This document shows positions 1 through 64,000 of a DNA stretch of 64,000 bases, piece after piece (positions within the stretch are counted from its first letter, which is position 1; every line of letters begins with the position of its first letter). Source of the DNA: Salegentibacter sp. (GTDB taxonomy: Bacteria > Bacteroidota > Bacteroidia > Flavobacteriales > Flavobacteriaceae). The notes under the pieces are model-generated. The model worked only from the letters and a program-made list of their open reading frames with translations, did not search any database and was not told where the DNA came from. The position numbers and the translations under genes are program-made. The stretch spans positions 4,404,514-4,468,513 of the forward strand of contig CP051246.1 in the NCBI GenBank assembly GCA_017795085.1, in the 5' to 3' direction.

Positions 1-2
1 CT

Positions 3-761
3 TTACTTCAGGTAGACCTGAAATGGGAAGACCCGCAGACCAACCGTAGTATGTTTTCAAAAGAAATCAAAGCGCTTTCAGAAGATATCGATTTGATTAT
101 TCTGCCGGAAATGTTCACGACAGGGTTTAGTATGAATGCCGAAGAATTAGCAGAAAAAAACGACGGCTTAAGTCTGCAATGGATGCGGGAAATGGCAAAA
201 CTTAAAGATGCGGCGCTAACCGGAAGCCTTATTATTACTGAAAATAACAATTACTATAACCGCCTGTTTTTTGTTTTTCCTGATGGCAGTTATAAGAGTT
301 ATGATAAACGCCACACCTTTACCCTAGCAAAAGAAGATAAAACTTACACGGCGGGAAAAGATCGCTTAATTATTGAATATAAAGGGTGGAAGGTTTGTCC
401 GTTAATATGTTATGATCTTCGTTTTCCGGTTTTTTCCAGGAATACTGAAGAGTACGATCTTTTAATTTATGTGGCAAATTGGCCGGCAAAACGCGTTGCC
501 GCCTGGGATACACTTTTAAAAGCCCGCGCCATCGAAAATATGAGTTATTGCATTGGCGTAAACCGTACCGGAAAAGATGGCGATGGTTATGAATATAACG
601 GGCATACTGCAATCTACGATGTACTTGGGAAAAACCTAACCGGCGAAAATCGGGAAGCACCTTTTGTAACTGAAGTTTTGCTTGAAAAATCCCATATTAA
701 GGAAAATCGTGAAAAGCTAAAATTTCTACAGGATCGGGATGAGTTTAATCTAACCGAATAG
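3..761 (+). CDS. omega-amidase (carbon-nitrogen hydrolase), 5' end outside window
   Basis: The gene is cut by the left window edge: the frame is open from base 3 and the residues before the ATG at 51 (LQVDLKWEDP) look like the family N-terminus, so that ATG is internal. It is a nitrilase-fold hydrolase of the YafV/omega-amidase branch, known to convert alpha-ketoglutaramate or alpha-ketosuccinamate to the 2-oxoacid plus ammonia in the cytoplasm. The catalytic triad is visible: Glu20 in PEMFTTGF, Lys86 in SYDKRHTF and Cys120 in LICYDLRFP (numbered from base 51). The 3' end overlaps the convergent lipoprotein gene by 17 bases. The substrate is inferred from the subfamily only. Confidence 0.88.
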   Translation, partial: LLQVDLKWEDPQTNRSMFSKEIKALSEDIDLIILPEMFTTGFSMNAEELAEKNDGLSLQWMREMAKLKDAALTGSLIITENNNYYNRLFFVFPDGSYKSYDKRHTFTLAKEDKTYTAGKDRLIIEYKGWKVCPLICYDLRFPVFSRNTEEYDLLIYVANWPAKRVAAWDTLLKARAIENMSYCIGVNRTGKDGDGYEYNGHTAIYDVLGKNLTGENREAPFVTEVLLEKSHIKENREKLKFLQDRDEFNLTE

Positions 762-2367
762 GTTCGTTGATATCCCAATTTGAGCGAACCTCTAGCGTAT
801 CTTGATAATAACGAACTTCTTCGGGTTGGCGTTTTTCAAGATGATTTCCTGTATCCCATTTGTGATTTTCATTATCATCATAAATCACTCGAACAAGATA
901 TTTTCCGGGTTTTAAATATTGAAAATTAAAGCGAGTTTTATTCTCTGAAATTTGTTCTGAAATAACTTTGCCCTCAGGGTCGGTTATTTGGACAATTATA
1001 GGAAAGCGGTTCACATTCTGAAAGGTTAATATCAAGTTTCCGTAATCGGAATACGGATTGGTTTTTACGGTTTTGGCGATGGTGTCGTTGGTCTCGCCAA
1101 ACAAATCGGTAAAAGCGCCCGGTAAAGCCTGAATATTATAAGAATTGGCCTCTTTTTTTTCAAAATGCAGGATTACTTCATTTTGCAATGGCCGGAACTC
1201 GGTATTAAAATCTACCATAGCAGAATCGGCGTCGCGAATACTTATCAGATCGTCGTTATGTACTGTTAAGGGTGTTTTTCCGCGGAAAATAAAATCTTGC
1301 TCAAACTCAATACTGCTGCCGGGCTCGGTAGAAATACTTAACGAATCCCGTTCTATATTAGTGATTTCGGTATCTAAAGTATCCCGACGCTTTGGGCTTA
1401 CTACTTCAAAGGCCAGGCTGTCGGTCTCTTCCATTTGATTGTACCATAAATACAGGGTATCGGTTTCAAGATCTTTTGTTATGCGGGTTTTAATATCATT
1501 AGAAGGCGGATTTAGCAAATTAATTTGAATACTGTCAAAATCAGTAGTCCCTTCATAACCAATTAAAATCTGGTTTCCTTTTAAAAGTTTGGGGCGTGGT
1601 TCAGGTTCAAATTTCAGTTTTTCTTTAAACATTGAAATTTCATGATATAGGGAATCTCCCGGCTTTACTTCAATAAAATCTTCTACAAAACCAATTTTTT
1701 CTGATTTTGGGTTGAAATTATAATTAGCATTGTCGTCTTGTACGGCCACCATTTGATAAGTGCCTTCCTTTAAATTTTCCAATTCAAAAGTATGAACACT
1801 GTCTTTGGAATAGGTAACATATCGCGGTGTTTTTTTATATACTGCAGAATCGGAAAATGCGGTGTCTTTTTCATATAAAAAGATAGAAACAATTTCTTCG
1901 GGCTCTTTTAAATAGGCATCACGAATTTTACCGTATACTGAAAGTGAATCCAAATAATCGCCGGTAGAAAATACGTATTTAAAATAGGGCAATTCGTTCC
2001 CTTCATTGTTGTCTACAATACTTTTTCCAAAATTGATGGTGTAGGTGGTATTTTCCTGAAGCGTATCAAGAATTTCAATTAAAATATCTTTTCGCGAACT
2101 TCCCATAGGTAGAATGCTAGGCTTGGTTTCCATAGGTGGTGAAATGAGAATCTGCTGCTGCGGGTTTTCCAATTTTAAATATTCATTAAAAAAAATCCTA
2201 ATTTCTTCTTTATTGAAATTGATAGAATAATTTTCAGGCGTAGCCCTTAAAAATTTTGGAGGTTCTTCATCTTTGGGGCCACCTTCGGGCATCCCTTTTT
2301 TGGCACATTGTACCAAAGTGAAGAGAAGAATTAGCACTAAAATTATATTCGGAATTCGTTTAAGCAT
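745..2367 (-). CDS. Ig-like domain (Big_5) lipoprotein
   Basis: About 540 residues. I start at the ATG at 2367 rather than an in-frame upstream one, because it places a clean lipoprotein signal at the N-terminus: a hydrophobic stretch ending in FTLVQC, the Cys being the lipidated residue. The mature protein opens with a CAKKGMPEGGPKDEEPP stretch followed by a bacterial Ig-like domain (roughly residues 35-130), typical of a widespread Bacteroidota lipoprotein family of unknown function. The C-terminal half is beta-rich and ends with a GKYLVRVIYDDNENHKWDTG segment resembling a small Ig/DUF fold. It lies just downstream of the comF remnant on the same strand. The role is unknown; surface or periplasmic location is inferred from the lipobox. 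Confidence 0.8.
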   Translation of the reverse strand: MLKRIPNIILVLILLFTLVQCAKKGMPEGGPKDEEPPKFLRATPENYSINFNKEEIRIFFNEYLKLENPQQQILISPPMETKPSILPMGSSRKDILIEILDTLQENTTYTINFGKSIVDNNEGNELPYFKYVFSTGDYLDSLSVYGKIRDAYLKEPEEIVSIFLYEKDTAFSDSAVYKKTPRYVTYSKDSVHTFELENLKEGTYQMVAVQDDNANYNFNPKSEKIGFVEDFIEVKPGDSLYHEISMFKEKLKFEPEPRPKLLKGNQILIGYEGTTDFDSIQINLLNPPSNDIKTRITKDLETDTLYLWYNQMEETDSLAFEVVSPKRRDTLDTEITNIERDSLSISTEPGSSIEFEQDFIFRGKTPLTVHNDDLISIRDADSAMVDFNTEFRPLQNEVILHFEKKEANSYNIQALPGAFTDLFGETNDTIAKTVKTNPYSDYGNLILTFQNVNRFPIIVQITDPEGKVISEQISENKTRFNFQYLKPGKYLVRVIYDDNENHKWDTGNHLEKRQPEEVRYYQDTLEVRSNWDINEPIRLD

Positions 2368-2423
2368 AGAAATGCGCAAATCTTTTGACAAAGAAACGAT
2401 TATTTTAGCTTTTAAAGCAAGCC

Positions 2424-3102
2424 TCAAATAGTAATTGCCATAGTAGCCATACTAATTTTAACGCCATTTATCTTTTGCAATTTATGCGCACAGGCTTCCA
2501 GGGTGGCGCCCGTAGTAATGAGATCATCTACTAACAAAAGGTGTTTATTTTTCACTTTTTGTTCATTTTCTATCATAAAAGTCTCTTCAATCTGCCCCTA
2601 ACGGGCCAAGCGTTTTTTAAGAGTTTGACTTTGGGTGGTTGATTTTTTTACCAAAACTTATCTTCATACTTAATTTCGAGTTTTTTGCAATCGCTTTACC
2701 AAAACCCTCCACCTGGTTAAATCCGCGGAATTTTAATTTTTTAGGGTGAAGCGGAACCGGGATTACGGTTTCTATAAAATTAAATTGTGAAGAACCGGCA
2801 AGTAATTCGCCGTACCGGTTTCCCAGATATTGCCCAATTTCACGGTGACCGCGGTATTTTAGGTTATGAATGAGCTCTTGAACCATTCCTTTTTTTCTGA
2901 AATATAAGAAGGCGGCGGCATTTTCTATATCCAATCTACCGCTAAATACTTTTTTTACTGCATTTTCGTTATTAAGGTGAAAGTCAGTTAACGGAAGTTT
3001 ATGCAAACAGGTTGTACAAATTATTTTTTCTTTACCTGAAAGTTCGCGGCTACAACAATTGCAAATTTTTGGGTAGAATAGATCAAGTAAATCGTGAAAC
3101 AT
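2424..3102 (-). pseudogene. comF: comF-like phosphoribosyltransferase, broken by frameshift and stop
   Basis: The intact-looking part (3102 to 2617) encodes the ComF N-terminus: a Cys-rich zinc module (CNCCSREL and CTTCLHKLP) and the start of a type I phosphoribosyltransferase domain with PVPLHPKKLKFRGFNQ. It then leaves frame in a run of seven A (minus strand, about 2642-2648). Reading with one A fewer restores KKSTTQSQTLKKRLAR, which meets a TAG where the family usually has Trp, and then continues through the PRPP-binding motif LLLVDDLITTGAT to a natural end, TGA at 2424-2426. Two separate lesions make a real pseudogene more likely than one homopolymer read error. ComF proteins are linked to DNA uptake; with the PRPP loop cut off the product is probably inactive. 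Confidence 0.85.
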
Positions 3103-3166
3103 TTGTTAACAGCTTACGGGTTCAGTAGGCAAAATCCTAAATTTACAAAGTAATTCATAAACTATT

Positions 3167-4051
3167 ATGATGAGTGAGAAAAAGAATAATACGGCTTTAA
3201 AAGTCTTAACCGGGATCCTGGCGATAGCATTGGTAGCTTTGGGTATTTATACAATAAAGTTTTACAATGAAGAAAAGGAAAACCAGGAAATCCTTCAAAA
3301 GGAAAAGACGGTAATAGAAGATGAATTGAACGACCTGATTATAAAATACGATGAGGCTATAGAAAATAATGAAGTTCTGGATCAGGATTTGGTGAATGCC
3401 CGTGATCGGATTGAACGTTTGTTAGATTCGGTTGAAGATTATGAAGCTACCTATGTCTTAAATACACGCTTACAACGCGAAATTGCCAATTTAAAGGTAG
3501 AACGGGAAAAATTATTCAGAATTGTGGATAGCCTCAGTGCACAAAACCAACGTATAACTAATGCTTTAGACAGTACCAGTATAGCTTTGGAAGAACGTAC
3601 ACGGGTTTCTGATTCATTAAAAGAAACCAATACCAGCCTCTCAAATCAAGTAGATCGCGCGGCTCAACTTAAAATTACCGGACTTAGCGGTGAGGGGGTT
3701 ATTGTGCGCAATAGCGGAAAACTGGTTGAAAACGACCGTACCCGTAGGATAGATCAAATTCGTACTTGCTTTACCATTTCTGCCAACGATCTTGCCGGTC
3801 CTGGAGAACGAAATATGTATGTGCAGGTATATAATCCTGATAATGAATTGGTAGGCGATAAAATTGTGGTAGAACACGAAGGTGGTGCCATGGTGTATAG
3901 TGCCAGCTCTAAAGTGTATTACGAAAATAACGAACTTGATGTGTGTCTACTTGCCAATACCGATGAAAATAAGTTAATAGAAGGCAATTACAAAGTATAT
4001 GTTTATGCCGAAGAAGTGCTTTTAGGTACCGGTTCTTTTGATTTGCGATAA
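3167..4051 (+). CDS. membrane-anchored coiled-coil protein
   Basis: 294 residues, conserved in style among Flavobacteriia but without a known function; similar proteins are sometimes labelled chromosome-partitioning proteins without experimental basis. One transmembrane helix lies near residues 13-28 (LTGILAIALVALGIY), followed by a long acidic coiled coil (about 35-170) rich in Glu, Asp, Leu and Asn, and a compact C-terminal beta domain (about 175-294) ending in GTGSFDLR. The C-terminal part would face the periplasm if the short N-terminus is cytoplasmic. A second ATG three bases downstream (3170) is an equally possible start. It is transcribed away from comF and is followed by glyS after about 100 bases. 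Confidence 0.7.
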   Translation: MMSEKKNNTALKVLTGILAIALVALGIYTIKFYNEEKENQEILQKEKTVIEDELNDLIIKYDEAIENNEVLDQDLVNARDRIERLLDSVEDYEATYVLNTRLQREIANLKVEREKLFRIVDSLSAQNQRITNALDSTSIALEERTRVSDSLKETNTSLSNQVDRAAQLKITGLSGEGVIVRNSGKLVENDRTRRIDQIRTCFTISANDLAGPGERNMYVQVYNPDNELVGDKIVVEHEGGAMVYSASSKVYYENNELDVCLLANTDENKLIEGNYKVYVYAEEVLLGTGSFDLR

Positions 4052-4122
4052 CAACTTGCAAAATAAACCATCCTTTATATAAAAATATAAACCGATATAC
4101 ACAAATTTAAACACCGTCTTGA

Positions 4123-4151
4123 TTGTTATCGGGGCGGTTTTTTTATTTTTG
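4123..4151 (+). promoter_or_regulatory. promoter of glyS, apparently leaderless
   Basis: Bacteroidota-type promoter: TTG at 4123-4125, an 18-base spacer, then the -7 box TATTTTTG (matches TAnnTTTG) at 4144-4151. The glyS ATG follows only four bases later at 4156, so a transcript starting at the usual distance from the box would begin at or near the start codon. Confidence 0.6.
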
Positions 4152-4155
4152 CGGT

Positions 4156-5694
4156 ATGGCAAAAAAAGACGATTCCTTTAAAAATGTGATTTCCCATGCT
4201 AAGGAGTATGGGTATATCTTCGCTTCAAGTGAAATTTACGACGGGCTTAGCGCTGTTTATGATTACGGTCAAAATGGTGCTGAACTCAAGAAAAATATCA
4301 AAGAATACTGGTGGAAAAGCATGGTGCAATTACATCAAAACATTGTGGGGCTTGATGCCGCAATTTTAATGCATCCCACCACCTGGAAGGCCTCCGGCCA
4401 CGTTGATGCGTTTAACGATCCTTTAATAGATAATAAAGATTCTAAAAAGCGTTATCGCGCCGATGTGCTGATTGAAGATTATGCTGAAAAAATCAATCAA
4501 AAAGCACAAAAAGAAATTGTAAAAGCCAAAAAGCGCTTTGGAGATAAATTTGATGAAGCGGAATTTGTTACGACCAACCCGCGGGTAATTCGATACAAAA
4601 AAGAGGAAAAGGAAATCCTCGAACGGCTGGCCAAAGCACTTACCGATGAAAACCTGGCCGATGTAAAAGCGCAAATTGAAGAACTGGAAATTGCTTGTCC
4701 TGAAACCGGCTCTAAAAACTGGACCAATGTAAAGCAATTCAATTTGATGTTTGGAACCAAGTTAGGAGCTTCAGCAGAGTCTGCTTCCGATTTATATTTG
4801 AGGCCTGAAACCGCACAGGGAATTTTTGTAAACTTTTCGAATGTGCAGAAAACCGGGCGCATGAAAATTCCTTTTGGAATTGCACAAATAGGAAAAGCGT
4901 TTAGGAATGAAATTGTGGCGCGGCAATTTATTTTCCGCCAACGGGAATTTGAACAGATGGAGATGCAGTTTTTTGTTCGCCCGGGTGAGGAGCTAACCTG
5001 GTTTGAACACTGGAAAGAAACTCGCCAAAAATGGCATGATTCTTTAGGTTTGGGCAAAGAAAATTATCGATTTCATGACCACGAAAAATTGGCGCATTAT
5101 GCTAATGCGGCAACCGATATAGAATTTGATTTCCCCTTTGGGTTTAAAGAATTAGAGGGAATTCACTCCCGAACCGATTTTGACCTGAAGGCCCACGAAG
5201 AACATTCTGGGAAAAAACTACGTTTTTACGATCCTGAGTTAAAGGAGAATTACGTACCTTATGTAATTGAAACCTCCATTGGATTAGACCGGATGTTTTT
5301 GGCAGTTTTTTCGGCCTCTTTAAAAGAAGAGGAATTAGAAGGGGGAAATACTCGTACAGTATTGAAACTTCCGGCAGTGTTAGCGCCTACAAAGGCTGCA
5401 GTATTGCCGCTTGTGAAAAAAGATGGATTACCAGAACTTGCCCAGGAAATTGTAGAGGAGTTAAAATGGGACTTTAGCGTGCAGTATGATGAAAAAGATG
5501 CTATTGGCCGTCGATATCGTCGTCAGGATGCTGTGGGGACACCCCTTTGTATTACCGTAGACCATGATTCTCTGGAAGATAAAAGCGTAACCCTTCGTTA
5601 TCGTGATACCATGGAACAAAAACGGGTAAAAATATCAGAATTGGCAAAGCTTATTCGGGAAGAGGTAGATTTTAAAAATTGGCTTAAAAAATAG
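4156..5694 (+). CDS. glyS: glycine--tRNA ligase, alpha2 type
   Basis: 512 residues. Class II aminoacyl-tRNA synthetase of the homodimeric, eukaryote-like type that charges tRNA-Gly in the cytoplasm. Visible landmarks: the N-terminal catalytic part with HPTTWKASGHV, the class II motif 2 region FRNEIVARQFIFRQREFEQME, motif 3 in the segment VIETSIGLDRMFLAV, and a C-terminal anticodon-binding domain (about 390-512) with YRRQDAVGTPLCITVD. I choose the ATG at 4156: the upstream in-frame ATG at 4123 lies at the -33 element of the promoter and would add an unrelated MLSGRFFYFCG. A strong hairpin terminator follows at 5714. Length is normal for the family. Confidence 0.97.
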   Translation: MAKKDDSFKNVISHAKEYGYIFASSEIYDGLSAVYDYGQNGAELKKNIKEYWWKSMVQLHQNIVGLDAAILMHPTTWKASGHVDAFNDPLIDNKDSKKRYRADVLIEDYAEKINQKAQKEIVKAKKRFGDKFDEAEFVTTNPRVIRYKKEEKEILERLAKALTDENLADVKAQIEELEIACPETGSKNWTNVKQFNLMFGTKLGASAESASDLYLRPETAQGIFVNFSNVQKTGRMKIPFGIAQIGKAFRNEIVARQFIFRQREFEQMEMQFFVRPGEELTWFEHWKETRQKWHDSLGLGKENYRFHDHEKLAHYANAATDIEFDFPFGFKELEGIHSRTDFDLKAHEEHSGKKLRFYDPELKENYVPYVIETSIGLDRMFLAVFSASLKEEELEGGNTRTVLKLPAVLAPTKAAVLPLVKKDGLPELAQEIVEELKWDFSVQYDEKDAIGRRYRRQDAVGTPLCITVDHDSLEDKSVTLRYRDTMEQKRVKISELAKLIREEVDFKNWLKK

Positions 5695-5713
5695 TATTTC
5701 TTTGTATTTATAT

Positions 5714-5755
5714 AAAAAGGGGGCGTTTAATCAATTTTTTAAACGTCCCCTTTTT
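5714..5755. terminator. bidirectional hairpin terminator after glyS
   Basis: A 17-base stem (AAAAAGGGGGCGTTTAA at 5714-5730 against TTAAACGTCCCCTTTTT at 5739-5755, one G-T pair) with an 8-base loop and T/A tails on both sides; it ends the glyS transcript. Confidence 0.88.
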
Positions 5756-5813
5756 GGTGTGGGTAAACCTATATTGATTATTTTTAAAAAATATTTCAAT
5801 TTTGGAGTTCTGA

Positions 5814-8774
5814 ATGGGGCGATATTTATTCTTAATATTATACTTAATTTTCCAGTCGGGGGCGGTAGGGCAGCAATGGGAAACTGCCGGTCCCGTATAT
5901 ATAGATTCAGCACAGGTTGTGCCATCTTCTTCTATTTCAAAGCGAAAACTTGTTCCTCCTTCCAGGGAATTTAAAATTTATAACCCGAGAAACCGGGGGA
6001 TTAATAAAATAGTACCGGGAAAAGGTTTGCCTGCCGTAAAGGATGTTAGCGTGCAAACTAAAATGGGTAAAATAGCTTCAAAGGCTCCGGAGTTCTCATT
6101 TGAAGCCGTTTCCTCACAATCCACGCCTACCGATCCCACCGGCGTAGCCGGGCCTAATCATTATTTAAATGCCTGGAATTCTGGTTTTTCTATTTTTGAT
6201 AAAGAAGGAAACCAAATTTCCCAACCGGCTTCCCTGGCCAGTATTGGTGGGGAATTTACCAATGAAACCCTGGGTGATCCTATTGTTGTTTATGACGAAC
6301 CGGCCAATCGATACATTATTAGTCAGTTTAGCGAGACCCCTGAAAGTTTTTTGATAGCCATTTCCCAGGGGCCTAATCCTGTAACCGATGGCTGGTATAC
6401 GTACCGTTTTACCACCAATGAAGTTTTACCCGATTATCCCAAAATTTCGGTTTGGAGCGATGCTTATTATATTACTACCAATAAAAATTCAGGCTCTGCT
6501 TCTGAAAGTCAGGTGATTTATGCTCTGGAGCGTGATGCTATGTTGGCGGGTGAAAACGCGCAAATTGTTTCTTTTCCGCTTCCGGGAATCAGGACCAACG
6601 GATTTTACAGTCCGGCAGGTTTTAGTGTTACCGGTCCGCAACTTCCAATTGCTGGCAATGCACCTGTTATTTATTTACAAGATGATTCCTGGGCTGGGAT
6701 TAATGAAGATCATTTAAAACTTTGGCTGGTAAATGTAGATTGGAATAATCCTGAAAATTCAAGTATTTCCGAATCCCAGGAACTGGATTCCGATGATGGA
6801 GTTTCGGCATTTAATAGCACTTTTGATGGAGGGTCTTTTTCAAATTTAGCCCAACCTGATGGGGCTCCCGATGTAGATGCTTTACAGGGTGCTATGATGT
6901 ATATGACACAGTATCGGCGATTTGGCAGTCATAATGCTGTGGTGATGAATTTTGTGGTAGATGTTGATCCAACTGCTGCTGAACATGCTGCAGTGCGTTG
7001 GTATGAATTACGCCAAACACAAGATGGTGCGCCCTGGCAGGTATACCAGGAGGGGACTTATGCTCCCGATGGCAGCGACCGGTTTAGCGGTAGTATAGCT
7101 ATAGATCGTGACGGAAATATTGGTTTGGGATATACGGTTTTAAACGATAGTCCGTTGCGAACGGTATATCCTTCCCTGCGTTATACCGGCCGTTACACCG
7201 GAGATCCTTTAGGAAAAATGAGCCTGGAAGAACAAAGCATTATTGAGGGCTTAAGTCCAAACCCCAACTCCCGTTACGGGGATTACGCGCATATGAGTGT
7301 TGATGCCGCTGATGGATTAACATTTTGGCATAACGGAGAAATTTTTGAAGGAGTTGAACGTAAAAACCACGTCGGGGTTTTTAAAATTGCCCCCAACTTT
7401 GATAATGACTTAGGTGTTGTAGCCTTAGAATCGCCGCAAGATGCTGCACTTGATGAGAATGAGGAAGTTCGGGTACGAATTAGGAATTTCGGGCGTGATT
7501 CGCAGTCGGGTTTTGAAGTGAGTTACCGGGTAAATAACGGGGAAACCATTACTCAAACTTTTGAAGAAGAATTACCGGGGACCGCTGCCGCAGAATTCAC
7601 TTTTGAAGAAAGAGCAGATCTTTCTGAAGTAGGGAAAGATTACGAATTTGAAGTAACTACTCATCTTGGAAATGATGAAGATCCTGAAAATAATACCCTT
7701 ACTGAAATAGTACGAAATCTTCCGCCGGTAGATGTTGGGGTAACTTCAATTGATGCCCCAAATACGGGGCAGGGTTTTACTGCTTCAGAAGAAATTACAG
7801 TAAGCATTGAAAACCTGGGGGGCGAAGCTCAAAGCAATATTCCGGTATCGTATCAAATAGGGAATAATTCGCCGGTAGAAGAGGTGTATTCCCAAGAAAT
7901 TCCGGTAGGGGGACAGGCGGTTTATACTTTTTCGCAAATTACTAATCTTTCGGCTACGGGCAGTTATAGAATTAGGTCCAGAACTAATATGGAAGGTGAT
8001 TTCTTTCCTGAAAATGACGGCGAAGAAAAAACCGTGGCCAACCTGAATTGTATTCCTGGAAATAGTGATTGCAGTATTGGTGACGGGATTTCGTTTTTTG
8101 AACTTGAAAATGTACTAAACGAACGTATTCCCTGTGGAAACGGTTATGCCGATTTTATAAGCACTACGACAAATTTAGATCGTTCGCAAAGCAGTTTTGT
8201 GCTTAGGCTACAATCTTATTTTGCCAATGAAAATGATGAACAATTTTCAATGTGGATAGACCTTGATGATAATGGCGTTTTTGATGATGATGAACGTTTA
8301 CTTTCCAGCGAAGTAATCCCTACCGCCAATACCTGGCACGAATACGAATTTAGTTTACCGGCCAATGCGCCTTTGGGGCAGCATATATTGCGCATACAGG
8401 CGGGAGATACCAGTTTTGAAGGAGATATTACCGAGGCTTGTGAACCGATGGATTACGGCACTACACACGATTATTCAGTAAACGTAACCGACAGCACATT
8501 GGATTTGGAAGATTTTATCCTGAATGAAGCTGAATTGCTTGTGCTTACTGAAGAAAATAAACAATTCAGGATTATTTTAGAAACCGAATTTGATGAAACC
8601 TTACGCCTTAGCGTTCATAATATGTTGGGTCAGAAAATACTTGAAAACCAGGTTGAGAATGATGGCAATGCCTATGTTTACGATTTGAATATGAGCCTTG
8701 CGGCCCGTGGGGTTTACTTGTTGCGTATAGGTACGCGGGATGTTGGGAAAGTGAAGCGTTTTATAGTAAAATAA
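5814..8774 (+). CDS. type IX secretion cargo protein with CARDB-like and GEVED-type domains
   Basis: 986 residues. A Sec signal peptide (about 1-19, ending AVGQQ) is followed by a large N-terminal region (about 90-520) rich in Trp, Tyr and Asp that resembles a beta-propeller-like body; I see no known catalytic motif. Two CARDB-like repeats follow (about 535-635 and 640-735, each with the pattern DxGV..ieaP...V.vtIeNlG), then a GEVED-type domain (about 775-895, with MWIDLDDNGVFDDDERLL) and a C-terminal sorting tail (about 910-986, with NMLGQKI and GVYLLRIGT) that directs secretion and surface attachment through the type IX system. A single cytochrome-free, monocistronic gene: terminator upstream, long gap downstream. 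Binding or adhesion is a guess; export is well supported. Confidence 0.88.
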   Translation: MGRYLFLILYLIFQSGAVGQQWETAGPVYIDSAQVVPSSSISKRKLVPPSREFKIYNPRNRGINKIVPGKGLPAVKDVSVQTKMGKIASKAPEFSFEAVSSQSTPTDPTGVAGPNHYLNAWNSGFSIFDKEGNQISQPASLASIGGEFTNETLGDPIVVYDEPANRYIISQFSETPESFLIAISQGPNPVTDGWYTYRFTTNEVLPDYPKISVWSDAYYITTNKNSGSASESQVIYALERDAMLAGENAQIVSFPLPGIRTNGFYSPAGFSVTGPQLPIAGNAPVIYLQDDSWAGINEDHLKLWLVNVDWNNPENSSISESQELDSDDGVSAFNSTFDGGSFSNLAQPDGAPDVDALQGAMMYMTQYRRFGSHNAVVMNFVVDVDPTAAEHAAVRWYELRQTQDGAPWQVYQEGTYAPDGSDRFSGSIAIDRDGNIGLGYTVLNDSPLRTVYPSLRYTGRYTGDPLGKMSLEEQSIIEGLSPNPNSRYGDYAHMSVDAADGLTFWHNGEIFEGVERKNHVGVFKIAPNFDNDLGVVALESPQDAALDENEEVRVRIRNFGRDSQSGFEVSYRVNNGETITQTFEEELPGTAAAEFTFEERADLSEVGKDYEFEVTTHLGNDEDPENNTLTEIVRNLPPVDVGVTSIDAPNTGQGFTASEEITVSIENLGGEAQSNIPVSYQIGNNSPVEEVYSQEIPVGGQAVYTFSQITNLSATGSYRIRSRTNMEGDFFPENDGEEKTVANLNCIPGNSDCSIGDGISFFELENVLNERIPCGNGYADFISTTTNLDRSQSSFVLRLQSYFANENDEQFSMWIDLDDNGVFDDDERLLSSEVIPTANTWHEYEFSLPANAPLGQHILRIQAGDTSFEGDITEACEPMDYGTTHDYSVNVTDSTLDLEDFILNEAELLVLTEENKQFRIILETEFDETLRLSVHNMLGQKILENQVENDGNAYVYDLNMSLAARGVYLLRIGTRDVGKVKRFIVK

Positions 8775-8819
8775 ACTACCTCAAAACAAACTCCCGAGGC
8801 ATTTAAAGATAAATATATT

Positions 8820-8853
8820 TAGATTTGCAAGACATGCTTCGGACCGGAGCATT
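8820..8853 (+). promoter_or_regulatory. -7 promoter box and short hairpin upstream of the DinB-like gene
   Basis: TAGATTTG at 8820-8827 matches the -7 consensus TAnnTTTG. A small GC-rich hairpin (GCTTCGG/CCGGAGC, about 8837-8851) follows within the predicted leader. No clear -33 element was seen. Confidence 0.35.
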
Positions 8854-8884
8854 TAATCTTGATTATAGAGTAAAATAAATAGTT

Positions 8885-9448
8885 GTGAAAACCCAGGAGT
8901 ATATAGATCAAATAGAAGAACTCAGTATAAAATTCAATCGTGAGTTTGGTAATCTTAATGAGGCTGCACTTAACTTTTGTTCCGATAAAAAATCCTGGAG
9001 CATAGGGCAGGTTTTAGAACATCTCGTTTTGGTAAACGAATCTTATTTTCCCCTGTTCAGGGAACTTCAGCAGGGGAATTATAAACTTCCACTTACCGGG
9101 CGTCTGGGGTTTTTAGTAAATTTCTTCGGAAAAACCATTTTAAAATCGGTGCAACCTGAAAATACAAAAAAGACGAAAACTTTTCCGAAATGGCAGCCGG
9201 AAAACAAAACATTTTCAGAAACAATTTTGGATGAATTCAGTAAAGTTCAGGAAGAATTAAAAGATTATATTGAAAAATCAGAGGTTTTACTTGCCCAAAA
9301 AACTATAATTTCTTCTCCGGCCAATAAACATATTGTTTACCGATTGGAAACCGCATTTCAAATTTTATTAATCCATGAAGAGCGACATTTTCAGCAGGCT
9401 ATACGCATAAAATCAAATCTTAAGGAAAGTACTATCACGGATTTGTAA
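8885..9448 (+). CDS. DinB-like domain protein
   Basis: 187 residues, starting with GTG at 8885. A four-helix-bundle protein of the DinB/YfiT-like superfamily, whose members carry a divalent metal on three His residues and include thiol-dependent transferases as well as proteins of unknown role. Candidate metal ligands are His46 in IGQVLEHLV and the pair in LIHEERHFQQA near residue 160; the spacing fits the family. No signal peptide or membrane segment, so cytoplasmic. It stands alone, with its own possible promoter (8820) and the separate exonuclease III promoter downstream. The biochemical activity cannot be stated. Confidence 0.75.
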   Translation: MKTQEYIDQIEELSIKFNREFGNLNEAALNFCSDKKSWSIGQVLEHLVLVNESYFPLFRELQQGNYKLPLTGRLGFLVNFFGKTILKSVQPENTKKTKTFPKWQPENKTFSETILDEFSKVQEELKDYIEKSEVLLAQKTIISSPANKHIVYRLETAFQILLIHEERHFQQAIRIKSNLKESTITDL

Positions 9449-9472
9449 TTAAATGGAATAGCCCTATTTTTG
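9442..9472 (+). promoter_or_regulatory. promoter of exonuclease III gene
   Basis: TTTG at 9442-9445, a 19-base spacer and TATTTTTG at 9465-9472, an almost ideal Bacteroidota promoter. Transcription should start near 9479, giving a leader of about ten bases before the ATG at 9490. Confidence 0.7.
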
Positions 9473-9489
9473 GGAAAATTAGAGTTTTC

Positions 9490-10263
9490 ATGAAGATTAT
9501 TTCTTATAACGTAAACGGAATAAGAGCGGCAATTCGCAAAGGTTTTTTAGATTGGGTGCAACAGGCCAATCCCGATGTGGTTTGCCTGCAGGAAATTAAA
9601 GCCCAGCCCGAGCAATTAGACCTAGAGGTTTTTGAGGAAGCAGGCTTCCCTTATCATTACTGGTATCCTGCGCAAAAGAAAGGCTATAGCGGGGTGGCCG
9701 TGCTTAGCAAAATTAAGCCTAAAAATGTGGAATACGGTACCGGCATAGAGTATATGGATTTTGAAGGTCGTAACCTGCGGGTAGATTTTGAAGGGGTTTC
9801 GGTAATGAGCTTGTATTTGCCTTCGGGCACCAATATTAAGCGCCTGGAACATAAATTCCAGTTTATGGATGATTTTCAGGAGTATATTAATACCTTAAAA
9901 CAGGACTATCCAAACCTGGTCATTTGCGGGGATTATAACATTTGCCACGAAGCTATTGATATTCACGACCCGGTTCGCCTTAAAAATGTTTCCGGCTTTT
10001 TACCCGAAGAGCGTAAATGGCTCGATAATTTTATGAAAAGTGGCTTTGTAGATTCTTTTAGGCACTTTAATAATGAACCAGATCAATATTCCTGGTGGAG
10101 TTATCGTGCCAATGCCCGTGCTAATAATAAAGGCTGGAGAATAGATTATAATTTAGTAGCCGAGCCTTTACAAGAAAAATTAAAACGCGCCGTTATATTA
10201 CCTGATGCCAAGCACAGCGATCATTGTCCTATTTTGTTAGAATTGGAATCAGAATTAAACTAA
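9490..10263 (+). CDS. xth: exodeoxyribonuclease III
   Basis: 257 residues, normal family length. Endonuclease/exonuclease/phosphatase-fold enzyme of base excision repair that cleaves DNA 5' to abasic sites and degrades 3' ends. Family motifs are all visible: MKIISYNVNGIRAAI at the N-terminus, the metal-binding LQEIKAQ near residue 36, CGDYNICH near 140 with the active-site Asp and Asn, YSWWSYR, WRIDYNL near 217 and the terminal catalytic SDHCPI near 246. It has a good promoter 40 bases upstream and is followed after 11 bases by the OmpA-like lipoprotein gene, with which it may be cotranscribed. Confidence 0.95.
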   Translation: MKIISYNVNGIRAAIRKGFLDWVQQANPDVVCLQEIKAQPEQLDLEVFEEAGFPYHYWYPAQKKGYSGVAVLSKIKPKNVEYGTGIEYMDFEGRNLRVDFEGVSVMSLYLPSGTNIKRLEHKFQFMDDFQEYINTLKQDYPNLVICGDYNICHEAIDIHDPVRLKNVSGFLPEERKWLDNFMKSGFVDSFRHFNNEPDQYSWWSYRANARANNKGWRIDYNLVAEPLQEKLKRAVILPDAKHSDHCPILLELESELN

Positions 10264-10274
10264 AACTCATTATC

Positions 10275-11222
10275 ATGAAAAAAATAATCTTTTCACTATC
10301 TGCTTTATTACTGTTAAGCTCATGTGTTTCTTCAAAAGTTTATAACGAACTGGAAGAAGAACATGCCGATTTAAAACGGGAAAACCGGCAGATGGAATCG
10401 GAGTTGGAGAATTATCGTGATATGGAAACCGAATTTAAAGCTTTGCAGGAGGACTATGCCGAAGCAACTTCAGAACGGGACCGGTTAAAAAATGAACTGG
10501 AAAGTTTACACAGAAACCATGAGCAACTTCAGGAATCTTATGATGCCCTGGAAGAGAACAGTTCAGAAGCTATTGCTGAAAATTCAAGGCAAAACCGGGA
10601 ACTTTTAGCTCAGTTGGAAGAAAAAGAAAAAGCCCTGGCAGAAGAACAATCCCGCTTAGATAAACTACAGCGTGATTTGGAATCCCGATCCCGCCGCATT
10701 GATGAGCTGGAAAGTTTGATTGCTGCCAAAGATGAAAAAATGAATGCCTTAAAAAATGCAATTTCCAATGCGCTTACCAGTTTTGAAGGAAAAGGTTTGA
10801 CCGTCGAGCAGCGTGATGGAAAAGTGTATGTTTCTATGGAAAATAAATTATTGTTCAGCTCGGGTAGCTGGGCGGTAAATGCGGAAGGGAAACAGGCGGT
10901 ACAGCAATTAGGAGCGGTTTTAGCTGAAAATCCGGATATTGCCGTGCTTATTGAAGGGCATACCGATAACGTGCCGTATGGTGGCAGTGGGGCGCTTAAG
11001 AACAATTGGGACCTTTCTACCAAAAGGGCTACTTCAATAGTTGAAATATTACGACAGAACAATGCGATTGATCCGCAGAACTTAACCGCGGCCGGTAGGG
11101 GGGAACATCTGCCTGTTGCTACTAATGAAACTTCTGAAGGCCGATCAAAAAACAGACGTATTGAAGTGATTCTCGAACCTAAACTTGATGAGGTTACCAA
11201 ATTGATTAATGAAGAAGATTAG
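10275..11222 (+). CDS. OmpA-family peptidoglycan-binding lipoprotein with coiled coil
   Basis: 315 residues from the ATG at 10275; the upstream in-frame ATG inside xth would spoil the signal peptide. Lipoprotein signal peptide ends LLLLSSC (lipidated Cys about 16). Residues about 20-165 form a long charged coiled coil, and about 190-305 an OmpA C-terminal domain with LLFSSGSWAVN, IEGHTDNVP and NWDLSTKRATSIV, including the Asp and Arg residues that hold diaminopimelate. Such proteins tie the outer membrane to the cell wall in Bacteroidota. The coiled coil probably sets the distance between membrane and peptidoglycan. It lies directly downstream of xth. Confidence 0.9.
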   Translation: MKKIIFSLSALLLLSSCVSSKVYNELEEEHADLKRENRQMESELENYRDMETEFKALQEDYAEATSERDRLKNELESLHRNHEQLQESYDALEENSSEAIAENSRQNRELLAQLEEKEKALAEEQSRLDKLQRDLESRSRRIDELESLIAAKDEKMNALKNAISNALTSFEGKGLTVEQRDGKVYVSMENKLLFSSGSWAVNAEGKQAVQQLGAVLAENPDIAVLIEGHTDNVPYGGSGALKNNWDLSTKRATSIVEILRQNNAIDPQNLTAAGRGEHLPVATNETSEGRSKNRRIEVILEPKLDEVTKLINEED

Positions 11223-11636
11223 CAAGTTCGGAATGTAGTTTCTTAAATATGAAAATAGGCTTAGCACAAATAAAGCCCACTAAAGGAGATATAAAAGAAA
11301 ATATTAAAAAGCATCTAAAATTTATTAATGATGCGGTACATTTTAAAGTAGATGCAATATTTTTTCCCGAACTCTCTTTAACCGGATATGAACCAAAGTT
11401 AGCTGAATCCCTTCACATGACGGTAGAAGACCGACGAATGGATAAATTTCAGGAAATATGTGACTCAGGGAATATCACTGTTAGTTTGGGTTTTCCAAGG
11501 AAAGTACATCGGTATACTGAAATAAGTATGCTGATTTTTCAGCCTAATATCCCCCGGCAAAGTTATTCAAAACAATATTTGCATACTGATGAAATTCCCT
11601 ATTTTGTAGGTGGGAAAGAGCAACTTTTGTTAAAAA

Positions 11637-11660
11637 TGCTAATCAAGGGTTGAAATAATA
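11637..11660 (+). repeat. left terminal inverted repeat of the IS982 element
   Basis: Pairs with the right end at 12653-12676; 20 of 24 positions agree by eye. It begins just after the TTAAAA flank. Confidence 0.85.
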
Positions 11661-11669
11661 ACAAAAAAA

Positions 11670-11759
11670 CAAGTCTAATTTGTTGAAAAACAACGCCTTA
11701 GACTTGCACAAGTCGCTGATAATCAGTAACTTATATGTGATTTCAAACACCATATAAGT
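11670..11759 (+). other. stem-loop leader in front of the transposase gene
   Basis: Four inverted repeats are packed in 90 bases: CAAGTCTAA/TTAGACTTG (11670-11678 and 11698-11706), GACTTG/CAAGTC (11701-11714), CTGAT/ATCAG (11716-11726) and ACTTATATG/CATATAAGT (11729-11737 and 11751-11759). The last ends one base before the transposase ATG. Such leaders often limit translation of transposases from read-through transcripts; that role is inferred here. Confidence 0.55.
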
Positions 11760-11760
11760 A

Positions 11761-12663
11761 ATGAATCCCAACGACAAGCACTCTAAATTAGTAAAAATTT
11801 ATTGTTATGTATGTGAAAAATTTGAAGAAGGTCTTTGGTTTGAATGTGAACGCTTCAGCAACAACAAAGAACCCAAGCTCAGCGATGAGGAAATCCTTGC
11901 CATTTATCTATACGTGATGTATTATCAAGAATATTTTAAAATCAAACAAATTCATCGGTTTGCCATGGACTACCTTTTGGACTGGTTCCCCAATTTGGGA
12001 ACTTATCAGGCTTTTAACAATAGGCTCAACAGGTTGTCCGGTGTGCTGGACAAGCTTAGTGGGGCAATCATTAAGGAATTCCATCCCCAAGACTGTTCAA
12101 AGAGCCAAAGCCTATTGGATTCCATGCCCATTATAACATGTTCCGGGAAAAGAGCTGGCAAAGTTGCCAGGGAAATTACAGATAAAGGCTATTGTTCCAC
12201 CAAATCCATGTACTATTATGGAATGAAACTACATGCGCTGGGTTTTCGTCGACAAGGGAAAATGCCCTATCCAGAAGAAATCATGTTTACACCTGCATCG
12301 GTAAATGACCTAAGCCTGTTCAAAGAGCAGTGGAGCACAATGGAAAACAGGATATTCATAGGAGACAAAATATATAACAACAAAGAGTTCTTTGAAGGAA
12401 TAGAAGACCACTATAATTCACACATGCTTACACCGGTCAAAGGAGTCAAAGGGATGCCACAATCCTTAAAAAATTTTGACAGGGCAGCCAATGACCTATA
12501 CTCTAGGGCTGTATCCAAAGTAAGGCAGCCTATTGAGTCATTGTTTAATTGGCTCATTGAAAAATCCGATATACAAGATGCACACCGGGCAAGATCTACT
12601 AAGGGATTAACAGTACATGCATATGGAAGATTGGCTGCGGCTTTTATAACTTTAATATTTTAA
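11761..12663 (+). CDS. IS982-family transposase
   Basis: 300 residues, full length for the family. DDE transposase: the acidic residues are probably Asp120 in LLDSMPIIT, Asp in FIGDKIYNN (about 200) and Glu in RQPIESLFNWL (about 260). The N-terminal part (ILAIYLYVMYYQEYF, then FPNLGTYQAFNNRLNRL) matches the family's DNA-binding region. The open frame and near-identical ends suggest recent insertion and possible activity. Codon use is less AT-skewed at third positions than the adjacent hydrolase halves, in line with an acquired element. The stop codon overlaps the right inverted repeat. Confidence 0.93.
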   Translation: MNPNDKHSKLVKIYCYVCEKFEEGLWFECERFSNNKEPKLSDEEILAIYLYVMYYQEYFKIKQIHRFAMDYLLDWFPNLGTYQAFNNRLNRLSGVLDKLSGAIIKEFHPQDCSKSQSLLDSMPIITCSGKRAGKVAREITDKGYCSTKSMYYYGMKLHALGFRRQGKMPYPEEIMFTPASVNDLSLFKEQWSTMENRIFIGDKIYNNKEFFEGIEDHYNSHMLTPVKGVKGMPQSLKNFDRAANDLYSRAVSKVRQPIESLFNWLIEKSDIQDAHRARSTKGLTVHAYGRLAAAFITLIF

Positions 12664-12676
12664 CCCTTGATTCGCA
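12653..12676 (-). repeat. right terminal inverted repeat of the IS982 element
   Basis: Reverse complement matches the left end at 11637-11660. It contains the transposase stop codon at 12661-12663. Confidence 0.85.
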
Positions 12677-13035
12677 TTAAAAGTAAAAAAGCAAAAAATT
12701 GCGCCTGCTATTTGTTACGAAGCTTTACAATCTTCCCATTTAGAAAATGTTTTAAAAAAGGGTGCTGAAATATACCTTGCCAGTGTAGCCAAGTCTGCAA
12801 AAGGAATTTTAAGTGCATCTGAATATTTTGCTACAATAAGTAAGAAGTATCGGATACCGGTTTTTATGGTAAATAGTGTTGGTTGTTGCGATAACTTTTT
12901 AAGTATTGGTAACACTTCAGTCTGGAATGAGAAAGGGATACGAATGGCGTCATTAGATAAACACTCTGAAAGTTTGTTGATTGTAGACTTGCAAACAAAT
13001 GAAATTTTAAAACACGAAATAGCGTAAAAAAATAG

Positions 13036-14073
13036 ATGAAATACACCAAACTCCCGAAAACCGATTTAGAAGTTAGTAAAATATGTTTAGGCACGATGAC
13101 CTGGGGTGAGCAAAACACCGAAGCTGAAGCTCACGCTCAACTCGATTATGCATTAGATCAAGGGGTGAATTTTATTGATACCGCTGAAATGTATGCAATT
13201 CCGGCACGACAGGAAACCCAGGGCAGGACTGAAGAAATTATTGGCTCCTGGTTAAAGAAAAATGGAAAAAGGGACGAGGTAATACTTGCCTCAAAAATAG
13301 CAGGGCCGGGAAATCAGGTTGCGCATATTCGAGAAAAACTGGATTATTCCAAAGAAAGTTTAGAAGAAGCTATAGATAAAAGCCTTAAACGTTTACAAAC
13401 CGATGTTATAGATCTTTATCAACTGCATTGGCCGGAACGGGTAACCAACTTTTTTGGTATTCGTGATTATCAATATTCCGAACAGGAAAAATGGGAAGAC
13501 AACTTTAATAAAGTGCTTTCAAATTTAGAATATTTCATTAAAAAAGGGAAGATAAAATATATCGGACTTTCCAATGAAACAGCATATGGAGTAATGAAAT
13601 TCGTAGAAGAAAGCCGTCAAAATGGTTTGCCTGAAATTGTAAGTGTTCAAAACCCGTACAACCTCATTAACCGAAAAGATGAGGTTGGTTTAACGGAAGT
13701 TTTGCATAGAGAAAATGTGGGATACCTGCCTTATTCGCCTCTGGGAATGGGTGTTTTAAGCGGGAAGCATCTAGACGGAATTAAAGAGAATACCCGATTG
13801 AGTATTTTTCCGCAGTATAAACGATATTCCGGGGAGCAGGCGGTAAAAGCCACGAGAAAATACAGCGAAATCGCCAAAAAACACGGATTGGATTTCGCGC
13901 AAATGTCCTTGGCTTTTGTAAATCAGCAGCCTTTTGTGACCAGTAATATTATTGGCGCTACAAATCTCGAGCAATTAAAATCGAACATAGAAAGTGTGAA
14001 TTTAGAACTTTCAGAAGAGGTTTTAAAAGAGATCAACACGGTGCATGAAAGTATCCCGAATCCTGCGCCTTAA
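13036..14073 (+). CDS. aldo/keto reductase, Tas-like
   Basis: 345 residues. NADPH-dependent TIM-barrel oxidoreductase of the aldo/keto reductase superfamily, closest in layout to Escherichia coli Tas: the marker LGTMTWGEQNTEAEA at residues 18-32, the Asp and Tyr of FIDTAEMYAIPARQETQG near 50-60, the catalytic Lys in VILASKIAGPG near 90 and the His in YQLHWPERVTNFFG near 125. The C-terminal part has the cofactor-phosphate loop around IIGATNLEQLKSNI. Cytoplasmic; natural substrate unknown. It lies 8 bases after the remnant of the hydrolase gene, so it probably lost its native operon promoter when the insertion sequence landed, unless the element supplies one. Confidence 0.9.
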   Translation: MKYTKLPKTDLEVSKICLGTMTWGEQNTEAEAHAQLDYALDQGVNFIDTAEMYAIPARQETQGRTEEIIGSWLKKNGKRDEVILASKIAGPGNQVAHIREKLDYSKESLEEAIDKSLKRLQTDVIDLYQLHWPERVTNFFGIRDYQYSEQEKWEDNFNKVLSNLEYFIKKGKIKYIGLSNETAYGVMKFVEESRQNGLPEIVSVQNPYNLINRKDEVGLTEVLHRENVGYLPYSPLGMGVLSGKHLDGIKENTRLSIFPQYKRYSGEQAVKATRKYSEIAKKHGLDFAQMSLAFVNQQPFVTSNIIGATNLEQLKSNIESVNLELSEEVLKEINTVHESIPNPAP

Positions 14074-14229
14074 TGGGATTCTTTTGATTTACTGCTTAAC
14101 TGGCGTTACGTGGTTTAGGAACTAAGATGGTTGAAAAATACAAGCCTTCATGCTTGGGAAAATATCCCGGAGAAAAGTTAGAAGCAATGAACTATAGTCG
14201 GTGTTAATCGTTTTTTATTTTATTTCAAT

Positions 14230-14597
14230 TTATCGTTTTACCAAGTCGATGTAGGCGTTCTTTTTGAAGTCGAACCAATTTTGCCGATGAGCCGAGGAAT
14301 CAATCAGAATCTTGAAGTTTTGAAACGGTTTTCGTCTTGAAAGCCGCTCTAAAATTCTGTTTCTGAAATTGGTGTCGTTCATTGAGTGGGCGAAATTCTC
14401 CATTATTCGAAATCCCTGGTTTGAATCCATTTTTTCAAACCTGTCGTATTATCCCAATCATTTTCAATTTTATTGATGGTGTCTTGCTAAGGTCCAGGAT
14501 AAAATTCAATTGTTCGAGTGGGTCGATGGTAAAAACAAATCATTCTGCAGTTGAGGAGTTCGGCAATTTCTGAGATATGTTCATCGGTTAACGTCAT
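14230..14597 (-). pseudogene. UPF0158 family protein gene, decayed
   Basis: Reading from the ATG at 14597 (minus strand) gives MTLTDEHISEIAELL and 36 residues to a TAG at 14487-14489. The same frame then continues with QDTINKIENDWDN up to a second stop, and a different frame carries the C-terminal half (14430 to 14230) with RIMENFAHSMND, NRILERLSRRKPFQNFK and WFDFKKNAYIDLV. These segments match, in order, the UPF0158 family (about 140-150 residues, function unknown). At least one stop, one frameshift and a short deletion after the TAG separate them. It lies in the first part of the accessory island, suggesting relaxed selection. Confidence 0.75.
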
Positions 14598-14677
14598 TTG
14601 TTGTTTTAGCTTGTGCAACGAATAGTTGCGGGGGTTGGTATTTAACTTTGCAAGTATACAGCGAACTGAAAATCCGC

Positions 14678-14699
14678 GAATCCCAACCTTTTGGGATTC
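14678..14699. repeat. perfect 9-base hairpin GAATCCCAA/TTGGGATTC
   Basis: Stem GAATCCCAA (14678-14686) and TTGGGATTC (14691-14699) with a CCTT loop, between the UPF0158 remnant and the next lipoprotein gene. No T-tract follows on either strand, so it is not an obvious terminator. It may be part of the boundary sequences of the accessory island. Confidence 0.5.
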
Positions 14700-14750
14700 A
14701 GAAGTAGACGAGTAGAAGTAATTATTTATAGTATTGTTGCCACACGTATC

Positions 14751-15491
14751 TTATGATATCCAAGTTCCAATAATTTCATCTATAATCCACTTACCTTCTT
14801 TGGTTTTTCTAATGAAAATCCGGTAGCCAGAACCATTCAAAGGTGCCATAGAGTAACTACCATCAAGAACTCCAAAGGTTCTTGTTTTATCAAATAATAT
14901 TCTAGAAAACCCGACATATGCAACTACATTATATTTATATTTAGTTCTCCAGAATTCTCGTCCTTCTGGGAATTCAGTCCGATATTTAAATTTGACTTTT
15001 TTATGATTTGTTTTAAGTTTATTTATCTCAAGAGCGAAATTTTTTGTGAGATCTAATGTGTTCGGTGAGATATTGTATTCTTTAAAATGTTCCTCAAATT
15101 GAGGTTTCGTATCTTTTTCAGTATAAGAAATTGAATCTTGGACTACTAAAAAATAAGAAGTTGTGTCTTTCACAATAGAATCTTTTACCTTTTCCCAGGT
15201 TCTCATTATTGGTTTGTAATCATCCGACCTTAACCATTTTTCATATGTCTTGTTGTAAGAATCAGATTCATTATTTATATCATGACCTTTTTCTTTTAGA
15301 AAGTTTGGCGGTGGTGGCGGTGGTGGAATCAACCTCATATCGGAATGAACGGAATCGATTATTGAAGGGAATATTTCATAGAATACAGATTGTTCAAATT
15401 CAGTTACAGACAACTCTTTATCTTCTTTACAATTTTGAAAGATTGAAGTGATTATTAACGTTAGAACTATGGTCGCAAATTTTTTCTTCAT
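14751..15491 (-). CDS. hypothetical lipoprotein with polyproline run
   Basis: 246 residues; I do not recognise the family. The N-terminus MKKKFATIVLTLIITSIFQNC is a lipoprotein signal peptide with the lipidated Cys at 21. A run of seven prolines follows at about residues 56-62, then a mixed charged region and a C-terminal half with a beta-rich pattern ending in KWIIDEIIGTWIS, which resembles the end of NTF2-like or DUF4348-type domains, though I cannot assign it. It sits in the AT-rich island as the last of a series of minus-strand genes. 12 bases upstream of its start is a GTTACCCA boundary motif (15504-15511). Probably an envelope protein, function unknown. Confidence 0.7.
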   Translation of the reverse strand: MKKKFATIVLTLIITSIFQNCKEDKELSVTEFEQSVFYEIFPSIIDSVHSDMRLIPPPPPPPNFLKEKGHDINNESDSYNKTYEKWLRSDDYKPIMRTWEKVKDSIVKDTTSYFLVVQDSISYTEKDTKPQFEEHFKEYNISPNTLDLTKNFALEINKLKTNHKKVKFKYRTEFPEGREFWRTKYKYNVVAYVGFSRILFDKTRTFGVLDGSYSMAPLNGSGYRIFIRKTKEGKWIIDEIIGTWIS

Positions 15492-15503
15492 ATGTTTTAC
15501 AGT

Positions 15504-15511
15504 GTTACCCA
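15504..15511 (+). repeat. cassette-boundary motif GTTACCCA (left partner)
   Basis: Occurs between two island genes, in opposite orientation to TGGGTAAC at 15955-15962; together they bracket the 138-residue lipoprotein gene. See 15942 and 17311 for the longer related copies. Confidence 0.4.
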
Positions 15512-15517
15512 GCGTTT

Positions 15518-15934
15518 TTATTCCACTAAGGTTACTATTCCGTCTTTTCCTTTTTTGAACACACTTTTCTCTTTTTTAATAATTCTCCCTTGAGGCCTTA
15601 ATCCTCTATTAAGCTCAACAATTTTTACTGATTTTTCCTCTTTTATGAAAACTACTAAATCATAATAATCCGAATAGTGAATTCCGTTTTGTCTAATATT
15701 TGCAAGATTTAAGTTTAATTCTTCCTCGACATTTTCTACCGTTGTGTATGGTCCGAGAATTATTAAATTATCCCAATCAAAATCGGTCATTTTAGCGAAA
15801 TCAACTGTTCCTATTTCAGAGTTTAATTGCCTTTCAACTTTTTCCGCCAATTTTTCATCGTTTTCAAGTTGGAATAAATATCCACAAGAAACAGTCGAAA
15901 GAAATAAAATTCCAATTCCGATTATTTTTCTCAT
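15518..15934 (-). CDS. hypothetical small lipoprotein
   Basis: 138 residues, family not recognised. Signal peptide MRKIIGIGILFLSTVSC gives a lipidated Cys at 17. The mature domain alternates charged and aliphatic residues with DWDNLIILGPYTTVENVEEEL near the middle and a C-terminal strand pair, a pattern seen in several small Bacteroidota lipoproteins. The segment DNLIILGPY is reminiscent of proteins found in toxin-immunity or signalling neighbourhoods, but that is weak. It is bracketed by inverted GTTACCCA/TGGGTAAC motifs, suggesting it moved as a unit. Confidence 0.65.
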   Translation of the reverse strand: MRKIIGIGILFLSTVSCGYLFQLENDEKLAEKVERQLNSEIGTVDFAKMTDFDWDNLIILGPYTTVENVEEELNLNLANIRQNGIHYSDYYDLVVFIKEEKSVKIVELNRGLRPQGRIIKKEKSVFKKGKDGIVTLVE

Positions 15935-15941
15935 AATTTTA

Positions 15942-15969
15942 TTTTTTCAAATGTTGGGTAACCGTCTCG
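15942..15969 (+). repeat. 28-base boundary repeat, copy 1
   Basis: T-tract, CAAATGTTGGGTAACCG and a short tail. It matches the copy at 17311-17338 at about 22 of 28 positions; both lie just upstream of a minus-strand lipoprotein gene. Confidence 0.55.
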
Positions 15970-16203
15970 TATAAAAACAGTGCGAGCGGGAGAGCTTGAT
16001 TGACAGCAGGACAATCCGCTAAGTCAAAGTGAGCAACAAGTTTCAATTTGAAACAGATTTAAGCATTATTTTTATATTGTTGGCTGTTGGTTTTTTTAAT
16101 AATTTGGACCGTATATTTTTTTCAATTTTCGGTTCCGATAAATTTTATAGAGCGAAATAAGGAAAAAGAAACAGTTAAAACAGGAAAAACAACTAAGGAA
16201 AAT

Positions 16204-16600
16204 TTATAAAAAACAAAATCTAAAATTATCCCAGGAATCAAAAAGAAGGAAATATAGAGAATCTGAGTTCTCCCCACCGCAAAAAGAAAATCCGTAGTAT
16301 TGGCGCATAAAATCTCCAATTGGACGCACATAGTTTTGGAAATTAGAAATCACTTCATCGTTCGTTAATTGTCCATTTCGATGATTATTAAAATATTCCA
16401 GCAATTTCTTTTTCATCCGTACTTCACCGATTTCCTGAAGCCGAGTGTTCTTTTTTATTTAGCTGAGGATGTTTGACCAAATGATAAATAAAATTATCAA
16501 CTGAATTATAATGAATCTTAGACTTTTCCTCCTTTTCTAATAAAGAACAAATTTCCTCAAATTCATTTAGAACGATGTTATTTAAATTCTGATTTTCCAT
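16204..16600 (-). pseudogene. small hypothetical gene, probably split by a one-base frameshift
   Basis: The first frame (ATG at 16600 to TGA at 16424) encodes 58 residues beginning MENQNLNNIVLNEFEEI. The second begins 7 bases downstream at 16416 and encodes 70 residues beginning MKKKLLEYFNNHRNG. Removing one T near 16448 joins them smoothly as HPQLNKKEHRLQEIGEVRM, so I read them as one protein of about 130 residues whose frame was lost. The C-terminus may also have drifted: an overlapping frame (16331 to 16122) is strongly hydrophobic. Alternatively these are two separate small genes. No family recognised; located in the accessory island. Confidence 0.5.
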
Positions 16601-16654
16601 TCTAACTTATTAGCTTGCAGCCAATGTTGAACGCTTAGTTATTGCCCACAGTTT

Positions 16655-17299
16655 TCATTTCATGCTATAATTTTCATTCGCCCATTTTATTGTCGGTTCA
16701 ATCCATTCTTTTAAAGGTTTGAACAAAAATCCGTGTCCCATTCCTGTATTCAGCTCGATCTCTTTAAAGTGTTGTAGTTTACAGCTCGATGTCGTTTTTC
16801 TTTCCAATGCAGAAACTCCAAAAGGGTCGGACTTTTCGTAAATGGTTAATATATTACCGCAGTAATTGATTTCTGGAATATTTTCAATGTCGCTATCCCT
16901 AAAACTTGCTACAAAAACAAAATTCAAGTCAGAATTATTTGCCAATGTCGAAACATATTGAGCGATATATCCACCTTTTGAAGTTCCAATTATTGTAATC
17001 TTTTTTGGTTCAGTTCCACCTTTTATTAAGCTGTCAATTTGATTTACAATTACGACTGCGTAATCTCTAGCATTTGTGTTTCCGCTTCGTTTTTCACTTA
17101 TTACTTTTAATCCACTTTTTTCAAATTCAGCGATAATTTCCTTGTATTCAGTCCGCCCAAATTCCGGGTGCAATTCATTCAGATTATGTTCTTCTAAAAA
17201 TCGATTGTGAAGGAAGAAAATAAATCGGTCATCATTTTCGGTTTCGCACGCAAATAAAGTCGAGCAAAAAAGAAATCCAATTAATAGACTTATTTTCAT
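16655..17299 (-). CDS. alpha/beta-hydrolase-fold lipoprotein
   Basis: 214 residues. Lipoprotein signal peptide MKISLLIGFLFCSTLFAC (Cys18). The mature part has the alpha/beta hydrolase layout: a first strand FIFFLHNRFLEE, the nucleophile elbow IIGTSKGGYIA near residue 107-115 (candidate Ser in GTSKGG), an acidic residue near IYEKSDPFG around 160 and the final His in TGMGHGFLF near 190. So a complete Ser-Asp-His triad is plausible, suggesting a serine esterase or lipase anchored in the envelope. Substrate unknown. It is the most upstream gene of the island on this strand; the 28-base boundary repeat (17311-17338) lies 12 bases in front of its ATG. Confidence 0.75.
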   Translation of the reverse strand: MKISLLIGFLFCSTLFACETENDDRFIFFLHNRFLEEHNLNELHPEFGRTEYKEIIAEFEKSGLKVISEKRSGNTNARDYAVVIVNQIDSLIKGGTEPKKITIIGTSKGGYIAQYVSTLANNSDLNFVFVASFRDSDIENIPEINYCGNILTIYEKSDPFGVSALERKTTSSCKLQHFKEIELNTGMGHGFLFKPLKEWIEPTIKWANENYSMK

Positions 17300-17310
17300 T
17301 GATTTACGAT

Positions 17311-17338
17311 TTTTTTCAAATTATGGGTAACCGGTATA
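17311..17338 (+). repeat. 28-base boundary repeat, copy 2
   Basis: T-tract followed by CAAATTATGGGTAACCGG; related to the copy at 15942-15969. It marks the right side of the accessory island. Confidence 0.55.
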
Positions 17339-17467
17339 TAAATTCAATAGTACATTTATATCATTCATAAATCTAAAACAATTATCACCTTTTAGTAAGA
17401 ATTTATTGTGGAGTAAGTGAAAATAGAAATAATTATTCGTCTTTTGTTGTGAGACACGAAATTTTTC

Positions 17468-18832
17468 TTACCCAAATAAATGGCTTACTACATCTTCTAT
17501 TTTTGCAACTTTTATTATACTGATTTGAAAATCCTGGGCCGGAATTTTACTTTGCTTGGCGATCATAATTTGGGCAAAGCCCAGTTTTTCAGCTTCCAAA
17601 ATGCGTTGTTCTATTTTTGGCACCGGCCTTATTTCCCCGGCCAGGCCAACTTCAGCGGCAAAACAGGTATCTTTTTCTACGGGAATATCTTCATTGGAAG
17701 ATAAAATAGCGGCTACTACGGCCAAATCTATTGCGGGATCGTCTACGCTGATGCCTCCGGTGATATTTAGAAAAACATCTTTGGCGCCCAATCTAAAGCC
17801 GGCGCGTTTTTCGAGTACCGCCAAAAGCATATTCAGGCGTTTTACATTATACCCGGTGGCTGAGCGTTGCGGAGTGCCGTAAACGGCGGTACTTACCAAA
17901 GCCTGGATCTCAATCATCAACGGACGCATACCTTCCAGGGTGGCCGAAATAGCCGTTCCGCTAAGGTCTTCGTCATTTTTGGAAATCAGGATTTCAGAAG
18001 GATTGCTCACTTCCCGTAGTCCGCTGCCCTGCATTTCATAGATCCCGAGTTCGTGGGTGGAGCCAAAGCGATTTTTATGAGCGCGTAAAATACGGTACAC
18101 ATGGTTGCGATCACCTTCAAATTGCAGCACGGTATCTACCATATGCTCCAATACTTTTGGCCCCGCAATACTGCCTTCCTTGGTGATATGACCAATCAAT
18201 ATAACCGGGGTATCGGTTTCTTTGGCAAATTTTATCAGTTCGGCGGTACATTCCCGAATTTGGGAAATGCTGCCTGGTGAACTTTCAATGTAGTCACTGT
18301 GCAGGGTTTGGATAGAATCGATGATCACTACCTGTGGCTCCACGCTTTCAATATGCCTGAAAATATTCTGAGTCTTGGTTTCGGTAAGAATATAGCAATT
18401 GGCGGGGTGGGGATTGATGCGCTCTGCCCGCATTTTAATTTGTTGCTGACTTTCCTCTCCAGAAACATACAGCACTTTATAATTTAGCTGTAGGGAGATT
18501 TGTAACAAAAGCGTACTCTTTCCAATTCCGGGCTCTCCCCCCAGTAGGGTTAATGAGCCAGGTACTAGGCCACCGCCCAAAACCCGGTCTAACTCGGCAT
18601 TTGAAGTTTGCCAGCGGTTTTGAGGTGTGGTTTCAATTTCATTTAAAAGTAAGGCTTTGGTGGCGCGTTTTGATTCTTTTTTAGCGGGCGATTTCCAGTC
18701 TTTAGGATCGGGTTTTTGTACCATCTCTTCAATAATGGTGTTCCATTCGCCACAGGCGGTACATTTGCCCTGCCATTTTGAATATTGGCTGCCACAGTTT
18801 TGACAGTAAAAGGTGGTTTTAACTTTGGCCAT
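17468..18832 (-). CDS. radA: DNA repair protein RadA
   Basis: 454 residues, full length. RecA-like ATPase that helps branch migration and processing of recombination intermediates. N-terminal zinc finger with Cys10, Cys13, Cys24 and Cys27 (FYCQNCGSQ and KCTACGEW); Walker A GGEPGIGKST near residue 97; Walker B VVIIDSIQT; the RadA signature KNRFGST near 252; and a C-terminal Lon-like domain with GISVDDPAIDLAVVAAI. It is monocistronic, with a -7 box on this strand at 18852-18859. It marks the return to core genome after the accessory island. Confidence 0.97.
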   Translation of the reverse strand: MAKVKTTFYCQNCGSQYSKWQGKCTACGEWNTIIEEMVQKPDPKDWKSPAKKESKRATKALLLNEIETTPQNRWQTSNAELDRVLGGGLVPGSLTLLGGEPGIGKSTLLLQISLQLNYKVLYVSGEESQQQIKMRAERINPHPANCYILTETKTQNIFRHIESVEPQVVIIDSIQTLHSDYIESSPGSISQIRECTAELIKFAKETDTPVILIGHITKEGSIAGPKVLEHMVDTVLQFEGDRNHVYRILRAHKNRFGSTHELGIYEMQGSGLREVSNPSEILISKNDEDLSGTAISATLEGMRPLMIEIQALVSTAVYGTPQRSATGYNVKRLNMLLAVLEKRAGFRLGAKDVFLNITGGISVDDPAIDLAVVAAILSSNEDIPVEKDTCFAAEVGLAGEIRPVPKIEQRILEAEKLGFAQIMIAKQSKIPAQDFQISIIKVAKIEDVVSHLFG

Positions 18833-18851
18833 ACATCACTCGATTTCCTGT

Positions 18852-18859
18852 CAAAAATA
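18852..18859 (-). promoter_or_regulatory. -7 promoter box of radA
   Basis: Reads TATTTTTG on the minus strand, an exact match to TAnnTTTG, 19 bases before the radA start codon. The -33 element is not clear. Confidence 0.45.
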
Positions 18860-19005
18860 AGTGGATTTTAGGGTTTTTTAGTTTGTGATAGGTTTTAATT
18901 TCAAATTAGACCCTGAAATAAATTACCATTGATATATTTTTAAGTGCAATATTTAGACTTGTTTTCTATTATTTTAAAATTTTAGTTGAAACATACCTGG
19001 TCTGG

Positions 19006-19290
19006 ATGTTTATGCTTTCATTTTTTGCTCGTCCAAAAAACAAAACAAAAAAGGGCGTTCTATGTGGAGGTGTTTCCGAATTGCTACGCAATCGGAACCG
19101 CAAATCAGCAGCTAAATTTTCTCTAAGGTTTCAAAAATTATTAACGCTGCTGATTTGCTACACTCACAAACGGAATTTAAAACTCGAAAACGTCAAAATC
19201 CTACGCTAGATAATTTTTTATCACGGGTCTCAGGGTGACGGCAAAAAATAACGTCATTCCGAACTTGTTTCGAAATCTCACATGAATTAA
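19006..19290. repeat. repeat-rich non-coding segment (inverted repeats, REP-like hairpins)
   Basis: The gap between radA and the next gene (18833-19385) holds no convincing gene. It contains a 13-base perfect inverted repeat, GCAAATCAGCAGC at 19100-19112 and its complement at 19146-19158; a second imperfect one, TTCCGAATTGC/GCAATCGGAA, near 19074-19097; and further right TCAGGGTGAC and a hairpin around ATTCCGAACTTGTTTCG (19257-19275) of the REP-like type also seen near 38.9 kb. A 67-codon open frame through the segment has no protein-like features. It looks like decayed dispersed repeats. Confidence 0.6.
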
Positions 19291-19385
19291 ACCATTTTAA
19301 TCGTCAGTAGAAAAAAAATGAATCATTTACGTTAACTCCTGAAATAAATTAAGAGTGACGATAAAGAGAAACTTTTCTGAAAAAG

Positions 19386-20531
19386 TTAATACCCAAAATC
19401 CTGCTGGATTTTCTCGGCTTTTTCCAGCATATAGTCAATGTTTAAAAAAGCAATATTTTCCTTTCCATAGGCATTTCGGTAGGCTTTTATGGCCTGTTTC
19501 GGATTGTTGGTTTCCTCTTCATAACGCGCTTTAAAAAAGGTGGAAAGCATGGTTTCGGGATAATGTTCCGTGGCCAATTTAGCCAAGGCTTCATATTCTT
19601 CCCAACGCTTTGTTTTTTCAATAGCATTATAAACCGCCATAAAATCGTTTATCCTTATTTTTTTCTTTTCGCCAAAAAGCTTGTTGATTCGGGCGTATTT
19701 TTCAGTGAGATATTGAACTGATGAAATTGAATCCTGTAATAATATTTCATCATAATCTTTTTGTGAAATTGGTCCGTAAACCTTAAACATTTTATGTAGC
19801 GCTGCGGGGATGGCCCGGGCTGCCAGGGTGTAATGATTGGTGTCTTCAAAATTATCGAAATGGTAGATCAGGTTTTGATTTTCTATATTTTTGAGCTGTT
19901 CATCAAAAGCAAGAATATTGTTTTTTAGCTTAGGAATATCATCACTCCCGGTGGCCATATAATACCATTTTGGGCTTTCGGTGCGTTGTAATGCGCTTTG
20001 TATGCGATTGTTCATCTCGGGTGCAAAATCAGGACTAAGGTTGATATAAGCGTCAAATACAGGGGTGGGTTTTAGCAAATAATAATTGATAAAATTTGCA
20101 GTAAAATTGTGACCGACTACAATTCTAAAATCTGAAATTCGGTAGTTGTTATCTATAAAATGCAGTAGTTCCATCCCCAGAAATTCAAAAAATGCCGCAC
20201 CATCACCTGCGGGCAGAAAATTGTTTTCATCGTAATAGCCATCGTATTTACGGCTGCCATTTTGGTTAATGCCTACCACAATTATTTCTGGAGCGTCATC
20301 CCAATAAGAATAGAAATCAATATTCCCGGCAATGGGTTCAAAAAGATAATCGCCATCTAAAACCACCATAATGGGGTATTGGCGATCACTGTTTTTTTCA
20401 TAATTACGAGGCAGCTGAATTTTTATTTCACGTTCTTCACCCAGTTTTTCTGAAGAAAGGCTTTTGTATATGGTTTGCCCGGAACCCATGACAGGAAGTG
20501 CCAGTAGGAATAGTACTAATAAAAATTTCAT
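19386..20531 (-). CDS. secreted esterase-fold protein (enterochelin-esterase-like) with Asn in place of the nucleophile Ser
   Basis: 381 residues. Sec signal peptide (1-19, ending MGSGQ). Residues about 20-270 follow the putative esterase (esterase D) fold: IKIQLPRNYEKN, YPIMVVLDGDYLF, VVGINQNGSRKYDGYY and the final His in FEDTNHYTLAARAIP. At the nucleophile elbow, however, the sequence is VVGHNFTAN: Asn142 where active relatives have Ser in GHSxGG. The C-terminal part (about 290-381) is helical and TPR-like. It is probably a catalytically dead or repurposed esterase-like protein in the periplasm. Last gene of the panC-panD-flippase run on this strand, 37 bases after the flippase-like gene. 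Confidence 0.8.
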   Translation of the reverse strand: MKFLLVLFLLALPVMGSGQTIYKSLSSEKLGEEREIKIQLPRNYEKNSDRQYPIMVVLDGDYLFEPIAGNIDFYSYWDDAPEIIVVGINQNGSRKYDGYYDENNFLPAGDGAAFFEFLGMELLHFIDNNYRISDFRIVVGHNFTANFINYYLLKPTPVFDAYINLSPDFAPEMNNRIQSALQRTESPKWYYMATGSDDIPKLKNNILAFDEQLKNIENQNLIYHFDNFEDTNHYTLAARAIPAALHKMFKVYGPISQKDYDEILLQDSISSVQYLTEKYARINKLFGEKKKIRINDFMAVYNAIEKTKRWEEYEALAKLATEHYPETMLSTFFKARYEEETNNPKQAIKAYRNAYGKENIAFLNIDYMLEKAEKIQQDFGY

Positions 20532-20568
20532 TTTAGAGGTTATAGTTGGTTAACTTCCTCTAAGATAG

Positions 20569-21537
20569 TTATTTATTTGTTTGGTTGAAAACGGGAAGTA
20601 AAAGAAACGATAAAGTGCCAAAAATTAAGACAACCAGGGTTTGGGTCCCCCAGGTAAGCCAACCAAAAGCTTCTCCCGATTGTTTGCTAATGTCAAAAAG
20701 AACCAGGATGGCGCCAATGGCCACAGGGTAGACTCCTATTCCTCCATTGGTTGCCGAAATTGCCAGGGAGCCCACAACAAATGCAGCCATAAGCATTCCG
20801 AGCCTTGGTGGGGTCATTTCAGGGACAGCAAAAGAAATTACTATAAACATTGCCACGTACATAAGCCAAATGAAAAACGTATGGAAAATAAAAGCCCATT
20901 TTTGTTTCATTTTGAAAATACTGCGCATTCCTTCAATTAAACCGATGGCCATTTTTTTTATTTTCAGCAAAAAGGGATGAGAAGATTTTTTAAGAAAATA
21001 AAAAGCAATTAATCCCAAAACTATAAGTCCGACTAAAAAAAGCACAGTAATTAGCGGGTTGATTTCATTGGCATTGAAGTACGCTAAGAGAAGTTCGGTT
21101 TGCAGGATAAGGGCGAAGCCTATAATGCCAAGCATGATAATAAAATCAGCAATCCTTTCTGAGATTATGGTGCCAAAAGCTTTTTCAAAAGGAATGTTCT
21201 CGTAGGTACTAAGTGTGGCGGCACGCAAAACTTCTCCCGATCGGGGGATTCCGAAGTTTGCCAAATAACCGGCCATCACGGCCATAAAGGAATTGGCAAA
21301 CCTGGGCTTGAATCCTAAAGGTTCTAACATAAACTTCCATCGGTAAGCGCGAGAAAGATGTGCAAGTGTTCCAAAAATTAGCGAAAGCAATAGCCAAACG
21401 GGATTAGCGGTTAAAATATTGTTTAATAATTCACGGCGTTCTTCGGGACTGGCGCTTTGTATGGAATACCAAATAAAAATAAACCCCAGCAAGAGTGGGA
21501 GTATTATTTTTAATATTTTGGCAACTTTTTTATTCAA
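20569..21537 (-). CDS. flippase-like membrane protein (UPF0104/LPG synthase TM region family)
   Basis: 322 residues with about eight transmembrane helices. It matches the lysylphosphatidylglycerol synthase transmembrane region family (PF03706), which includes proteins thought to flip lipids and, in other bacteria, dolichol-mannosyl-like or aminoacylated lipids. Visible landmarks: LSRAYRWKFMLEPLG after the second helix, GEVLRAATLSTYENIPFEKAFGTIISERIAD, and the C-terminal ATNGGIGVYPVAIGAIL. There is no aminoacyl transferase domain, so it is not a complete MprF. It begins 3 bases after panD and probably shares its transcript; that arrangement is common in Flavobacteriia. Confidence 0.85.
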   Translation of the reverse strand: MNKKVAKILKIILPLLLGFIFIWYSIQSASPEERRELLNNILTANPVWLLLSLIFGTLAHLSRAYRWKFMLEPLGFKPRFANSFMAVMAGYLANFGIPRSGEVLRAATLSTYENIPFEKAFGTIISERIADFIIMLGIIGFALILQTELLLAYFNANEINPLITVLFLVGLIVLGLIAFYFLKKSSHPFLLKIKKMAIGLIEGMRSIFKMKQKWAFIFHTFFIWLMYVAMFIVISFAVPEMTPPRLGMLMAAFVVGSLAISATNGGIGVYPVAIGAILVLFDISKQSGEAFGWLTWGTQTLVVLIFGTLSFLLLPVFNQTNK

Positions 21538-21540
21538 AAA

Positions 21541-21891
21541 TTATGTGAGCAAATTGGTTTCTTCATTAGGAAAAACCAGGGAAGGTTTAAAGACTTTTGC
21601 TTCTTCAAGCTCTAGAATTCCGTATGCAATTATTATTAAAACATCGCCTTTCGCCACTCTGCGAGCTGCAGCCCCATTCAGGGTGATTTCACCTGAGTTT
21701 CTTGGGCCGGGAATTACATAGGTTTCCAGGCGTTCGCCATTATTGTTGTTTACAATCTGTACTTTTTCACCTTCAATAATATTGGCGGCATCCATAAGAT
21801 CTTCATCTATGGTTACACTGCCAATGTAATTGAGGTCGGCGCCGGTTACTTTTACGCGATGAATTTTAGATTTTACTACGTGTACCTGCAT
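21541..21891 (-). CDS. panD: aspartate 1-decarboxylase
   Basis: 116 residues. Pyruvoyl enzyme that makes beta-alanine from aspartate for pantothenate and coenzyme A. The self-cleavage site Gly-Ser lies in [13 protein letters not shown] at about residues 24-25, which creates the pyruvoyl group on the Ser. Other family features are present: [10 protein letters not shown] at the front, [24 protein letters not shown] and a [22 protein letters not shown] segment. It follows panC by 9 bases on the same strand, so panC-panD form the expected pantothenate operon. Length is normal. Confidence 0.97.
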
Positions 21892-21900
21892 AAGGCAAAG

Positions 21901-22752
21901 TTAATTATTGAGGGCCATATTATCAATTAAGCGTACATCACCTGCATAAGCTGCAACAAATGCGCGATATTTATGACCTTTTTCCTTTTTATTAATTTTT
22001 TTTAAGGTTTGGATGTCGGCAATTTCAAAATATTCCAATTTTAAAAAAGAACATTTTTTAAATTCTTTTTCTACCCAACTGTTGATAGAAGCTGCACTTT
22101 TTATGCCAAACAGCCGCTTCACTTTAAGAAGAGTTTCATAGATAAAAGCTGCTTTTTCACGTTCTTCTGTACTAAGTCGTTCGTTTCGGGAACTCCTTGC
22201 AAGTCCGTTTTCTTCCCTTAAGATCGGGCAGCCTACAATTTCTACAGGTAGTCCGGCTTTTTGAGTGAGTTTCCTGATAATTTGCAATTGTTGAAAATCT
22301 TTTTCGCCAAAAAATGCCCTATCGGGTTTTACGGCTTCAAAAAGCAATTTTACCACGGTGCCCACCCCGTCAAAATGTCCGGTTCGATATTTTCCTTCCA
22401 TTACTTTTTCCAAGCCTTCAAAATCAAATTGTTCCGAAGCGATTTTGTCGCCGTATAATTCTTCGGGATTTGGCGCAAAAATAATGAGTTCTTTTTGGCT
22501 GTCTTTAAGAAGTTTTAAATCGTTTTCCAGGCTGCGAGGGTATTTCTTTAAATCTTCAGGATTGTCAAACTGTGTGGGGTTGACAAAGATGCTAACCACC
22601 ACTTCATCGCAATCCTTTTCAGCATTTTCAACCAAAGAGATATGGCCTTTGTGCAAGGCCCCCATAGTAGGAACCAAGCCCAGGCTCTTTCCTTTTGATT
22701 TTATAGCTCTTACCGCTTTTTGAAGCGTGGCCTTTTCCTTAAAAACCTGCAT
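21901..22752 (-). CDS. panC: pantothenate synthetase
   Basis: 283 residues. ATP-dependent condensation of pantoate and beta-alanine. The nucleotide-binding HIGH-type motif appears as PTMGALHKGHISLV near residue 29-42, followed by VVSIFVNPTQFDNPEDLKKYPR and the C-terminal-domain signatures FFGEKDFQQLQIIRK and LARSSRNERLS near residue 185-195. First gene of the minus-strand run panC-panD-flippase-esterase. The 110-base gap to the divergent GT5 gene must hold both promoters; a -7 box for the plus-strand gene is at 22815. Confidence 0.97.
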   Translation of the reverse strand: MQVFKEKATLQKAVRAIKSKGKSLGLVPTMGALHKGHISLVENAEKDCDEVVVSIFVNPTQFDNPEDLKKYPRSLENDLKLLKDSQKELIIFAPNPEELYGDKIASEQFDFEGLEKVMEGKYRTGHFDGVGTVVKLLFEAVKPDRAFFGEKDFQQLQIIRKLTQKAGLPVEIVGCPILREENGLARSSRNERLSTEEREKAAFIYETLLKVKRLFGIKSAASINSWVEKEFKKCSFLKLEYFEIADIQTLKKINKKEKGHKYRAFVAAYAGDVRLIDNMALNN

Positions 22753-22814
22753 CTTATTAAAAAATTAACAGCGTGCAAACTTAATATATTAAAGCCAATC
22801 TGCATAAATTTTTG

Positions 22815-22822
22815 TAATTTTG
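22815..22822 (+). promoter_or_regulatory. -7 promoter box of the GT5 gene
   Basis: TAATTTTG, an exact match to TAnnTTTG, 41 bases before the ATG at 22863. The -33 region is not clear. Confidence 0.45.
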
Positions 22823-22862
22823 CATGTTTTTTGTTCGCAATCGCATTTAAAGCAATGATTTT

Positions 22863-23672
22863 ATGAAAGATAAGAGGATATTGTACGTCTCATCTGAAGT
22901 TATACCTTACCTACCAGAAACCGAAATATCATCCACGTCTTTTGAAGCCGCAAAAATGGTAAATAACCTTGGGGGACAAATTCGAATTTTTATGCCCCGA
23001 TTTGGGAATATTAATGAGCGCCGCCATCAACTGCATGAGGTGATTAGGCTTTCGGGGATGAATTTGGTAATTAACGATTTAGATATGCCGCTTATTATTA
23101 AAGTGGCTTCTATCCCTAAAGAGCGAATGCAGGTGTACTTTATCGATAATGAAGATTATTTTAAGCGAAAGGCAACTCTTTCTGATGAAGATGGGAATTT
23201 GTTTGAAGATAACGACGAACGCGCCATCTTTTTTGCTAAAGGGGTTATTGAAACCGTTAAAAAACTAAACTGGTCTCCAGATATTATTCACGTACATGGT
23301 TGGTTGGCTTCCCTGCTTCCACTGTATTTAAGACGCTATTATGGAAATGAACCTTTGTTTAACCAGTCAAAAATTGTGACCTCGGTGTACAATCAAAGTT
23401 TTGATGATACGTTAGATGAAAATATGCAGGAGAAAGTGCTTTTTGACGGAATGGAAGATATAGATGTAAAACACCTTGAAGATCCAACCTTTGTAAACCT
23501 GATGAAAACTGCAGCCGATCATTCGGATGCTTTAATTCAGGGAAGTGAAGAGATTCCCGAAGAACTTTCCGATTATATAAATAAACTTAAAAAACCGATG
23601 CTTCCTTATAAAAACCGTGAGGAATTCTCCTCGGCCTATCAGGAGTTTTATACTAGTGAAGTTTTAAAGTAA
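22863..23672 (+). CDS. single-domain GT5 (glycogen synthase N-terminal) protein
   Basis: 269 residues. The whole protein corresponds to the N-terminal catalytic domain of glycogen/starch synthases (GT5): KRILYVSSEVIPYLPETEISS at the start, GGQIRIFMPRFGNINERRHQLHEVIR, the marker IIHVHGWLASLLPLYLRR near residue 140-160 and IVTSVYNQSFD. The second Rossmann domain that supplies most of the ADP-glucose site is absent, and the Lys in the usual KxGGL motif is replaced by the ETEISS segment. Flavobacteria conserve this short form next to panC and DUF4270. It is therefore unlikely to polymerise glucose; a regulatory or different glycosyl transfer role is inferred only. Confidence 0.8.
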   Translation: MKDKRILYVSSEVIPYLPETEISSTSFEAAKMVNNLGGQIRIFMPRFGNINERRHQLHEVIRLSGMNLVINDLDMPLIIKVASIPKERMQVYFIDNEDYFKRKATLSDEDGNLFEDNDERAIFFAKGVIETVKKLNWSPDIIHVHGWLASLLPLYLRRYYGNEPLFNQSKIVTSVYNQSFDDTLDENMQEKVLFDGMEDIDVKHLEDPTFVNLMKTAADHSDALIQGSEEIPEELSDYINKLKKPMLPYKNREEFSSAYQEFYTSEVLK

Positions 23673-23687
23673 TAGAATTTATACCGA

Positions 23688-25289
23688 ATGATATTTAAAA
23701 AAATGACGTTGAAAATTACAACTCTTGTGGTTGTAAGTTTTTCTTTTTTGGCTTGTGATGACGATTTTAGTACCGTTGGAGGTGAAGTGATAGAGAATCC
23801 ATCTGACTTAAATGTAGAGGAATTTGAGGTGCAGGCCTATAACAAGAAGATAAATGGGGTGCAAACCAATAATCTTACCGATTATTTGTTAGGGGTATAT
23901 AATGACCCGGTGTATGGTCAAACCAATGCCAGTATTCTCACTCAACTTTCGCTCTCAACCGCCAACCCCACTTTTGGAGATGAGGTTAGTTTAGATAGTG
24001 TAGTGCTTACCGTACCTTATTATAGTACTGAAGAAGAGGTGGATGAGCAGGGAAATACAACGTATAACCTTGATTCTATTATTGGAAATGAGCCTTTTAA
24101 AATTTCTATTCAGGAATCAGGGTATTTTCTTAGGGATTATGATCCGGAAAGCAATTTTCAGGATCGCCAAAAATATTATTCAAATCAGGCTGATGACTTT
24201 GAGCAAAACCTGCTTGGCGAAGTGATTTATGAAAACGAGAACTTCCTCCCTTCAGCGGCGAGCGTAGTTACTTACGAAGAGAATACAGAAGGTGAGCTGG
24301 ATACTATAACATCAGGCCCGGCCTTAAGACTTAAATTGCCGGTAGCGTATTTTCAGGAAAAAATTATAGATCGTGAAGGTTCTTCAGAATTGAATAACAA
24401 TAATAATTTTAGAAATTATTTACGCGGATTATACATTAAGGCTGAACCTGTAAATAATAACGGTAGTCTCTTATTGTTTGATTTGCTTGAAGAGGGGGAT
24501 ATTAAATTGTTTTATACTACTGAAGAAGAGGGGAGCAATAATGATGAGGAGACCGTAACTCGGCAAAATAGCTATGCACTTTCGTTAGGCCCGGCGGCAG
24601 TAAATGTGTATCACAACAATTATCCGCAAGATATTGCTGCTGAAGTAGAAACTTCGGGAGAAGATGATGGCGTTTTAGGTGCAGAGCGTTTGTTTTTAAA
24701 AGGAATGGGCGGTAGTATGGCGGTTATTAAACTTTTTGAAGAAGGAGATGTTGAAATGCTACGCCAGGAAAATTTAATGATCAATGATGCCAGCCTCGAA
24801 TTGTATGTAGATAAAAATGAAATGGGGAATGCCGATGAGCCGGAACGTATCTATATTTACGATTTGGATAATAATCGAATTGTAGCCGATTACAGTTTTG
24901 CCAGCCAAATTGGGGAATTGCGAAACCAGCCCTGGAATTCTTTTACAAATTTTTCTTCACCTTTGGAGCGTGAGGAAGATGAAAGCGGTATAAAATATAC
25001 CCTAAGTCTGTCTCAGCATGTAGACGGAATTATTAACGGGGATAATGAAAATGTTCGGCTTGGCCTGGTGGTGGTCGATAATATTATAGAGGTGGTAAAC
25101 TGGCAGCAAAGTCAGCAAGGAAGCCAGATTACGGGGTATAAGAATTCGGCACTTCGCGAAACAGCGGGTGAGACAGTGCCTTCTCCTTCGGTAATTTCTC
25201 CGCAGGGAACTATTTTACATGGGAATTTGTCTGAAGATGAAGAGAAAAGGCTTAAACTTCGAGTGTATTTTACTAAAACCCGGGATTAA
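23688..25289 (+). CDS. DUF4270 lipoprotein
   Basis: 533 residues. Lipoprotein signal peptide with hydrophobic TTLVVVSFSFLAC (Cys about 23). The mature protein matches the DUF4270 family of Bacteroidota: the DFSTVGGEVIENP opening, LLGVYNDPVYGQTNASILTQL near residue 65-85, SLDSVVLTVPYY, GPALRLKLPVAYFQEKI, LRGLYIKAEPVNNNGSLL, and the end LRVYFTKTRD. The function of the family is unknown; it is an envelope protein. It starts 15 bases after the GT5 gene, so the two probably form an operon. An ATG five codons downstream (23703) is an alternative start. Confidence 0.9.
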   Translation: MIFKKMTLKITTLVVVSFSFLACDDDFSTVGGEVIENPSDLNVEEFEVQAYNKKINGVQTNNLTDYLLGVYNDPVYGQTNASILTQLSLSTANPTFGDEVSLDSVVLTVPYYSTEEEVDEQGNTTYNLDSIIGNEPFKISIQESGYFLRDYDPESNFQDRQKYYSNQADDFEQNLLGEVIYENENFLPSAASVVTYEENTEGELDTITSGPALRLKLPVAYFQEKIIDREGSSELNNNNNFRNYLRGLYIKAEPVNNNGSLLLFDLLEEGDIKLFYTTEEEGSNNDEETVTRQNSYALSLGPAAVNVYHNNYPQDIAAEVETSGEDDGVLGAERLFLKGMGGSMAVIKLFEEGDVEMLRQENLMINDASLELYVDKNEMGNADEPERIYIYDLDNNRIVADYSFASQIGELRNQPWNSFTNFSSPLEREEDESGIKYTLSLSQHVDGIINGDNENVRLGLVVVDNIIEVVNWQQSQQGSQITGYKNSALRETAGETVPSPSVISPQGTILHGNLSEDEEKRLKLRVYFTKTRD

Positions 25290-25368
25290 GTGAATAAAAA
25301 ATCCGGATAATCCCTGGTTATATTATGTTTATTGTGAGTGAATAATTTATTAACCAAATAACTAACTT

Positions 25369-27216
25369 ATGTGCGGAATTGTAGGTTATATTGGCCATCG
25401 TGATGCTTATCCGGTGGTGTTAAAAGGGCTTCAACGTCTGGAATATCGCGGTTATGATAGTGCCGGGATTGTTTTATATGACGATAAAGATCTTAAATTA
25501 AGTAAGACCAAAGGCAAAGTTGCTGATTTAAAGGCAAAGCTTGAACAAGAGATTTCTACCAACGGAAACCTTGGAATAGGGCATACCCGCTGGGCAACTC
25601 ATGGTCAACCTAACGATGTTAACTCACATCCCCATTATTCGAATTCCGGAGATTTGGTAATTGTACATAATGGGATTATTGAGAATTATGATGCATTAAA
25701 AAAAGAACTTAAAACCCGTGGTTATAAATTCCATAGCGATACCGATACTGAAGTTTTGGTAAACCTTATTGAAGATGTGCAGGTTCAGGAGGGAGTGAAG
25801 CTTGGAAAAGCGGTGCAAATTGCTCTGAACCAAACCGTGGGAGCTTATGCCATTGCGGTGGTGGATAAGAAAAAACCCAATGAAATTGTAGTGGCCCGTT
25901 TAGGAAGTCCGTTAGCAATTGGGGTAGGTGAAGACGAATATTTTGTGGCTTCAGATGCATCTCCTTTTATTGAGTTTACCAACAATGCTATTTATCTTGA
26001 AGATGGTGAAATGGCAGTGGTTCGACGTGGCAAAGGTGTGAAAGTACGTAAGATTAAAGATGATGCCCTTGTAGATCCTTATGTGCAGGAATTGCAGCTA
26101 AACCTTGAGCAAATTGAAAAAGGCGGGTATGAACATTTTATGCTGAAAGAAATTTATGAGCAGCCTAATGCTATTAAAGACACCTACCGTGGTCGCATGT
26201 TAGCAAATAAAGGAATAGTGAAAATGGCGGGTATTGACGATAATATTGATCGAATTGCCAATGCCAAAAGAATTCTTATTGTAGCTTGTGGAACTTCCTG
26301 GCACGCGGGGCTGGTAGCTGAGTATATTTTTGAAGATCTGGCCCGAATTCCGGTTGAAGTAGAATATGCTTCAGAATTTCGCTACAGAAATCCTATTATT
26401 TCAGAAAATGATGTGATTATCGCTATTTCCCAAAGTGGGGAAACCGCCGATACTATGGCGGCAATAAAGCTTGCCAAAGAAAAAGGGGCTTTTGCCTTTG
26501 GAGTTTGTAATGTAGTGGGGTCTTCCATTTCAAGAGAAACCGATGCCGGGGCATATACGCATGCCGGTCCTGAAATTGGGGTAGCATCAACCAAAGCCTT
26601 TACTACTCAAATTACCGTACTCACTTTAATGGCACTTAAACTCGGTAAATATAAAGGAACTATTTCTAATACTACTTTTATGTATCACTTACAGGAATTA
26701 AATACAATTCCTGATAAAGTTGAAATGGTTTTGCAGAATAATGAGCATATTAAAGCTATTGCCGATATTTATAAAAATGCTCGAAACTGCCTGTATTTGG
26801 GTAGAGGATTTAACTTCCCGGTGGCTCTGGAAGGAGCGCTTAAATTAAAGGAAATTTCATATATCCATGCTGAAGGTTATCCGGCTGCTGAAATGAAACA
26901 TGGGCCAATAGCCCTGATTGATGAGCAAATGCCTGTAATTGTAATCGCAACCCGAAAAGGACATTATGAGAAAGTGGTGAGCAATATTCAGGAAATCAAG
27001 TCTAGAAAGGGGCAAATTATTGCTGTGGTTACCGAAGGTGATGAAGAGGTTCGTGACCTGGCAGATCACGTAATAGAAGTTCCTGAAAGTATGGAGTCTT
27101 TAAGTCCGTTGTTAACCACTATTCCGCTGCAGTTGCTTTCATACCATATTGCGGTTATGCTTGGTAAGAATGTAGACCAACCAAGGAATTTGGCAAAATC
27201 TGTAACAGTGGAGTAG
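25369..27216 (+). CDS. glmS: glutamine--fructose-6-phosphate aminotransferase
   Basis: 615 residues, full length. Makes glucosamine-6-phosphate for peptidoglycan and lipopolysaccharide. N-terminal class II glutaminase domain beginning with the nucleophile Cys2 (MCGIVGYIGHRDA) and with GIGHTRWATHGQPND near residue 73; then two SIS sugar-isomerase domains (about 295-430 and 465-600) with ACGTSWHAG, SQSGETADTMAA and a C-terminal GRGFNFPVALEGALKLKEIS and the end PRNLAKSVTVE that carries the conserved C-terminal tail. Monocistronic: a hairpin terminator follows at 27266. The upstream DUF4270 gene is 80 bases away. Confidence 0.97.
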   Translation: MCGIVGYIGHRDAYPVVLKGLQRLEYRGYDSAGIVLYDDKDLKLSKTKGKVADLKAKLEQEISTNGNLGIGHTRWATHGQPNDVNSHPHYSNSGDLVIVHNGIIENYDALKKELKTRGYKFHSDTDTEVLVNLIEDVQVQEGVKLGKAVQIALNQTVGAYAIAVVDKKKPNEIVVARLGSPLAIGVGEDEYFVASDASPFIEFTNNAIYLEDGEMAVVRRGKGVKVRKIKDDALVDPYVQELQLNLEQIEKGGYEHFMLKEIYEQPNAIKDTYRGRMLANKGIVKMAGIDDNIDRIANAKRILIVACGTSWHAGLVAEYIFEDLARIPVEVEYASEFRYRNPIISENDVIIAISQSGETADTMAAIKLAKEKGAFAFGVCNVVGSSISRETDAGAYTHAGPEIGVASTKAFTTQITVLTLMALKLGKYKGTISNTTFMYHLQELNTIPDKVEMVLQNNEHIKAIADIYKNARNCLYLGRGFNFPVALEGALKLKEISYIHAEGYPAAEMKHGPIALIDEQMPVIVIATRKGHYEKVVSNIQEIKSRKGQIIAVVTEGDEEVRDLADHVIEVPESMESLSPLLTTIPLQLLSYHIAVMLGKNVDQPRNLAKSVTVE

Positions 27217-27265
27217 AGAGATGACATCAAATTGGTTTAAAAAGTATTAAGTATAATTTTAAATG

Positions 27266-27302
27266 AATCCCTTCCGAAACAATAATTCAGAAGGGATTTT
27301 TT
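27266..27302 (+). terminator. terminator after glmS
   Basis: AATCCCTTC (27266-27274) pairs with GAAGGGATT (27290-27298), followed by a run of T. Confidence 0.8.
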
Positions 27303-27479
27303 GTGGGTTACATCCGGGGTGTTTATTTTGGAAAGGAAAGTTAGCTCTTAGAATTTGCAAAATATTAGTTCATGCAAGGATAAAAAAATAATATTTTCCG
27401 GTAAATCCGCTATAAATGCAGCATATCAAAAACGTCAAAAAGTTATTTAGTCGGAAGTATGTTTTTATCTAGAAAAAAC

Positions 27480-27487
27480 TATCTTTG
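27480..27487 (+). promoter_or_regulatory. -7 promoter box upstream of atpD
   Basis: TATCTTTG, an exact TAnnTTTG match, about 96 bases before the atpD ATG. The rest of the 367-base gap between glmS and atpD holds the glmS terminator and AT-rich sequence with nothing else I recognise. Confidence 0.5.
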
Positions 27488-27580
27488 CAGCCTGAAAATA
27501 AACCTGTTTGGGTTTTGAGATTTTTTTAAAACCCCAGGTGATTTTATAGACTTATAAATAAGAAAACATTAAAGAATTAA

Positions 27581-29098
<1,518 letters not shown>

Positions 29099-29184
29099 TT
29101 TTATTAGTTAGCAGTTGTTAGTAGGCAGTTAGCAGTATAAGTTAAGCCGAATATAGACTGTAAACTACAAACTAGAAGAAGAAT

Positions 29185-29472
29185 ATGTATTTAGAAATAG
29201 TAACTCCTGAAGCGGTAGTGTTTGAAGCCGATGTAGATGCGGTAAAAGTGCCGGGAACAGATGGAGAATTTCAGATGCTGAATAATCACGCGCCTATAGT
29301 CTCTACTTTAACTGAAGGAGATGTGAAAATTGATCTTAGCGCCGTGAATAATGAGCTTTTGGACAAGCTTTCTGATAAATTCAGAAAAGAAGGGCAAAAA
29401 ACACTTTACTATTCCATTAAAGGAGGAACTCTTGAAATGAAGGATAATAAAGCTATAATTTTAGCTGATTAA
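29185..29472 (+). CDS. atpC: ATP synthase F1 subunit epsilon, short form
   Basis: 95 residues. Only the N-terminal beta-sandwich domain of the epsilon subunit is present (MYLEIVTPEAVVFEADVDAVKVPGTDGEF and the NNHAPIVSTLTEGDV segment); the C-terminal helical hairpin that inhibits ATP hydrolysis in E. coli is missing. That short form is usual in Bacteroidota, so it is not a truncation. It binds the central stalk of F1 at the membrane. The gene ends at a strong terminator (29494), closing the atpD-atpC unit. Confidence 0.93.
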   Translation: MYLEIVTPEAVVFEADVDAVKVPGTDGEFQMLNNHAPIVSTLTEGDVKIDLSAVNNELLDKLSDKFRKEGQKTLYYSIKGGTLEMKDNKAIILAD

Positions 29473-29493
29473 GCAAAAGATTTTTGATATTAG

Positions 29494-29525
29494 AAAGCCG
29501 GAAGTTGATGCTTCCGGCTTTTTTA
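29494..29525 (+). terminator. terminator after atpC
   Basis: AAAGCCGGAAG (29494-29504) and CTTCCGGCTTT (29511-29521), an 11-base perfect stem with a TTGATG loop and a following T-run. Confidence 0.92.
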
Positions 29526-29716
29526 TATTTGTACGTCTCTTAAAATTGCAATTTTATGCTTTTTATAGAACGTTAAATCTTTAGCTGATTGTAGAGTATT
29601 GACAGTCTTTTAAGAATCTTTCTAAAAAAATAAATAATTAAATTTTACTAAATTCAGAGTTTTTAAAATCGTGATGCAGTAAGGCGCTATTGCTATTAAA
29701 CTTAAATAATAACTCT

Positions 29717-29724
29717 TATATTTG
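29717..29724 (+). promoter_or_regulatory. -7 promoter box of the mrp operon
   Basis: TATATTTG, an exact TAnnTTTG match, 29 bases before the mrpA ATG. A second TATATTTG sits at 29524-29531 right behind the atpC terminator and may be a chance match. Confidence 0.55.
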
Positions 29725-29752
29725 CTAGAAACCGAATTATCCCAATTAAAAT

Positions 29753-32062
29753 ATGCTAATAGCTGTACTCTTAGGTTTCTTATTTGCTCTGTTCCTCGTT
29801 TTTGTAGGGAAGTTTTTTAAAGGGAAATTAGCTGTAATTTCGGCGCTTGTGCCATTAGCACTTTTTATTTATTTTGCGAGTTTTATACCGCAAATAAGTA
29901 AGGGAGAAGTTATTTCTCAAACCCATAATTGGGTGCCTTCTTTTGGGGTTAATCTCGGTTTTACCTTAGACGGCCTTTCATTGCTTTTTAGTCTAATGAT
30001 TACAGGAATTGGTTTCCTGGTTTTTGCTTATACCGCTTCTTATCTTAAAGGGCATAAATATTTAGATCGCTTTTATGCTTACCTAAGTGTTTTTATGGGC
30101 GCTATGCTTGGTTTGGTACTTTCCGATAATATCATTTCCATGTTTGTTTTCTGGGAGCTTACCAGTATCAGTTCCTTTTTTCTTATCGGGTTTAACAATA
30201 CTAGTGAGGCTTCTCGAAAATCAGCATTAACAGCTTTGGGGATTACCGGTTTTGGCGGATTTTCCCTACTTGCCGGTGCATTGCTTTTAGGAAATATGTC
30301 GGGTACTTATAATATTGCTGAAATGCTTACTATGCGGGAAGCCCTTGTAGACCATCAATATTATGTGCTGGCCGTTATTTTTATTTTTGGTGCAGCTTTT
30401 ACCAAATCGGCACAGTTCCCGTTTCATTTTTGGCTGCCCGGGGCTATGAAAGCCCCAACCCCGGTTTCTACCTATCTGCATTCAGCTACGATGGTGAAAG
30501 CAGGAATTTATTTATTGATGCGTTTTACACCCGTTTTAGGTGATACTCCAACCTGGAATACTACCTTAACAATTATTGGGGCAATTACGATGCTTTATTC
30601 TGCTATCCATACCCTTTTCAGAACCGATTTAAAAGGGGTTTTGGCCTATTCTACAATTTCAGCTTTAGGGATTTTAGTATTTTTAATAGGACTTGGCGGG
30701 CAGGCCGCGTTTTTAGCAGCGGCGGTTTTTATTATTGTTCATGCGCTTTATAAAGCCACGCTTTTCCTGGTAACGGGAATTATAGATCATCAGGCTGGTA
30801 CACGGGATGTAACCCAGCTAGCCGGACTTAAAAAAATGATGATGCCGGTATTTATCGCAGGGTTTTTGGCTGCGATTTCCAGTGCCGGTATTCCGCCGAG
30901 TATCGGTTTTCTCGGGAAAGAACTAACCTATGAGGCCAGTATTCATTCTACCGGAATAATTATTTTGATAGCTGTTGCCATAGTACTCACTAAAATATTA
31001 CTGCTCTATGCCGGGTTTGTGGCCGGAATAAAACCTTTTACAGGAAAACTCCCTGAAAAATTTTCAGAAGTAAAAATGCCCGGGCCGTTAATGTGGGTAC
31101 CGCCAATTTTACTCGCGGTTTTGGGAATTCTTTTTGGTGTTTTTCCGGCTTTAATTGAATCTTCTTTGGTAAAACCGGTGGTAACAGCCTTAGGCGTTGA
31201 TGCTTCTGATATTCACCTGGCCCTGTGGCACGGTTTTAATACGGTATTGGTGCTTAGCTTAATTACCATAGGTGTGGGGATTTTGCTTTATTTTATATTA
31301 AAACCTTCAGTAAAACTTGAAAATAAAATAGGAAAACTTGAACCGATTTCCCCCGAAGCTATTTTAAAACGTATTTCCTACTATTTTACGGTGCTTTCAC
31401 GATTTTGGACTAATGTATTTCAGAATGGGTATTTACGGAATTATGTAACGACAGTTATTTTATTTTTAGTGATTTTGGTGGGATATATTTTCTTCGGAAA
31501 TTCCCGTTTGGTTATAGACCATAATCAGCTATCAGAAATTACGGCTTATGAGATGGTGGTAAGTGTGATTTTGGTGCTTGGTGTTTTTTATACCGTATTT
31601 ACAAAATCGAGATTGGCTGCGGTAGCCGCGATGGGTGTGGTTGGCCTGGCTATTTGTCTATTATTTGTATTTTATAGCGCTCCCGATTTGGCGATGACAC
31701 AGTTTTCTATAGATACGCTTACGGTTATTCTGTTTGTATTGGTATTGTACCGCCTTCCGAAGTATTTAACCTTGTCTGATTATAAAATGAGGATTAGGGA
31801 TGGGATACTTTCCCTGGCTTTCGGCGGATTGATTTGCGTATTGGCCCTGCAGGTTTTAGCCGAACCTCAAAACTCTGAAATTGGAGACTTTTATGCTAAA
31901 AATGCCTATATAGAAGCACACGGGAGAAATGTGGTGAATGTAATTTTGGTAGATTTTAGAGGAACTGATACTTTAATCGAAATTTCAGTGCTGGCTATTG
32001 CTGCCATTGGAGTATTTGGATTATTGAAGTTACGTTTAAAGAGTTCAGACCGAGCTAATTAA
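29753..32062 (+). CDS. mrpA: Mrp Na+/H+ antiporter subunit A
   Basis: 769 residues with about 20 transmembrane helices. Large subunit of the Mrp (Mnh) multi-subunit cation/proton antiporter, related to NADH dehydrogenase subunit NuoL. Key membrane residues are visible: Glu in VFWELTSISSF near residue 135, Lys in TKSAQFPFHFWLPGAM near 220, and the VKAGIYLLMRF segment; the C-terminal region (about 590-769) has the MbhD/E-like part with YSAPDLAMTQFSIDTLTVILFVLVLYRLP. First gene of a seven-gene operon that exports sodium and supports pH and salt tolerance, consistent with a marine host. Length fits group 1 Mrp systems. Confidence 0.95.
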   Translation: MLIAVLLGFLFALFLVFVGKFFKGKLAVISALVPLALFIYFASFIPQISKGEVISQTHNWVPSFGVNLGFTLDGLSLLFSLMITGIGFLVFAYTASYLKGHKYLDRFYAYLSVFMGAMLGLVLSDNIISMFVFWELTSISSFFLIGFNNTSEASRKSALTALGITGFGGFSLLAGALLLGNMSGTYNIAEMLTMREALVDHQYYVLAVIFIFGAAFTKSAQFPFHFWLPGAMKAPTPVSTYLHSATMVKAGIYLLMRFTPVLGDTPTWNTTLTIIGAITMLYSAIHTLFRTDLKGVLAYSTISALGILVFLIGLGGQAAFLAAAVFIIVHALYKATLFLVTGIIDHQAGTRDVTQLAGLKKMMMPVFIAGFLAAISSAGIPPSIGFLGKELTYEASIHSTGIIILIAVAIVLTKILLLYAGFVAGIKPFTGKLPEKFSEVKMPGPLMWVPPILLAVLGILFGVFPALIESSLVKPVVTALGVDASDIHLALWHGFNTVLVLSLITIGVGILLYFILKPSVKLENKIGKLEPISPEAILKRISYYFTVLSRFWTNVFQNGYLRNYVTTVILFLVILVGYIFFGNSRLVIDHNQLSEITAYEMVVSVILVLGVFYTVFTKSRLAAVAAMGVVGLAICLLFVFYSAPDLAMTQFSIDTLTVILFVLVLYRLPKYLTLSDYKMRIRDGILSLAFGGLICVLALQVLAEPQNSEIGDFYAKNAYIEAHGRNVVNVILVDFRGTDTLIEISVLAIAAIGVFGLLKLRLKSSDRAN

Positions 32063-32126
32063 AAATAAAATGAACCAATTATGAATATATTATTGGTACA
32101 AGCTAACTCAACTAAAACAAATAAAA

Positions 32127-32146
32127 CATCCCGACGTATCGGGATG
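32127..32146. repeat. short palindrome CATCCCGA-CGTA-TCGGGATG
   Basis: Perfect 8-base stem with a CGTA loop, in the 108-base gap between mrpA and mrpB. A close relative (ATCCCGA-CTTA-TCGGGAT) lies at 46895-46912. No T-tract follows directly, so it may be a dispersed repeat rather than a terminator. Confidence 0.65.
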
Positions 32147-32170
32147 AATGGTTTATAATTTTTTGTAAAG

Positions 32171-32584
32171 ATGAAAACATTGATATTAAAAACAGCTTCT
32201 AATTACCTTTTGCCGGTATTGTTGGTGTTTTCCATATTTATATTATTGCGCGGGCATTATTTGCCGGGCGGAGGTTTTGTGGGCGGTTTAATTGCGGCAA
32301 TCGCATTTGTATTGCACGCTTTTGCCAATGGCCTGGAAAACACCAAGCACCTTTTAAGGATACATCCCGGTTTTTTGATGCCGGTAGGTCTGGCGCTTTC
32401 TTTTGTAAGTGGGTTAGCCCCTGTTATTGGTTTAGACGATCCGTTTATGACAGGGCTTTGGTTACCACAAGATGTGCCGGTTATTGGAAGCGTGGGTACA
32501 GCATTATTTTTTGATATCGGGGTGTACCTGGTAGTGGTGGGAGTGACCTTAACCATTATTTTCACCATTTCAGAATCAGCTTAA
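32171..32584 (+). CDS. mrpB: Mrp Na+/H+ antiporter subunit B
   Basis: 137 residues, four transmembrane helices. Family markers: TASNYLLPVLLVFSIFILLRGH, PGGGFVGGLIAAIAF near residue 31 (conserved in MnhB) and DIGVYLVVVGVTLTII at the end. A subunit of the Mrp antiporter complex in the inner membrane. Separated from mrpA by 108 bases that contain a short palindrome, while all later mrp genes overlap or nearly touch, so the operon may have had a repeat inserted at this point. Confidence 0.95.
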   Translation: MKTLILKTASNYLLPVLLVFSIFILLRGHYLPGGGFVGGLIAAIAFVLHAFANGLENTKHLLRIHPGFLMPVGLALSFVSGLAPVIGLDDPFMTGLWLPQDVPVIGSVGTALFFDIGVYLVVVGVTLTIIFTISESA

Positions 32585-32587
32585 TTT

Positions 32588-32941
32588 ATGGAGATTCTAT
32601 TTGCTATAATTATCGGAGTGCTTTACGCGGCGGGAATTTATATGATTTTGCGCCGAAGTCTTGTAAAGCTTATTATAGGAATTATCCTTCTGGGAAATGG
32701 GGCAAATTTGCTTATTTTCTTATTAGGAAGAATTAGTGAAGGCGCGCCGCCAATTATTCCTGAAGATTCTAAAATGTTTCTTGAAGCCTATGCCGATCCT
32801 GTACCACAGGCCTTAATATTAACCGCTATTGTAATTAGTTTCGGGTTACAGTCTTTTGCCATTATCCTTGTAAAAAGGGCGCATAAAGTGGTAAAAACCG
32901 ATGACCTGGATGAAATGAACGCAACCGACGAAGACTCATGA
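32588..32941 (+). CDS. mrpC: Mrp Na+/H+ antiporter subunit C
   Basis: 117 residues, three transmembrane helices, related to NuoK. Markers include [30 protein letters not shown] near residue 14-45 and [26 protein letters not shown] near 70-95, both strongly conserved in the MnhC/NuoK family, including the acidic residue in the TAIVI segment region. It starts 3 bases after mrpB and its stop overlaps the mrpD start by 4 bases (ATGATG arrangement), suggesting coupled translation. Confidence 0.95.
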
Positions 32942-34461
32942 TGCAACAGTTAATTTTATATCCCTTATTACTACAGCTTTTGCTAAGCATTTTATTGATG
33001 TTTTTCTGGAAGAAAATCAACTGGCAGCGAGGTATAAGTATTTGTGGGAGTATAGTACACCTTGCTTTAAGCGCCTATGTGTTTAATTACGTTTGGAGAA
33101 ATGGTACTCAAATTATTGAAGCCGGTAGTTGGGAAGCACCTTTTGGGATTGTTTTTGTTGCCGATACCTTGGCCATAACCCTGGTATTGTTAACCTCAAT
33201 TGCAGGCCTGGCAGTTTCTATATTTTCAGCGGCTTCCATTATACCAGATAGGTTAAAATTCGGGTATTTCCCTATTTTCCATTTTTTACTTTTAGGTTTG
33301 ATTGGCGCATTTTTAACCGGAGATATTTTTAACCTCTATGTATGGTTTGAAATTATTATTATTAGTTCTTTTGTGCTTATTACCCTGGGTGGGGAAAAAG
33401 CACAATTGGAAGGTGCAGTAAAATATTTTACACTTAATTTTCTCGCATCTATGATTTTCCTCACGGCTATTGCCGTGCTTTACGGGCTCACAGGAAGCCT
33501 TAATATGGCCGATCTTGCCGGGAAAGTGGCTGCTGTTGAAAATCGTGCCCTCGTTGAAATAACTGCAGTCTTATTTTTAATCGGATTTGGGATTAAATCG
33601 GCGGTTTTCCCCTTATATTTCTGGTTGCCGGCTTCATACCATACCCCTCCATCAGCCGTTTCCGCAATTTTTGGAGGTTTGCTTACCAAAGTTGGGGTGT
33701 ATGCTTTAATCAGGGTTTTTAGCCTTATTTTTGTAGAAGATGTTTTTCTCGATCAGATTTTGCTGGTAATAGGAATACTTACTTTATTTAGCGGAGGTGT
33801 AGGTGCTTTGGTTCAAAATAATGTGAGAAAGGTTTTCTCTTATCTTATTATTTGTCATATCGGTTATATGGTAGTTGGTTTGGGAATGTTTACCGAGGTA
33901 GCGATTGCAGGTACTATTTTTTATCTTATTCACGATATTACAGTAAAAACCAACCTTTTTATGATAAGCGGATTAATTTTTAGGATTAAAGGCTCAAATA
34001 GTATGCGCGCTTTAGGTGGTTTCTATAGTGAATACCCAAAATTGAGCTTGCTGATTTTTATTCCCTTGTTTTCCCTGGTGGGTATTCCTCCACTTTCAGG
34101 ATTCTGGCCTAAAATTTCATTGATTACCGCCTCTTTTGATACCGGGAGTTACTGGAGTCTTGCGGCAATTATTTTTGCCAGTTTTATTACTTTAGTGGTT
34201 ATCGCAAAATTATGGGCAGAAGTATTCTGGAAAAATCCTGGAAAAATCCCAAAACGTATAAAATTTGATTATTTTCATAATATTAAAAAGCCGCGTAAAA
34301 TACAATTTGTAGTACCTATTGTATTTTTAAGTATCGTGTCGCTTTATATTGGTTTTGGAGCAGAAAATATTCAATTATTATCTTCCAGAATTGCAGAAGA
34401 ATTAACCGATAATTCACAGTACATTGAAGCCGTGCTGGGAAATCCCCAAACCGATGAATAA
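32938..34461 (+). CDS. mrpD: Mrp Na+/H+ antiporter subunit D
   Basis: 507 residues, about 14 transmembrane helices, related to NuoM/NuoN. Conserved proton-path residues are visible: Glu in [15 protein letters not shown] near residue 138, Lys in [38 protein letters not shown] (Lys near 220 and 250), and [17 protein letters not shown]. Together with MrpA it forms the two antiporter-like modules of the complex. Overlaps mrpC by 4 bases and touches mrpE by one base. Confidence 0.95.
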
Positions 34462-34937
34462 TGAAAAGTAGATTTGTTTCCAACATATTGCTAACTTTTG
34501 TTTGGGTTGCCTTAACCGGGAATTTCGAATTCAGTAACTATTTGTTTGGATTTTTGCTGAGTTTCTTTATGTTATGGGTAATTACCAAAGGAGACGGGCA
34601 TGCAGGCTATTTTACCCTGATTCCTAAATTAATCGCTTTTGTCTTTTTCTTTTTATTTGAAATGATAAAAGCAAACTTGCAGGTAGCTTACGAAGTGAGT
34701 ACCCCAAAGTTAAGAATGGAACCCGGAATTGTGAAAGTTCCTTTGGACGTAAAATCAAATATTGGAATCACCCTTTTGGCCAATTTAATTTCGCTTACCC
34801 CGGGAACTTTAAGCTTGGATGTGTCTAACGACAAAAAAGTGCTCTTTGTACATGCAATGTACATTAACGATAAAGAAAAATTTATTGATGGGATTAAACA
34901 AGGCTTTGAAAAACGCATATTGCAAATATTGAAATGA
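34461..34937 (+). CDS. mrpE: Mrp Na+/H+ antiporter subunit E
   Basis: 158 residues. Two N-terminal transmembrane segments (NILLTFVWVALTGNFEFSNYLFGFLLSFFML and LIAFVFFFLFEMIKANLQVAYEV) followed by a cytoplasmic domain with LANLISLTPGTLSLDVS, the hallmark of the MnhE family. Needed for complex assembly in characterised Mrp systems. Its first base overlaps the mrpD stop codon and its end overlaps mrpF by 4 bases. Confidence 0.94.
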   Translation: MKSRFVSNILLTFVWVALTGNFEFSNYLFGFLLSFFMLWVITKGDGHAGYFTLIPKLIAFVFFFLFEMIKANLQVAYEVSTPKLRMEPGIVKVPLDVKSNIGITLLANLISLTPGTLSLDVSNDKKVLFVHAMYINDKEKFIDGIKQGFEKRILQILK

Positions 34938-35209
34938 GTTTAACAGATTATTTATCTTATATAATTTTACCGGTGCTGGCCCTGGCGGTATGCCTTATCT
35001 TTTACCGTTTTTTGAAAGGCCCTAGTATTGCCGATAAAATTATTTCACTTGATTTGCTAATTACCACAGGAATTGGCATCATTGCCGTGTATTCTATTAT
35101 CCACGGAAGGTCAACTTTTCTGGATACCGCAATGATCCTGGCACTTATTGCTTTTTTAAGTACCGTGGCTTTCTCTTATTACATTGAAAAACGAAACCGA
35201 AAGAAATGA
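34934..35209 (+). CDS. mrpF: Mrp Na+/H+ antiporter subunit F
   Basis: 91 residues, three transmembrane helices (ILPVLALAVCLIFYRFLKGPS, LDLLITTGIGIIAVYSIIHG and TAMILALIAFLSTVAFSYYIEKR). The segment RFLKGPSIADKIISLDLL is a strong MnhF/PhaF signature. Overlaps mrpE by 4 bases and mrpG by 4 bases, typical of tight translational coupling in this operon. Confidence 0.94.
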   Translation: MSLTDYLSYIILPVLALAVCLIFYRFLKGPSIADKIISLDLLITTGIGIIAVYSIIHGRSTFLDTAMILALIAFLSTVAFSYYIEKRNRKK

Positions 35210-35625
35210 GTTCTATTCTAATTGCCATACTTTCTACTGCAGGAGCCTTATTTGTATTGCTGGCCGCTATTGGAATGATAAGAATGCCCGATACTTATCT
35301 ACGTATTTCGGTTACAACCAAAGCCGCTACTTTGGGGGTGGGCTTAATGCTAGTTTCAGCGGCTATATTTTTTAATGATCTTTCTACCACCACCCGGGCG
35401 CTGGTAATTATATTATTTGTATTGCTAACCGCCCCGGTAAGTGCGCATCTAATAGGAAGGGCATCTTATTTTATGGGAGTGAAACTTTGGAAAAAATCAG
35501 TTATGGATGATTTGCAGGGGAAATACCAAAAAAAATCCCACGTATTAAAAAGTGAAACTGACGATACGCCTGAAGATAATATAAATCATTCCAAATCTGA
35601 TGATGATGAAGAGTTGGTGAAATGA
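35206..35625 (+). CDS. mrpG: Mrp Na+/H+ antiporter subunit G
   Basis: 139 residues, three transmembrane helices; MnhG/PhaG signature IGMIRMPDTYLRISVTTKAATLGVGLML near residue 22-50 and FVLLTAPVSAHLIGRASYFMG near 75-95. The C-terminal ~40 residues are a charged tail (many Asp, Glu, Lys) with no obvious fold. Last gene of the operon: its stop codon abuts the mgtC stop codon on the other strand with no spacer, so any terminator lies within mgtC. Confidence 0.94.
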   Translation: MSSILIAILSTAGALFVLLAAIGMIRMPDTYLRISVTTKAATLGVGLMLVSAAIFFNDLSTTTRALVIILFVLLTAPVSAHLIGRASYFMGVKLWKKSVMDDLQGKYQKKSHVLKSETDDTPEDNINHSKSDDDEELVK

Positions 35626-36063
35626 CTATTGCCCCTTTTCTTCCTTGTTATTTTTAATGAACTTTTTTTGAATAAAACTAAAGGCAAGGTTAATTATAAC
35701 AATAGTAAGGCATACCACCAATAATTCCATATACATTTGTAAAGCCGCAAGACCTCCGGCAGCAGCGCTACACCAAATAGTAGCTGCTGTAGTAAGCCCT
35801 TTTACATTAGATCCATGCTGTAAAATAGTACCGGCACCAATAAAGCCAATTCCGGTAACTACCTGCCCAATAACCCGGGTGGTATCTACAAATTCATCAC
35901 CTTCAAATTGTAGGGAGAGTAAAACAAAAACACAAGCGCCAAGGGCAACAAGTGCGTTTGTTTTTAAGCCCGCACTTTTACCTCTAAACTCCCGCTCGGT
36001 TCCAATAAAAAGACCGGCAATGGCTGCAAGTGCTATACTGAGACTAAAATTGACCAATTCCAT
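35626..36063 (-). CDS. MgtC/SapB family membrane protein
   Basis: 145 residues with about four or five transmembrane helices. It contains the MgtC/SapB signature: ALAAIAGLFIGTEREFRGKSAGLKTN near residue 12-37, VTGIGFIGAGTILQHGSNVKGLTTAATIW near 68-95. The C-terminal cytoplasmic domain of Salmonella MgtC is missing, so this is the short SapB-like form common in environmental bacteria. The role may concern magnesium or membrane energetics; not certain. It converges on the mrp operon with zero bases between stop codons. Confidence 0.85.
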   Translation of the reverse strand: MELVNFSLSIALAAIAGLFIGTEREFRGKSAGLKTNALVALGACVFVLLSLQFEGDEFVDTTRVIGQVVTGIGFIGAGTILQHGSNVKGLTTAATIWCSAAAGGLAALQMYMELLVVCLTIVIINLAFSFIQKKFIKNNKEEKGQ

Positions 36064-36127
36064 AGTTGTTGGTTAGTTAAAATTGTAATTTTACTCGATA
36101 ATTGAGATTATAATGCCTCGGGGCTTT

Positions 36128-36171
36128 CCTCGAAATCAAAAGTATTTTTATTTTAATACTTTGTCTCGAGG
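36128..36171. promoter_or_regulatory. long two-part hairpin just upstream of bioF
   Basis: CCTCGA (36128-36133) pairs with TCGAGG (36166-36171) and CAAAAGTATT (36137-36146) with AATACTTTG (36155-36163), giving an interrupted stem with a TTTATTTT loop. It ends 8 bases before the bioF ATG and could act in the leader or as an operator. No textbook BirA site (TTGTAACC...GGTTACAA) is present. Confidence 0.45.
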
Positions 36172-36179
36172 ATTTACTT

Positions 36180-37322
36180 ATGCAAAAGTTACCTTTAAAA
36201 TTAGCGAAAAATTTAGAAATGAGAAAGCAGAAAAATGCTTTCCGAAGTCTGAGCATGTTTGAAAACGGGATTGATTTTTTTTCAAACGATTATCTGGGTT
36301 TTGCGGCTTCTTCTAAAATTGCTAAAGATGCTCAGGCAATTTTAAAGGAGTTTAGCCTGGGTAAAAACGGTGCTACCGGTTCTCGCCTGCTTTCAGGCAA
36401 TAACAGGCTATTTGAAGCTACAGAAGCTTATCTGGCCAGTTTTCACCAAACGGGAGCCGCACTTATTTTTAATTCCGGTTATGATGCTAATTTGGGCGTT
36501 ATTGGAAGTATTCCGCAGCGAGGCGATGTAATTTTATACGATGAACTTTCTCACGCTTCCATTCGGGATGCTATTGGCTTAAGCACGGCTAAAGCATACA
36601 AATTTTCACATAATAATATTGACGCTTTAAGAAATCGACTCAAGAAATTTAGTGAAAAAGCCGATGAAATTTATATCGTTACCGAATCGGTTTTTTCTAT
36701 GGATGGCGATATGGCACCTTTAAGAAAAATAGCTGATTTAGCTGAGGAATTCAATGCGTTTCTTATTGTAGATGAAGCTCACGCTACCGGGGTTTTTGGT
36801 GAAAAAGGGGAAGGCCTTGTGGCTGAGTTGGGTATTGAAAATCAGGTTTTTGCCAGGATCAATACTTTTGGAAAAGCGATTGGCGCCCACGGCGCAGTGA
36901 TTCTGGGGAGTGAAATACTAAAAAATTACCTGGTGAATTTTGCCCGAAGTTTTATTTATACAACGGCTATGCCACCTCATAGCCTGGGGGTGATTTTAGC
37001 AGTTTACCGTTATCTGGAAACTGAAAATTATGAGATCAAAAAACTCAAAAACCTGATTGTATTCTTTAAAAAAGAGCTTTTTTATAAAAATTTAGATCAT
37101 GTTTTTCTAAAAAGTGAGACTCCAGTGCAGTCCTGCATTATTTCGGGTAATTCCAGGGTAAAAGAGGCAGCTTTACTTTTAAAAAAAGAAGGTTTTACAA
37201 TAAAGCCTATCCTGTCGCCAACCGTGCCGGAAGGTGTAGAACGGCTACGGATTTGCCTTCATAGTTTTAATTCGGAAAAAGAAATAAAACAGCTTCTTGA
37301 AATTTTAGCTAACTTTATATAA
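36180..37322 (+). CDS. bioF: 8-amino-7-oxononanoate synthase
   Basis: 380 residues. PLP enzyme that joins a pimeloyl thioester and alanine in the first committed step of biotin ring synthesis. Family motifs: FFSNDYLGFAASSKI near residue 33, GATGSRLLSGNNRL near 64, the EAHATG-type LIVDEAHATGVFGEKGEG near 200, and the PLP-binding Lys in INTFGKAIGAHGAVI near 237. First gene of the biotin region. Its stop overlaps the start of the DUF2007 gene (TAATG), so the two are translationally coupled. Confidence 0.95.
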   Translation: MQKLPLKLAKNLEMRKQKNAFRSLSMFENGIDFFSNDYLGFAASSKIAKDAQAILKEFSLGKNGATGSRLLSGNNRLFEATEAYLASFHQTGAALIFNSGYDANLGVIGSIPQRGDVILYDELSHASIRDAIGLSTAKAYKFSHNNIDALRNRLKKFSEKADEIYIVTESVFSMDGDMAPLRKIADLAEEFNAFLIVDEAHATGVFGEKGEGLVAELGIENQVFARINTFGKAIGAHGAVILGSEILKNYLVNFARSFIYTTAMPPHSLGVILAVYRYLETENYEIKKLKNLIVFFKKELFYKNLDHVFLKSETPVQSCIISGNSRVKEAALLLKKEGFTIKPILSPTVPEGVERLRICLHSFNSEKEIKQLLEILANFI

Positions 37323-37735
37323 TGCAAAGAACTTTTATAGATATCGCCCGATTTCAATATTCTGCTGAAGCGCAAATCGTGAAAGGAAAATTGCAATCAG
37401 AGGGTATTGAAGTTTTTCTGAAAGACCAGGTGCTTATCGATACCGATCCGCTTATAAGTAGGGCTATTGGAGGGGTTAAGTTAAGGGTTCGTGCTGAAGA
37501 TGAGCTGAAAGCCCTGAAAATTCTCGATGATATTGAACCTTATTCGGTTGACGATTCGGGGAATCGATTGAAGTGTCCCGAATGTGGGAGTGAACGCCTA
37601 ATTTTTCAAACTTCAGTAAAAGACGTGAAATCCTTCTTGGCTTTTTTGTTTTCTTTCTTGACCTTCGCCTTACCTATCCATACACGGTATGATTACCGCT
37701 GTGAAAATTGCGGGAATCAGTTTTCAAATAAATGA
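37322..37735 (+). CDS. DUF2007 domain protein with zinc-ribbon-like pairs
   Basis: 137 residues. The N-terminal half (about 4-70, IDIARFQYSAEAQIVKGKLQSEGIEVFLKD) is a DUF2007 (putative signal-transducing) domain; the C-terminal half has two Cys pairs, KCPECGSER and YRCENCGNQ, separated by a hydrophobic stretch FLAFLFSFLTFALPIH that could be a membrane-dipping helix. Overlaps the bioF stop codon. Conserved beside biotin genes in Flavobacteriia by memory, but a role in biotin synthesis is not established. The DNA encoding its hydrophobic stretch is duplicated downstream (37745-37798). Confidence 0.8.
   Translation: MQRTFIDIARFQYSAEAQIVKGKLQSEGIEVFLKDQVLIDTDPLISRAIGGVKLRVRAEDELKALKILDDIEPYSVDDSGNRLKCPECGSERLIFQTSVKDVKSFLAFLFSFLTFALPIHTRYDYRCENCGNQFSNK
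37628..37681 (+). repeat. 54-base direct repeat, copy 1 (inside DUF2007 gene)
   Basis: Encodes KSFLAFLFSFLTFALPIH. Matches 37745-37798 without gaps at 45 of 54 positions by eye, beginning AAATCCTTCTTGG in both. Confidence 0.8.
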
Positions 37736-37744
37736 AAAGGGCAA

Positions 37745-37798
37745 AAATCCTTCTTGGTTTTTTTGTTTTCTTTTTTAACCTTCGCTCTGCTAATTCAT
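37745..37798 (+). repeat. 54-base direct repeat, copy 2 (non-coding remnant)
   Basis: A decayed copy of the 3' part of the DUF2007 gene; one frame still reads KSFLVFLFSFLTFALLIH and runs on as KLSIQFN. It lies between the DUF2007 stop and the acetyltransferase gene. Confidence 0.8.
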
Positions 37799-37835
37799 AA
37801 GCTGTCGATACAATTTAACCAACAGAAGCTAAAAA

Positions 37836-38237
37836 ATGATAGAAATAAGATTTGAAGTTGGAAAAATTCCTAATACCGAACAAATAATAGAAGTTTATAA
37901 TAGTTCGGGGATCAAAAGACCGACAAATGAATATGATAGGATTAAAAAAATGTATTCAAATTCAAATTTGATAGTTAGTGCCTGGAAAAATAATAAGCTA
38001 ATTGGGATTTCAAGGTCATTAACTGACTTTTGTTACGCCTGTTATTTGTCAGATCTAGCTGTAAAAAAGGAATTTCAGAAAGACGGAATCGGTAGGAAAT
38101 TGATAGAAATTACCAAACAAGAGATTGGAAACAAAACCGCCTTAATACTTTTATCTGCACCAACAGCGATGGAATATTACCCAAAAGTTGGTTTCGATAA
38201 AATTGAAAATGGATTTATAATAAAACGCCAAAGATAA
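37836..38237 (+). CDS. GNAT family N-acetyltransferase
   Basis: 133 residues. GNAT fold: the acetyl-CoA loop is at DLAVKKEFQKDGIGRKLIEI near residue 75-93 (a Q/RxxGxG/A-type motif with QKDGIG), then ALILLSAPTAMEYYPKVGFDKIENGFII, where YYPKVGF is the usual C-terminal motif. Substrate unknown. Its base composition is noticeably more AT-rich than the surrounding biotin genes and it follows directly after a partial duplication of the DUF2007 gene, so it may have been inserted into the biotin operon. Confidence 0.8.
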   Translation: MIEIRFEVGKIPNTEQIIEVYNSSGIKRPTNEYDRIKKMYSNSNLIVSAWKNNKLIGISRSLTDFCYACYLSDLAVKKEFQKDGIGRKLIEITKQEIGNKTALILLSAPTAMEYYPKVGFDKIENGFIIKRQR

Positions 38238-38293
38238 ATCCTGTTTAAAATATGCAATCATCCTGAGTTGATTTCAGGGAGTCAAAAATAAAA

Positions 38294-38911
38294 ATGAAAC
38301 ACACCTATTTTGTAACCGGGATCGGTACTGAAGTTGGAAAAACAATAATTTCCGCAATACTAACCGAAGCTCTGAAAGCCGATTATTGGAAACCCATTCA
38401 GGCGGGCGATCTCGATAATTCCGATACACATAAAGTAAAACGACTGGTTTCTAATAAAAAAACTCAATTTCATCCTAATAGTTTTGCGCTCAAAACACCA
38501 ATGAGTCCGCATGCCGCTGCTGAAATTGATAAAGTTAAGGTCACTTCAGAAAAGATAAATCCGCCAAAAATTGAAAATAATTTAGTTGTTGAAGGTGCCG
38601 GCGGTTTATTAGTGCCCATCAATAATAAAGAGACCATTGCCGATTTGATAAAGCCGGAGTATCGGGTGATTTTGGTCTCCCGGCATTATCTGGGGAGTAT
38701 CAATCATACACTTTTAAGCCTGGAAGTTTTAAAAGCCCGTGGATTAGATTGTCTCGGAATAATTTTTAGCGGTGAAGAAAACAAAACCACTGAATCAATT
38801 ATTGAAAAAATGGGTAAAGTTCCAATCTTGGGTCGCATAGAGGAAGAACCCTATTTTGATAAAAATGTGGTGTTGGAATATGCTGAAAAGTTGAGAAAGG
38901 AATTGGGTTAA
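38294..38911 (+). CDS. bioD: dethiobiotin synthase
   Basis: 205 residues. Cytoplasmic ATP-dependent carboxylase that closes the ureido ring of biotin. P-loop TGIGTEVGKTIISAIL near residue 8-23, the substrate Lys in YWKPIQAG near 38 and EGAGGLLVP near 103, all normal for BioD. It is separated from the DUF2007 gene by the acetyltransferase gene, and the 56-base gap before it contains a REP-like half (ATCCTGAGTTGATTTCAGG). Confidence 0.94.
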   Translation: MKHTYFVTGIGTEVGKTIISAILTEALKADYWKPIQAGDLDNSDTHKVKRLVSNKKTQFHPNSFALKTPMSPHAAAEIDKVKVTSEKINPPKIENNLVVEGAGGLLVPINNKETIADLIKPEYRVILVSRHYLGSINHTLLSLEVLKARGLDCLGIIFSGEENKTTESIIEKMGKVPILGRIEEEPYFDKNVVLEYAEKLRKELG

Positions 38912-38930
38912 AGAGAATAAGCGTATTGTC

Positions 38931-39000
38931 ACCCTGAATTTGATTCAGGGTCTAAGTGTGTGAATTTCAATATTATTAGATGCTGAAACAAGTTCAGCAT
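38931..39000. repeat. two REP-like hairpins
   Basis: ACCCTGAAT-TTG-ATTCAGGGT (38931-38951) and ATGCTGAA-ACAAG-TTCAGCAT (38980-39000), in the gap between bioD and bioA. Related half-copies occur near 38250-38280 and 19228-19280. Confidence 0.7.
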
Positions 39001-39042
39001 GACGTAAAATTATTACTAATAGTGTATAATCATTAATCTATC

Positions 39043-39075
39043 AAACCTCACAGGTTTCTAAAACCTGTGAGGTTT
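39043..39075. repeat. 15-base perfect palindrome (AAACCTCACAGGTTT type)
   Basis: AAACCTCACAGGTTT (39043-39057), loop CTA, and its complement (39061-39075), 17 bases before bioA. A relative with the core ACCTCACAG lies at 57502-57534 and a degenerate one near 44704-44727. It could attenuate read-through into bioA or be a mobile repeat. Confidence 0.75.
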
Positions 39076-39092
39076 ACTTTAAATAAAAGATC

Positions 39093-40409
39093 ATGTCAGA
39101 TTCAAACATAAATCCGGAATCAAATCCTCTCCCTTTCGGGGGGAGAAGTCTACAATTTCGCGATAAAAAACACCTTTGGCACCCGCTTACCCAACATAAA
39201 ATTGCCCCGGAAGCTTTACCTATTATTAAAGCCAAAAACTGTATTTTAACCAGTGAAGACAAAAAAGAATATATAGACGGCATTGCTTCCTGGTACACGG
39301 CAATGTATGGGCATTGCAATGAGTTTATTATTGCAAAAGTCACTGAACAAATGCAAAACCTGGATCAGGTGGTTTTTAGCGGATTTACCCACGAACCGGC
39401 CGTAAAACTTTCAGAAGAGCTAATTAAAATTTTACCCAAAGGCCAACAAAAACTTTTTTTTAATGATAATGGGTCTACGGCTACTGAAATTGGGATTAAA
39501 ATGGCTTTACAATATCACCATAATCAGGGAAATAATCGCAATGTGATGTTGGCTTTTGAAGAAGGTTTTCATGGCGATACCTTTGGTGCGATGTCCGTTT
39601 CAGGACTTTCGGTCTATAACGGTGCTTTTGAAGAACATTTTATTGAAGTTTTGCGTTTGCCGGTTCCTAATGGAAAAAATAATACGGAAGTTTTAGAAAA
39701 ACTTAAAAGCTTGATTGCTGAAAATAATATTGCCGGTTTTATCTACGAACCTTTAGTTCAGGGCGCTGCAGGAATGAAAATGCACGATCCTGAAGGTTTG
39801 AATGAGATTTTAAAAATCTGCAAAGAGAATGAAATTATTTGCGTGGCCGATGAGGTGATGACCGGTTTTGGTAAAACGGGGAGATATTTTGCTTCCGATT
39901 ATGTAGTGACCAAACCCGATGTGGTTTGTCTTTCAAAAGCACTTACTGCGGGTTTATTACCTATGGGACTTACCACTTGTTCGCAAAAGGTGTATGATGC
40001 TTTTTATTCCGAAGATATATCAAAAGGGCTTTTTCACGGGCATACTTACTCGGCTAATCCGCTAGCTTGTGCTGCGGCCTTGGCGGGGATTGAACTACTG
40101 GTTTCTGATGAAATTCAACAGAAAATTGAGGAAGTACAGCAATGGCATCGTGAATTTGATAAAAAAATTAAAAATCATCCTAAAGTAACTAATCAAAGGC
40201 AGCTAGGGGTAATTTACGCTTTCGATTTGAATGTGGAAATGGAGCGTTATGGAAACTTGCGAAACGAACTTTTTAAACACTTTATGGATTCAGGTATTTT
40301 TCTCCGGCCTTTGGGCAGTACGATTTATATTTTGGCACCTTTTACTATTTCACAAGAAGAAATGAACCACATATATGAAAGTATAGAAGTAGCGCTAGAG
40401 AAGTTTTAA
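39093..40409 (+). CDS. bioA: adenosylmethionine--8-amino-7-oxononanoate transaminase
   Basis: 438 residues. PLP aminotransferase that converts 7-keto- to 7,8-diaminopelargonate with S-adenosylmethionine as amino donor. Family motifs: KKHLWHPLTQHKIAPEALPI near residue 24, DGIASWYTAMYGHCN near 54, NDNGSTATEIGIKMALQYH near 113, EGFHGDTFGAMSVSG, and the PLP-lysine in LSKALTAGLLPMGLTT near 283. The N-terminus is about 15 residues longer than usual, and the extra codons contain a small palindrome (TCTCCC/GGGAGA at 39128-39146), as if a repeat had been inserted in frame. Confidence 0.95.
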   Translation: MSDSNINPESNPLPFGGRSLQFRDKKHLWHPLTQHKIAPEALPIIKAKNCILTSEDKKEYIDGIASWYTAMYGHCNEFIIAKVTEQMQNLDQVVFSGFTHEPAVKLSEELIKILPKGQQKLFFNDNGSTATEIGIKMALQYHHNQGNNRNVMLAFEEGFHGDTFGAMSVSGLSVYNGAFEEHFIEVLRLPVPNGKNNTEVLEKLKSLIAENNIAGFIYEPLVQGAAGMKMHDPEGLNEILKICKENEIICVADEVMTGFGKTGRYFASDYVVTKPDVVCLSKALTAGLLPMGLTTCSQKVYDAFYSEDISKGLFHGHTYSANPLACAAALAGIELLVSDEIQQKIEEVQQWHREFDKKIKNHPKVTNQRQLGVIYAFDLNVEMERYGNLRNELFKHFMDSGIFLRPLGSTIYILAPFTISQEEMNHIYESIEVALEKF

Positions 40410-40531
40410 GGCTGTGAGTACGAAATTTCATATTTTGGAATTATTTGCTAAATCATCCCGGGCTCCAATCTCGAATCTAAGTTGAATGGATTGATTAGCG
40501 GTAATTGATTATTGAAATTTCCAGTCTAAAA

Positions 40532-40563
40532 TTGAGTCACCTGAGATTTAGCCCGTATTTTTG
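40532..40563 (+). promoter_or_regulatory. promoter of the biotin-region ketoacyl synthase
   Basis: TTG at 40532-40534, a 21-base spacer and TATTTTTG at 40556-40563. Transcription should start near 40570, just before the TTG start codon at 40581. The gap between bioA and this gene (171 bases) otherwise shows nothing. Confidence 0.55.
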
Positions 40564-40580
40564 CTGAAAAACTTTTGTAA

Positions 40581-41729
40581 TTGGAATCACCGATTTATAT
40601 CAAAGCGATTTCAAGTGTTTCAGCACTTGGAAATTCTTCAGAAGAAATTTGGGGAAATTATCAACTTCCGAAGCATTTTTTATCTAAAAGAAAATTTGGG
40701 GAAGATGAAGTTTTTGCAGGATTTCTTCCGCAGCAATTGCAGGAGGAGATTGAAAAGCTTAGAACCAACCTCCCCAATTTTAAAAATCTTGATCCAACAG
40801 TGCTCCTTGCTATTTTTTCTTCCAGAAAAATTCTGGCTGAGGCCGGTTGGCAAAATGAAAAAAATATTGGGATAAATATTGGTAGCTCGCGAGGTGCCAC
40901 TTCACTTTTCGAAAAATATCATCGGGAATTTATTGAAACCGGGAAAACTGCTGTAACTACTTCGCCAGCTACAACGCTGGGGAATATTTCTTCCTGGGTG
41001 GCGCAGGATTTACAGGTTCAGGGTCCTCATTTTTCTCATAGTGTAACCTGCTCAACCGGTTTACACTCGGTATTAAATGCTATTGCCTGGATGCAGGCCG
41101 GGATAAGTGATAAGTTTTTGGCGGGTGGAAGTGAGGCAGCTTTAACCCCGTTTACTATTTCCCAAATGAAAGCGATGAAAATTTACGCATCTGAAAACTT
41201 AGATTTTCCGTGCCGGGCTTTAGATATTGATAAAAAGCGAAATTCTATGGTTTTGGGGGAGGCAGCTGGGGTTTTGGCTCTTGAAAAAGAAAATCAAAAT
41301 GCTTTGGCAAAGATTTCAGGTATTGGTTTTGCCACCGAGCAGGTGAAACACAGTGCTGCCATTTCAAAAAACGGGGAATCTTTACAGCAGGCTATGAAAA
41401 TGGCTTTAGGTGAAAATAAGCATGTTGATGCGGTAGTAATGCACGCTCCCGGCACGATAAAAGGAGACCTTTCTGAAGTGAATGCAATACGAGCTATTTT
41501 TGATGATAAAATACCTGCTTTAACCACCAATAAATGGAAACTGGGTCATACTTTTGCAGCTTCGGGAATTTTAAACCTGGAGCTTGCCCTTTTAATGCTT
41601 CAGAAAAATAAATTTATTTCCGTACCTTATTCAACAACGAGTAAATCGCCGAAAAAATTAGAAAAAGTTTTGGTTAATGCCGTAGGCTTTGGCGGAAATG
41701 CGGTTTCCCTATTGATAGAGAAGGCTTAA
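40581..41729 (+). CDS. beta-ketoacyl-ACP synthase (FabF-like) in the biotin cluster
   Basis: 382 residues, starting with TTG. Thiolase-fold condensing enzyme with a complete Cys-His-His triad: Cys157 in SVTCSTGLHSVL, His288 in VMHAPGTIKGD and His323 in KWKLGHTFAASGILN; GEAAGVLALEK and NAVGFGGNAV are also typical. It is shorter than housekeeping FabF (about 410) and more diverged. Placed between bioA and bioB, it could supply or extend the pimeloyl precursor; no bioC or bioH is visible in this window. Such placement recurs in Flavobacteriia by memory. A housekeeping role in fatty acid synthesis is less likely given the position. Function is inferred. Confidence 0.85.
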   Translation: MESPIYIKAISSVSALGNSSEEIWGNYQLPKHFLSKRKFGEDEVFAGFLPQQLQEEIEKLRTNLPNFKNLDPTVLLAIFSSRKILAEAGWQNEKNIGINIGSSRGATSLFEKYHREFIETGKTAVTTSPATTLGNISSWVAQDLQVQGPHFSHSVTCSTGLHSVLNAIAWMQAGISDKFLAGGSEAALTPFTISQMKAMKIYASENLDFPCRALDIDKKRNSMVLGEAAGVLALEKENQNALAKISGIGFATEQVKHSAAISKNGESLQQAMKMALGENKHVDAVVMHAPGTIKGDLSEVNAIRAIFDDKIPALTTNKWKLGHTFAASGILNLELALLMLQKNKFISVPYSTTSKSPKKLEKVLVNAVGFGGNAVSLLIEKA

Positions 41730-41779
41730 GCCGGTTTGAAAAACTTTTTTTCCCGGCCTTACGGTAACGCGAGTTTTTA

Positions 41780-41787
41780 TATTTTTG
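41780..41787 (+). promoter_or_regulatory. -7 promoter box of bioB
   Basis: TATTTTTG at 41780-41787, 18 bases before the bioB ATG at 41806. An in-frame TTG at 41785 lies inside this box and is therefore not the start codon. Confidence 0.45.
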
Positions 41788-41805
41788 AACAAGAATTTGT
41801 ATATT

Positions 41806-42894
41806 ATGGCAAGACACAATTGGACTAAAGAAGAAATCCTTGAAATTTACAATAAGCCTCTAATGGAACTGCTTTATGAAGCAGCCACAATTCACCGAAA
41901 ACATCACGACCCCAATACTGTACAGGTTTCAACCTTACTTTCTATAAAAACCGGAGGATGTCCCGAAGATTGTGGGTATTGCCCGCAGGCGGCTCGTTAC
42001 CATACCGATATTGAAGGAAACGATTTAATGAGTGTAAACCAGGTGAAAGCCCAGGCTTTACGAGCTAAAGCTGCCGGGAGTTCCCGGGTTTGTATGGGGG
42101 CTGCGTGGCGAAATGTAAAAGACGGACGAGAGTTTGATAATGTGCTGGAGATGGTGCGTAGCATCAATAAATTGGATATGGAGGTTTGTTGTACCCTAGG
42201 AATGCTTACCGAAAATCAGGCGAAACGTCTTGCTGAGGCTGGTTTATATGCTTACAACCACAATCTAGATACTTCAGAAGAATATTATAAAGAAGTGATT
42301 TCAACCCGTGGCTATGAAGATCGTTTGAAAACCATAGATAATGTAAGAAAAACTAATGTTACGGTTTGTAGCGGTGGAATTATAGGAATGGGCGAGAGTA
42401 TTGACGATCGAGCGGGAATGCTGGTTGCACTTTCCACTTTGAACCCACAGCCTGAGTCGGTGCCAATTAATGCTTTGGTGCCTGTAGAAGGTACTCCTAT
42501 GGAAGAAGAAGAGCCGGTTTCTATTTGGGAAATGCTGCGAATGGTGGCTACTACCCGAATTGTGATGCCGGAAACCCAGGTTCGTTTAAGCGCCGGAAGA
42601 ACCAAAATGAGCCGGGAAGGTCAGGCGATGTGTTTCTTTGCGGGTGCGAATTCAATTTTTGCGGGCGATAAACTTTTAACTACTCCAAATCCTGATGTAA
42701 ATGAGGATATGGAAATGTTTAAACAGCTTGGCTTAAATCCGCAAAAAGCTTTTGAGAAAAAAGAAAAGCCGGAAAGTGTAAGTGCTGAAGAGTCGCAATA
42801 TCAAAGTCAGGACGAAAAACCAAAATGGTCACGTCCCGGACATAAGATTGAACGCAATCTCGAGGCACAACAAAAGACAAAAACCGAAGCCTAA
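41806..42894 (+). CDS. bioB: biotin synthase
   Basis: 362 residues from the ATG at 41806. Radical SAM enzyme that inserts sulfur into dethiobiotin. The 4Fe-4S cluster motif CxxxCxxC is in [19 protein letters not shown] near residue 45-60; the second cluster ligands lie in RVCMGAAWR and EVCCTLGML, and [14 protein letters not shown] and [13 protein letters not shown] are also present. The last ~45 residues ([13 protein letters not shown]... to TKTEA) form a charged, low-complexity tail beyond the usual end, which is common in Flavobacteriia. Two cupin genes follow closely. Confidence 0.96.
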
Positions 42895-42911
42895 ATCTAA
42901 ATTAAGGCATC

Positions 42912-43781
42912 GTGAGACTTCAGTTAGAAAATATACCACGTGTAAAGAGACTTTCAAAAGAAGGCTTTCAAAAGGAATTTTTTTTGCCGAAAAAACCTGT
43001 GGTTTTTGAAGATTTAAGTAAAGATTGGCCGGCAGTCAACAATTGGGATTTTGAGTATTTTAGGAAAAAAGCCGGGGATGTAGTGGTGCCGCTTTATGAT
43101 GGAAAACCTGCAAAGGCTAACGAAAAATCTCACGGTCCTGCAATGAAAATTCCGATGCGGGAATATATCGATATTCTTGAAAAGGGGCCAACCGATTTGC
43201 GGATGTTTTTCTTCAATTTATTGCAAAATTGCCCTGATTTGACCGATGATTTTAAATATCCGGATTTGGGGGTGAAGTTTTTTAAAAAATTACCGGTTTT
43301 ATTTGTTGGTGGTGCCGGAAGTAGCGTAGTAATGCATTACGATATGGATTTGGCCAATAACTTTCATTTTAATTTTACCGGTGAAAAAAGGGTGATTTTA
43401 TATCCGCCTGAAGAGACAAAATACCTTTATCACGTACCGCATTCCATCGTGAGTATGGAAATAATCAATATGGATAAACCTGATTTTGAAAAATATCCGG
43501 CCCTTGGCAAAGCCAAAGGTTACGAAACCCGGTTAAAACATGGTGAAGCACTCTATATTCCCAGTAAATGGTGGCATTATGTGAAATATGAAACTCCAAG
43601 TTTGTCTTTAACGCTTCGTTCTTTACCAAAGGAGCCGGGAAAAATTATAGAAGTGCTTAAAAATTTGGTTATTACTCGTAATTATGATAATCTAATGCGT
43701 AAATGGAAAGGTCAGGATTGGATTGATTACAAAAACCGAAAAGCCATTGAAAATACGCACAGAAGTGCAGGAATTGATTAA
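42912..43781 (+). CDS. JmjC-like cupin (cupin_8), first of a tandem pair
   Basis: 289 residues, starting with GTG 17 bases after bioB. A cupin_8/JmjC-like protein of the 2-oxoglutarate, Fe(II)-dependent oxygenase superfamily. The metal triad is visible as His142 and Asp144 in VVMHYDMDLANN and His222 in SKWWHYVKYE; the N-terminal helix region KPVVFEDLSKDWPAVNNWD is typical of the family (FIH/JMJD-like). The last ~40 residues (RNYDNLMRKWKGQDWIDYKN) are shared with the next gene, its evident paralogue. Substrate unknown: protein or small-molecule hydroxylation are both possible. Confidence 0.85.
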   Translation: MRLQLENIPRVKRLSKEGFQKEFFLPKKPVVFEDLSKDWPAVNNWDFEYFRKKAGDVVVPLYDGKPAKANEKSHGPAMKIPMREYIDILEKGPTDLRMFFFNLLQNCPDLTDDFKYPDLGVKFFKKLPVLFVGGAGSSVVMHYDMDLANNFHFNFTGEKRVILYPPEETKYLYHVPHSIVSMEIINMDKPDFEKYPALGKAKGYETRLKHGEALYIPSKWWHYVKYETPSLSLTLRSLPKEPGKIIEVLKNLVITRNYDNLMRKWKGQDWIDYKNRKAIENTHRSAGID

Positions 43782-43790
43782 TGTTGCTTG

Positions 43791-44663
43791 ATGATGAAAG
43801 ATAAATTAAATTTAAAGCCTGTCGAGCGGGTCAAAACCATTACCCGAAAGGATTTTATTGATAACTACGTAAAGCCTCAAAAACCTGTTGTGGTTGAACG
43901 TTTAGTTGAAGATTGGCCGGCTTTAAAAAAGTGGGATTTAGAGTATATAAAATCGGTTGCGGGGGAGAAAATTGTACCGCTTTATGATAACCGTCCGGTT
44001 TCGGCAAAATATAAATTTAACGAGCCACATGCTAAAATGAAAATGGCAGAATATGTTGACTTGTTAAAATCGGGCCCTACCAATTATCGTATTTTTCTTT
44101 ACCATTTATTAAAGGAAGTTCCCGCGCTTCAGAAAGATTTTAAATTCCCTGATGTGGGACTTCGTTTTATCAAAAAGTTACCGACTTTATTTTTTGGGGG
44201 TGAAAATTCAAAGGTATTTATGCATTATGATATTGATTTTGCCAATATCCTGCATTTTCATTTCCACGGAAAAAAGCAGTGTATCCTTTATCCACCTTCG
44301 GAAACCAAATATCTTTATAAAGTTCCGCATGCGTTAATTTCTCATAAGCAGATCGATTATACGAATCCCGATTTTGATAAATTCCCTATGCTTAAAAAAG
44401 CTGAAGGTTTCGTGACTGAATTGAATCATGGCGAATGTCTTTACATGCCAGAAGGATACTGGCACCAAATGACCTATTTAACGCCGGGTTTCTCGATGAG
44501 TTTAAGGGCATTTCCACGTGGAGTGACTAATGTGTCCAAAGCGGTTTATAACCTGCTCTTTATGCGAAATTTTGATAATTATATGCGTAAGTGGAAAGGC
44601 CAAAAATGGATTGACTATAAAAACGAGCAGGCAATAAAGCGTACGGAGCGAATGAAAAACTAA
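43791..44663 (+). CDS. JmjC-like cupin (cupin_8), second of a tandem pair
   Basis: About 290 residues; starts with ATG at 43791 (an in-frame TTG at 43788 and a second ATG at 43794 are alternatives). Clearly homologous along its length to the preceding gene: KPVVVERLVEDWPALKKWD, the metal ligands in VFMHYDIDFANILHFHF and GYWHQMTYL, and the shared C-terminus RNFDNYMRKWKGQKWIDYKN. The two start codons are 10 bases apart from the previous stop, so they are surely cotranscribed with bioB. The pair probably acts together or as a heterodimer; a role linked to biotin or biotinylation is conjecture. Confidence 0.85.
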   Translation: MMKDKLNLKPVERVKTITRKDFIDNYVKPQKPVVVERLVEDWPALKKWDLEYIKSVAGEKIVPLYDNRPVSAKYKFNEPHAKMKMAEYVDLLKSGPTNYRIFLYHLLKEVPALQKDFKFPDVGLRFIKKLPTLFFGGENSKVFMHYDIDFANILHFHFHGKKQCILYPPSETKYLYKVPHALISHKQIDYTNPDFDKFPMLKKAEGFVTELNHGECLYMPEGYWHQMTYLTPGFSMSLRAFPRGVTNVSKAVYNLLFMRNFDNYMRKWKGQKWIDYKNEQAIKRTERMKN

Positions 44664-44742
44664 AAGAAAGACGGGTTAAAATATGTTTTGTAAAGATCTT
44701 AATAGGTTTTTAAAATCTGTCAGGTTTTAGTTTTTTTAGTAT

Positions 44743-45225
44743 TTAAGTCGGAATTGAATTATTGACCACTTCGTATACCAGGTTGCTTTCATAACCTTTT
44801 TGTGCAAGGTAGCTGATTAGTTTTTGCTTTCTTTTAAAAGTATCAGACTCTTTGGTTAAGGCCAATTTCTTTTCGGCAAGTTGCTCCAGGCTTTCGTAAT
44901 ATTCTGTTTCTTTAATTTCGGTTAGCGCTAATTTAATAATTGGAGTGGAAATTTCTCTTTTTTTAAGCTCTTGTTTGATCTTTATGCGGCCCCATTTTTT
45001 TATACGGAACTTTCCCCGAACAAAACTTCTGGCAAAGCGTTCTTCATTCAGAAAACCTTCTTCCATCAGTTTGATAATGATATGCTCCCGGGCTGCAGGA
45101 ATCATATTCATGGCTTTTAATTTTTTTTCTACTTCTTTATGAGAGCGGTCGCGGTAAGCACAGAACTGCATGAGTTTAGCTGTAGCTTCTTCTAGTGTGT
45201 ATGACTTTTTAGGTTTCGGGTTCAC
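44743..45225 (-). CDS. recX: RecA regulator RecX
   Basis: 160 residues, starting with GTG. Helical-repeat protein that modulates RecA filaments. Typical features: the three tandem three-helix units visible through YTLEEATAKLMQFCAYRDRSHKEVEKKL, IIKLMEEGFLNEERFARSFVRGKFRIKKWGRIKIKQELKKR near residue 52-90, and ISTPIIKLALTEI. Length fits the family (about 150-160). It is transcribed downstream of rng but a terminator lies between them; the start region (GTG, then AACCC) shows no Shine-Dalgarno sequence, as usual here. Confidence 0.93.
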   Translation of the reverse strand: MNPKPKKSYTLEEATAKLMQFCAYRDRSHKEVEKKLKAMNMIPAAREHIIIKLMEEGFLNEERFARSFVRGKFRIKKWGRIKIKQELKKREISTPIIKLALTEIKETEYYESLEQLAEKKLALTKESDTFKRKQKLISYLAQKGYESNLVYEVVNNSIPT

Positions 45226-45306
45226 AGTTCAGTGATTCAAAAATAGCTTTAAAATTAGGAAAAATTGGTGGGGAAGCAAGGTTAGGATTTTAGGATATTG
45301 CATAAA

Positions 45307-45337
45307 AAAACGCCTTTCGAATTAACGAAAGGCGTTT
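45307..45337 (-). terminator. terminator after rng
   Basis: On the minus strand, AAACGCCTTTCG (45337-45326) and CGAAAGGCGTTT (45319-45308), 12-base perfect stem, AATTAA loop, followed by a T-run. Confidence 0.92.
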
Positions 45338-45341
45338 AGTT

Positions 45342-46880
45342 TTATAGGGTTTCATTTCCTTCTTTATCGTGAAAATGATATTCCATGTACGTGTAAGCGT
45401 CTCTTGGTAAAATTTTAACCCAGCGCTTGTGGTCAAAAAACCACTGCGAACGGGGTGATGGAAAGCCTTTGGTTAAAAAGGCTGCAATAAATGGGTGCGT
45501 ACTTAGCGTGATCTTTTTATGGTTTTTCCTGATCAGCTTTTCCAGGTCGGTTTTAATTTTATTTATTAAAATAATTGGTGCCTCAATTTCACCAACCCCG
45601 TTAGGATTTACCTCTCGGGTTTTAATATTCATTTCCGGCCTTACGCGTTGTCTTGTAATTTGTATCAGTCCAAATTTACTTGGTGGCAAAATCTTGTGTT
45701 TTGCACGATCGTCACTCATCTCATTTTTAAGGTGATCAAAAAGGGCTTTGCGGTTTTCGGCTTTGCCCATATCAATAAAGTCTACCACAATAATACCTCC
45801 CATATCGCGAAGTCGCAACTGGCGGGCAATTTCGGTAGCGCTAATTAGATTTACCTCTAATGCGGTATCTTCCTGGTTTTTAGATTTATTAGAACGGTTT
45901 CCGCTATTTACGTCTACAACATGCATAGCTTCGGTATGTTCAATTACCAGATAGGCGCCTTTGCTCATAGAGACGGTGCGTCCAAACGAAGTTTTTATTT
46001 GTCTTTCGATACCATATTTTTCAAAGATTGGGACTTTCGACTGATATAATTTTACGATTGATTCTTTATTAGGGGCAATCTCCCCTACATAATCTTTAAT
46101 TTGCGTATAAAGCGCTTCGTCATCAACGGTTATAGAAGTAAATGTGTCGTTGAATATGTCCCGAAGCAGAGAAGAGGCTCTATTGAGCTCTCCCATTACT
46201 TTAGAAGGATAATGCGGTTTATACAGTTTTTTGCACATGGCTGTCCAGCGACCCATTAAATTTTGGAGGTCTCTATCAAGCTCTGCTACTTTTTTGCCTT
46301 CGGCTACGGTTCGTACAATAATCCCAAATCCTTTGGGTTTAATGCTTTTTACCAATCGTTTTAAGCGATCTTTTTCTTCCTTGCTTTCAATTTTTTGTGA
46401 AACTGAAATCCTGTTGGAAAAAGGTACCAAAACAATATAACGGCCGGGAATAGAAAGCTCTGAGCTTATTCTCGGGCCTTTGGTAGAAATAGGTTCTTTT
46501 ACCACCTGAACCAATAGCGATTGATTTGATTTTAAAACGTCGGCAATTGCCCCGTTTTTATCAATATCTTTTTCAAAAGTAAAATTCTTAAGCGAATAAT
46601 CTTTTAATTTACCTGTGCTTACACGTTTTATGAACTTCAGCAGGGAAGATACTTGAGGTCCCAGGTCGTGATAGTGTAAAAAACCATCTTTTTCATAGCC
46701 AACATTTACAAATGCAGCATTTAAACCTGGTACAGCTTTTCTAATTTTGGCAATAAAAATATCACCTACATTAAATTTATTGCTGTCTTCTTCCTTGTTG
46801 AGTTCAACTAGTTTTCCATCTTTTTGTAAGGCAAAATCTACAGCAGAGGATCCGGATCTAATGATCAATTCTTTATCCAC
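45342..46880 (-). CDS. rng: ribonuclease G
   Basis: 512 residues, GTG start. Endoribonuclease of the RNase E/G family acting in 16S rRNA maturation and mRNA decay. An S1-like RNA-binding domain occupies about residues 35-125 (GDIFIAKIRKAVPGLNAAFVNVGYEKDGFLHYHDL), and the catalytic core carries the metal-binding aspartates in HVVDVNSGNRSNKS and IIVVDFIDMGKAENRKALFDHL. The C-terminal zinc-link CPxCxG of RNase E is absent, as expected for RNase G forms. It sits upstream of recX and downstream of a small basic protein gene on this strand; a hairpin terminator ends it. Confidence 0.93.
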   Translation of the reverse strand: MDKELIIRSGSSAVDFALQKDGKLVELNKEEDSNKFNVGDIFIAKIRKAVPGLNAAFVNVGYEKDGFLHYHDLGPQVSSLLKFIKRVSTGKLKDYSLKNFTFEKDIDKNGAIADVLKSNQSLLVQVVKEPISTKGPRISSELSIPGRYIVLVPFSNRISVSQKIESKEEKDRLKRLVKSIKPKGFGIIVRTVAEGKKVAELDRDLQNLMGRWTAMCKKLYKPHYPSKVMGELNRASSLLRDIFNDTFTSITVDDEALYTQIKDYVGEIAPNKESIVKLYQSKVPIFEKYGIERQIKTSFGRTVSMSKGAYLVIEHTEAMHVVDVNSGNRSNKSKNQEDTALEVNLISATEIARQLRLRDMGGIIVVDFIDMGKAENRKALFDHLKNEMSDDRAKHKILPPSKFGLIQITRQRVRPEMNIKTREVNPNGVGEIEAPIILINKIKTDLEKLIRKNHKKITLSTHPFIAAFLTKGFPSPRSQWFFDHKRWVKILPRDAYTYMEYHFHDKEGNETL

Positions 46881-46894
46881 TCTTTTAGATTTTT

Positions 46895-46912
46895 ATCCCG
46901 ACTTATCGGGAT
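46895..46912. repeat. short palindrome ATCCCGA-CTTA-TCGGGAT
   Basis: Relative of the palindrome at 32127-32146 in the mrp operon, here 14 bases upstream of the rng start codon. Confidence 0.6.
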
Positions 46913-46957
46913 GGATTAAACATTCTTATTACTCACAGGGTTTTTAAAAATCCTGAA

Positions 46958-46984
46958 GAAATTCCGAAAGCATGCCGGAATTTC
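46958..46984. repeat. 9-base perfect hairpin upstream of rng
   Basis: GAAATTCCG (46958-46966) and CGGAATTTC (46976-46984) with a 9-base loop. Beside it, CAGGG and CCTG around a TTTTTAAAAA centre (46936-46955) form another weak palindrome. Neither has a T-run, so the gap looks repeat-derived. Confidence 0.55.
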
Positions 46985-47010
46985 ATTTTCAATGAACTTA
47001 AATCAAACAA

Positions 47011-47036
47011 AAAAAGTAGTATGAAAACTACTTTTT
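47011..47036 (-). terminator. terminator overlapping the stop of the 29-residue gene
   Basis: Perfect inverted repeat AAAAAGTAGT/ACTACTTTTT (47011-47020 and 47027-47036) with an ATGAAA loop. On the minus strand it is followed by T-rich sequence and includes the TAG stop of the small gene. Confidence 0.7.
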
Positions 47037-47117
47037 CTTGTGGCGGTTAGCTCTTCTTCTTTTCTTACGCTTGTGCGTGGCTACCTTATGTCTTTTTCTC
47101 TTTTTACCACTTGGCAT
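47028..47117 (-). CDS. 29-residue highly basic protein, probably ribosome-associated
   Basis: A very short gene: ATG at 47117, TAG at 47028. The product starts MPSGKKRKRHKVATH and has 17 Lys or Arg and 4 His among 29 residues, no acidic residue and no hydrophobic core. It lies next to HU, with a terminator just after its stop, and such a gene at this place is conserved in Flavobacteriia as I recall. Size and composition resemble the tiny basic ribosomal proteins (bL34/bL36 class or bTHX). A Bacteroidota-specific protein called bL38 has been reported in the Flavobacterium ribosome; whether this is it I cannot confirm from sequence alone. Confidence 0.7.
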   Translation of the reverse strand: MPSGKKRKRHKVATHKRKKRRRANRHKKK

Positions 47118-47170
47118 AGTGTACTGTTTTAATTAATAATTTATTTTCTTCTTGCCGGTTTGAATGGCTT

Positions 47171-47461
47171 TTATTTTACTTCAACGTTAGATTTAACGCC
47201 TTCAACAAATATTTTAGCAGGTTTAAATGCAGGAATATTGTGAGCAGGAATCTTAATAGTTGTGTTTTTAGAGATATTTCTACCGGTTTTCTCGGCACGG
47301 GTTTTTACCACAAAGCTTCCAAATCCTCGTAGATATACATTATCTCCGCTTTCTAATGAAGTTTTTACTTCGTCCATAAAGGTTTCAATAGTAGCTTGAA
47401 CATCACCTTTTTCCATTCCTAATTTTTCTGAAATGTTTGCTACGATATCTGCTTTCGTCAT
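47171..47461 (-). CDS. hup: histone-like DNA-binding protein HU
   Basis: 96 residues. I start at the ATG at 47461 because the -7 promoter box lies at 47511-47518, so the longer in-frame start at 47542 would be upstream of transcription, and family proteins begin MTKADIVANI. HU fold: helical N-terminus with DIVANISEKLGMEKGD and the beta-arm with NVYLRGFGSFVVKTRAEKTGRNI and the intercalating IPAHNIPAFKPAK segment. It binds and bends DNA. The divergent mutY gene starts 143 bases away. Confidence 0.95.
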   Translation of the reverse strand: MTKADIVANISEKLGMEKGDVQATIETFMDEVKTSLESGDNVYLRGFGSFVVKTRAEKTGRNISKNTTIKIPAHNIPAFKPAKIFVEGVKSNVEVK

Positions 47462-47510
47462 TTTCGTACTATTTAATATTACAATTGGGGTTTCTAAATT
47501 TTCAAGGGGG

Positions 47511-47542
47511 CAAATATAAGAATTAAATCTACAATATTTCAA
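47511..47542 (-). promoter_or_regulatory. promoter of HU
   Basis: On the minus strand, TTG (47542-47540), a 21-base spacer and TATATTTG (47518-47511, exact TAnnTTTG). Confidence 0.6.
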
Positions 47543-47576
47543 GCCTAAATCATTAAATAATAACGGAATAAACTTT

Positions 47577-47584
47577 TATACTTG
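47577..47584 (+). promoter_or_regulatory. near-consensus -7 box of mutY
   Basis: TATACTTG, one mismatch to TAnnTTTG, 20 bases before the mutY ATG. Confidence 0.3.
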
Positions 47585-47603
47585 CAATTCTACAATTTAG
47601 CCT

Positions 47604-48656
47604 ATGATTTTCTCTAAGATATTGATTAATTGGTATTTAAAAAACAAGCGCGATTTACCCTGGCGAAATACTACCGAGCCTTATAAGGTTTGGTTAAGCG
47701 AAATTATGCTTCAGCAAACCCGCGTAGCACAAGGAATGCCGTATTATTTAAGCTTTTTAAATGAGTTTCCCTCGGTTTTTGATCTAGCTGAAGCTTCGCA
47801 GGAAAAAGTCTTAAAACTCTGGCAGGGATTGGGATATTATTCGCGGGCAAGAAACCTGCATGAAACTGCAAAATACGTGGCTTCTGAGTTAAATGGGAAG
47901 TTTCCTGAAAATTATACTGAATTAAAAAAACTAAAAGGGGTTGGCGATTATACCGCTGCGGCCATAGCTTCTATTTGTTTTAATGAAGCGGTACCTGTGG
48001 TAGATGGTAATGTGTATCGGGTACTATCGCGTTACTTTAATATTGAAACCCCTATAAATTCTGGTTCGGGGAATAAAGAATTTAAAGCCCTGGCCGCTGA
48101 ATTGCTGGATAAAGAGAATCCTTCTCTATTTAATCAGGGCTTGATGGAATTTGGTGCATTGCAGTGTAAACCAAAAAATCCGTTATGTGAAACCTGCCCG
48201 TTTAATGAGGCATGTTTGGCACTTAAATATGATAAAATTCAGGGGTTACCGGTAAAACTAAAAAAAACCAAAGTTAAAAAACGCTACTTTAATTATTTGG
48301 TCTTCGCTTCAGAAGATAATAAAACCCTGCTTCAGCAACGTATTGGGAAAGGTATTTGGGAAGGTTTATATGAATTTCCTCTCGTGGAAACCCCTGCACC
48401 GGTGGAGGAACACAGCTTGATTTCCGAAGAGAAATTTAAAGAAATTGTTGGGAACAAACCTGTGGAAATAAATATTTATAATGAAGCACCGATTGTTCAT
48501 AAACTATCCCATCAACATATTTATGCCAGGTTTTGGTTGGTACAAATAAAAGAATTGAAAGGAAAAGCGGTATCCTTAAAAAATATAAGGAAATATCCTG
48601 TGCCGGTTCTTATTCAAAATTTTCTTGAAGAATCCGACTTTGATGACTATTGTTAA
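47604..48656 (+). CDS. mutY: A/G-specific adenine glycosylase
   Basis: 350 residues. Removes adenine mispaired with 8-oxoguanine. Helix-hairpin-helix GPD region with LKGVGDYTAAAIASICFNEAVPVVDGNVYRVL near residue 113-145 including the catalytic Asp, the catalytic Glu in IMLQQTRV near 37, and the 4Fe-4S cluster of four cysteines in CKPKNPLCETCPFNEAC near 190-206. A C-terminal NUDIX-like domain (about 225-345) recognises 8-oxoG. First of the mutY-ssb-gldE-gldD series, an arrangement familiar in Flavobacteriia. Confidence 0.96.
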   Translation: MIFSKILINWYLKNKRDLPWRNTTEPYKVWLSEIMLQQTRVAQGMPYYLSFLNEFPSVFDLAEASQEKVLKLWQGLGYYSRARNLHETAKYVASELNGKFPENYTELKKLKGVGDYTAAAIASICFNEAVPVVDGNVYRVLSRYFNIETPINSGSGNKEFKALAAELLDKENPSLFNQGLMEFGALQCKPKNPLCETCPFNEACLALKYDKIQGLPVKLKKTKVKKRYFNYLVFASEDNKTLLQQRIGKGIWEGLYEFPLVETPAPVEEHSLISEEKFKEIVGNKPVEINIYNEAPIVHKLSHQHIYARFWLVQIKELKGKAVSLKNIRKYPVPVLIQNFLEESDFDDYC

Positions 48657-48738
48657 AAAATCTTTTGAATTTTAAGGAAGAGGTTTCGGTTGAAAACAGA
48701 AATTTTCAGTAATTTAGAATAAATTTAATCCTAATAAA

Positions 48739-49197
48739 ATGACAGGTACTTTAAACAAAGTAATGCTGATAGGGCATACAGGAGATGATGTGAAGATGCA
48801 TTATTTTGAAGGTGGGAACTCATTGGGTCGTTTTCCACTGGCTACCAATGAAGTTTATACCAACAGAACTACAGGCGAGCGCGTAACCAATACTGAATGG
48901 CATAACGTGGTAGTACGTAATAAAGCCGCCGAAATTTGCGAAAAATACTTAAAAAAGGGTGACAAGGTCTATATTGAAGGCCGTATAAAAACAAGAAAAT
49001 GGCAGGACGACCAGGGCAATGAGCGCTATTCTACCGAAGTTCATTGCAATGAGTTTACCTTTTTAACTCCAAAAGGCGAAAGTAGCGGGCCACAACAAAA
49101 TTCGCCTGAACAAAACCGCCCGGAGAATACAAAAAATGATAGCTTTGCAAATCAGTCGGTTGCAAAAGAGGAAGATGAAGACGATCTACCTTTCTAA
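48739..49197 (+). CDS. ssb: single-stranded DNA-binding protein
   Basis: 152 residues. OB-fold domain about 4-110 with MLIGHTGDDVKMHYFEGGNSLGRFPLATNE and EWHNVVVRNKAAEICEKYLKKGDKVYIEGRIKTRKWQDD; a Gln/Pro/Asn-rich linker; and the acidic tip EDDLPF that recruits partner proteins. Follows mutY by 82 bases, with possible separate transcription. Length normal. Confidence 0.96.
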   Translation: MTGTLNKVMLIGHTGDDVKMHYFEGGNSLGRFPLATNEVYTNRTTGERVTNTEWHNVVVRNKAAEICEKYLKKGDKVYIEGRIKTRKWQDDQGNERYSTEVHCNEFTFLTPKGESSGPQQNSPEQNRPENTKNDSFANQSVAKEEDEDDLPF

Positions 49198-49218
49198 GTT
49201 TAATTAAAATTTCAGCAT

Positions 49219-50541
49219 TTGGATCCGGAACCTCCCAGTTTGTTATTGTTTTGGGCCTCATTAGACTTTTCTCAGGTAATTGGTATTATTACCTTATTAA
49301 TTTTACTGTTATGCTCTGCCCTTATTTCGGGGGCCGAGGTGGCATTCTTTTCTCTGAGTCCGGCCGATTTTATTTCAGAAGATGGAAAGCGTAGCCGTAA
49401 GCAGCAAATAGTGGCGAAGCTGCTTGATAAGCCTAAAAAATTATTGGCCACCATCTTAGTGGCCAATAACTTTATAAACATTGCCATTGTACTCTTGTTT
49501 AATACCATAAGTGATGCCTTTTTTAGTGACATAGACACTTTGGTTTTGGGTCTCAATGTTAAGCTAATAATTGATGTTGGTGTAATAACTTTCTTGATTT
49601 TACTTTTTGGGGAAATTTTACCTAAAGTCTATGCCAGTAGAAATAATGTGGTTTTTTCTAATTTTATGGCATATCCGCTTAATTTTCTGGATAAACTTTT
49701 TTCACCCTTAAGTACTCCAATGCGTGCGGTTACAATCTTTATTCATGAAAACCTGGGTAAGCAGCGTTCTTTTTTAAATGTAGATCATTTATCACAAGCC
49801 CTGGAATTAACCAGTGAAGAAGATACTACCCAGGAAGAACAAAAAATCCTGAAAGGAATAGTTTCTTTTGGAAATACCGATACCAAACAGGTAATGCGGC
49901 CACGTATGGATATTTTTGCCCTGAACCAAGCACAACCTTATAAGGAAATTATTCCTGAAATTATTGAAAATGGCTACTCCAGGATTCCGGTTTATAAGGA
50001 GAATATAGACAATGTAGAAGGAATTTTATACGTTAAAGATTTATTGCCGTACCTGGAAGAAGAAGATTTTAATTGGGTTTCCCTGCTACGGGAGCCTTAT
50101 TTTGTGCCTGAAAATAAAAAGCTTGACGATTTGCTGAATGATTTTAAAGATAAGAAAAATCACCTGGCTATTGTTGTAGACGAATATGGGGGCACCAGCG
50201 GTTTGATTTCCCTGGAAGATATTATTGAAGAAATTGTTGGCGACATTAGCGACGAATTTGATGATGAAGACCTTATTTTTTCAAAACTAGATGATTATAA
50301 TTTTATTTTTGAAGGAAAGACCCCGTTAAAAGATTTTTATAAAATCATAAAATTAGAAGACCCTTTGGTTTTTGAAGAACGTAAAGGTGAAGCTGAAACC
50401 CTGGCCGGCTTTCTTTTGGAAATTTCAGCAGGTTTTCCGAAGAAAAATGAAGAAATTTTCTTTGAAAACTACACTTTTACCATTGAGGTAGTTGATGATA
50501 AAAGAATAAAGCAAATAAAATTGAGTATTACCCCTTTATGA
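49219..50541 (+). CDS. gldE: gliding motility-associated protein GldE
   Basis: 440 residues, starting with TTG (MDPEPPSLLLFW). Hemolysin-C/CNNM-type protein: four N-terminal transmembrane helices in a DUF21 domain (about 15-195), two CBS domains (about 210-335, with TKQVMRPRMDIFAL and VVDEYGGTSGLISLEDIIEEIVGDI) and a CorC/HlyC C-terminal domain (about 350-435). GldE assists GldD in gliding/type IX secretion in Flavobacterium and may move ions. Its 3' end overlaps gldD by 4 bases, consistent with a stable pair. Confidence 0.92.
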   Translation: MDPEPPSLLLFWASLDFSQVIGIITLLILLLCSALISGAEVAFFSLSPADFISEDGKRSRKQQIVAKLLDKPKKLLATILVANNFINIAIVLLFNTISDAFFSDIDTLVLGLNVKLIIDVGVITFLILLFGEILPKVYASRNNVVFSNFMAYPLNFLDKLFSPLSTPMRAVTIFIHENLGKQRSFLNVDHLSQALELTSEEDTTQEEQKILKGIVSFGNTDTKQVMRPRMDIFALNQAQPYKEIIPEIIENGYSRIPVYKENIDNVEGILYVKDLLPYLEEEDFNWVSLLREPYFVPENKKLDDLLNDFKDKKNHLAIVVDEYGGTSGLISLEDIIEEIVGDISDEFDDEDLIFSKLDDYNFIFEGKTPLKDFYKIIKLEDPLVFEERKGEAETLAGFLLEISAGFPKKNEEIFFENYTFTIEVVDDKRIKQIKLSITPL

Positions 50542-51113
50542 GAATAAGCGCTCTTATTTTTATATTTTTTGTGTTTTTGGTAAGCGCATGTAATAATCAG
50601 GATGCCCAACCAAAACCAAGCGCTTTTCTCGCGCTGGAATATCCTGAAGTCAAATACGAACCAGCAAATTTAGATTGTCCCTATACCTTCGAAAAGAATG
50701 AGCAAGCTGAAATTAGGGCTTCAAGAAATAATATTCCCTGTTGGTTAAACCTTGGGTATAAAAGGATGAACGGGATGATTTTTATTACCTACCGCCCTGT
50801 GCAAAATAACTTAGATTCCCTACTAAAAGATGCTCAAAAGCTGCCTTTACAACATACCATTAAAGCCGACCAGATTGAAGGAGACCTTTATACAAATGAA
50901 AATCATCGCACCTACGGTATGTTTTATGAAGTTTCCGGAGATGCTGCTTCCCAGGCCCAGTTTTATTTGACTGACAGTATAAATCATTTTATTACCGGTT
51001 CAGTATACTTTAACCGCCAACCTAATTACGATTCTATAGTCCCTGCTGCCGATTACCTGAAAAATGATATAAAGCACTTGATGGAAACCGTACGTTGGCA
51101 GGAGAAGAACTGA
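50538..51113 (+). CDS. gldD: gliding motility lipoprotein GldD
   Basis: 191 residues. Lipoprotein signal peptide MRISALIFIFFVFLVSAC (Cys18). The mature domain has YPEVKYEPANLDCPYTFEKNE and the family segment PCWLNLGYKRMNGMIFITYRPV near residue 70. GldD is required for gliding and type IX secretion, which matches the T9SS cargo protein at 5.8 kb. Overlaps gldE by 4 bases; a large hairpin follows its stop codon directly. Confidence 0.93.
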   Translation: MRISALIFIFFVFLVSACNNQDAQPKPSAFLALEYPEVKYEPANLDCPYTFEKNEQAEIRASRNNIPCWLNLGYKRMNGMIFITYRPVQNNLDSLLKDAQKLPLQHTIKADQIEGDLYTNENHRTYGMFYEVSGDAASQAQFYLTDSINHFITGSVYFNRQPNYDSIVPAADYLKNDIKHLMETVRWQEKN

Positions 51114-51156
51114 AAACTCATCGATAAAAACCCGGCGCGTTTTTATCGATGAGTTT
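51114..51156 (+). terminator. 18-base perfect hairpin after gldD
   Basis: AAACTCATCGATAAAAAC (51114-51131) and its complement (51139-51156) around a CCGGCGC loop, beginning right after the gldD stop. Without a strong T-run it may be a stem for mRNA 3'-end protection or a repeat; termination is likely but not certain. Confidence 0.6.
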
Positions 51157-51208
51157 CCCTTTGAGTTTAGGGGGCTTTTTACGAATTTTGCAGGGCAAAC
51201 CCTGCCTT

Positions 51209-52114
51209 ATGTTACTACACAAATTCAAATGGATTTACCTTGCGTTGCTTTCCTTGGTTTGGGGGAGTTCTTTTATTCTGATTAAAAAAGGTTTGGTGGG
51301 GCTTTCGGCTTTACAAGTAGGTTCATTTCGGATTATATTTGCCGCACTATTTCTAATTTTAGTTGGCACAAAGGCTATTAAAAAAATAAAAAAGCACCAG
51401 TGGAAATGGATTTTAGTAGCCGGCTTTCTTGGTAATTTCTTTCCGGTTTATTTATTTTCCTTTGCTGAAACCGAAATTGACAGTGCTATTGCTTCTATCT
51501 TAAACGCTACAACTCCGCTACTCACCCTTATTCTTGGTGCTTTGTTTTTTGGTGCTGTTTTTACACAAAATAAACTTATTGGAGTAGTGGTTGGTTTTCT
51601 TGGAAGTTTTGGCCTGATTTTAAGCGGAGCGAGTATTAATCCTGATCAAAATCATCTTTATTCTTTATTGGTGGTTATTGCTGCCGGCTGCTATGCAATT
51701 AATGTAAATGTACTAAAAACTAAAATGAGCGCCATCTCGCCTTTGGGGATTGCTGCCGGTAGTTTTTTGGTAGTTGCCCTGCCTGCTCTTTTAATATTGT
51801 GGTTTTCCGGCTTTTTTGCTCTTGAAACTTTTACATCACAAATAAGACTTTCATTGGCTTATGTAGGTGTTTTGGGTGTTATTGGTACAGGAATAGCAAT
51901 GATTATTTTTAATAAACTGGTACAGATTTCCGATCCGGTTTTTACAACTTCGGTAACTTATACCATTCCCGTTGTAGCTTTAGGCTGGGGGATTTTAGAT
52001 GGGGAAGTCTTTAGCTTTTGGCAACTTTTTTCAGCAACCGTTATTTTGGCGGGCGTATTTATTGTTAATCGTTCTAAGAAAGTCTTTAGTAAATTTAGAA
52101 AGCAGGCTACATAA
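51209..52114 (+). CDS. EamA-family transporter (drug/metabolite superfamily)
   Basis: 301 residues from the ATG at 51209, chosen because upstream in-frame starts lie in the gldD hairpin. Ten transmembrane helices in two EamA repeats: LALLSLVWGSSFILIKKGLVGLSALQVGSFR in the first and a second from SLLVVIAAGCYAINVNVLKTKM onward. Such proteins export or import small metabolites; the substrate is not predictable. It is transcribed towards the M16 peptidase genes, with a bidirectional terminator between. Confidence 0.88.
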   Translation: MLLHKFKWIYLALLSLVWGSSFILIKKGLVGLSALQVGSFRIIFAALFLILVGTKAIKKIKKHQWKWILVAGFLGNFFPVYLFSFAETEIDSAIASILNATTPLLTLILGALFFGAVFTQNKLIGVVVGFLGSFGLILSGASINPDQNHLYSLLVVIAAGCYAINVNVLKTKMSAISPLGIAAGSFLVVALPALLILWFSGFFALETFTSQIRLSLAYVGVLGVIGTGIAMIIFNKLVQISDPVFTTSVTYTIPVVALGWGILDGEVFSFWQLFSATVILAGVFIVNRSKKVFSKFRKQAT

Positions 52115-52147
52115 AAAAACCGGCGGGAATATCCCGCCGGTTTTTTT
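52113..52147. terminator. bidirectional terminator between EamA and M16 genes
   Basis: AAAAAAACCGGCGGGA (52113-52128) and TCCCGCCGGTTTTTTT (52132-52147), a 16-base stem with an ATA loop; T-runs on both strands serve the two convergent genes. Confidence 0.93.
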
Positions 52148-52168
52148 ATCATCTAACATTAATAAAAA

Positions 52169-54235
52169 TTATTGGAAGTCTTCTTCGCTTACCCCTTCGT
52201 TAAATTTTATTTCGCTTACTTCAAATTCAAGGGTTTGTGGGCCTAATGCCTGAGAAATGGTATGTGGTACTTTTAAACCATCTACTTCTTTGTAATTGGA
52301 ATATTCCGTAGGGATTTCCATAGTTTGTCCGTTTTGTGATACGGTATTAACCGATTTTACCCTTAGCCCGGTTTCAGTATCGTAAAAAGCCTTACTGCTT
52401 TGGCCTAATTTAACCACGTAGGCATCGCTGCCATTTACATTTTCAATGCCATCAACCTCAGCGTTTTTAGTATTAAGTTCGGTGAACATGGTAATTTCAT
52501 TTTTGGCGGCATTAATCTGGTCTTCGCTGTATTCGGTTTTTTGGCCCTGCACCATCGCGTATCCGTTTTCGCCGTCAAAAACCTGTTTTGAAATTACATT
52601 ACCGCCCATTCCCACGCTGGTTAGGGCTTTATTGTCGCGGGTATATTTCATTTCCAGATTAAGTTGTTGCCCCTGAATGGAAGTCCTGGCCAGCATATGT
52701 ACTGAGTTGATAGCTTCTAAAACCTCACGGCCACCAATGGTTTTCAGGTAATTTTGAAAAACAGTTTCAGCGGTTATTGAAGGATCGAGTTCTTTTCTAC
52801 CCGCAGGTTCTTCGGTTTCATTCCCGTATTTATCAAAATAACGAATTGGGATTTCCTTTTCTTTGTAGGTTGTTTTTTTGAGGTTATCAAGTATCTCAGC
52901 GGCTTTTCCTACCACTACAATACGGGAATTATTTACTTTAAAATATTTTCGGGCCACACGTTGTACGTCTTCAGCAGTAACTGCATCTAATTTTTCAAGA
53001 TAGGTTTCGTAGAAATCTTTATCTAAATCATCGGTTTCAATATTTAAAGCGAAACGGGCAATTGTAGAAGGTTGCTCTAAAGAAAGTACAAAATCCCCGG
53101 TAAATTTACTTTTGGCATTTTTAAGTTCTTCTTCGGAAACTTTTTCATCCCTAATTCGGTGAATTTCGTCTAAAAAAGCAACTACAGCACTGTCGGTTAC
53201 CGTATTTCTTACACTGGCACTGGCCACAAAAGTAGAAGTGTATTTATCGTCCCCAATACTGGAATATGCACCATAAGTGTAGCCTTTGTCTTCTCTCAAA
53301 TTTAGGAATAAACGGGCTTCCCCGCCACCACCAAGAATTTTATTGGCGATTTGTGCCGCAAAAAAATCCTCATCGTTTTTAGTAAGGTGTATCGTGTTAA
53401 TAAGGCTTATTTCACTTTGTACTGCATTGGGCATGTCCACGAAATTAATTTGTGTGTATTCTTCGTTGGTGACTTCGGGAAGATTGAGTTCTGGTAATTT
53501 GCGTTGCTCCCAGTGGCTAAAGTTATCTTTTATCAGGTTTTTTACTTTCCCGGATTGAACATCACCAATCACTACCAAATAAGCGTTTTGTGGAACAAAA
53601 TAGGTGTCGTAATATGATTGTACGTGTTCCAGACGAAGGCCTTCTACGCTTTCCTGGGTTGAAAACTCGCCGTAAGGATGATCTTTGCCATATGCCAAAG
53701 CTGAACGAACACGCCGGGCATTGTAGGCAACGTCTTTGGCATTACTTTTAAGATTTTCCAGGCTACGGTCCTTTTCTTTATCAAATTCTTCCTTGGTGAA
53801 GTTTGGATGTAAAGCTCCTTCAGCCATTAATTCTAAAACCCTGGGGAAATATTTGGAAAGGGTGTTTGCTGATGCCCCGGAAGAATGAAAGTTTAGCCGG
53901 GCACCCAGGTAATCGATCTCTTCATTAAATTCATCTTTGCTTATATTGATACTTCCAGCTCCTAAAAGCGAACCGGTAAGGCCGGCAACTCCTGCCTGTG
54001 CCCCTTCAGTAAAAGGCGGATTGTCCAGGCTTAGCGAAACGGTAACCCTTGGGAGTTTGTGATTTTCAACTATTAAGACCTTAAGGCCATTATCAAGTGT
54101 AAAACTTTCAGGTTTCCCTATGTTAATTTTTGGGGCAGGCCCCGGCTCGGGTTGTTTGCTTCGGTCTATCTGAGCCGAGCTGGTAAAACCCGCGATGAAA
54201 AAAATAACCGCAAATGCTATAATTGTATTTTTCAT
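52169..54235 (-). CDS. M16 peptidase-like subunit without zinc motif, fused to a LolA-like domain
   Basis: 688 residues. Signal peptide (about 1-21). Residues about 40-470 form the two repeats of an M16 (insulinase/pitrilysin) chain, but the HxxEH zinc motif is gone: the spot reads AGLTGSLLGAGS. The C-terminal-domain arginine/tyrosine pair that contacts substrate is present in GGGEARLFLNLREDKGYTYGAYS near 320. This is the non-catalytic partner pattern of bacterial M16B enzymes. Residues about 500-688 add a separate beta-rich domain (YLKTIGGREVLEAINSVHMLARTSIQGQQL) resembling outer membrane lipoprotein carrier folds. Follows the catalytic gene with a 23-base gap. Confidence 0.88.
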   Translation of the reverse strand: MKNTIIAFAVIFFIAGFTSSAQIDRSKQPEPGPAPKINIGKPESFTLDNGLKVLIVENHKLPRVTVSLSLDNPPFTEGAQAGVAGLTGSLLGAGSINISKDEFNEEIDYLGARLNFHSSGASANTLSKYFPRVLELMAEGALHPNFTKEEFDKEKDRSLENLKSNAKDVAYNARRVRSALAYGKDHPYGEFSTQESVEGLRLEHVQSYYDTYFVPQNAYLVVIGDVQSGKVKNLIKDNFSHWEQRKLPELNLPEVTNEEYTQINFVDMPNAVQSEISLINTIHLTKNDEDFFAAQIANKILGGGGEARLFLNLREDKGYTYGAYSSIGDDKYTSTFVASASVRNTVTDSAVVAFLDEIHRIRDEKVSEEELKNAKSKFTGDFVLSLEQPSTIARFALNIETDDLDKDFYETYLEKLDAVTAEDVQRVARKYFKVNNSRIVVVGKAAEILDNLKKTTYKEKEIPIRYFDKYGNETEEPAGRKELDPSITAETVFQNYLKTIGGREVLEAINSVHMLARTSIQGQQLNLEMKYTRDNKALTSVGMGGNVISKQVFDGENGYAMVQGQKTEYSEDQINAAKNEITMFTELNTKNAEVDGIENVNGSDAYVVKLGQSSKAFYDTETGLRVKSVNTVSQNGQTMEIPTEYSNYKEVDGLKVPHTISQALGPQTLEFEVSEIKFNEGVSEEDFQ

Positions 54236-54258
54236 TGTGGTAATTGATTTTGTTTTTT

Positions 54259-55593
54259 TTATTCAGTAGTTTCTTTATCTTCTCCGTCTTCCGGTACGTA
54301 ATCAAGTACAAGCCGTTGATTTGGATTGAGGTACTTTCTGGCAACTTCGCGTATTTCTTCACGTGTAATACTTCGATAAATATCTATTTCCTCATTTATT
54401 AAATCGGTATCGCCATAAAGCATATGGTAGGTGGCCAGAGAGCTTGCAATTCCTGAAATACTGCTATTGGAATTTACAAACTGATTTTCAAATTTATTCT
54501 GAAGCATTTCAAACTCACGCTCAGAAATTAATTCTTCCTGTAATTTTACAATTTCCTCATCAACTTCAGTAACCAATGTGTCTAAGGGGGTGCCTCCCAT
54601 GGGAAGTCCAAAAACCACATATTGCCCGTAGTCTTCCTGGCTAATATTGAAAGCGCCAATTTGCAAGGCTTGCTTTTGTTCGTCTACCAGTTTTTTATAC
54701 AATCTTGAAGATTTTCCATCAGAAAGTACAGAAGAAATCATATCTAAAACATAGGCGTCCCGATCTTTCATTGAAGGAGTGCGATAAGCCATAACAATAG
54801 CTGGCACCTGAATATTTGGGTCTTTATATTTTCCCTTTATAGTTTCAGTTATAGGATCTTCTTCAATTTTAACGCGTTCGACAGGTTCACCTTTGAGGAT
54901 AGGACCAAAATAATCTTTAATCATTTTTTTGGTTTTTTCCATTTCAATATCCCCGGCAACGACTAAAGTTGCATTGTTTGGAACATAAAACTTTTCATTA
55001 AAAGCCTGGAATTCTTCTAAAGTCGCGGCATCTAAATGTTCCATAGAGCCAATAGTAGCCCAACGATATGGATGTTTTGTGTAGAGACGTTTTTTTACTT
55101 CAGCAAGAATCTGGCCGTAAGGCGCATTATCTACCCGCATTCTTTTTTCTTCTTTTACAACCTCGTTTTGGGTGTCTACGCCATCCTGATCGATTATTGG
55201 GTGAAGCATGCGTTCTGACTCCATCCAAAGCCCTAATTCAAGGTTATTTGAAGGGAAAATCTCATAATAATAAGTGCGGTCGTCGGTGGTATTGGCATTA
55301 TTAGAGCCGCCGTTAGAAGAAACTACTTTAAACCAGCTTCCTTTTTCAATATTTTCGGTGCGTTCAAACAATAAATGTTCAAAGAAGTGCGCAAAACCAG
55401 TACGTTCAGGGTTTTCATCTTTAGCACCAACATGGTACATTACCGAGGTGGTAACTACCGGTGCCGAATTATCCTGGTGCAGGATAACATGCAGTCCGTT
55501 GTCTAGGTTGTATTCGGTAAATTCTACCTCCTGGGCAATTCCCGCCGAGCCAAAAAACAAGGCGCAAGCGACCATCGTAATTTTTTTCATCAT
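54259..55593 (-). CDS. M16 zinc peptidase, catalytic subunit
   Basis: 444 residues. Signal peptide (1-20, ending GIAQ). The zinc-binding and catalytic motif HFFEH occupies residues 69-73 in TGFAHFFEHLLFERTEN, and the third zinc ligand is likely the Glu in QNEVVKEEKRMRVDN near 142-150. Two M16 domains follow the usual order. The adjacent downstream gene encodes a chain lacking the zinc motif but with the substrate arginine/tyrosine; together they should form a heterodimeric periplasmic peptidase of the M16B class. Two ATG codons in a row begin the gene. Confidence 0.93.
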   Translation of the reverse strand: MMKKITMVACALFFGSAGIAQEVEFTEYNLDNGLHVILHQDNSAPVVTTSVMYHVGAKDENPERTGFAHFFEHLLFERTENIEKGSWFKVVSSNGGSNNANTTDDRTYYYEIFPSNNLELGLWMESERMLHPIIDQDGVDTQNEVVKEEKRMRVDNAPYGQILAEVKKRLYTKHPYRWATIGSMEHLDAATLEEFQAFNEKFYVPNNATLVVAGDIEMEKTKKMIKDYFGPILKGEPVERVKIEEDPITETIKGKYKDPNIQVPAIVMAYRTPSMKDRDAYVLDMISSVLSDGKSSRLYKKLVDEQKQALQIGAFNISQEDYGQYVVFGLPMGGTPLDTLVTEVDEEIVKLQEELISEREFEMLQNKFENQFVNSNSSISGIASSLATYHMLYGDTDLINEEIDIYRSITREEIREVARKYLNPNQRLVLDYVPEDGEDKETTE

Positions 55594-55836
55594 GTTTTAA
55601 AGGTGTTAGTCATTAATGTTTGAATATAGGTAGTATAAATTGCAAAATTGTTACAGTAAGCTTTATTTTGATGAAAAAACAATATTATAAAATGCTTAAT
55701 TACTAAAATTAACATGGCCTTAAGTGAAATAGTGCTTGTTTTTTTCGAAATTTACTTTAAAGGCAAATCTTTAAGGAATTAATTTAAAATTTGTGGAAAA
55801 TTCCACAGATTATTTATTTCAAAAACCAACCTAACT

Positions 55837-56301
55837 ATGAACAATTTTAGTATTCCGATTAAATATGGAATTGCCATTGCAATAGGCCTTATTGCTTATT
55901 TTCTGATTTTATCACTTTTTGGCGCACATATATACCCGCTGTTTAGTTTGTTTAATGTTGTGATTATGGCAGGAGGGATGTGGTTGGCTTTAAAAGCCTA
56001 TCACAATTCAAAAGGCGCAAAGTTTAAATATCAAAAAGGCTTTATGGCAAGTTTGCTTACAGGCTTTAATGCAACTATTTTATTTACTATTTTTTTTGCT
56101 GTTTACGCTACTGAATTAAATCCTGACTTTCTGGATAACCTTATTAATATGTGGCGTACAGATTACGGTACTAGTATTGGTATAGTGCTGTTTGTTGTTG
56201 CAGTGATGGGATTTGCCACAAGCCTGGTGCTTACCCTGGCTTATATGCAATTGTTTAAAGATTCCTGGAATACCAAGGAAGGCCAAAAACATACGTTTTA
56301 A
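55837..56301 (+). CDS. DUF4199 membrane protein
   Basis: 154 residues with four transmembrane helices (IKYGIAIAIGLIAYFLILSLFG; LFNVVIMAGGMWLALKAYH; GFMASLLTGFNATILFTIFFAVYATEL; SIGIVLFVVAVMGFATSLVLTLAYMQLF). It matches the DUF4199 family of Bacteroidota, function unknown. It is transcribed divergently from the M16 pair and towards rplU; about 240 bases separate it from the M16 start, AT-rich sequence with no recognised element. Confidence 0.78.
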   Translation: MNNFSIPIKYGIAIAIGLIAYFLILSLFGAHIYPLFSLFNVVIMAGGMWLALKAYHNSKGAKFKYQKGFMASLLTGFNATILFTIFFAVYATELNPDFLDNLINMWRTDYGTSIGIVLFVVAVMGFATSLVLTLAYMQLFKDSWNTKEGQKHTF

Positions 56302-56315
56302 AAAAATCCAAAGAC

Positions 56316-56346
56316 TTTGTGAATTAATTATTTAGAAGTATATTTG
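56316..56346 (+). promoter_or_regulatory. promoter of rplU-rpmA
   Basis: TTTG at 56316-56319 (within TTTGTG), a 19-base spacer and TATATTTG at 56339-56346. It is one of the best promoter matches in the window and drives the ribosomal protein genes. Confidence 0.75.
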
Positions 56347-56404
56347 CACCCGCTTGCGTAAAAAGCAGGCGTTTGTATAGCATAAATTAATTAATCACAA
56401 CACT

Positions 56405-56926
56405 ATGTACGCAATTGTAGAGATAGCAGGGCAGCAATTTAAAGTTGCAAAAGACCAAAAGGTGTTTGTTAACCGTTTATCGGGTGAAGAAGGAGACAGC
56501 GTTTCTTTTGAAAATGTACTTCTTACCGGAGACGGAGACAACGTAAGCCTTGGCGCCCCGGCTATAGACGGAGCCTCTGTGGGAGCTAAAATAACCCGTC
56601 ACCTTAAAGGGGATAAAGTAATTGTTTTCAAAAAGAAACGACGTAAAGGTTATCAAAAGAAAAATGGCCACCGCCAGGCTTTAACCGAGATCGTTATTGA
56701 AAGCATTGATGTAAAAGGCGGAAAGAAATCAACTTCAGCTAAAAAAGAAGAGCCTAAAAAAGAGGAACCTAAAAAGGAAGCCCCAAAACAAGAAGCCAAA
56801 TCTGATGATAAATCAGGAGATTTAAGTAAGCACACTGTTGCCGAGCTTAAAGAAATGGCAAAAGAAAAAGGGCTTGAAGGATACTCTTCAATGAAAAAAG
56901 CTGAATTAATTGAAGCTTTAAGCTAA
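56405..56926 (+). CDS. rplU: ribosomal protein L21 with C-terminal SAP-like domain
   Basis: 173 residues, against about 103 for ordinary L21. Residues 1-103 are the L21 fold with the RNA-binding [20 protein letters not shown] segment. Residues about 104-137 are a Lys/Glu/Pro-rich linker (repeated EEPKKE), and about 140-173 form a SAP/Rho_N-like helix-turn-helix ([33 protein letters not shown]). SAP-like domains bind nucleic acids, so the extension may reach rRNA or mRNA. The tail is in frame and has the same codon style, so it is a genuine fusion; comparable extended L21 proteins exist in other Bacteroidota. Cotranscribed with rpmA, 28 bases downstream. Confidence 0.93.
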
Positions 56927-56954
56927 ATTATTAATCTACTAAAAACCTAAAAAG

Positions 56955-57215
56955 ATGGCACATAAAAAAGGAGTCGGTAGTTCCAAGAACGGTAGAGAGT
57001 CAGAATCGAAACGTTTAGGCGTGAAAATTTTTGGCGGGCAACCAGCCGTGGCCGGGAACGTAATCGTTAGGCAAAGAGGTACTGCACACAATCCTGGAGA
57101 GAATGTGTATGCAGGAAAAGATCATACATTACATGCTAAAATTGATGGTCTTGTAAAATTTACTAAAAAGAAGAATGACAAATCTTACGTATCTGTTGTT
57201 CCTTTTGAAGCATAG
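56955..57215 (+). CDS. rpmA: ribosomal protein L27
   Basis: 86 residues. Large-subunit protein near the peptidyl transferase centre. It begins directly with [23 protein letters not shown], the mature N-terminal sequence, so no cleaved leader is present. The rest ([43 protein letters not shown]) is typical. Last gene of the rplU-rpmA unit; a strong terminator follows. Confidence 0.97.
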
Positions 57216-57261
57216 GCCCCTAACCCTCGAAGAAGGGACAAGCGGAGCTTAAAAATACTTA

Positions 57262-57297
57262 AAACCCTTTCTGAATTTTCAGAAAGGGTTTTTTTTG
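57262..57297 (+). terminator. terminator after rpmA
   Basis: AAAACCCTTTCTG (57262-57274) and CAGAAAGGGTTTT (57281-57293), a 13-base perfect stem with an AATTTT loop, then a run of eight T. Confidence 0.95.
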
Positions 57298-57322
57298 TAT
57301 CTTTAGGTTAAAGATTCTTATT

Positions 57323-57454
57323 ATGGATAAGAAACCTGATTTTTCTAATAAAAGGCGAAAACCACAAATCTCAAAATGGGTGCTTTTTCTTTTAGCGGCT
57401 CTGGTGGTTTTTATTGCTATCGTTCTATTTATTTGGTTTATGAGCGGGGAATAA
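57323..57454 (+). CDS. 43-residue single-span membrane protein
   Basis: ATG at 57323, TAA at 57452-57454. The product begins MDKKPDFSNKRRKPQISKW, a basic cytoplasmic head, followed by one hydrophobic helix of about 19 residues (VLFLLAALVVFIAIVLFIW) and ends FMSGE. Composition and topology argue for a real small membrane protein rather than chance; the surrounding bases show no other frame. It follows the rpmA terminator; a near-consensus -7 box (TATCTTTA, 57298-57305) lies upstream. Function unknown; small single-span proteins of this kind often regulate larger membrane partners. Confidence 0.55.
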   Translation: MDKKPDFSNKRRKPQISKWVLFLLAALVVFIAIVLFIWFMSGE

Positions 57455-57501
57455 ATCTTTTCTGAAAAAATTAAAATATTATTTATTCTGTATAAAATAA
57501 A

Positions 57502-57534
57502 AGACCTCACAGATTATGAAAATCTGTGAGGTCT
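57502..57534. repeat. palindrome AGACCTCACAGATT type, also a likely terminator
   Basis: AGACCTCACAGATT (57502-57515), five-base loop, AATCTGTGAGGTCT (57521-57534). Core shared with the bioA-upstream palindrome at 39043. A larger imperfect hairpin (ATTCCCG...GCGGGAAT, 57551-57593) follows, between the small membrane gene and ahcY. Confidence 0.65.
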
Positions 57535-57602
57535 AATTAATTAGAAATGAAATTCCCGTCTAAATTTATACTAAGTATAGACCCAGGGCGGGAATGACAA
57601 AA

Positions 57603-58919
57603 TTAGTATCTATAATATTCAGGCTTAAACGGTCCTTCCACTTCTACGCCAATATATTCTGCCTGGTTGGGTTTTAATTCGGTTAATTCAACGCCTATAC
57701 GCTCCAGGTGTAACTTAGCAACCTTTTCATCTAAATGCTTTGGAAGCATATACACTTCATTTTTATATTTATCAGCGTTTTTCCAAAGTTCAATTTGTGC
57801 TAAAGTCTGGTTGGTAAACGAATTACTCATCACAAAGCTCGGGTGTCCGGTAGCGCAACCAAGGTTTACCAAACGCCCTTCAGCAAGGAGGATAATATCT
57901 TTTCCGTTTATAGTGTATTTATCAACCTGAGGTTTGATTTCATCTTTGGTTTCGCCATAATTGTTGTTCAGCCAGGAAACATCAATTTCGTTATCAAAAT
58001 GGCCAATGTTGCAAACGATGGTTTTATCTTTCATCGCTTCAAAATGCTCGCCCCGAACAATATCTTTATTTCCGGTGGTGGTAATAACGATATCGGCTTT
58101 TGGTAATACCGTTTCCAGTTTTTTCACCTCAAAGCCGTCCATTGCAGCTTGTAAAGCGCAAATCGGATCTATTTCGGTTACGGTAACAATCGCTCCGGTT
58201 CCTTTAAAAGACTGCGCGGTTCCTTTTCCCACGTCGCCATAACCGCAAACCACAACCCGTTTTCCGGCCAGCATAATATCGGTAGCACGGCGAATGGCGT
58301 CAACCGCACTTTCACGGCATCCGTATTTGTTATCAAATTTCGATTTGGTAACCGAATCATTCACATTGATGGCCGGCATAGGCAAAGTGCCTTTTTTCAT
58401 TCTTTCGTAAAGTCGGTGAACACCGGTGGTAGTTTCTTCTGAAAGTCCGCGAACATCTTTTGCTAATTCAGGATATTTATCCAAAACCATATTGGTTAAA
58501 TCGCCACCATCATCTAAAATCATATTTAGGGGTTTGCGGTCTTCGCCAAAGAAAAGTGTTTGTTCAATACACCAGTTAAATTCTTCTTCGGTCATTCCTT
58601 TCCAGGCGTAAACCGGAATCCCGGCCTGGGCAATAGCAGCCGCGGCGTGATCTTGGGTGGAGAAAATATTACATGAACTCCAGGTAACTTCAGCTCCCAA
58701 AGAAAGCAAGGTTTCAATTAAAACAGCGGTTTGTACCGTCATATGGAGGCACCCGGCGATTCGTGCTCCTTTAAGGGGTTGTTCGTTTTTATATTCTTCA
58801 CGAAGCGCCATAAGACCTGGCATTTCCGACTCAGCAAGCTCTATTTCTTTTCTTCCCCACGAAGCAAGGGAAATATCTTTAACTTTATAGGCCGTATAAG
58901 GCACTGTTTTAGTTGACAT
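57603..58919 (-). CDS. ahcY: adenosylhomocysteinase
   Basis: 438 residues from the ATG at 58919 ([16 protein letters not shown]); an ATG eight codons upstream would add a hydrophobic, unrelated start. Splits S-adenosylhomocysteine to adenosine and homocysteine, keeping methylation going. NAD-binding part with [41 protein letters not shown] near residue 209-250, catalytic residues in [16 protein letters not shown] (His, Thr) and [19 protein letters not shown] (Lys, Asp), and the C-terminal FKPEYYRY with Lys and Tyr that contact NAD from the neighbour subunit. Divergent from the PPTase gene. Confidence 0.96.
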
Positions 58920-58983
58920 ATTATTATATTTGAATATTAGCAAAATATGAGGAACAAAAATACATAATCTATAACAATTCTAT

Positions 58984-59628
58984 ATGCCACTTTACAAAAC
59001 AATAACAGTAAAACCGGGAACTAAAGTCTTCATTTGGAAAGTGGAAGAATCTTACGATTATCTTTCTAAAGGCATAGAACTTACCGAGCATTGCCAAAAA
59101 CGTGTTAACGGGATGAAATCTGAAATTCATCGCCGCGGGTTTATGAGTATCAGACACTTAATGGCCGAGGCGGGATATGTTGATCAGGATTTGTATTATG
59201 ACGATTTTGGAAAACCGCATTTGCGGGATAGCAAGAATATATCAATTACCCACTCTTTTGAATTTACAGCCATTATTGTGAGTAATGAAAAAGTAGGAAT
59301 TGATATTGAAAAACGCCGTGATAAAATCCTGAAAATCGCTAATAAATTTACTCCGCTTTCTGAATATCATACCCTGGCCAATGAAGAAGCTTTGATTAGA
59401 AAACTTGCTATTGTTTGGGGGGCTAAAGAATCGATTTATAAAATGTTTGCCGAACCCGGACTTGGGTTTTTGCAACATATAAACGTAACCGATTTTGACT
59501 TTGAAGATGCTAAAACTACAGCCAGGCTAAGTTTTAACGGAATGAAGCGTTTTTATGAATTGGAATTTCTGGAATTTGAAGGGTTTACCTGTGTTTATGG
59601 CTGGCCTAAAGTCGAGGTCTCAGCATGA
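58984..59628 (+). CDS. 4'-phosphopantetheinyl transferase
   Basis: 214 residues. Sfp-superfamily enzyme that transfers phosphopantetheine from coenzyme A to carrier proteins. The two hallmark motifs are visible: KVGIDIEKRRDKI near residue 102-114 (Asp and Glu bind Mg) and IVWGAKESIYKMF near 141-153. It sits 64 bases from the divergent ahcY; a TATATTTG box lies at 58925-58932. Its TGA stop overlaps the start of the broken GGGPS gene (ATGA), a coupled arrangement common in Flavobacteriia. Its carrier-protein partner is not in the window; holo-ACP formation for fatty acid synthesis or a polyketide pathway are both possible. Confidence 0.9.
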   Translation: MPLYKTITVKPGTKVFIWKVEESYDYLSKGIELTEHCQKRVNGMKSEIHRRGFMSIRHLMAEAGYVDQDLYYDDFGKPHLRDSKNISITHSFEFTAIIVSNEKVGIDIEKRRDKILKIANKFTPLSEYHTLANEEALIRKLAIVWGAKESIYKMFAEPGLGFLQHINVTDFDFEDAKTTARLSFNGMKRFYELEFLEFEGFTCVYGWPKVEVSA

Positions 59629-60327
59629 GGAATCCTGTTTTTTTAAAATATGCTGAAAAGGCGGAGACTGGAAAACTTTATTCGGAAATCTTAAATTCAG
59701 CTAAAAACAATGGGAAACTACTAGCGGTTTTAAATGAACCAGACTAAAATTTTTCTGGATAAATTACCGGTTGAAACTTCCCATATTTTTGTTGGGGGAA
59801 GTACAGGGACTTATGAAGAAACCAAAAATGTGGTGGAAAGCTTAAAACGCAATACCAATTTCCCGGTTTTTCTATTTCCGGGAAGTTATCATCAAATTAC
59901 AGAAAAAGCCGATGCTTTACTTTTTCTTAGCTTTATTTCCGGCAATAATCCTGAATATTTAATCGGACAGCAGGTAAAATCGATAGAGAAACTTAAAAAT
60001 TCTTCCCTTGAAATTCTTTCTACAGGCTATATTTTAATAGATGGTGGAACCAAGAGTGCCGTAGCACGGGTAAGCGGAACAAAACCTATTTCTCAAAAAA
60101 ATATAGAACAGATTGTGACCCTGGCTCTGGCCGGGCAATTTTCCGGCAAAAAACTGATATATCTGGAAGCTGGAAGCGACGCAAGATTTCCGGTTTCCAA
60201 TACCATAATTTCCGCAGTAAAAATTCCCGTAATTGTAGGTGGTGGTATTAAAACCCTCGAAAAACTACAACAAGTATATCACGCCGGTGCCGATATGGTG
60301 GTTATGGGGACGGTTTTTGAAAGTTGA
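59625..60327 (+). pseudogene. geranylgeranylglyceryl phosphate synthase-like gene, one-base frameshift
   Basis: Begins at the ATG at 59625 that overlaps the PPTase stop and reads MRNPVFLKYAEKAETGKLYSEIL for 40 codons to a TAA at 59745-59747. Dropping the T at 59745 gives KLLAVLNEPDKIFLDKLP and joins the downstream frame that continues to 60327 with SHIFVGGSTGTYEETKNVVESL, FPGSYHQITEKADALLFLSFISG, LIYLEAGSDARFPV and VVMGTVFES. That is the PcrB/GGGPS TIM-barrel fold, about 235 residues, which makes prenylglyceryl ethers in archaea and has an uncertain role in Bacteroidota. The inserted T is not in a homopolymer run. Either a real recent mutation or an assembly error. Confidence 0.88.
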
Positions 60328-60443
60328 ATAAATTCACACCCTAATACTGCTTTAAACACGGTAAATACTAACTCCAAATCTTTAAATTTGGAAGCGGTGA
60401 AAACTAATACTATTAATTGCGAATTATAACTAAAAAATCAAAA
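60328..60443 (+). other. untranslated leader with a hairpin before the thiamine-binding gene
   Basis: 116 bases between the broken GGGPS gene and the ATG at 60444. Contains TTCAC (60333-60337) that can pair with GTGAA (60397-60401) and an internal hairpin CCAAAT/ATTTGG (60374-60391). The trinucleotide-like element TAATACT occurs three times. None of the TPP-riboswitch landmarks (CTGAGA, ACCCTTTGAACCTGATC) is present. It could be an unassigned leader RNA or simply spacer. Confidence 0.35.
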
Positions 60444-60704
60444 ATGAAAATTTCAGTAGAGTTAACTTTGAGTCCGTTACAAGATGATTTTGAAGAACAT
60501 ATAATCAATTTTATAAAAAAAATGCGGGCATCTGGATTAACCGTAAAAGAGAACCCGCTAAGTACCCAGGTGTACGGCGAATACGATGAGGTGATGGCGG
60601 TATTAAATTCCGAAGTTAAATCAAGTTTTGAGGCGATAGACCGGGGTTTAATCTATGTGAAAATTGTAAAATCCGACCGTAGCGACTATGCAGCCGATTT
60701 TTGA
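60444..60704 (+). CDS. thiamine-binding (MTH1187/YkoF-like) protein
   Basis: 86 residues from the ATG at 60444; the upstream in-frame TTG lacks support. Small alpha-beta protein of the thiamine-binding family PF01910 (MTH1187/YkoF group): KISVELTLSPLQDDFEEHIINFIKKMRASGLTVKENPLSTQVYGEY and a C-terminal GLIYVKIVKSDRSDYAADF. Members bind thiamine or similar small ligands; here the position in front of pnuC and NadR suggests involvement in vitamin handling. Its end overlaps pnuC by 17 bases. Confidence 0.75.
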   Translation: MKISVELTLSPLQDDFEEHIINFIKKMRASGLTVKENPLSTQVYGEYDEVMAVLNSEVKSSFEAIDRGLIYVKIVKSDRSDYAADF

Positions 60705-61320
60705 TTTTTTTCTTGATCCTTATCGGGATGCTCCTTTTTGGCATATCTTTTTGGAAGCCCTGGTCTTTGTTTTTGGGATTTTAAGTGTTTATTATTCTAA
60801 GCAGGAAAATATTTTGGTATACCCCACAGGCTTAATTGCTACGGTAATTACCGTTTACCTGCTTTACAAAGCCGGCTATTTTGGAGATATGATGATGAAT
60901 TTTTATTACTCCATAATGAGTATTTACGGCTGGTATAATTGGGCCAGAAAAAGAGATGGTGAGTATGTAGTGCCAATTACCCGTACCAACCAACGTGAAA
61001 AAATTGTAGGTTTTTTGCTTTTTCTTCTCACCATGCTGGTTACCTGGGGGGTGTATAAAGCTTTTGGTCGTGAGATTGCGACGGCAAATTATATCGATAT
61101 TTTTACTTCCGGTATTTTCTTTACCGGGATGTGGTATATGGCCATCAAAAAGCTGGAAAATTGGACATTGTGGATAATCGGTGATCTTATAACTATTCCG
61201 CTTTATGCTTATCGTGGGTTGGGAATGTTGGCACTTCAGTATGTGATTTTTACAATTTTAGCGATTCAAGGCTATAGACTATGGAAGAAAAACTTACACA
61301 AAGGCCATGTAACATCTTAA
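60688..61320 (+). CDS. pnuC: nicotinamide riboside/thiamine transporter, PnuC family
   Basis: 210 residues, about seven transmembrane helices. PnuC-fold vitamin transporter: FGILSVYYSKQENILVYPTGLIATVITVYLLYKAGYFGDMMMNFYYSIMSIYGWYNWARKRDG near residue 25-95 with the family W-Y-W cluster, and FTSGIFFTGMWYMAIKKLENWTLWIIGD near 140-168. The next gene encodes a NadR-like nicotinamide riboside kinase, so nicotinamide riboside is the favoured substrate. The thiamine-binding gene in front makes thiamine (PnuT-type) an alternative. It overlaps the kinase gene by 40 bases. Confidence 0.88.
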   Translation: MQPIFDFFLDPYRDAPFWHIFLEALVFVFGILSVYYSKQENILVYPTGLIATVITVYLLYKAGYFGDMMMNFYYSIMSIYGWYNWARKRDGEYVVPITRTNQREKIVGFLLFLLTMLVTWGVYKAFGREIATANYIDIFTSGIFFTGMWYMAIKKLENWTLWIIGDLITIPLYAYRGLGMLALQYVIFTILAIQGYRLWKKNLHKGHVTS

Positions 61321-61859
61321 AAGTAGTGTTTTATGGTCCTGAGTCTACCGGGAAAACCACTTTGGCACAAATGCTCGCCGAACATTATAACACGGTATGG
61401 GCTTCAGAATATATGCGGGATTACCTGCAGGAAAAATGGGATGAAACCGGAGAAGTTTGCCAGCCTGAAGATTTAATTCCTATTGCTGAAGGCCAGATAA
61501 AACGTGAAAATGAACAAACCGAAAAAGCCGATAAAATCCTTTTTTGCGATACTGATTTGCTGGAATTAAAAGTGTATTCAGAAGCTTATTATCAGGGGTT
61601 TTGTCCTCCATCCCTTCTTAAACCTGCGTTAAAAAACCACTATCATCTTTATTTTTTGATGTATATTGATGTCCCGTGGGTGTCCGATGACCTTCGGGAT
61701 AAACCTGACGATCGTGAGGGGATGTTCCAACGTTTTGAAAATGAAATTATTAAGACAAATAAACCTTTTGTGATTTTAAAGGGTGATTTGCAGGAACGGT
61801 TTGAACGTGCAGTAAAGGAAGTTGATAAACTCTTAAAAAAAAGTAAAAGTGGGATTTAA
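61281..61859 (+). CDS. NadR-like nicotinamide riboside kinase (AAA ATPase)
   Basis: 192 residues. P-loop ATPase similar to the C-terminal ribosylnicotinamide kinase domain of NadR: Walker A FYGPESTGKTTLAQML near residue 18, then WASEYMRDYLQEKWDE and a Walker-B-like KILFCDTDLLELKVYSEAY near 85. No N-terminal nucleotidyltransferase part is present, so it phosphorylates nicotinamide riboside to NMN rather than completing NAD. Overlapping pnuC by 40 bases, it would trap the imported vitamin. It overlaps the DUF4301 gene by 11 bases. Confidence 0.85.
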   Translation: MEEKLTQRPCNILKVVFYGPESTGKTTLAQMLAEHYNTVWASEYMRDYLQEKWDETGEVCQPEDLIPIAEGQIKRENEQTEKADKILFCDTDLLELKVYSEAYYQGFCPPSLLKPALKNHYHLYFLMYIDVPWVSDDLRDKPDDREGMFQRFENEIIKTNKPFVILKGDLQERFERAVKEVDKLLKKSKSGI

Positions 61860-63402
61860 CGAAACAGATATTTTACAAATAGAAGAAAAAGGTTTAACTG
61901 CCAGAGAGGTTGAGCATCAACTAGATATTTTTAAACGGGGAAATATAAAAGTTGATATTATACAAGCAGCTACTCTGGATGATGGAATTTTTTCTTATTC
62001 TACTGGAGAGAGGAAAGATTTTATTAAGCTTTTTGAACATAGAAAAGAAGATTTTGAACTAATAAAGTTTGTGCCTGCTTCCGGAGCTGCTACACGAATG
62101 TTCAAATCTCTTCATAATTTTGTTTCAAAATATAATCCGGAAAAGTCCGGGCTCCGTGAATACCTTGATTCTACTGATGATGAGGTGTTGCAACACTTTT
62201 TTGAAGGAGTTGATCATTTACCTTTTTATGAAGAAGCTCTAAGAATTGCTAAAGACAGACATCCCGATTTTGAAGAGAAATCGAATGGGGAAAAACATCT
62301 TATTTTAGTAAAAAGCATGTTGTATGAAGATGGTCTGAATTTGAGTAATTATCCAAAAGGCCTTGTGCCTTTTCATAAATATAGCTCCCGAATTGCCACG
62401 GCTTTTGAAGAACACCTTTATGAAACTTCAAGATACATGGCAGTTAAGGGGGTGGCAAAACTTCATTTTACAGTAGCTAAAGGCGATAAAGAAAAATTCG
62501 AAAAAGAATTTGAAGTCATAAAACAGCATTTGGAAAAAGACACCAATACCCGTTTTGAGATTTCCTATTCATACCAGGATCCTAAAACCGATACTATTGC
62601 AGTTGATGAAGATAATAAACCCTTTAGGGATGAGGAAGGAAATTTGTTTTTCCGTCCCGGTGGTCACGGCGCATTAATTGAAAATCTCAATAATATAGAG
62701 GCCGATCTTGTTTTTGTTAAAAATATTGATAACGTTGTGTTGGAGCAGAACCTTGGTGATTTGGTGGACTACAAAAAAATGTTGGGAGGGAAGCTTATTC
62801 GTCTTCAGGCACAAATTTTTGAATATTTAAACCAATTGGATGCCGGGAATAATTCAGAAAGCAAACTTGATGAAATTGCCGATTTTATTAAGAAAGAGTT
62901 GAAAAAAGAGATTCCTGATGCTTTTATCAAATTTACCGGTGAGGAGAAAACCCAATACTTGTACAGGTTGCTTGATAAACCTCTTCGCGTATGTGGAATG
63001 GTTAAAAATGAAGGCCAGCCCGGTGGCGGTCCTTTTTTGGTAAAAGATGAAACCGGAGCGGTGTCGTTGCAAATTATTGAGGGGGCGCAAATTGATAAAG
63101 ACAATATAGAACAAGTGAAAATTCTTAATAACTCTACTCATTTTAATCCTGTCGATCTTGTTTGTAGCCTTAAAAATTTTAAAGGTGAAAAATATGATTT
63201 ACATAAATATGTTGACGAGACTATGAGTTTTATCGCCTATAAAACCAAAGACGGGAAACCTTTAAAAGCCCTGGAGCGCCCAGGTTTATGGAATGGTGCA
63301 ATGGCTGATTGGAATACTATTTTTGTTGAAGTGCCGGTAACGACCTTTAACCCGGTGAAAACTGTAGCCGACTTGCTAAAGGAAAGCCATAGTAATGGAT
63401 GA
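61849..63402 (+). CDS. DUF4301 family protein
   Basis: 517 residues, GTG start. It matches DUF4301, a Bacteroidota family of unknown function with landmarks FVPASGAATRMFKSLHNFVSKYN near residue 75-97 and KHLILVKSMLYEDGLNLSNYPKGLVPFHKYS near 145-175 and GQPGGGPFLVKDETGAVSLQIIEGAQID. The first part resembles the nucleotidyltransferase fold in outline (a glycine/serine-rich loop after strand one), but I cannot assign an activity. No signal peptide; cytoplasmic. Overlaps both neighbours (11 and 8 bases), so it is part of the pnuC-kinase-arfB operon. Confidence 0.88.
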   Translation: MGFNETDILQIEEKGLTAREVEHQLDIFKRGNIKVDIIQAATLDDGIFSYSTGERKDFIKLFEHRKEDFELIKFVPASGAATRMFKSLHNFVSKYNPEKSGLREYLDSTDDEVLQHFFEGVDHLPFYEEALRIAKDRHPDFEEKSNGEKHLILVKSMLYEDGLNLSNYPKGLVPFHKYSSRIATAFEEHLYETSRYMAVKGVAKLHFTVAKGDKEKFEKEFEVIKQHLEKDTNTRFEISYSYQDPKTDTIAVDEDNKPFRDEEGNLFFRPGGHGALIENLNNIEADLVFVKNIDNVVLEQNLGDLVDYKKMLGGKLIRLQAQIFEYLNQLDAGNNSESKLDEIADFIKKELKKEIPDAFIKFTGEEKTQYLYRLLDKPLRVCGMVKNEGQPGGGPFLVKDETGAVSLQIIEGAQIDKDNIEQVKILNNSTHFNPVDLVCSLKNFKGEKYDLHKYVDETMSFIAYKTKDGKPLKALERPGLWNGAMADWNTIFVEVPVTTFNPVKTVADLLKESHSNG

Positions 63403-63799
63403 GGAAACAATTCTAAGGGAAGTGACTTATAAGGCGGTGCGTAGTTCCGGGGCCGGAGAGCAACACGTGAACAAAACCGCTTCAAAAGTTGAACTTCACT
63501 TTGCAGTAAATATTTCAGAAGGTTTAAAAGAAGACGAAAAGCAGCGTATTTTTAAAAAGTTGGAAAATCGTATTACCGGTAGCGGCGAGCTTATTTTGCA
63601 GGATGAAACCCATAGGAGTCAGCATAAAAATAAAGAAGAGGTTACGGCCCGATTCCTGCAAATTCTAAGGGAAGCTTTAAAAAAGCCGAAGCCCCGTAAA
63701 AAGACCAAACCTTCGCGAGCAGCTAAAGAAAAACGCTTAAGAGCCAAGAAAAAACAGGGCGAAAAAAAGAATTTAAGGCAAGATCCTTTAAAGTCATAG
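63395..63799 (+). CDS. arfB: ribosome-rescue hydrolase ArfB, with GEQ replacing GGQ
   Basis: 134 residues. Release-factor-like peptidyl-tRNA hydrolase that frees stalled ribosomes. It has the family core RSSGAGEQHVNKTASKVELHF near residues 16-37, the DETHRSQHKNKEE segment near 70 and a Lys/Arg-rich C-terminal tail (about 100-134) that enters the empty mRNA channel. However the catalytic Gly-Gly-Gln reads Gly21-Glu22-Gln23, encoded GGA GAG CAA. In related proteins the second Gly is required. Overlaps the DUF4301 stop by 8 bases. Confidence 0.88.
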   Translation: MDEETILREVTYKAVRSSGAGEQHVNKTASKVELHFAVNISEGLKEDEKQRIFKKLENRITGSGELILQDETHRSQHKNKEEVTARFLQILREALKKPKPRKKTKPSRAAKEKRLRAKKKQGEKKNLRQDPLKS

Positions 63800-63818
63800 C
63801 ATCTTCTGTGTAAAAATT

Positions 63819-63841
63819 CCACACTTGTTTGTGGTGTTTTT
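63819..63841 (+). terminator. terminator after arfB
   Basis: CCACA (63819-63823) and TGTGG (63830-63834) with a CTTGTT loop followed by a T-run from 63836. It ends the thiamine-binding to arfB operon. The remaining 160 bases to the window end hold another weak hairpin (CAACAA...TTGTTG near 63904-63926). Confidence 0.7.
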
Positions 63842-64000
63842 TTATAATTTCTACACTTTCTATATTTTCTGATTTTCTTTTCTTTTTATAAAAGCTTAGC
63901 AATCAACAACCAAGTTGTTTGTTGGGTGTTTTTTGTTTCATGGCATGATTTTTTATCTATGATTTTTGAATTAAAGTAAGCTAAATGATGAGGAAATTAA

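Follow-up and report, generated by a model that had tools for sequence, protein, structure and literature searches.

The window, the whole 64,000-nucleotide stretch of DNA that we analysed, lies in a Salegentibacter genome of 4.73 Mb on a single contig (G000). Its plus strand carries, in this order, a bioF-like gene, a gene for a small protein, a GNAT-like ORF (labelled by eye), bioD, bioA, a FabF-like ketoacyl synthase gene, bioB and two cupin genes that we call cupA and cupB. A convergent recX gene follows directly beyond cupB. The assigned members are:

36180..37322, plus strand, bioF-like ORF, first of the biotin row (the name bioF is our assumption, assigned by eye; the counterparts in loci L128 and L129 match at 55% and 51%)
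38294..38911, plus strand, bioD (TIGR00347, 124 bits, cut-off 83)
39093..40409, plus strand, bioA (TIGR00508, 524 bits, cut-off 405)
40581..41729, plus strand, FabF-like ketoacyl synthase (PF00109 and PF02801)
41806..42894, plus strand, bioB from ATG 41806, the frame being open from TTG 41785 (TIGR00433, 412 bits, cut-off 225)
42912..43781, plus strand, cupA, JmjC/Cupin_8 oxygenase with a GTG start, 289 residues (PF13621, 132.6 bits; JMJD5, Z 27.2)
43791..44663, plus strand, cupB, JmjC/Cupin_8 oxygenase (PF13621, 122.3 bits; JMJD5, Z 27.1)
44743..45225, minus strand, recX, which bounds the biotin row (PF02631 and two more RecX domains)

The initial annotation had placed the two cupin genes behind bioB, and this position was confirmed, with bioB identified by TIGR00433, 17 bases between bioB and cupA, and 9 bases between cupA and cupB when counted from ATG 43791. 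The cupB frame, which ends at 44663, has start candidates at TTG 43788, ATG 43791 and ATG 43794, and residue numbers for cupB are counted here from TTG 43788. A scan of positions 40400-45300 found no terminator-like site after cupB and four such sites overall, compared to 5.1 in shuffled sequences; promoter-like sites numbered 20 compared to 11.7 (sd 2.8) in shuffles, with 15 of the 20 on the opposite strand.

The ketoacyl synthase of the row has a feature of its own. Where the first catalytic histidine of FabF would be expected, this enzyme and its cluster read H-A-P-G-T (at least 49 of the 59 ketoacyl synthases in the cluster). The second histidine motif was matched in 54 of the 59, and the cysteine pattern in 23, the other 36 falling outside the pattern used. 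Judged from these motifs, the protein may be a condensing enzyme of unusual type that serves pimelate supply.

Both cupin products score well above the PF13621 (Cupin_8) cut-off of 27.4 bits, as do all 50 relatives in our cupin alignment, and the two are 50% identical to each other (141 of 283 aligned residues); a search of their own genome at E 0.001 brought up no PF13621 match besides these two. The related profile PF08007 was touched by 14 of the 50 alignment members, with cupA at 22.3 bits against a cut-off of 22 and cupB at 18.9, in both cases matching just the latter portion of the profile. Matches of cupB to the pore-forming family Epx (13.7 bits against a cut-off of 400; 13 bits, E 0.36) were taken as chance. 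The sites of interest in the two proteins are:

43335..43343, plus strand, cupA metal ligands H142-Y143-D144 (H142 and D144 invariant)
43575..43577, plus strand, cupA distal metal ligand H222 (invariant)
43695..43736, plus strand, cupA C-terminal element MRKWKGQDWIDYKN (predicted helices 242-266 and 268-286)
44223..44231, plus strand, cupB metal ligands H146-Y147-D148 (H146 and D148 invariant)
44274..44276, plus strand, cupB K163, by alignment the counterpart of the JMJD5 2-oxoglutarate lysine K336 (invariant in 176 rows)
44463..44465, plus strand, cupB distal metal ligand H226 (invariant in 176 rows)
44505..44507, plus strand, cupB R240, which takes the position of JMJD5 W414 (unvarying across the subfamily)
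44583..44624, plus strand, cupB C-terminal element MRKWKGQKWIDYKN (predicted helices 246-270 and 272-290)

The columns of the metal triad, HxD...H, do not vary in the 50 aligned relatives or in any of the 176 rows of a wider set, which is drawn from Flavobacteriaceae, from further families of the same order and from different orders, and includes some duplicates. In cupB numbering, the residues unvarying across this set are R101, F103, F135, H146, D148, D150, K163, P221, W225, H226 and R240; K163, which corresponds to K159 of cupA, is the lysine of strand IV. Since the ligands are invariant in 176 of 176 rows, we rejected the idea that the proteins are degenerate, non-catalytic cupins. The element MRKWKGQ-(D/K)-WIDYKN is common to both proteins and lies in their predicted C-terminal helical part, which in cupB (246-290) falls outside the Pfam domain. 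Thus, the initial description of two paralogues with intact His-Asp-His sites and a shared C-terminal element was correct.

Alignment-based AlphaFold2 models of cupB and cupA (mean pLDDT 90.5 and 86.2) both had human JMJD5 as their top solved structure, followed by TYW5, JMJD7 and FIH, which bears out the earlier view that the proteins are oxygenase-like. The cupB model matched JMJD5 with Z 27.1 and an rmsd of 2.2 over 227 residues, and the cupA model with Z 27.2 and an rmsd of 2.0 over 224 residues; phmmer likewise linked both sequences to JMJD5 (E 6.5e-26 for cupB and 4.8e-27 for cupA). The alignment spans nearly the entire JmjC domain of JMJD5/KDM8, an arginyl C-3 hydroxylase (PDB 4aap, 6f4p), with 27-29% identity, a like fold, and the HxD...H ligands and strand IV lysine in common, although cupA and cupB have extra C-terminal helices.

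PMC5862942 gives the JMJD5 metal ligands as H321, D323 and H400 and its 2-oxoglutarate contacts as K336, Y272, S318 and N327. While the ligands and the lysine are retained, Y272, the partner of K336, corresponds to I102 in cupB and M98 in cupA (the position holds Ile, Leu, Met or Val throughout the 176 rows), and S318 to V143 and V139 (Val in 134, Thr in 40 and Ala in 2 of the 176 rows). JMJD5 N327 pairs with N153 of cupB, which is conserved in nearly all family rows and frequently replaced by H, D or S in the others. JMJD5 W414 is replaced by R240 in cupB and R236 in cupA, an arginine in 176 of 176 rows, with R240 and W414 pairing where the alignment ends. In the substrate pocket, E238 of JMJD5, which together with Y243 holds the target arginine, aligns with Y66 of cupB and Y62 of cupA across a gapped loop whose register is unsure; the aspartate beside this tyrosine does not vary among the 143 rows that lie outside the group labelled 'otherOrders' and is present in 15 of the 33 within it. 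Because the counterparts of Y272 and S318 are changed, cofactor binding by the cupins is not a copy of that in JMJD5; the cupins likely have a working Fe(II)/2-oxoglutarate site with a variant cofactor pocket.

The asparaginyl hydroxylase FIH also has a like fold (Z about 21-22, 22-26% identity). Its sequence has the HYD motif, as do the cupins, and resembles theirs just after the lysine, whereas its T196 and W296 correspond to Val and Arg in the cupins. The C-terminal helices of FIH form its dimer, and its C-terminal residues align with part of the C-terminal helices of cupB, to model residue 277. TYW5 (Z 24-25) and JMJD7 (Z 22-23) belong by fold to the same group of small JmjC proteins as the cupins, at about 18-24% identity. 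The substrate of TYW5 is tRNA and those of JMJD7 are GTPases; we found no support for either kind of substrate for the cupins. YcfD/RoxA (JmjC_2), which hydroxylates ribosomal protein L16, is also a bacterial JmjC hydroxylase, but the cupins are far closer to PF13621.

The initial annotation had the cupins attached to bioB. We examined this linkage in the best 80 of at least 587 confirmed loci, picked by similarity, and in a less similarity-biased sample, the 57 Flavobacteriaceae genomes within our sample of the order. Among the matches listed, the nearest relatives by cupB identity belong to Salegentibacter, Gillisia and Christiangramia. In 68 of these 80 loci (the best of at least 587), bioB precedes the cupin on the same strand by less than 1.5 kb, with a median of 97.5 bases between the matched segments in the 68; bioB followed by one cupB-like gene is the usual layout of this best-80 set, and recX lies within 1.5 kb of the cupin in 48 of its loci, convergent in 38 of the 48.

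Of the 57 genomes, 44 had a cupin and 44 had bioB, with both in 35, a cupin alone in 9, bioB alone in 9 and neither in 4. The 44 cupin genomes exclude G143, whose match is weak (45 with it), and include G186, though its copy groups with a second paralogue of G216 (L093 with L099). No dependence of the cupin on bioB was detected in these counts (Fisher p=0.47, ancestry ignored; a weak dependence could escape a sample of 57). Nevertheless, the two genes lie within 3 kb of one another in 27 of the 35 genomes with both and apart in 8, and in all 27 close pairs the cupin is downstream on the same strand. Among the 28 genomes that carry bioA as well as both of these genes, bioB and the cupin are within 3 kb in 23, compared to 13 in which bioB and bioA are within 6 kb. 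Thus, the attachment to bioB is real within Flavobacteriaceae, tight and non-random but not obligatory and not tied to biotin synthesis, and the cupin is usually the last gene of the biotin row.

Two further observations concern these loci. A SET-domain protein (PF00856, 41 bits) is encoded between bioA and the ketoacyl synthase in L002 and L069, with matches in 8 of the 57 family genomes and none in the genome of the window:

L002:4117-4710, plus strand, SET-domain gene (its cluster occurs in 22 of the best 80 of at least 587 loci)

In the 1.3 Mb genome of L098 (G317), bioB is in two stop-bearing pieces and an open cupin frame lies nearly 0.5 Mb away.

The cupin is kept in 9 of the 13 family genomes that lack bioB. 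In L001/L081 (L001 being from Salegentibacter sediminis), cupB sits between an mnhG-like gene and recX, and neither bioB nor cupA was found. A weaker link to biotin than the one originally proposed survives here, since in 5 of the 9 bioB-less cupin genomes a TonB-dependent receptor gene lies within 2.4 kb of the cupin (66 to 2324 bases), with a MocR-type regulator adjoining the receptor in 4 of these 5. Receptor orthologues, defined by at least 51% identity (a cut chosen after seeing the gap in identities), occur in 12 of the 57 genomes: in 10 of 13 that lack bioB and in 2 of 44 that have it, these 2 (G271 and G306) being without bioA and carrying receptor, bioB and cupin in one row. In terms of bioA, the orthologues are found in 12 of 20 genomes without the gene and in 0 of 37 with it (p=2e-7, ancestry ignored). 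At the lower level of 34-37% identity, relatives were seen in another 8 genomes, 5 without bioA (G018, G124, G148, G158 and G211) and 3 with it (G216, G261 and G266). The import marker BioY was found in 0 of the 57 genomes. Given its distribution in bioA-less genomes, we infer that this protein is a candidate outer-membrane receptor for biotin vitamers. Examples are:

L082, 9639-11462, minus strand, receptor
L083, 5275-6771, minus strand, MocR-type gene beside the receptor
L126, 7384-12859, receptor locus
L127, 6588-14414, receptor locus

Within one genus (g3), L128 and L129 have bioF-D-A, the ketoacyl synthase, bioB and the cupin; L127 has the MocR-type gene, the receptor, an SPFH pair, bioB and the cupin; and L088 has the MocR-type gene, the receptor, the SPFH pair and the cupin, with bioB absent. 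In the same genus, G030 carries the receptor but no cupin. These loci can be read as steps by which the synthesis genes were replaced in place by the candidate receptor while the cupin was kept, and such steps fit a biotin-related role and a merely inherited position alike. In some genomes, the receptor-bioB-cupin locus is accompanied by this pair of genes (c94, c95), a unit that includes an SPFH/Band_7 protein:

L085:10150-11580, two-gene SPFH/Band_7 unit
L126:5336-7337, the same unit
L127:10275-12277, the same unit
L088, the same unit

These observations bear on two accounts that tie the cupins to biotin. We rejected a dedicated biotin-synthesis enzyme, because the gene persists in 9 of the 13 bioB-less genomes of the family. 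The main rival to our preferred reading, which we consider unlikely though worth taking seriously, is a biotin-specific oxygenase that acts once biotin is present in the cell. Its target would be a biotin-dependent carboxylase or its carrier protein, the biotin ligase, biotin itself or a vitamer, and it would be of use both to cells that make biotin and to those that import it. The closer tie of bioB to the cupin than to bioA, the swap of synthesis genes for the candidate receptor in g3 with the cupin kept, and the confinement of close receptor orthologues to bioA-less genomes all favour it. In its fuller form, which we hold slightly more tentatively still, a JmjC hydroxylase would be part of biotin use in Flavobacteriaceae, downstream of supply, for example on the carrier protein or carboxylase; acting there, it would stay when the synthesis genes are swapped for a TonB-dependent receptor beside a MocR-type regulator. 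If true, this would make the oxygenase a switch on biotin metabolism, of a kind for which no example is known to us, and it would point to an outer-membrane biotin receptor. However, 9 of 44 bioB-bearing genomes lack the cupin, in keeping with the absence of a detected dependence, and 3 receptor-bearing genomes also lack it. In addition, the biotin-vitamer cargo of the receptor is itself inferred, and the locus could simply be inherited.

Outside the family, the neighbours argue further against a biotin-specific role. The cupin profile matched 135 of 326 genomes sampled from the order, Flavobacteriaceae among them, at E 1e-20 and, at E 1e-50, 28 of 277 genomes of the class and 14 of 177 of another order. 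Within 3-6 genes on each side of the cupin in other families we found no biotin gene save an aminotransferase in L140 (27% identity to BioA); bioB lies about 14 kb from the cupin in L110. Outside the family the neighbours are unrelated genes, and even tandem cupin pairs recur far from bioB, in L108 and L130-L132, with bioB on another contig or more than 1 Mb off. Frequent occurrence of the pair away from biotin genes, which the initial annotation had named as counting against its view, was thus borne out in part. The pairs of L130-L132 adjoin a HemW gene (checked in L130), and one L131 copy holds a stop. Neighbours were HMM-checked on one example each for MutS, UvrB, RecQ, L13, S2, EF-Ts, FtsY, SucD and HemW, and the remaining ones were assigned by cluster or by eye; they include sucD in L145 and murC/murG-like genes in L147 and L148.

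Some of these neighbours raise the idea of a hydroxylase of ribosomal proteins or translation factors, a Bacteroidota counterpart of YcfD and JMJD5 and hence a special case of our preferred reading. The cupin lies behind an rplM-rpsI-rpsB-tsf row on the same strand in L136 and L137, divergent beside that row in L143, and behind ftsY in L135, and JMJD5 and YcfD hydroxylate arginines of ribosomal proteins S6 and L16, respectively (PMC5862942). However, the rplM-tsf row adjoins the cupin in only 3 of the 16 loci of one survey, two of them from one genus, and other lineages differ; moreover, the arginine-binding E238 and S318 of JMJD5 align with Tyr and Val in the proteins of the window. We regard this narrower version as improbable.

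Several lineages have cupin relatives near DNA-repair genes (L101-L107, L146, L151-L153 and L157, besides the recX of the window at 44743-45225), a neighbourhood that may be chance. A nucleic-acid hydroxylase or demethylase tied to DNA repair would account for mutS in 7 loci, adjacent to the cupin or one called ORF apart, for uvrB in 4 (L151-L153 and L157), for the C-terminal part of a RecQ-like gene in L146 and for the frequent proximity of recX within the family, and the second-best fold match, TYW5, is a tRNA hydroxylase. Against this, the category was picked after the fact, recX is mostly convergent with the cupin, and Pfam searches of 50 subfamily members found no nucleic-acid-binding domain, making such a role very unlikely.

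The initial annotation had treated the two cupins as a unit, and this part did not stand: the usual unit is one cupin, with a single copy in 62 and a pair in 18 of the best 80 of at least 587 loci, and cupB occurs without cupA in L001 and L014. All 18 pairs of this best-80 set lie behind bioB, which is more than expected by chance, with matched segments -5 to 14 bases apart. Among the matches listed, the second tandem copy (cupA) is found only in Salegentibacter, Gillisia, Christiangramia/Gramella and Zunongwangia. A tree of 87 rows (short search, midpoint root, long-branch warning) places the 11 cupA rows in one clade with support 100, separate from the family's cupB-like rows that are linked to bioB, such that cupA may be either an old copy retained only here or a fast-changing tandem copy. 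The start codon of cupA is GTG in the window and, by script-placed starts, non-ATG in 17 of the 18 loci: 13 have TTG and 3 have GTG, and in L013 the called start is CTG, with an in-frame TTG two codons earlier; L012 has ATG.

An obligate heterodimer of a catalytic and a helper subunit is hardly credible: despite the tandem order of all 18 pairs and the helices that both proteins have in the region aligning with C-terminal FIH residues, every metal ligand is kept in both proteins, and the single-copy loci led us to set aside a fixed heterodimer as the basic unit.

With these alternatives weighed, the reading that we favour, with moderate confidence, is that CupA and CupB are Fe(II)/2-oxoglutarate hydroxylases of a Bacteroidota JmjC subfamily, probably protein-acting, and not a step of biotin synthesis. 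That last point follows from the retention of the gene in bioB-less genomes without a detected dependence on bioB, from cupB in L001/L081, and from the other neighbours in other families. As modelled, the core is a JMJD5/FIH-like double-stranded beta-helix with a helical C-terminal tail. The H-x-D...H residues would bind Fe(II), K163 would hold the far carboxylate of 2-oxoglutarate, probably with help from R240, and O2 and 2-oxoglutarate would yield a ferryl species that hydroxylates a C-H bond. By analogy with JMJD5 and FIH, and judged from the fold family, the substrate is probably a protein side chain, although TYW5, which has the same fold, acts on tRNA; the C-terminal helices may make a dimer as they do in FIH. 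The cupin gene is presumably co-transcribed with bioB. Against this reading, the tie to bioB, closer than that between bioB and bioA, and the candidate receptor near the cupin in 5 of 9 bioB-less genomes go beyond what one would expect of a pure passenger. In the PMC literature, which leaves most subscription papers uncovered, we found nothing joining JmjC or cupin genes with bioB or with Flavobacterium, nor biotin receptor or MocR findings with these genes.

Taken together, the simplest account is a JmjC hydroxylase of general role, most likely acting on protein, that is seated in the biotin row in Flavobacteriaceae. It represents a strongly conserved JmjC subfamily of a large bacterial phylum with a variant active site, marked by the invariant arginine at the place of JMJD5 W414, and the survey of its loci has also turned up a candidate outer-membrane receptor for biotin vitamers, open to experimental test, that would substitute for the synthesis genes in place.
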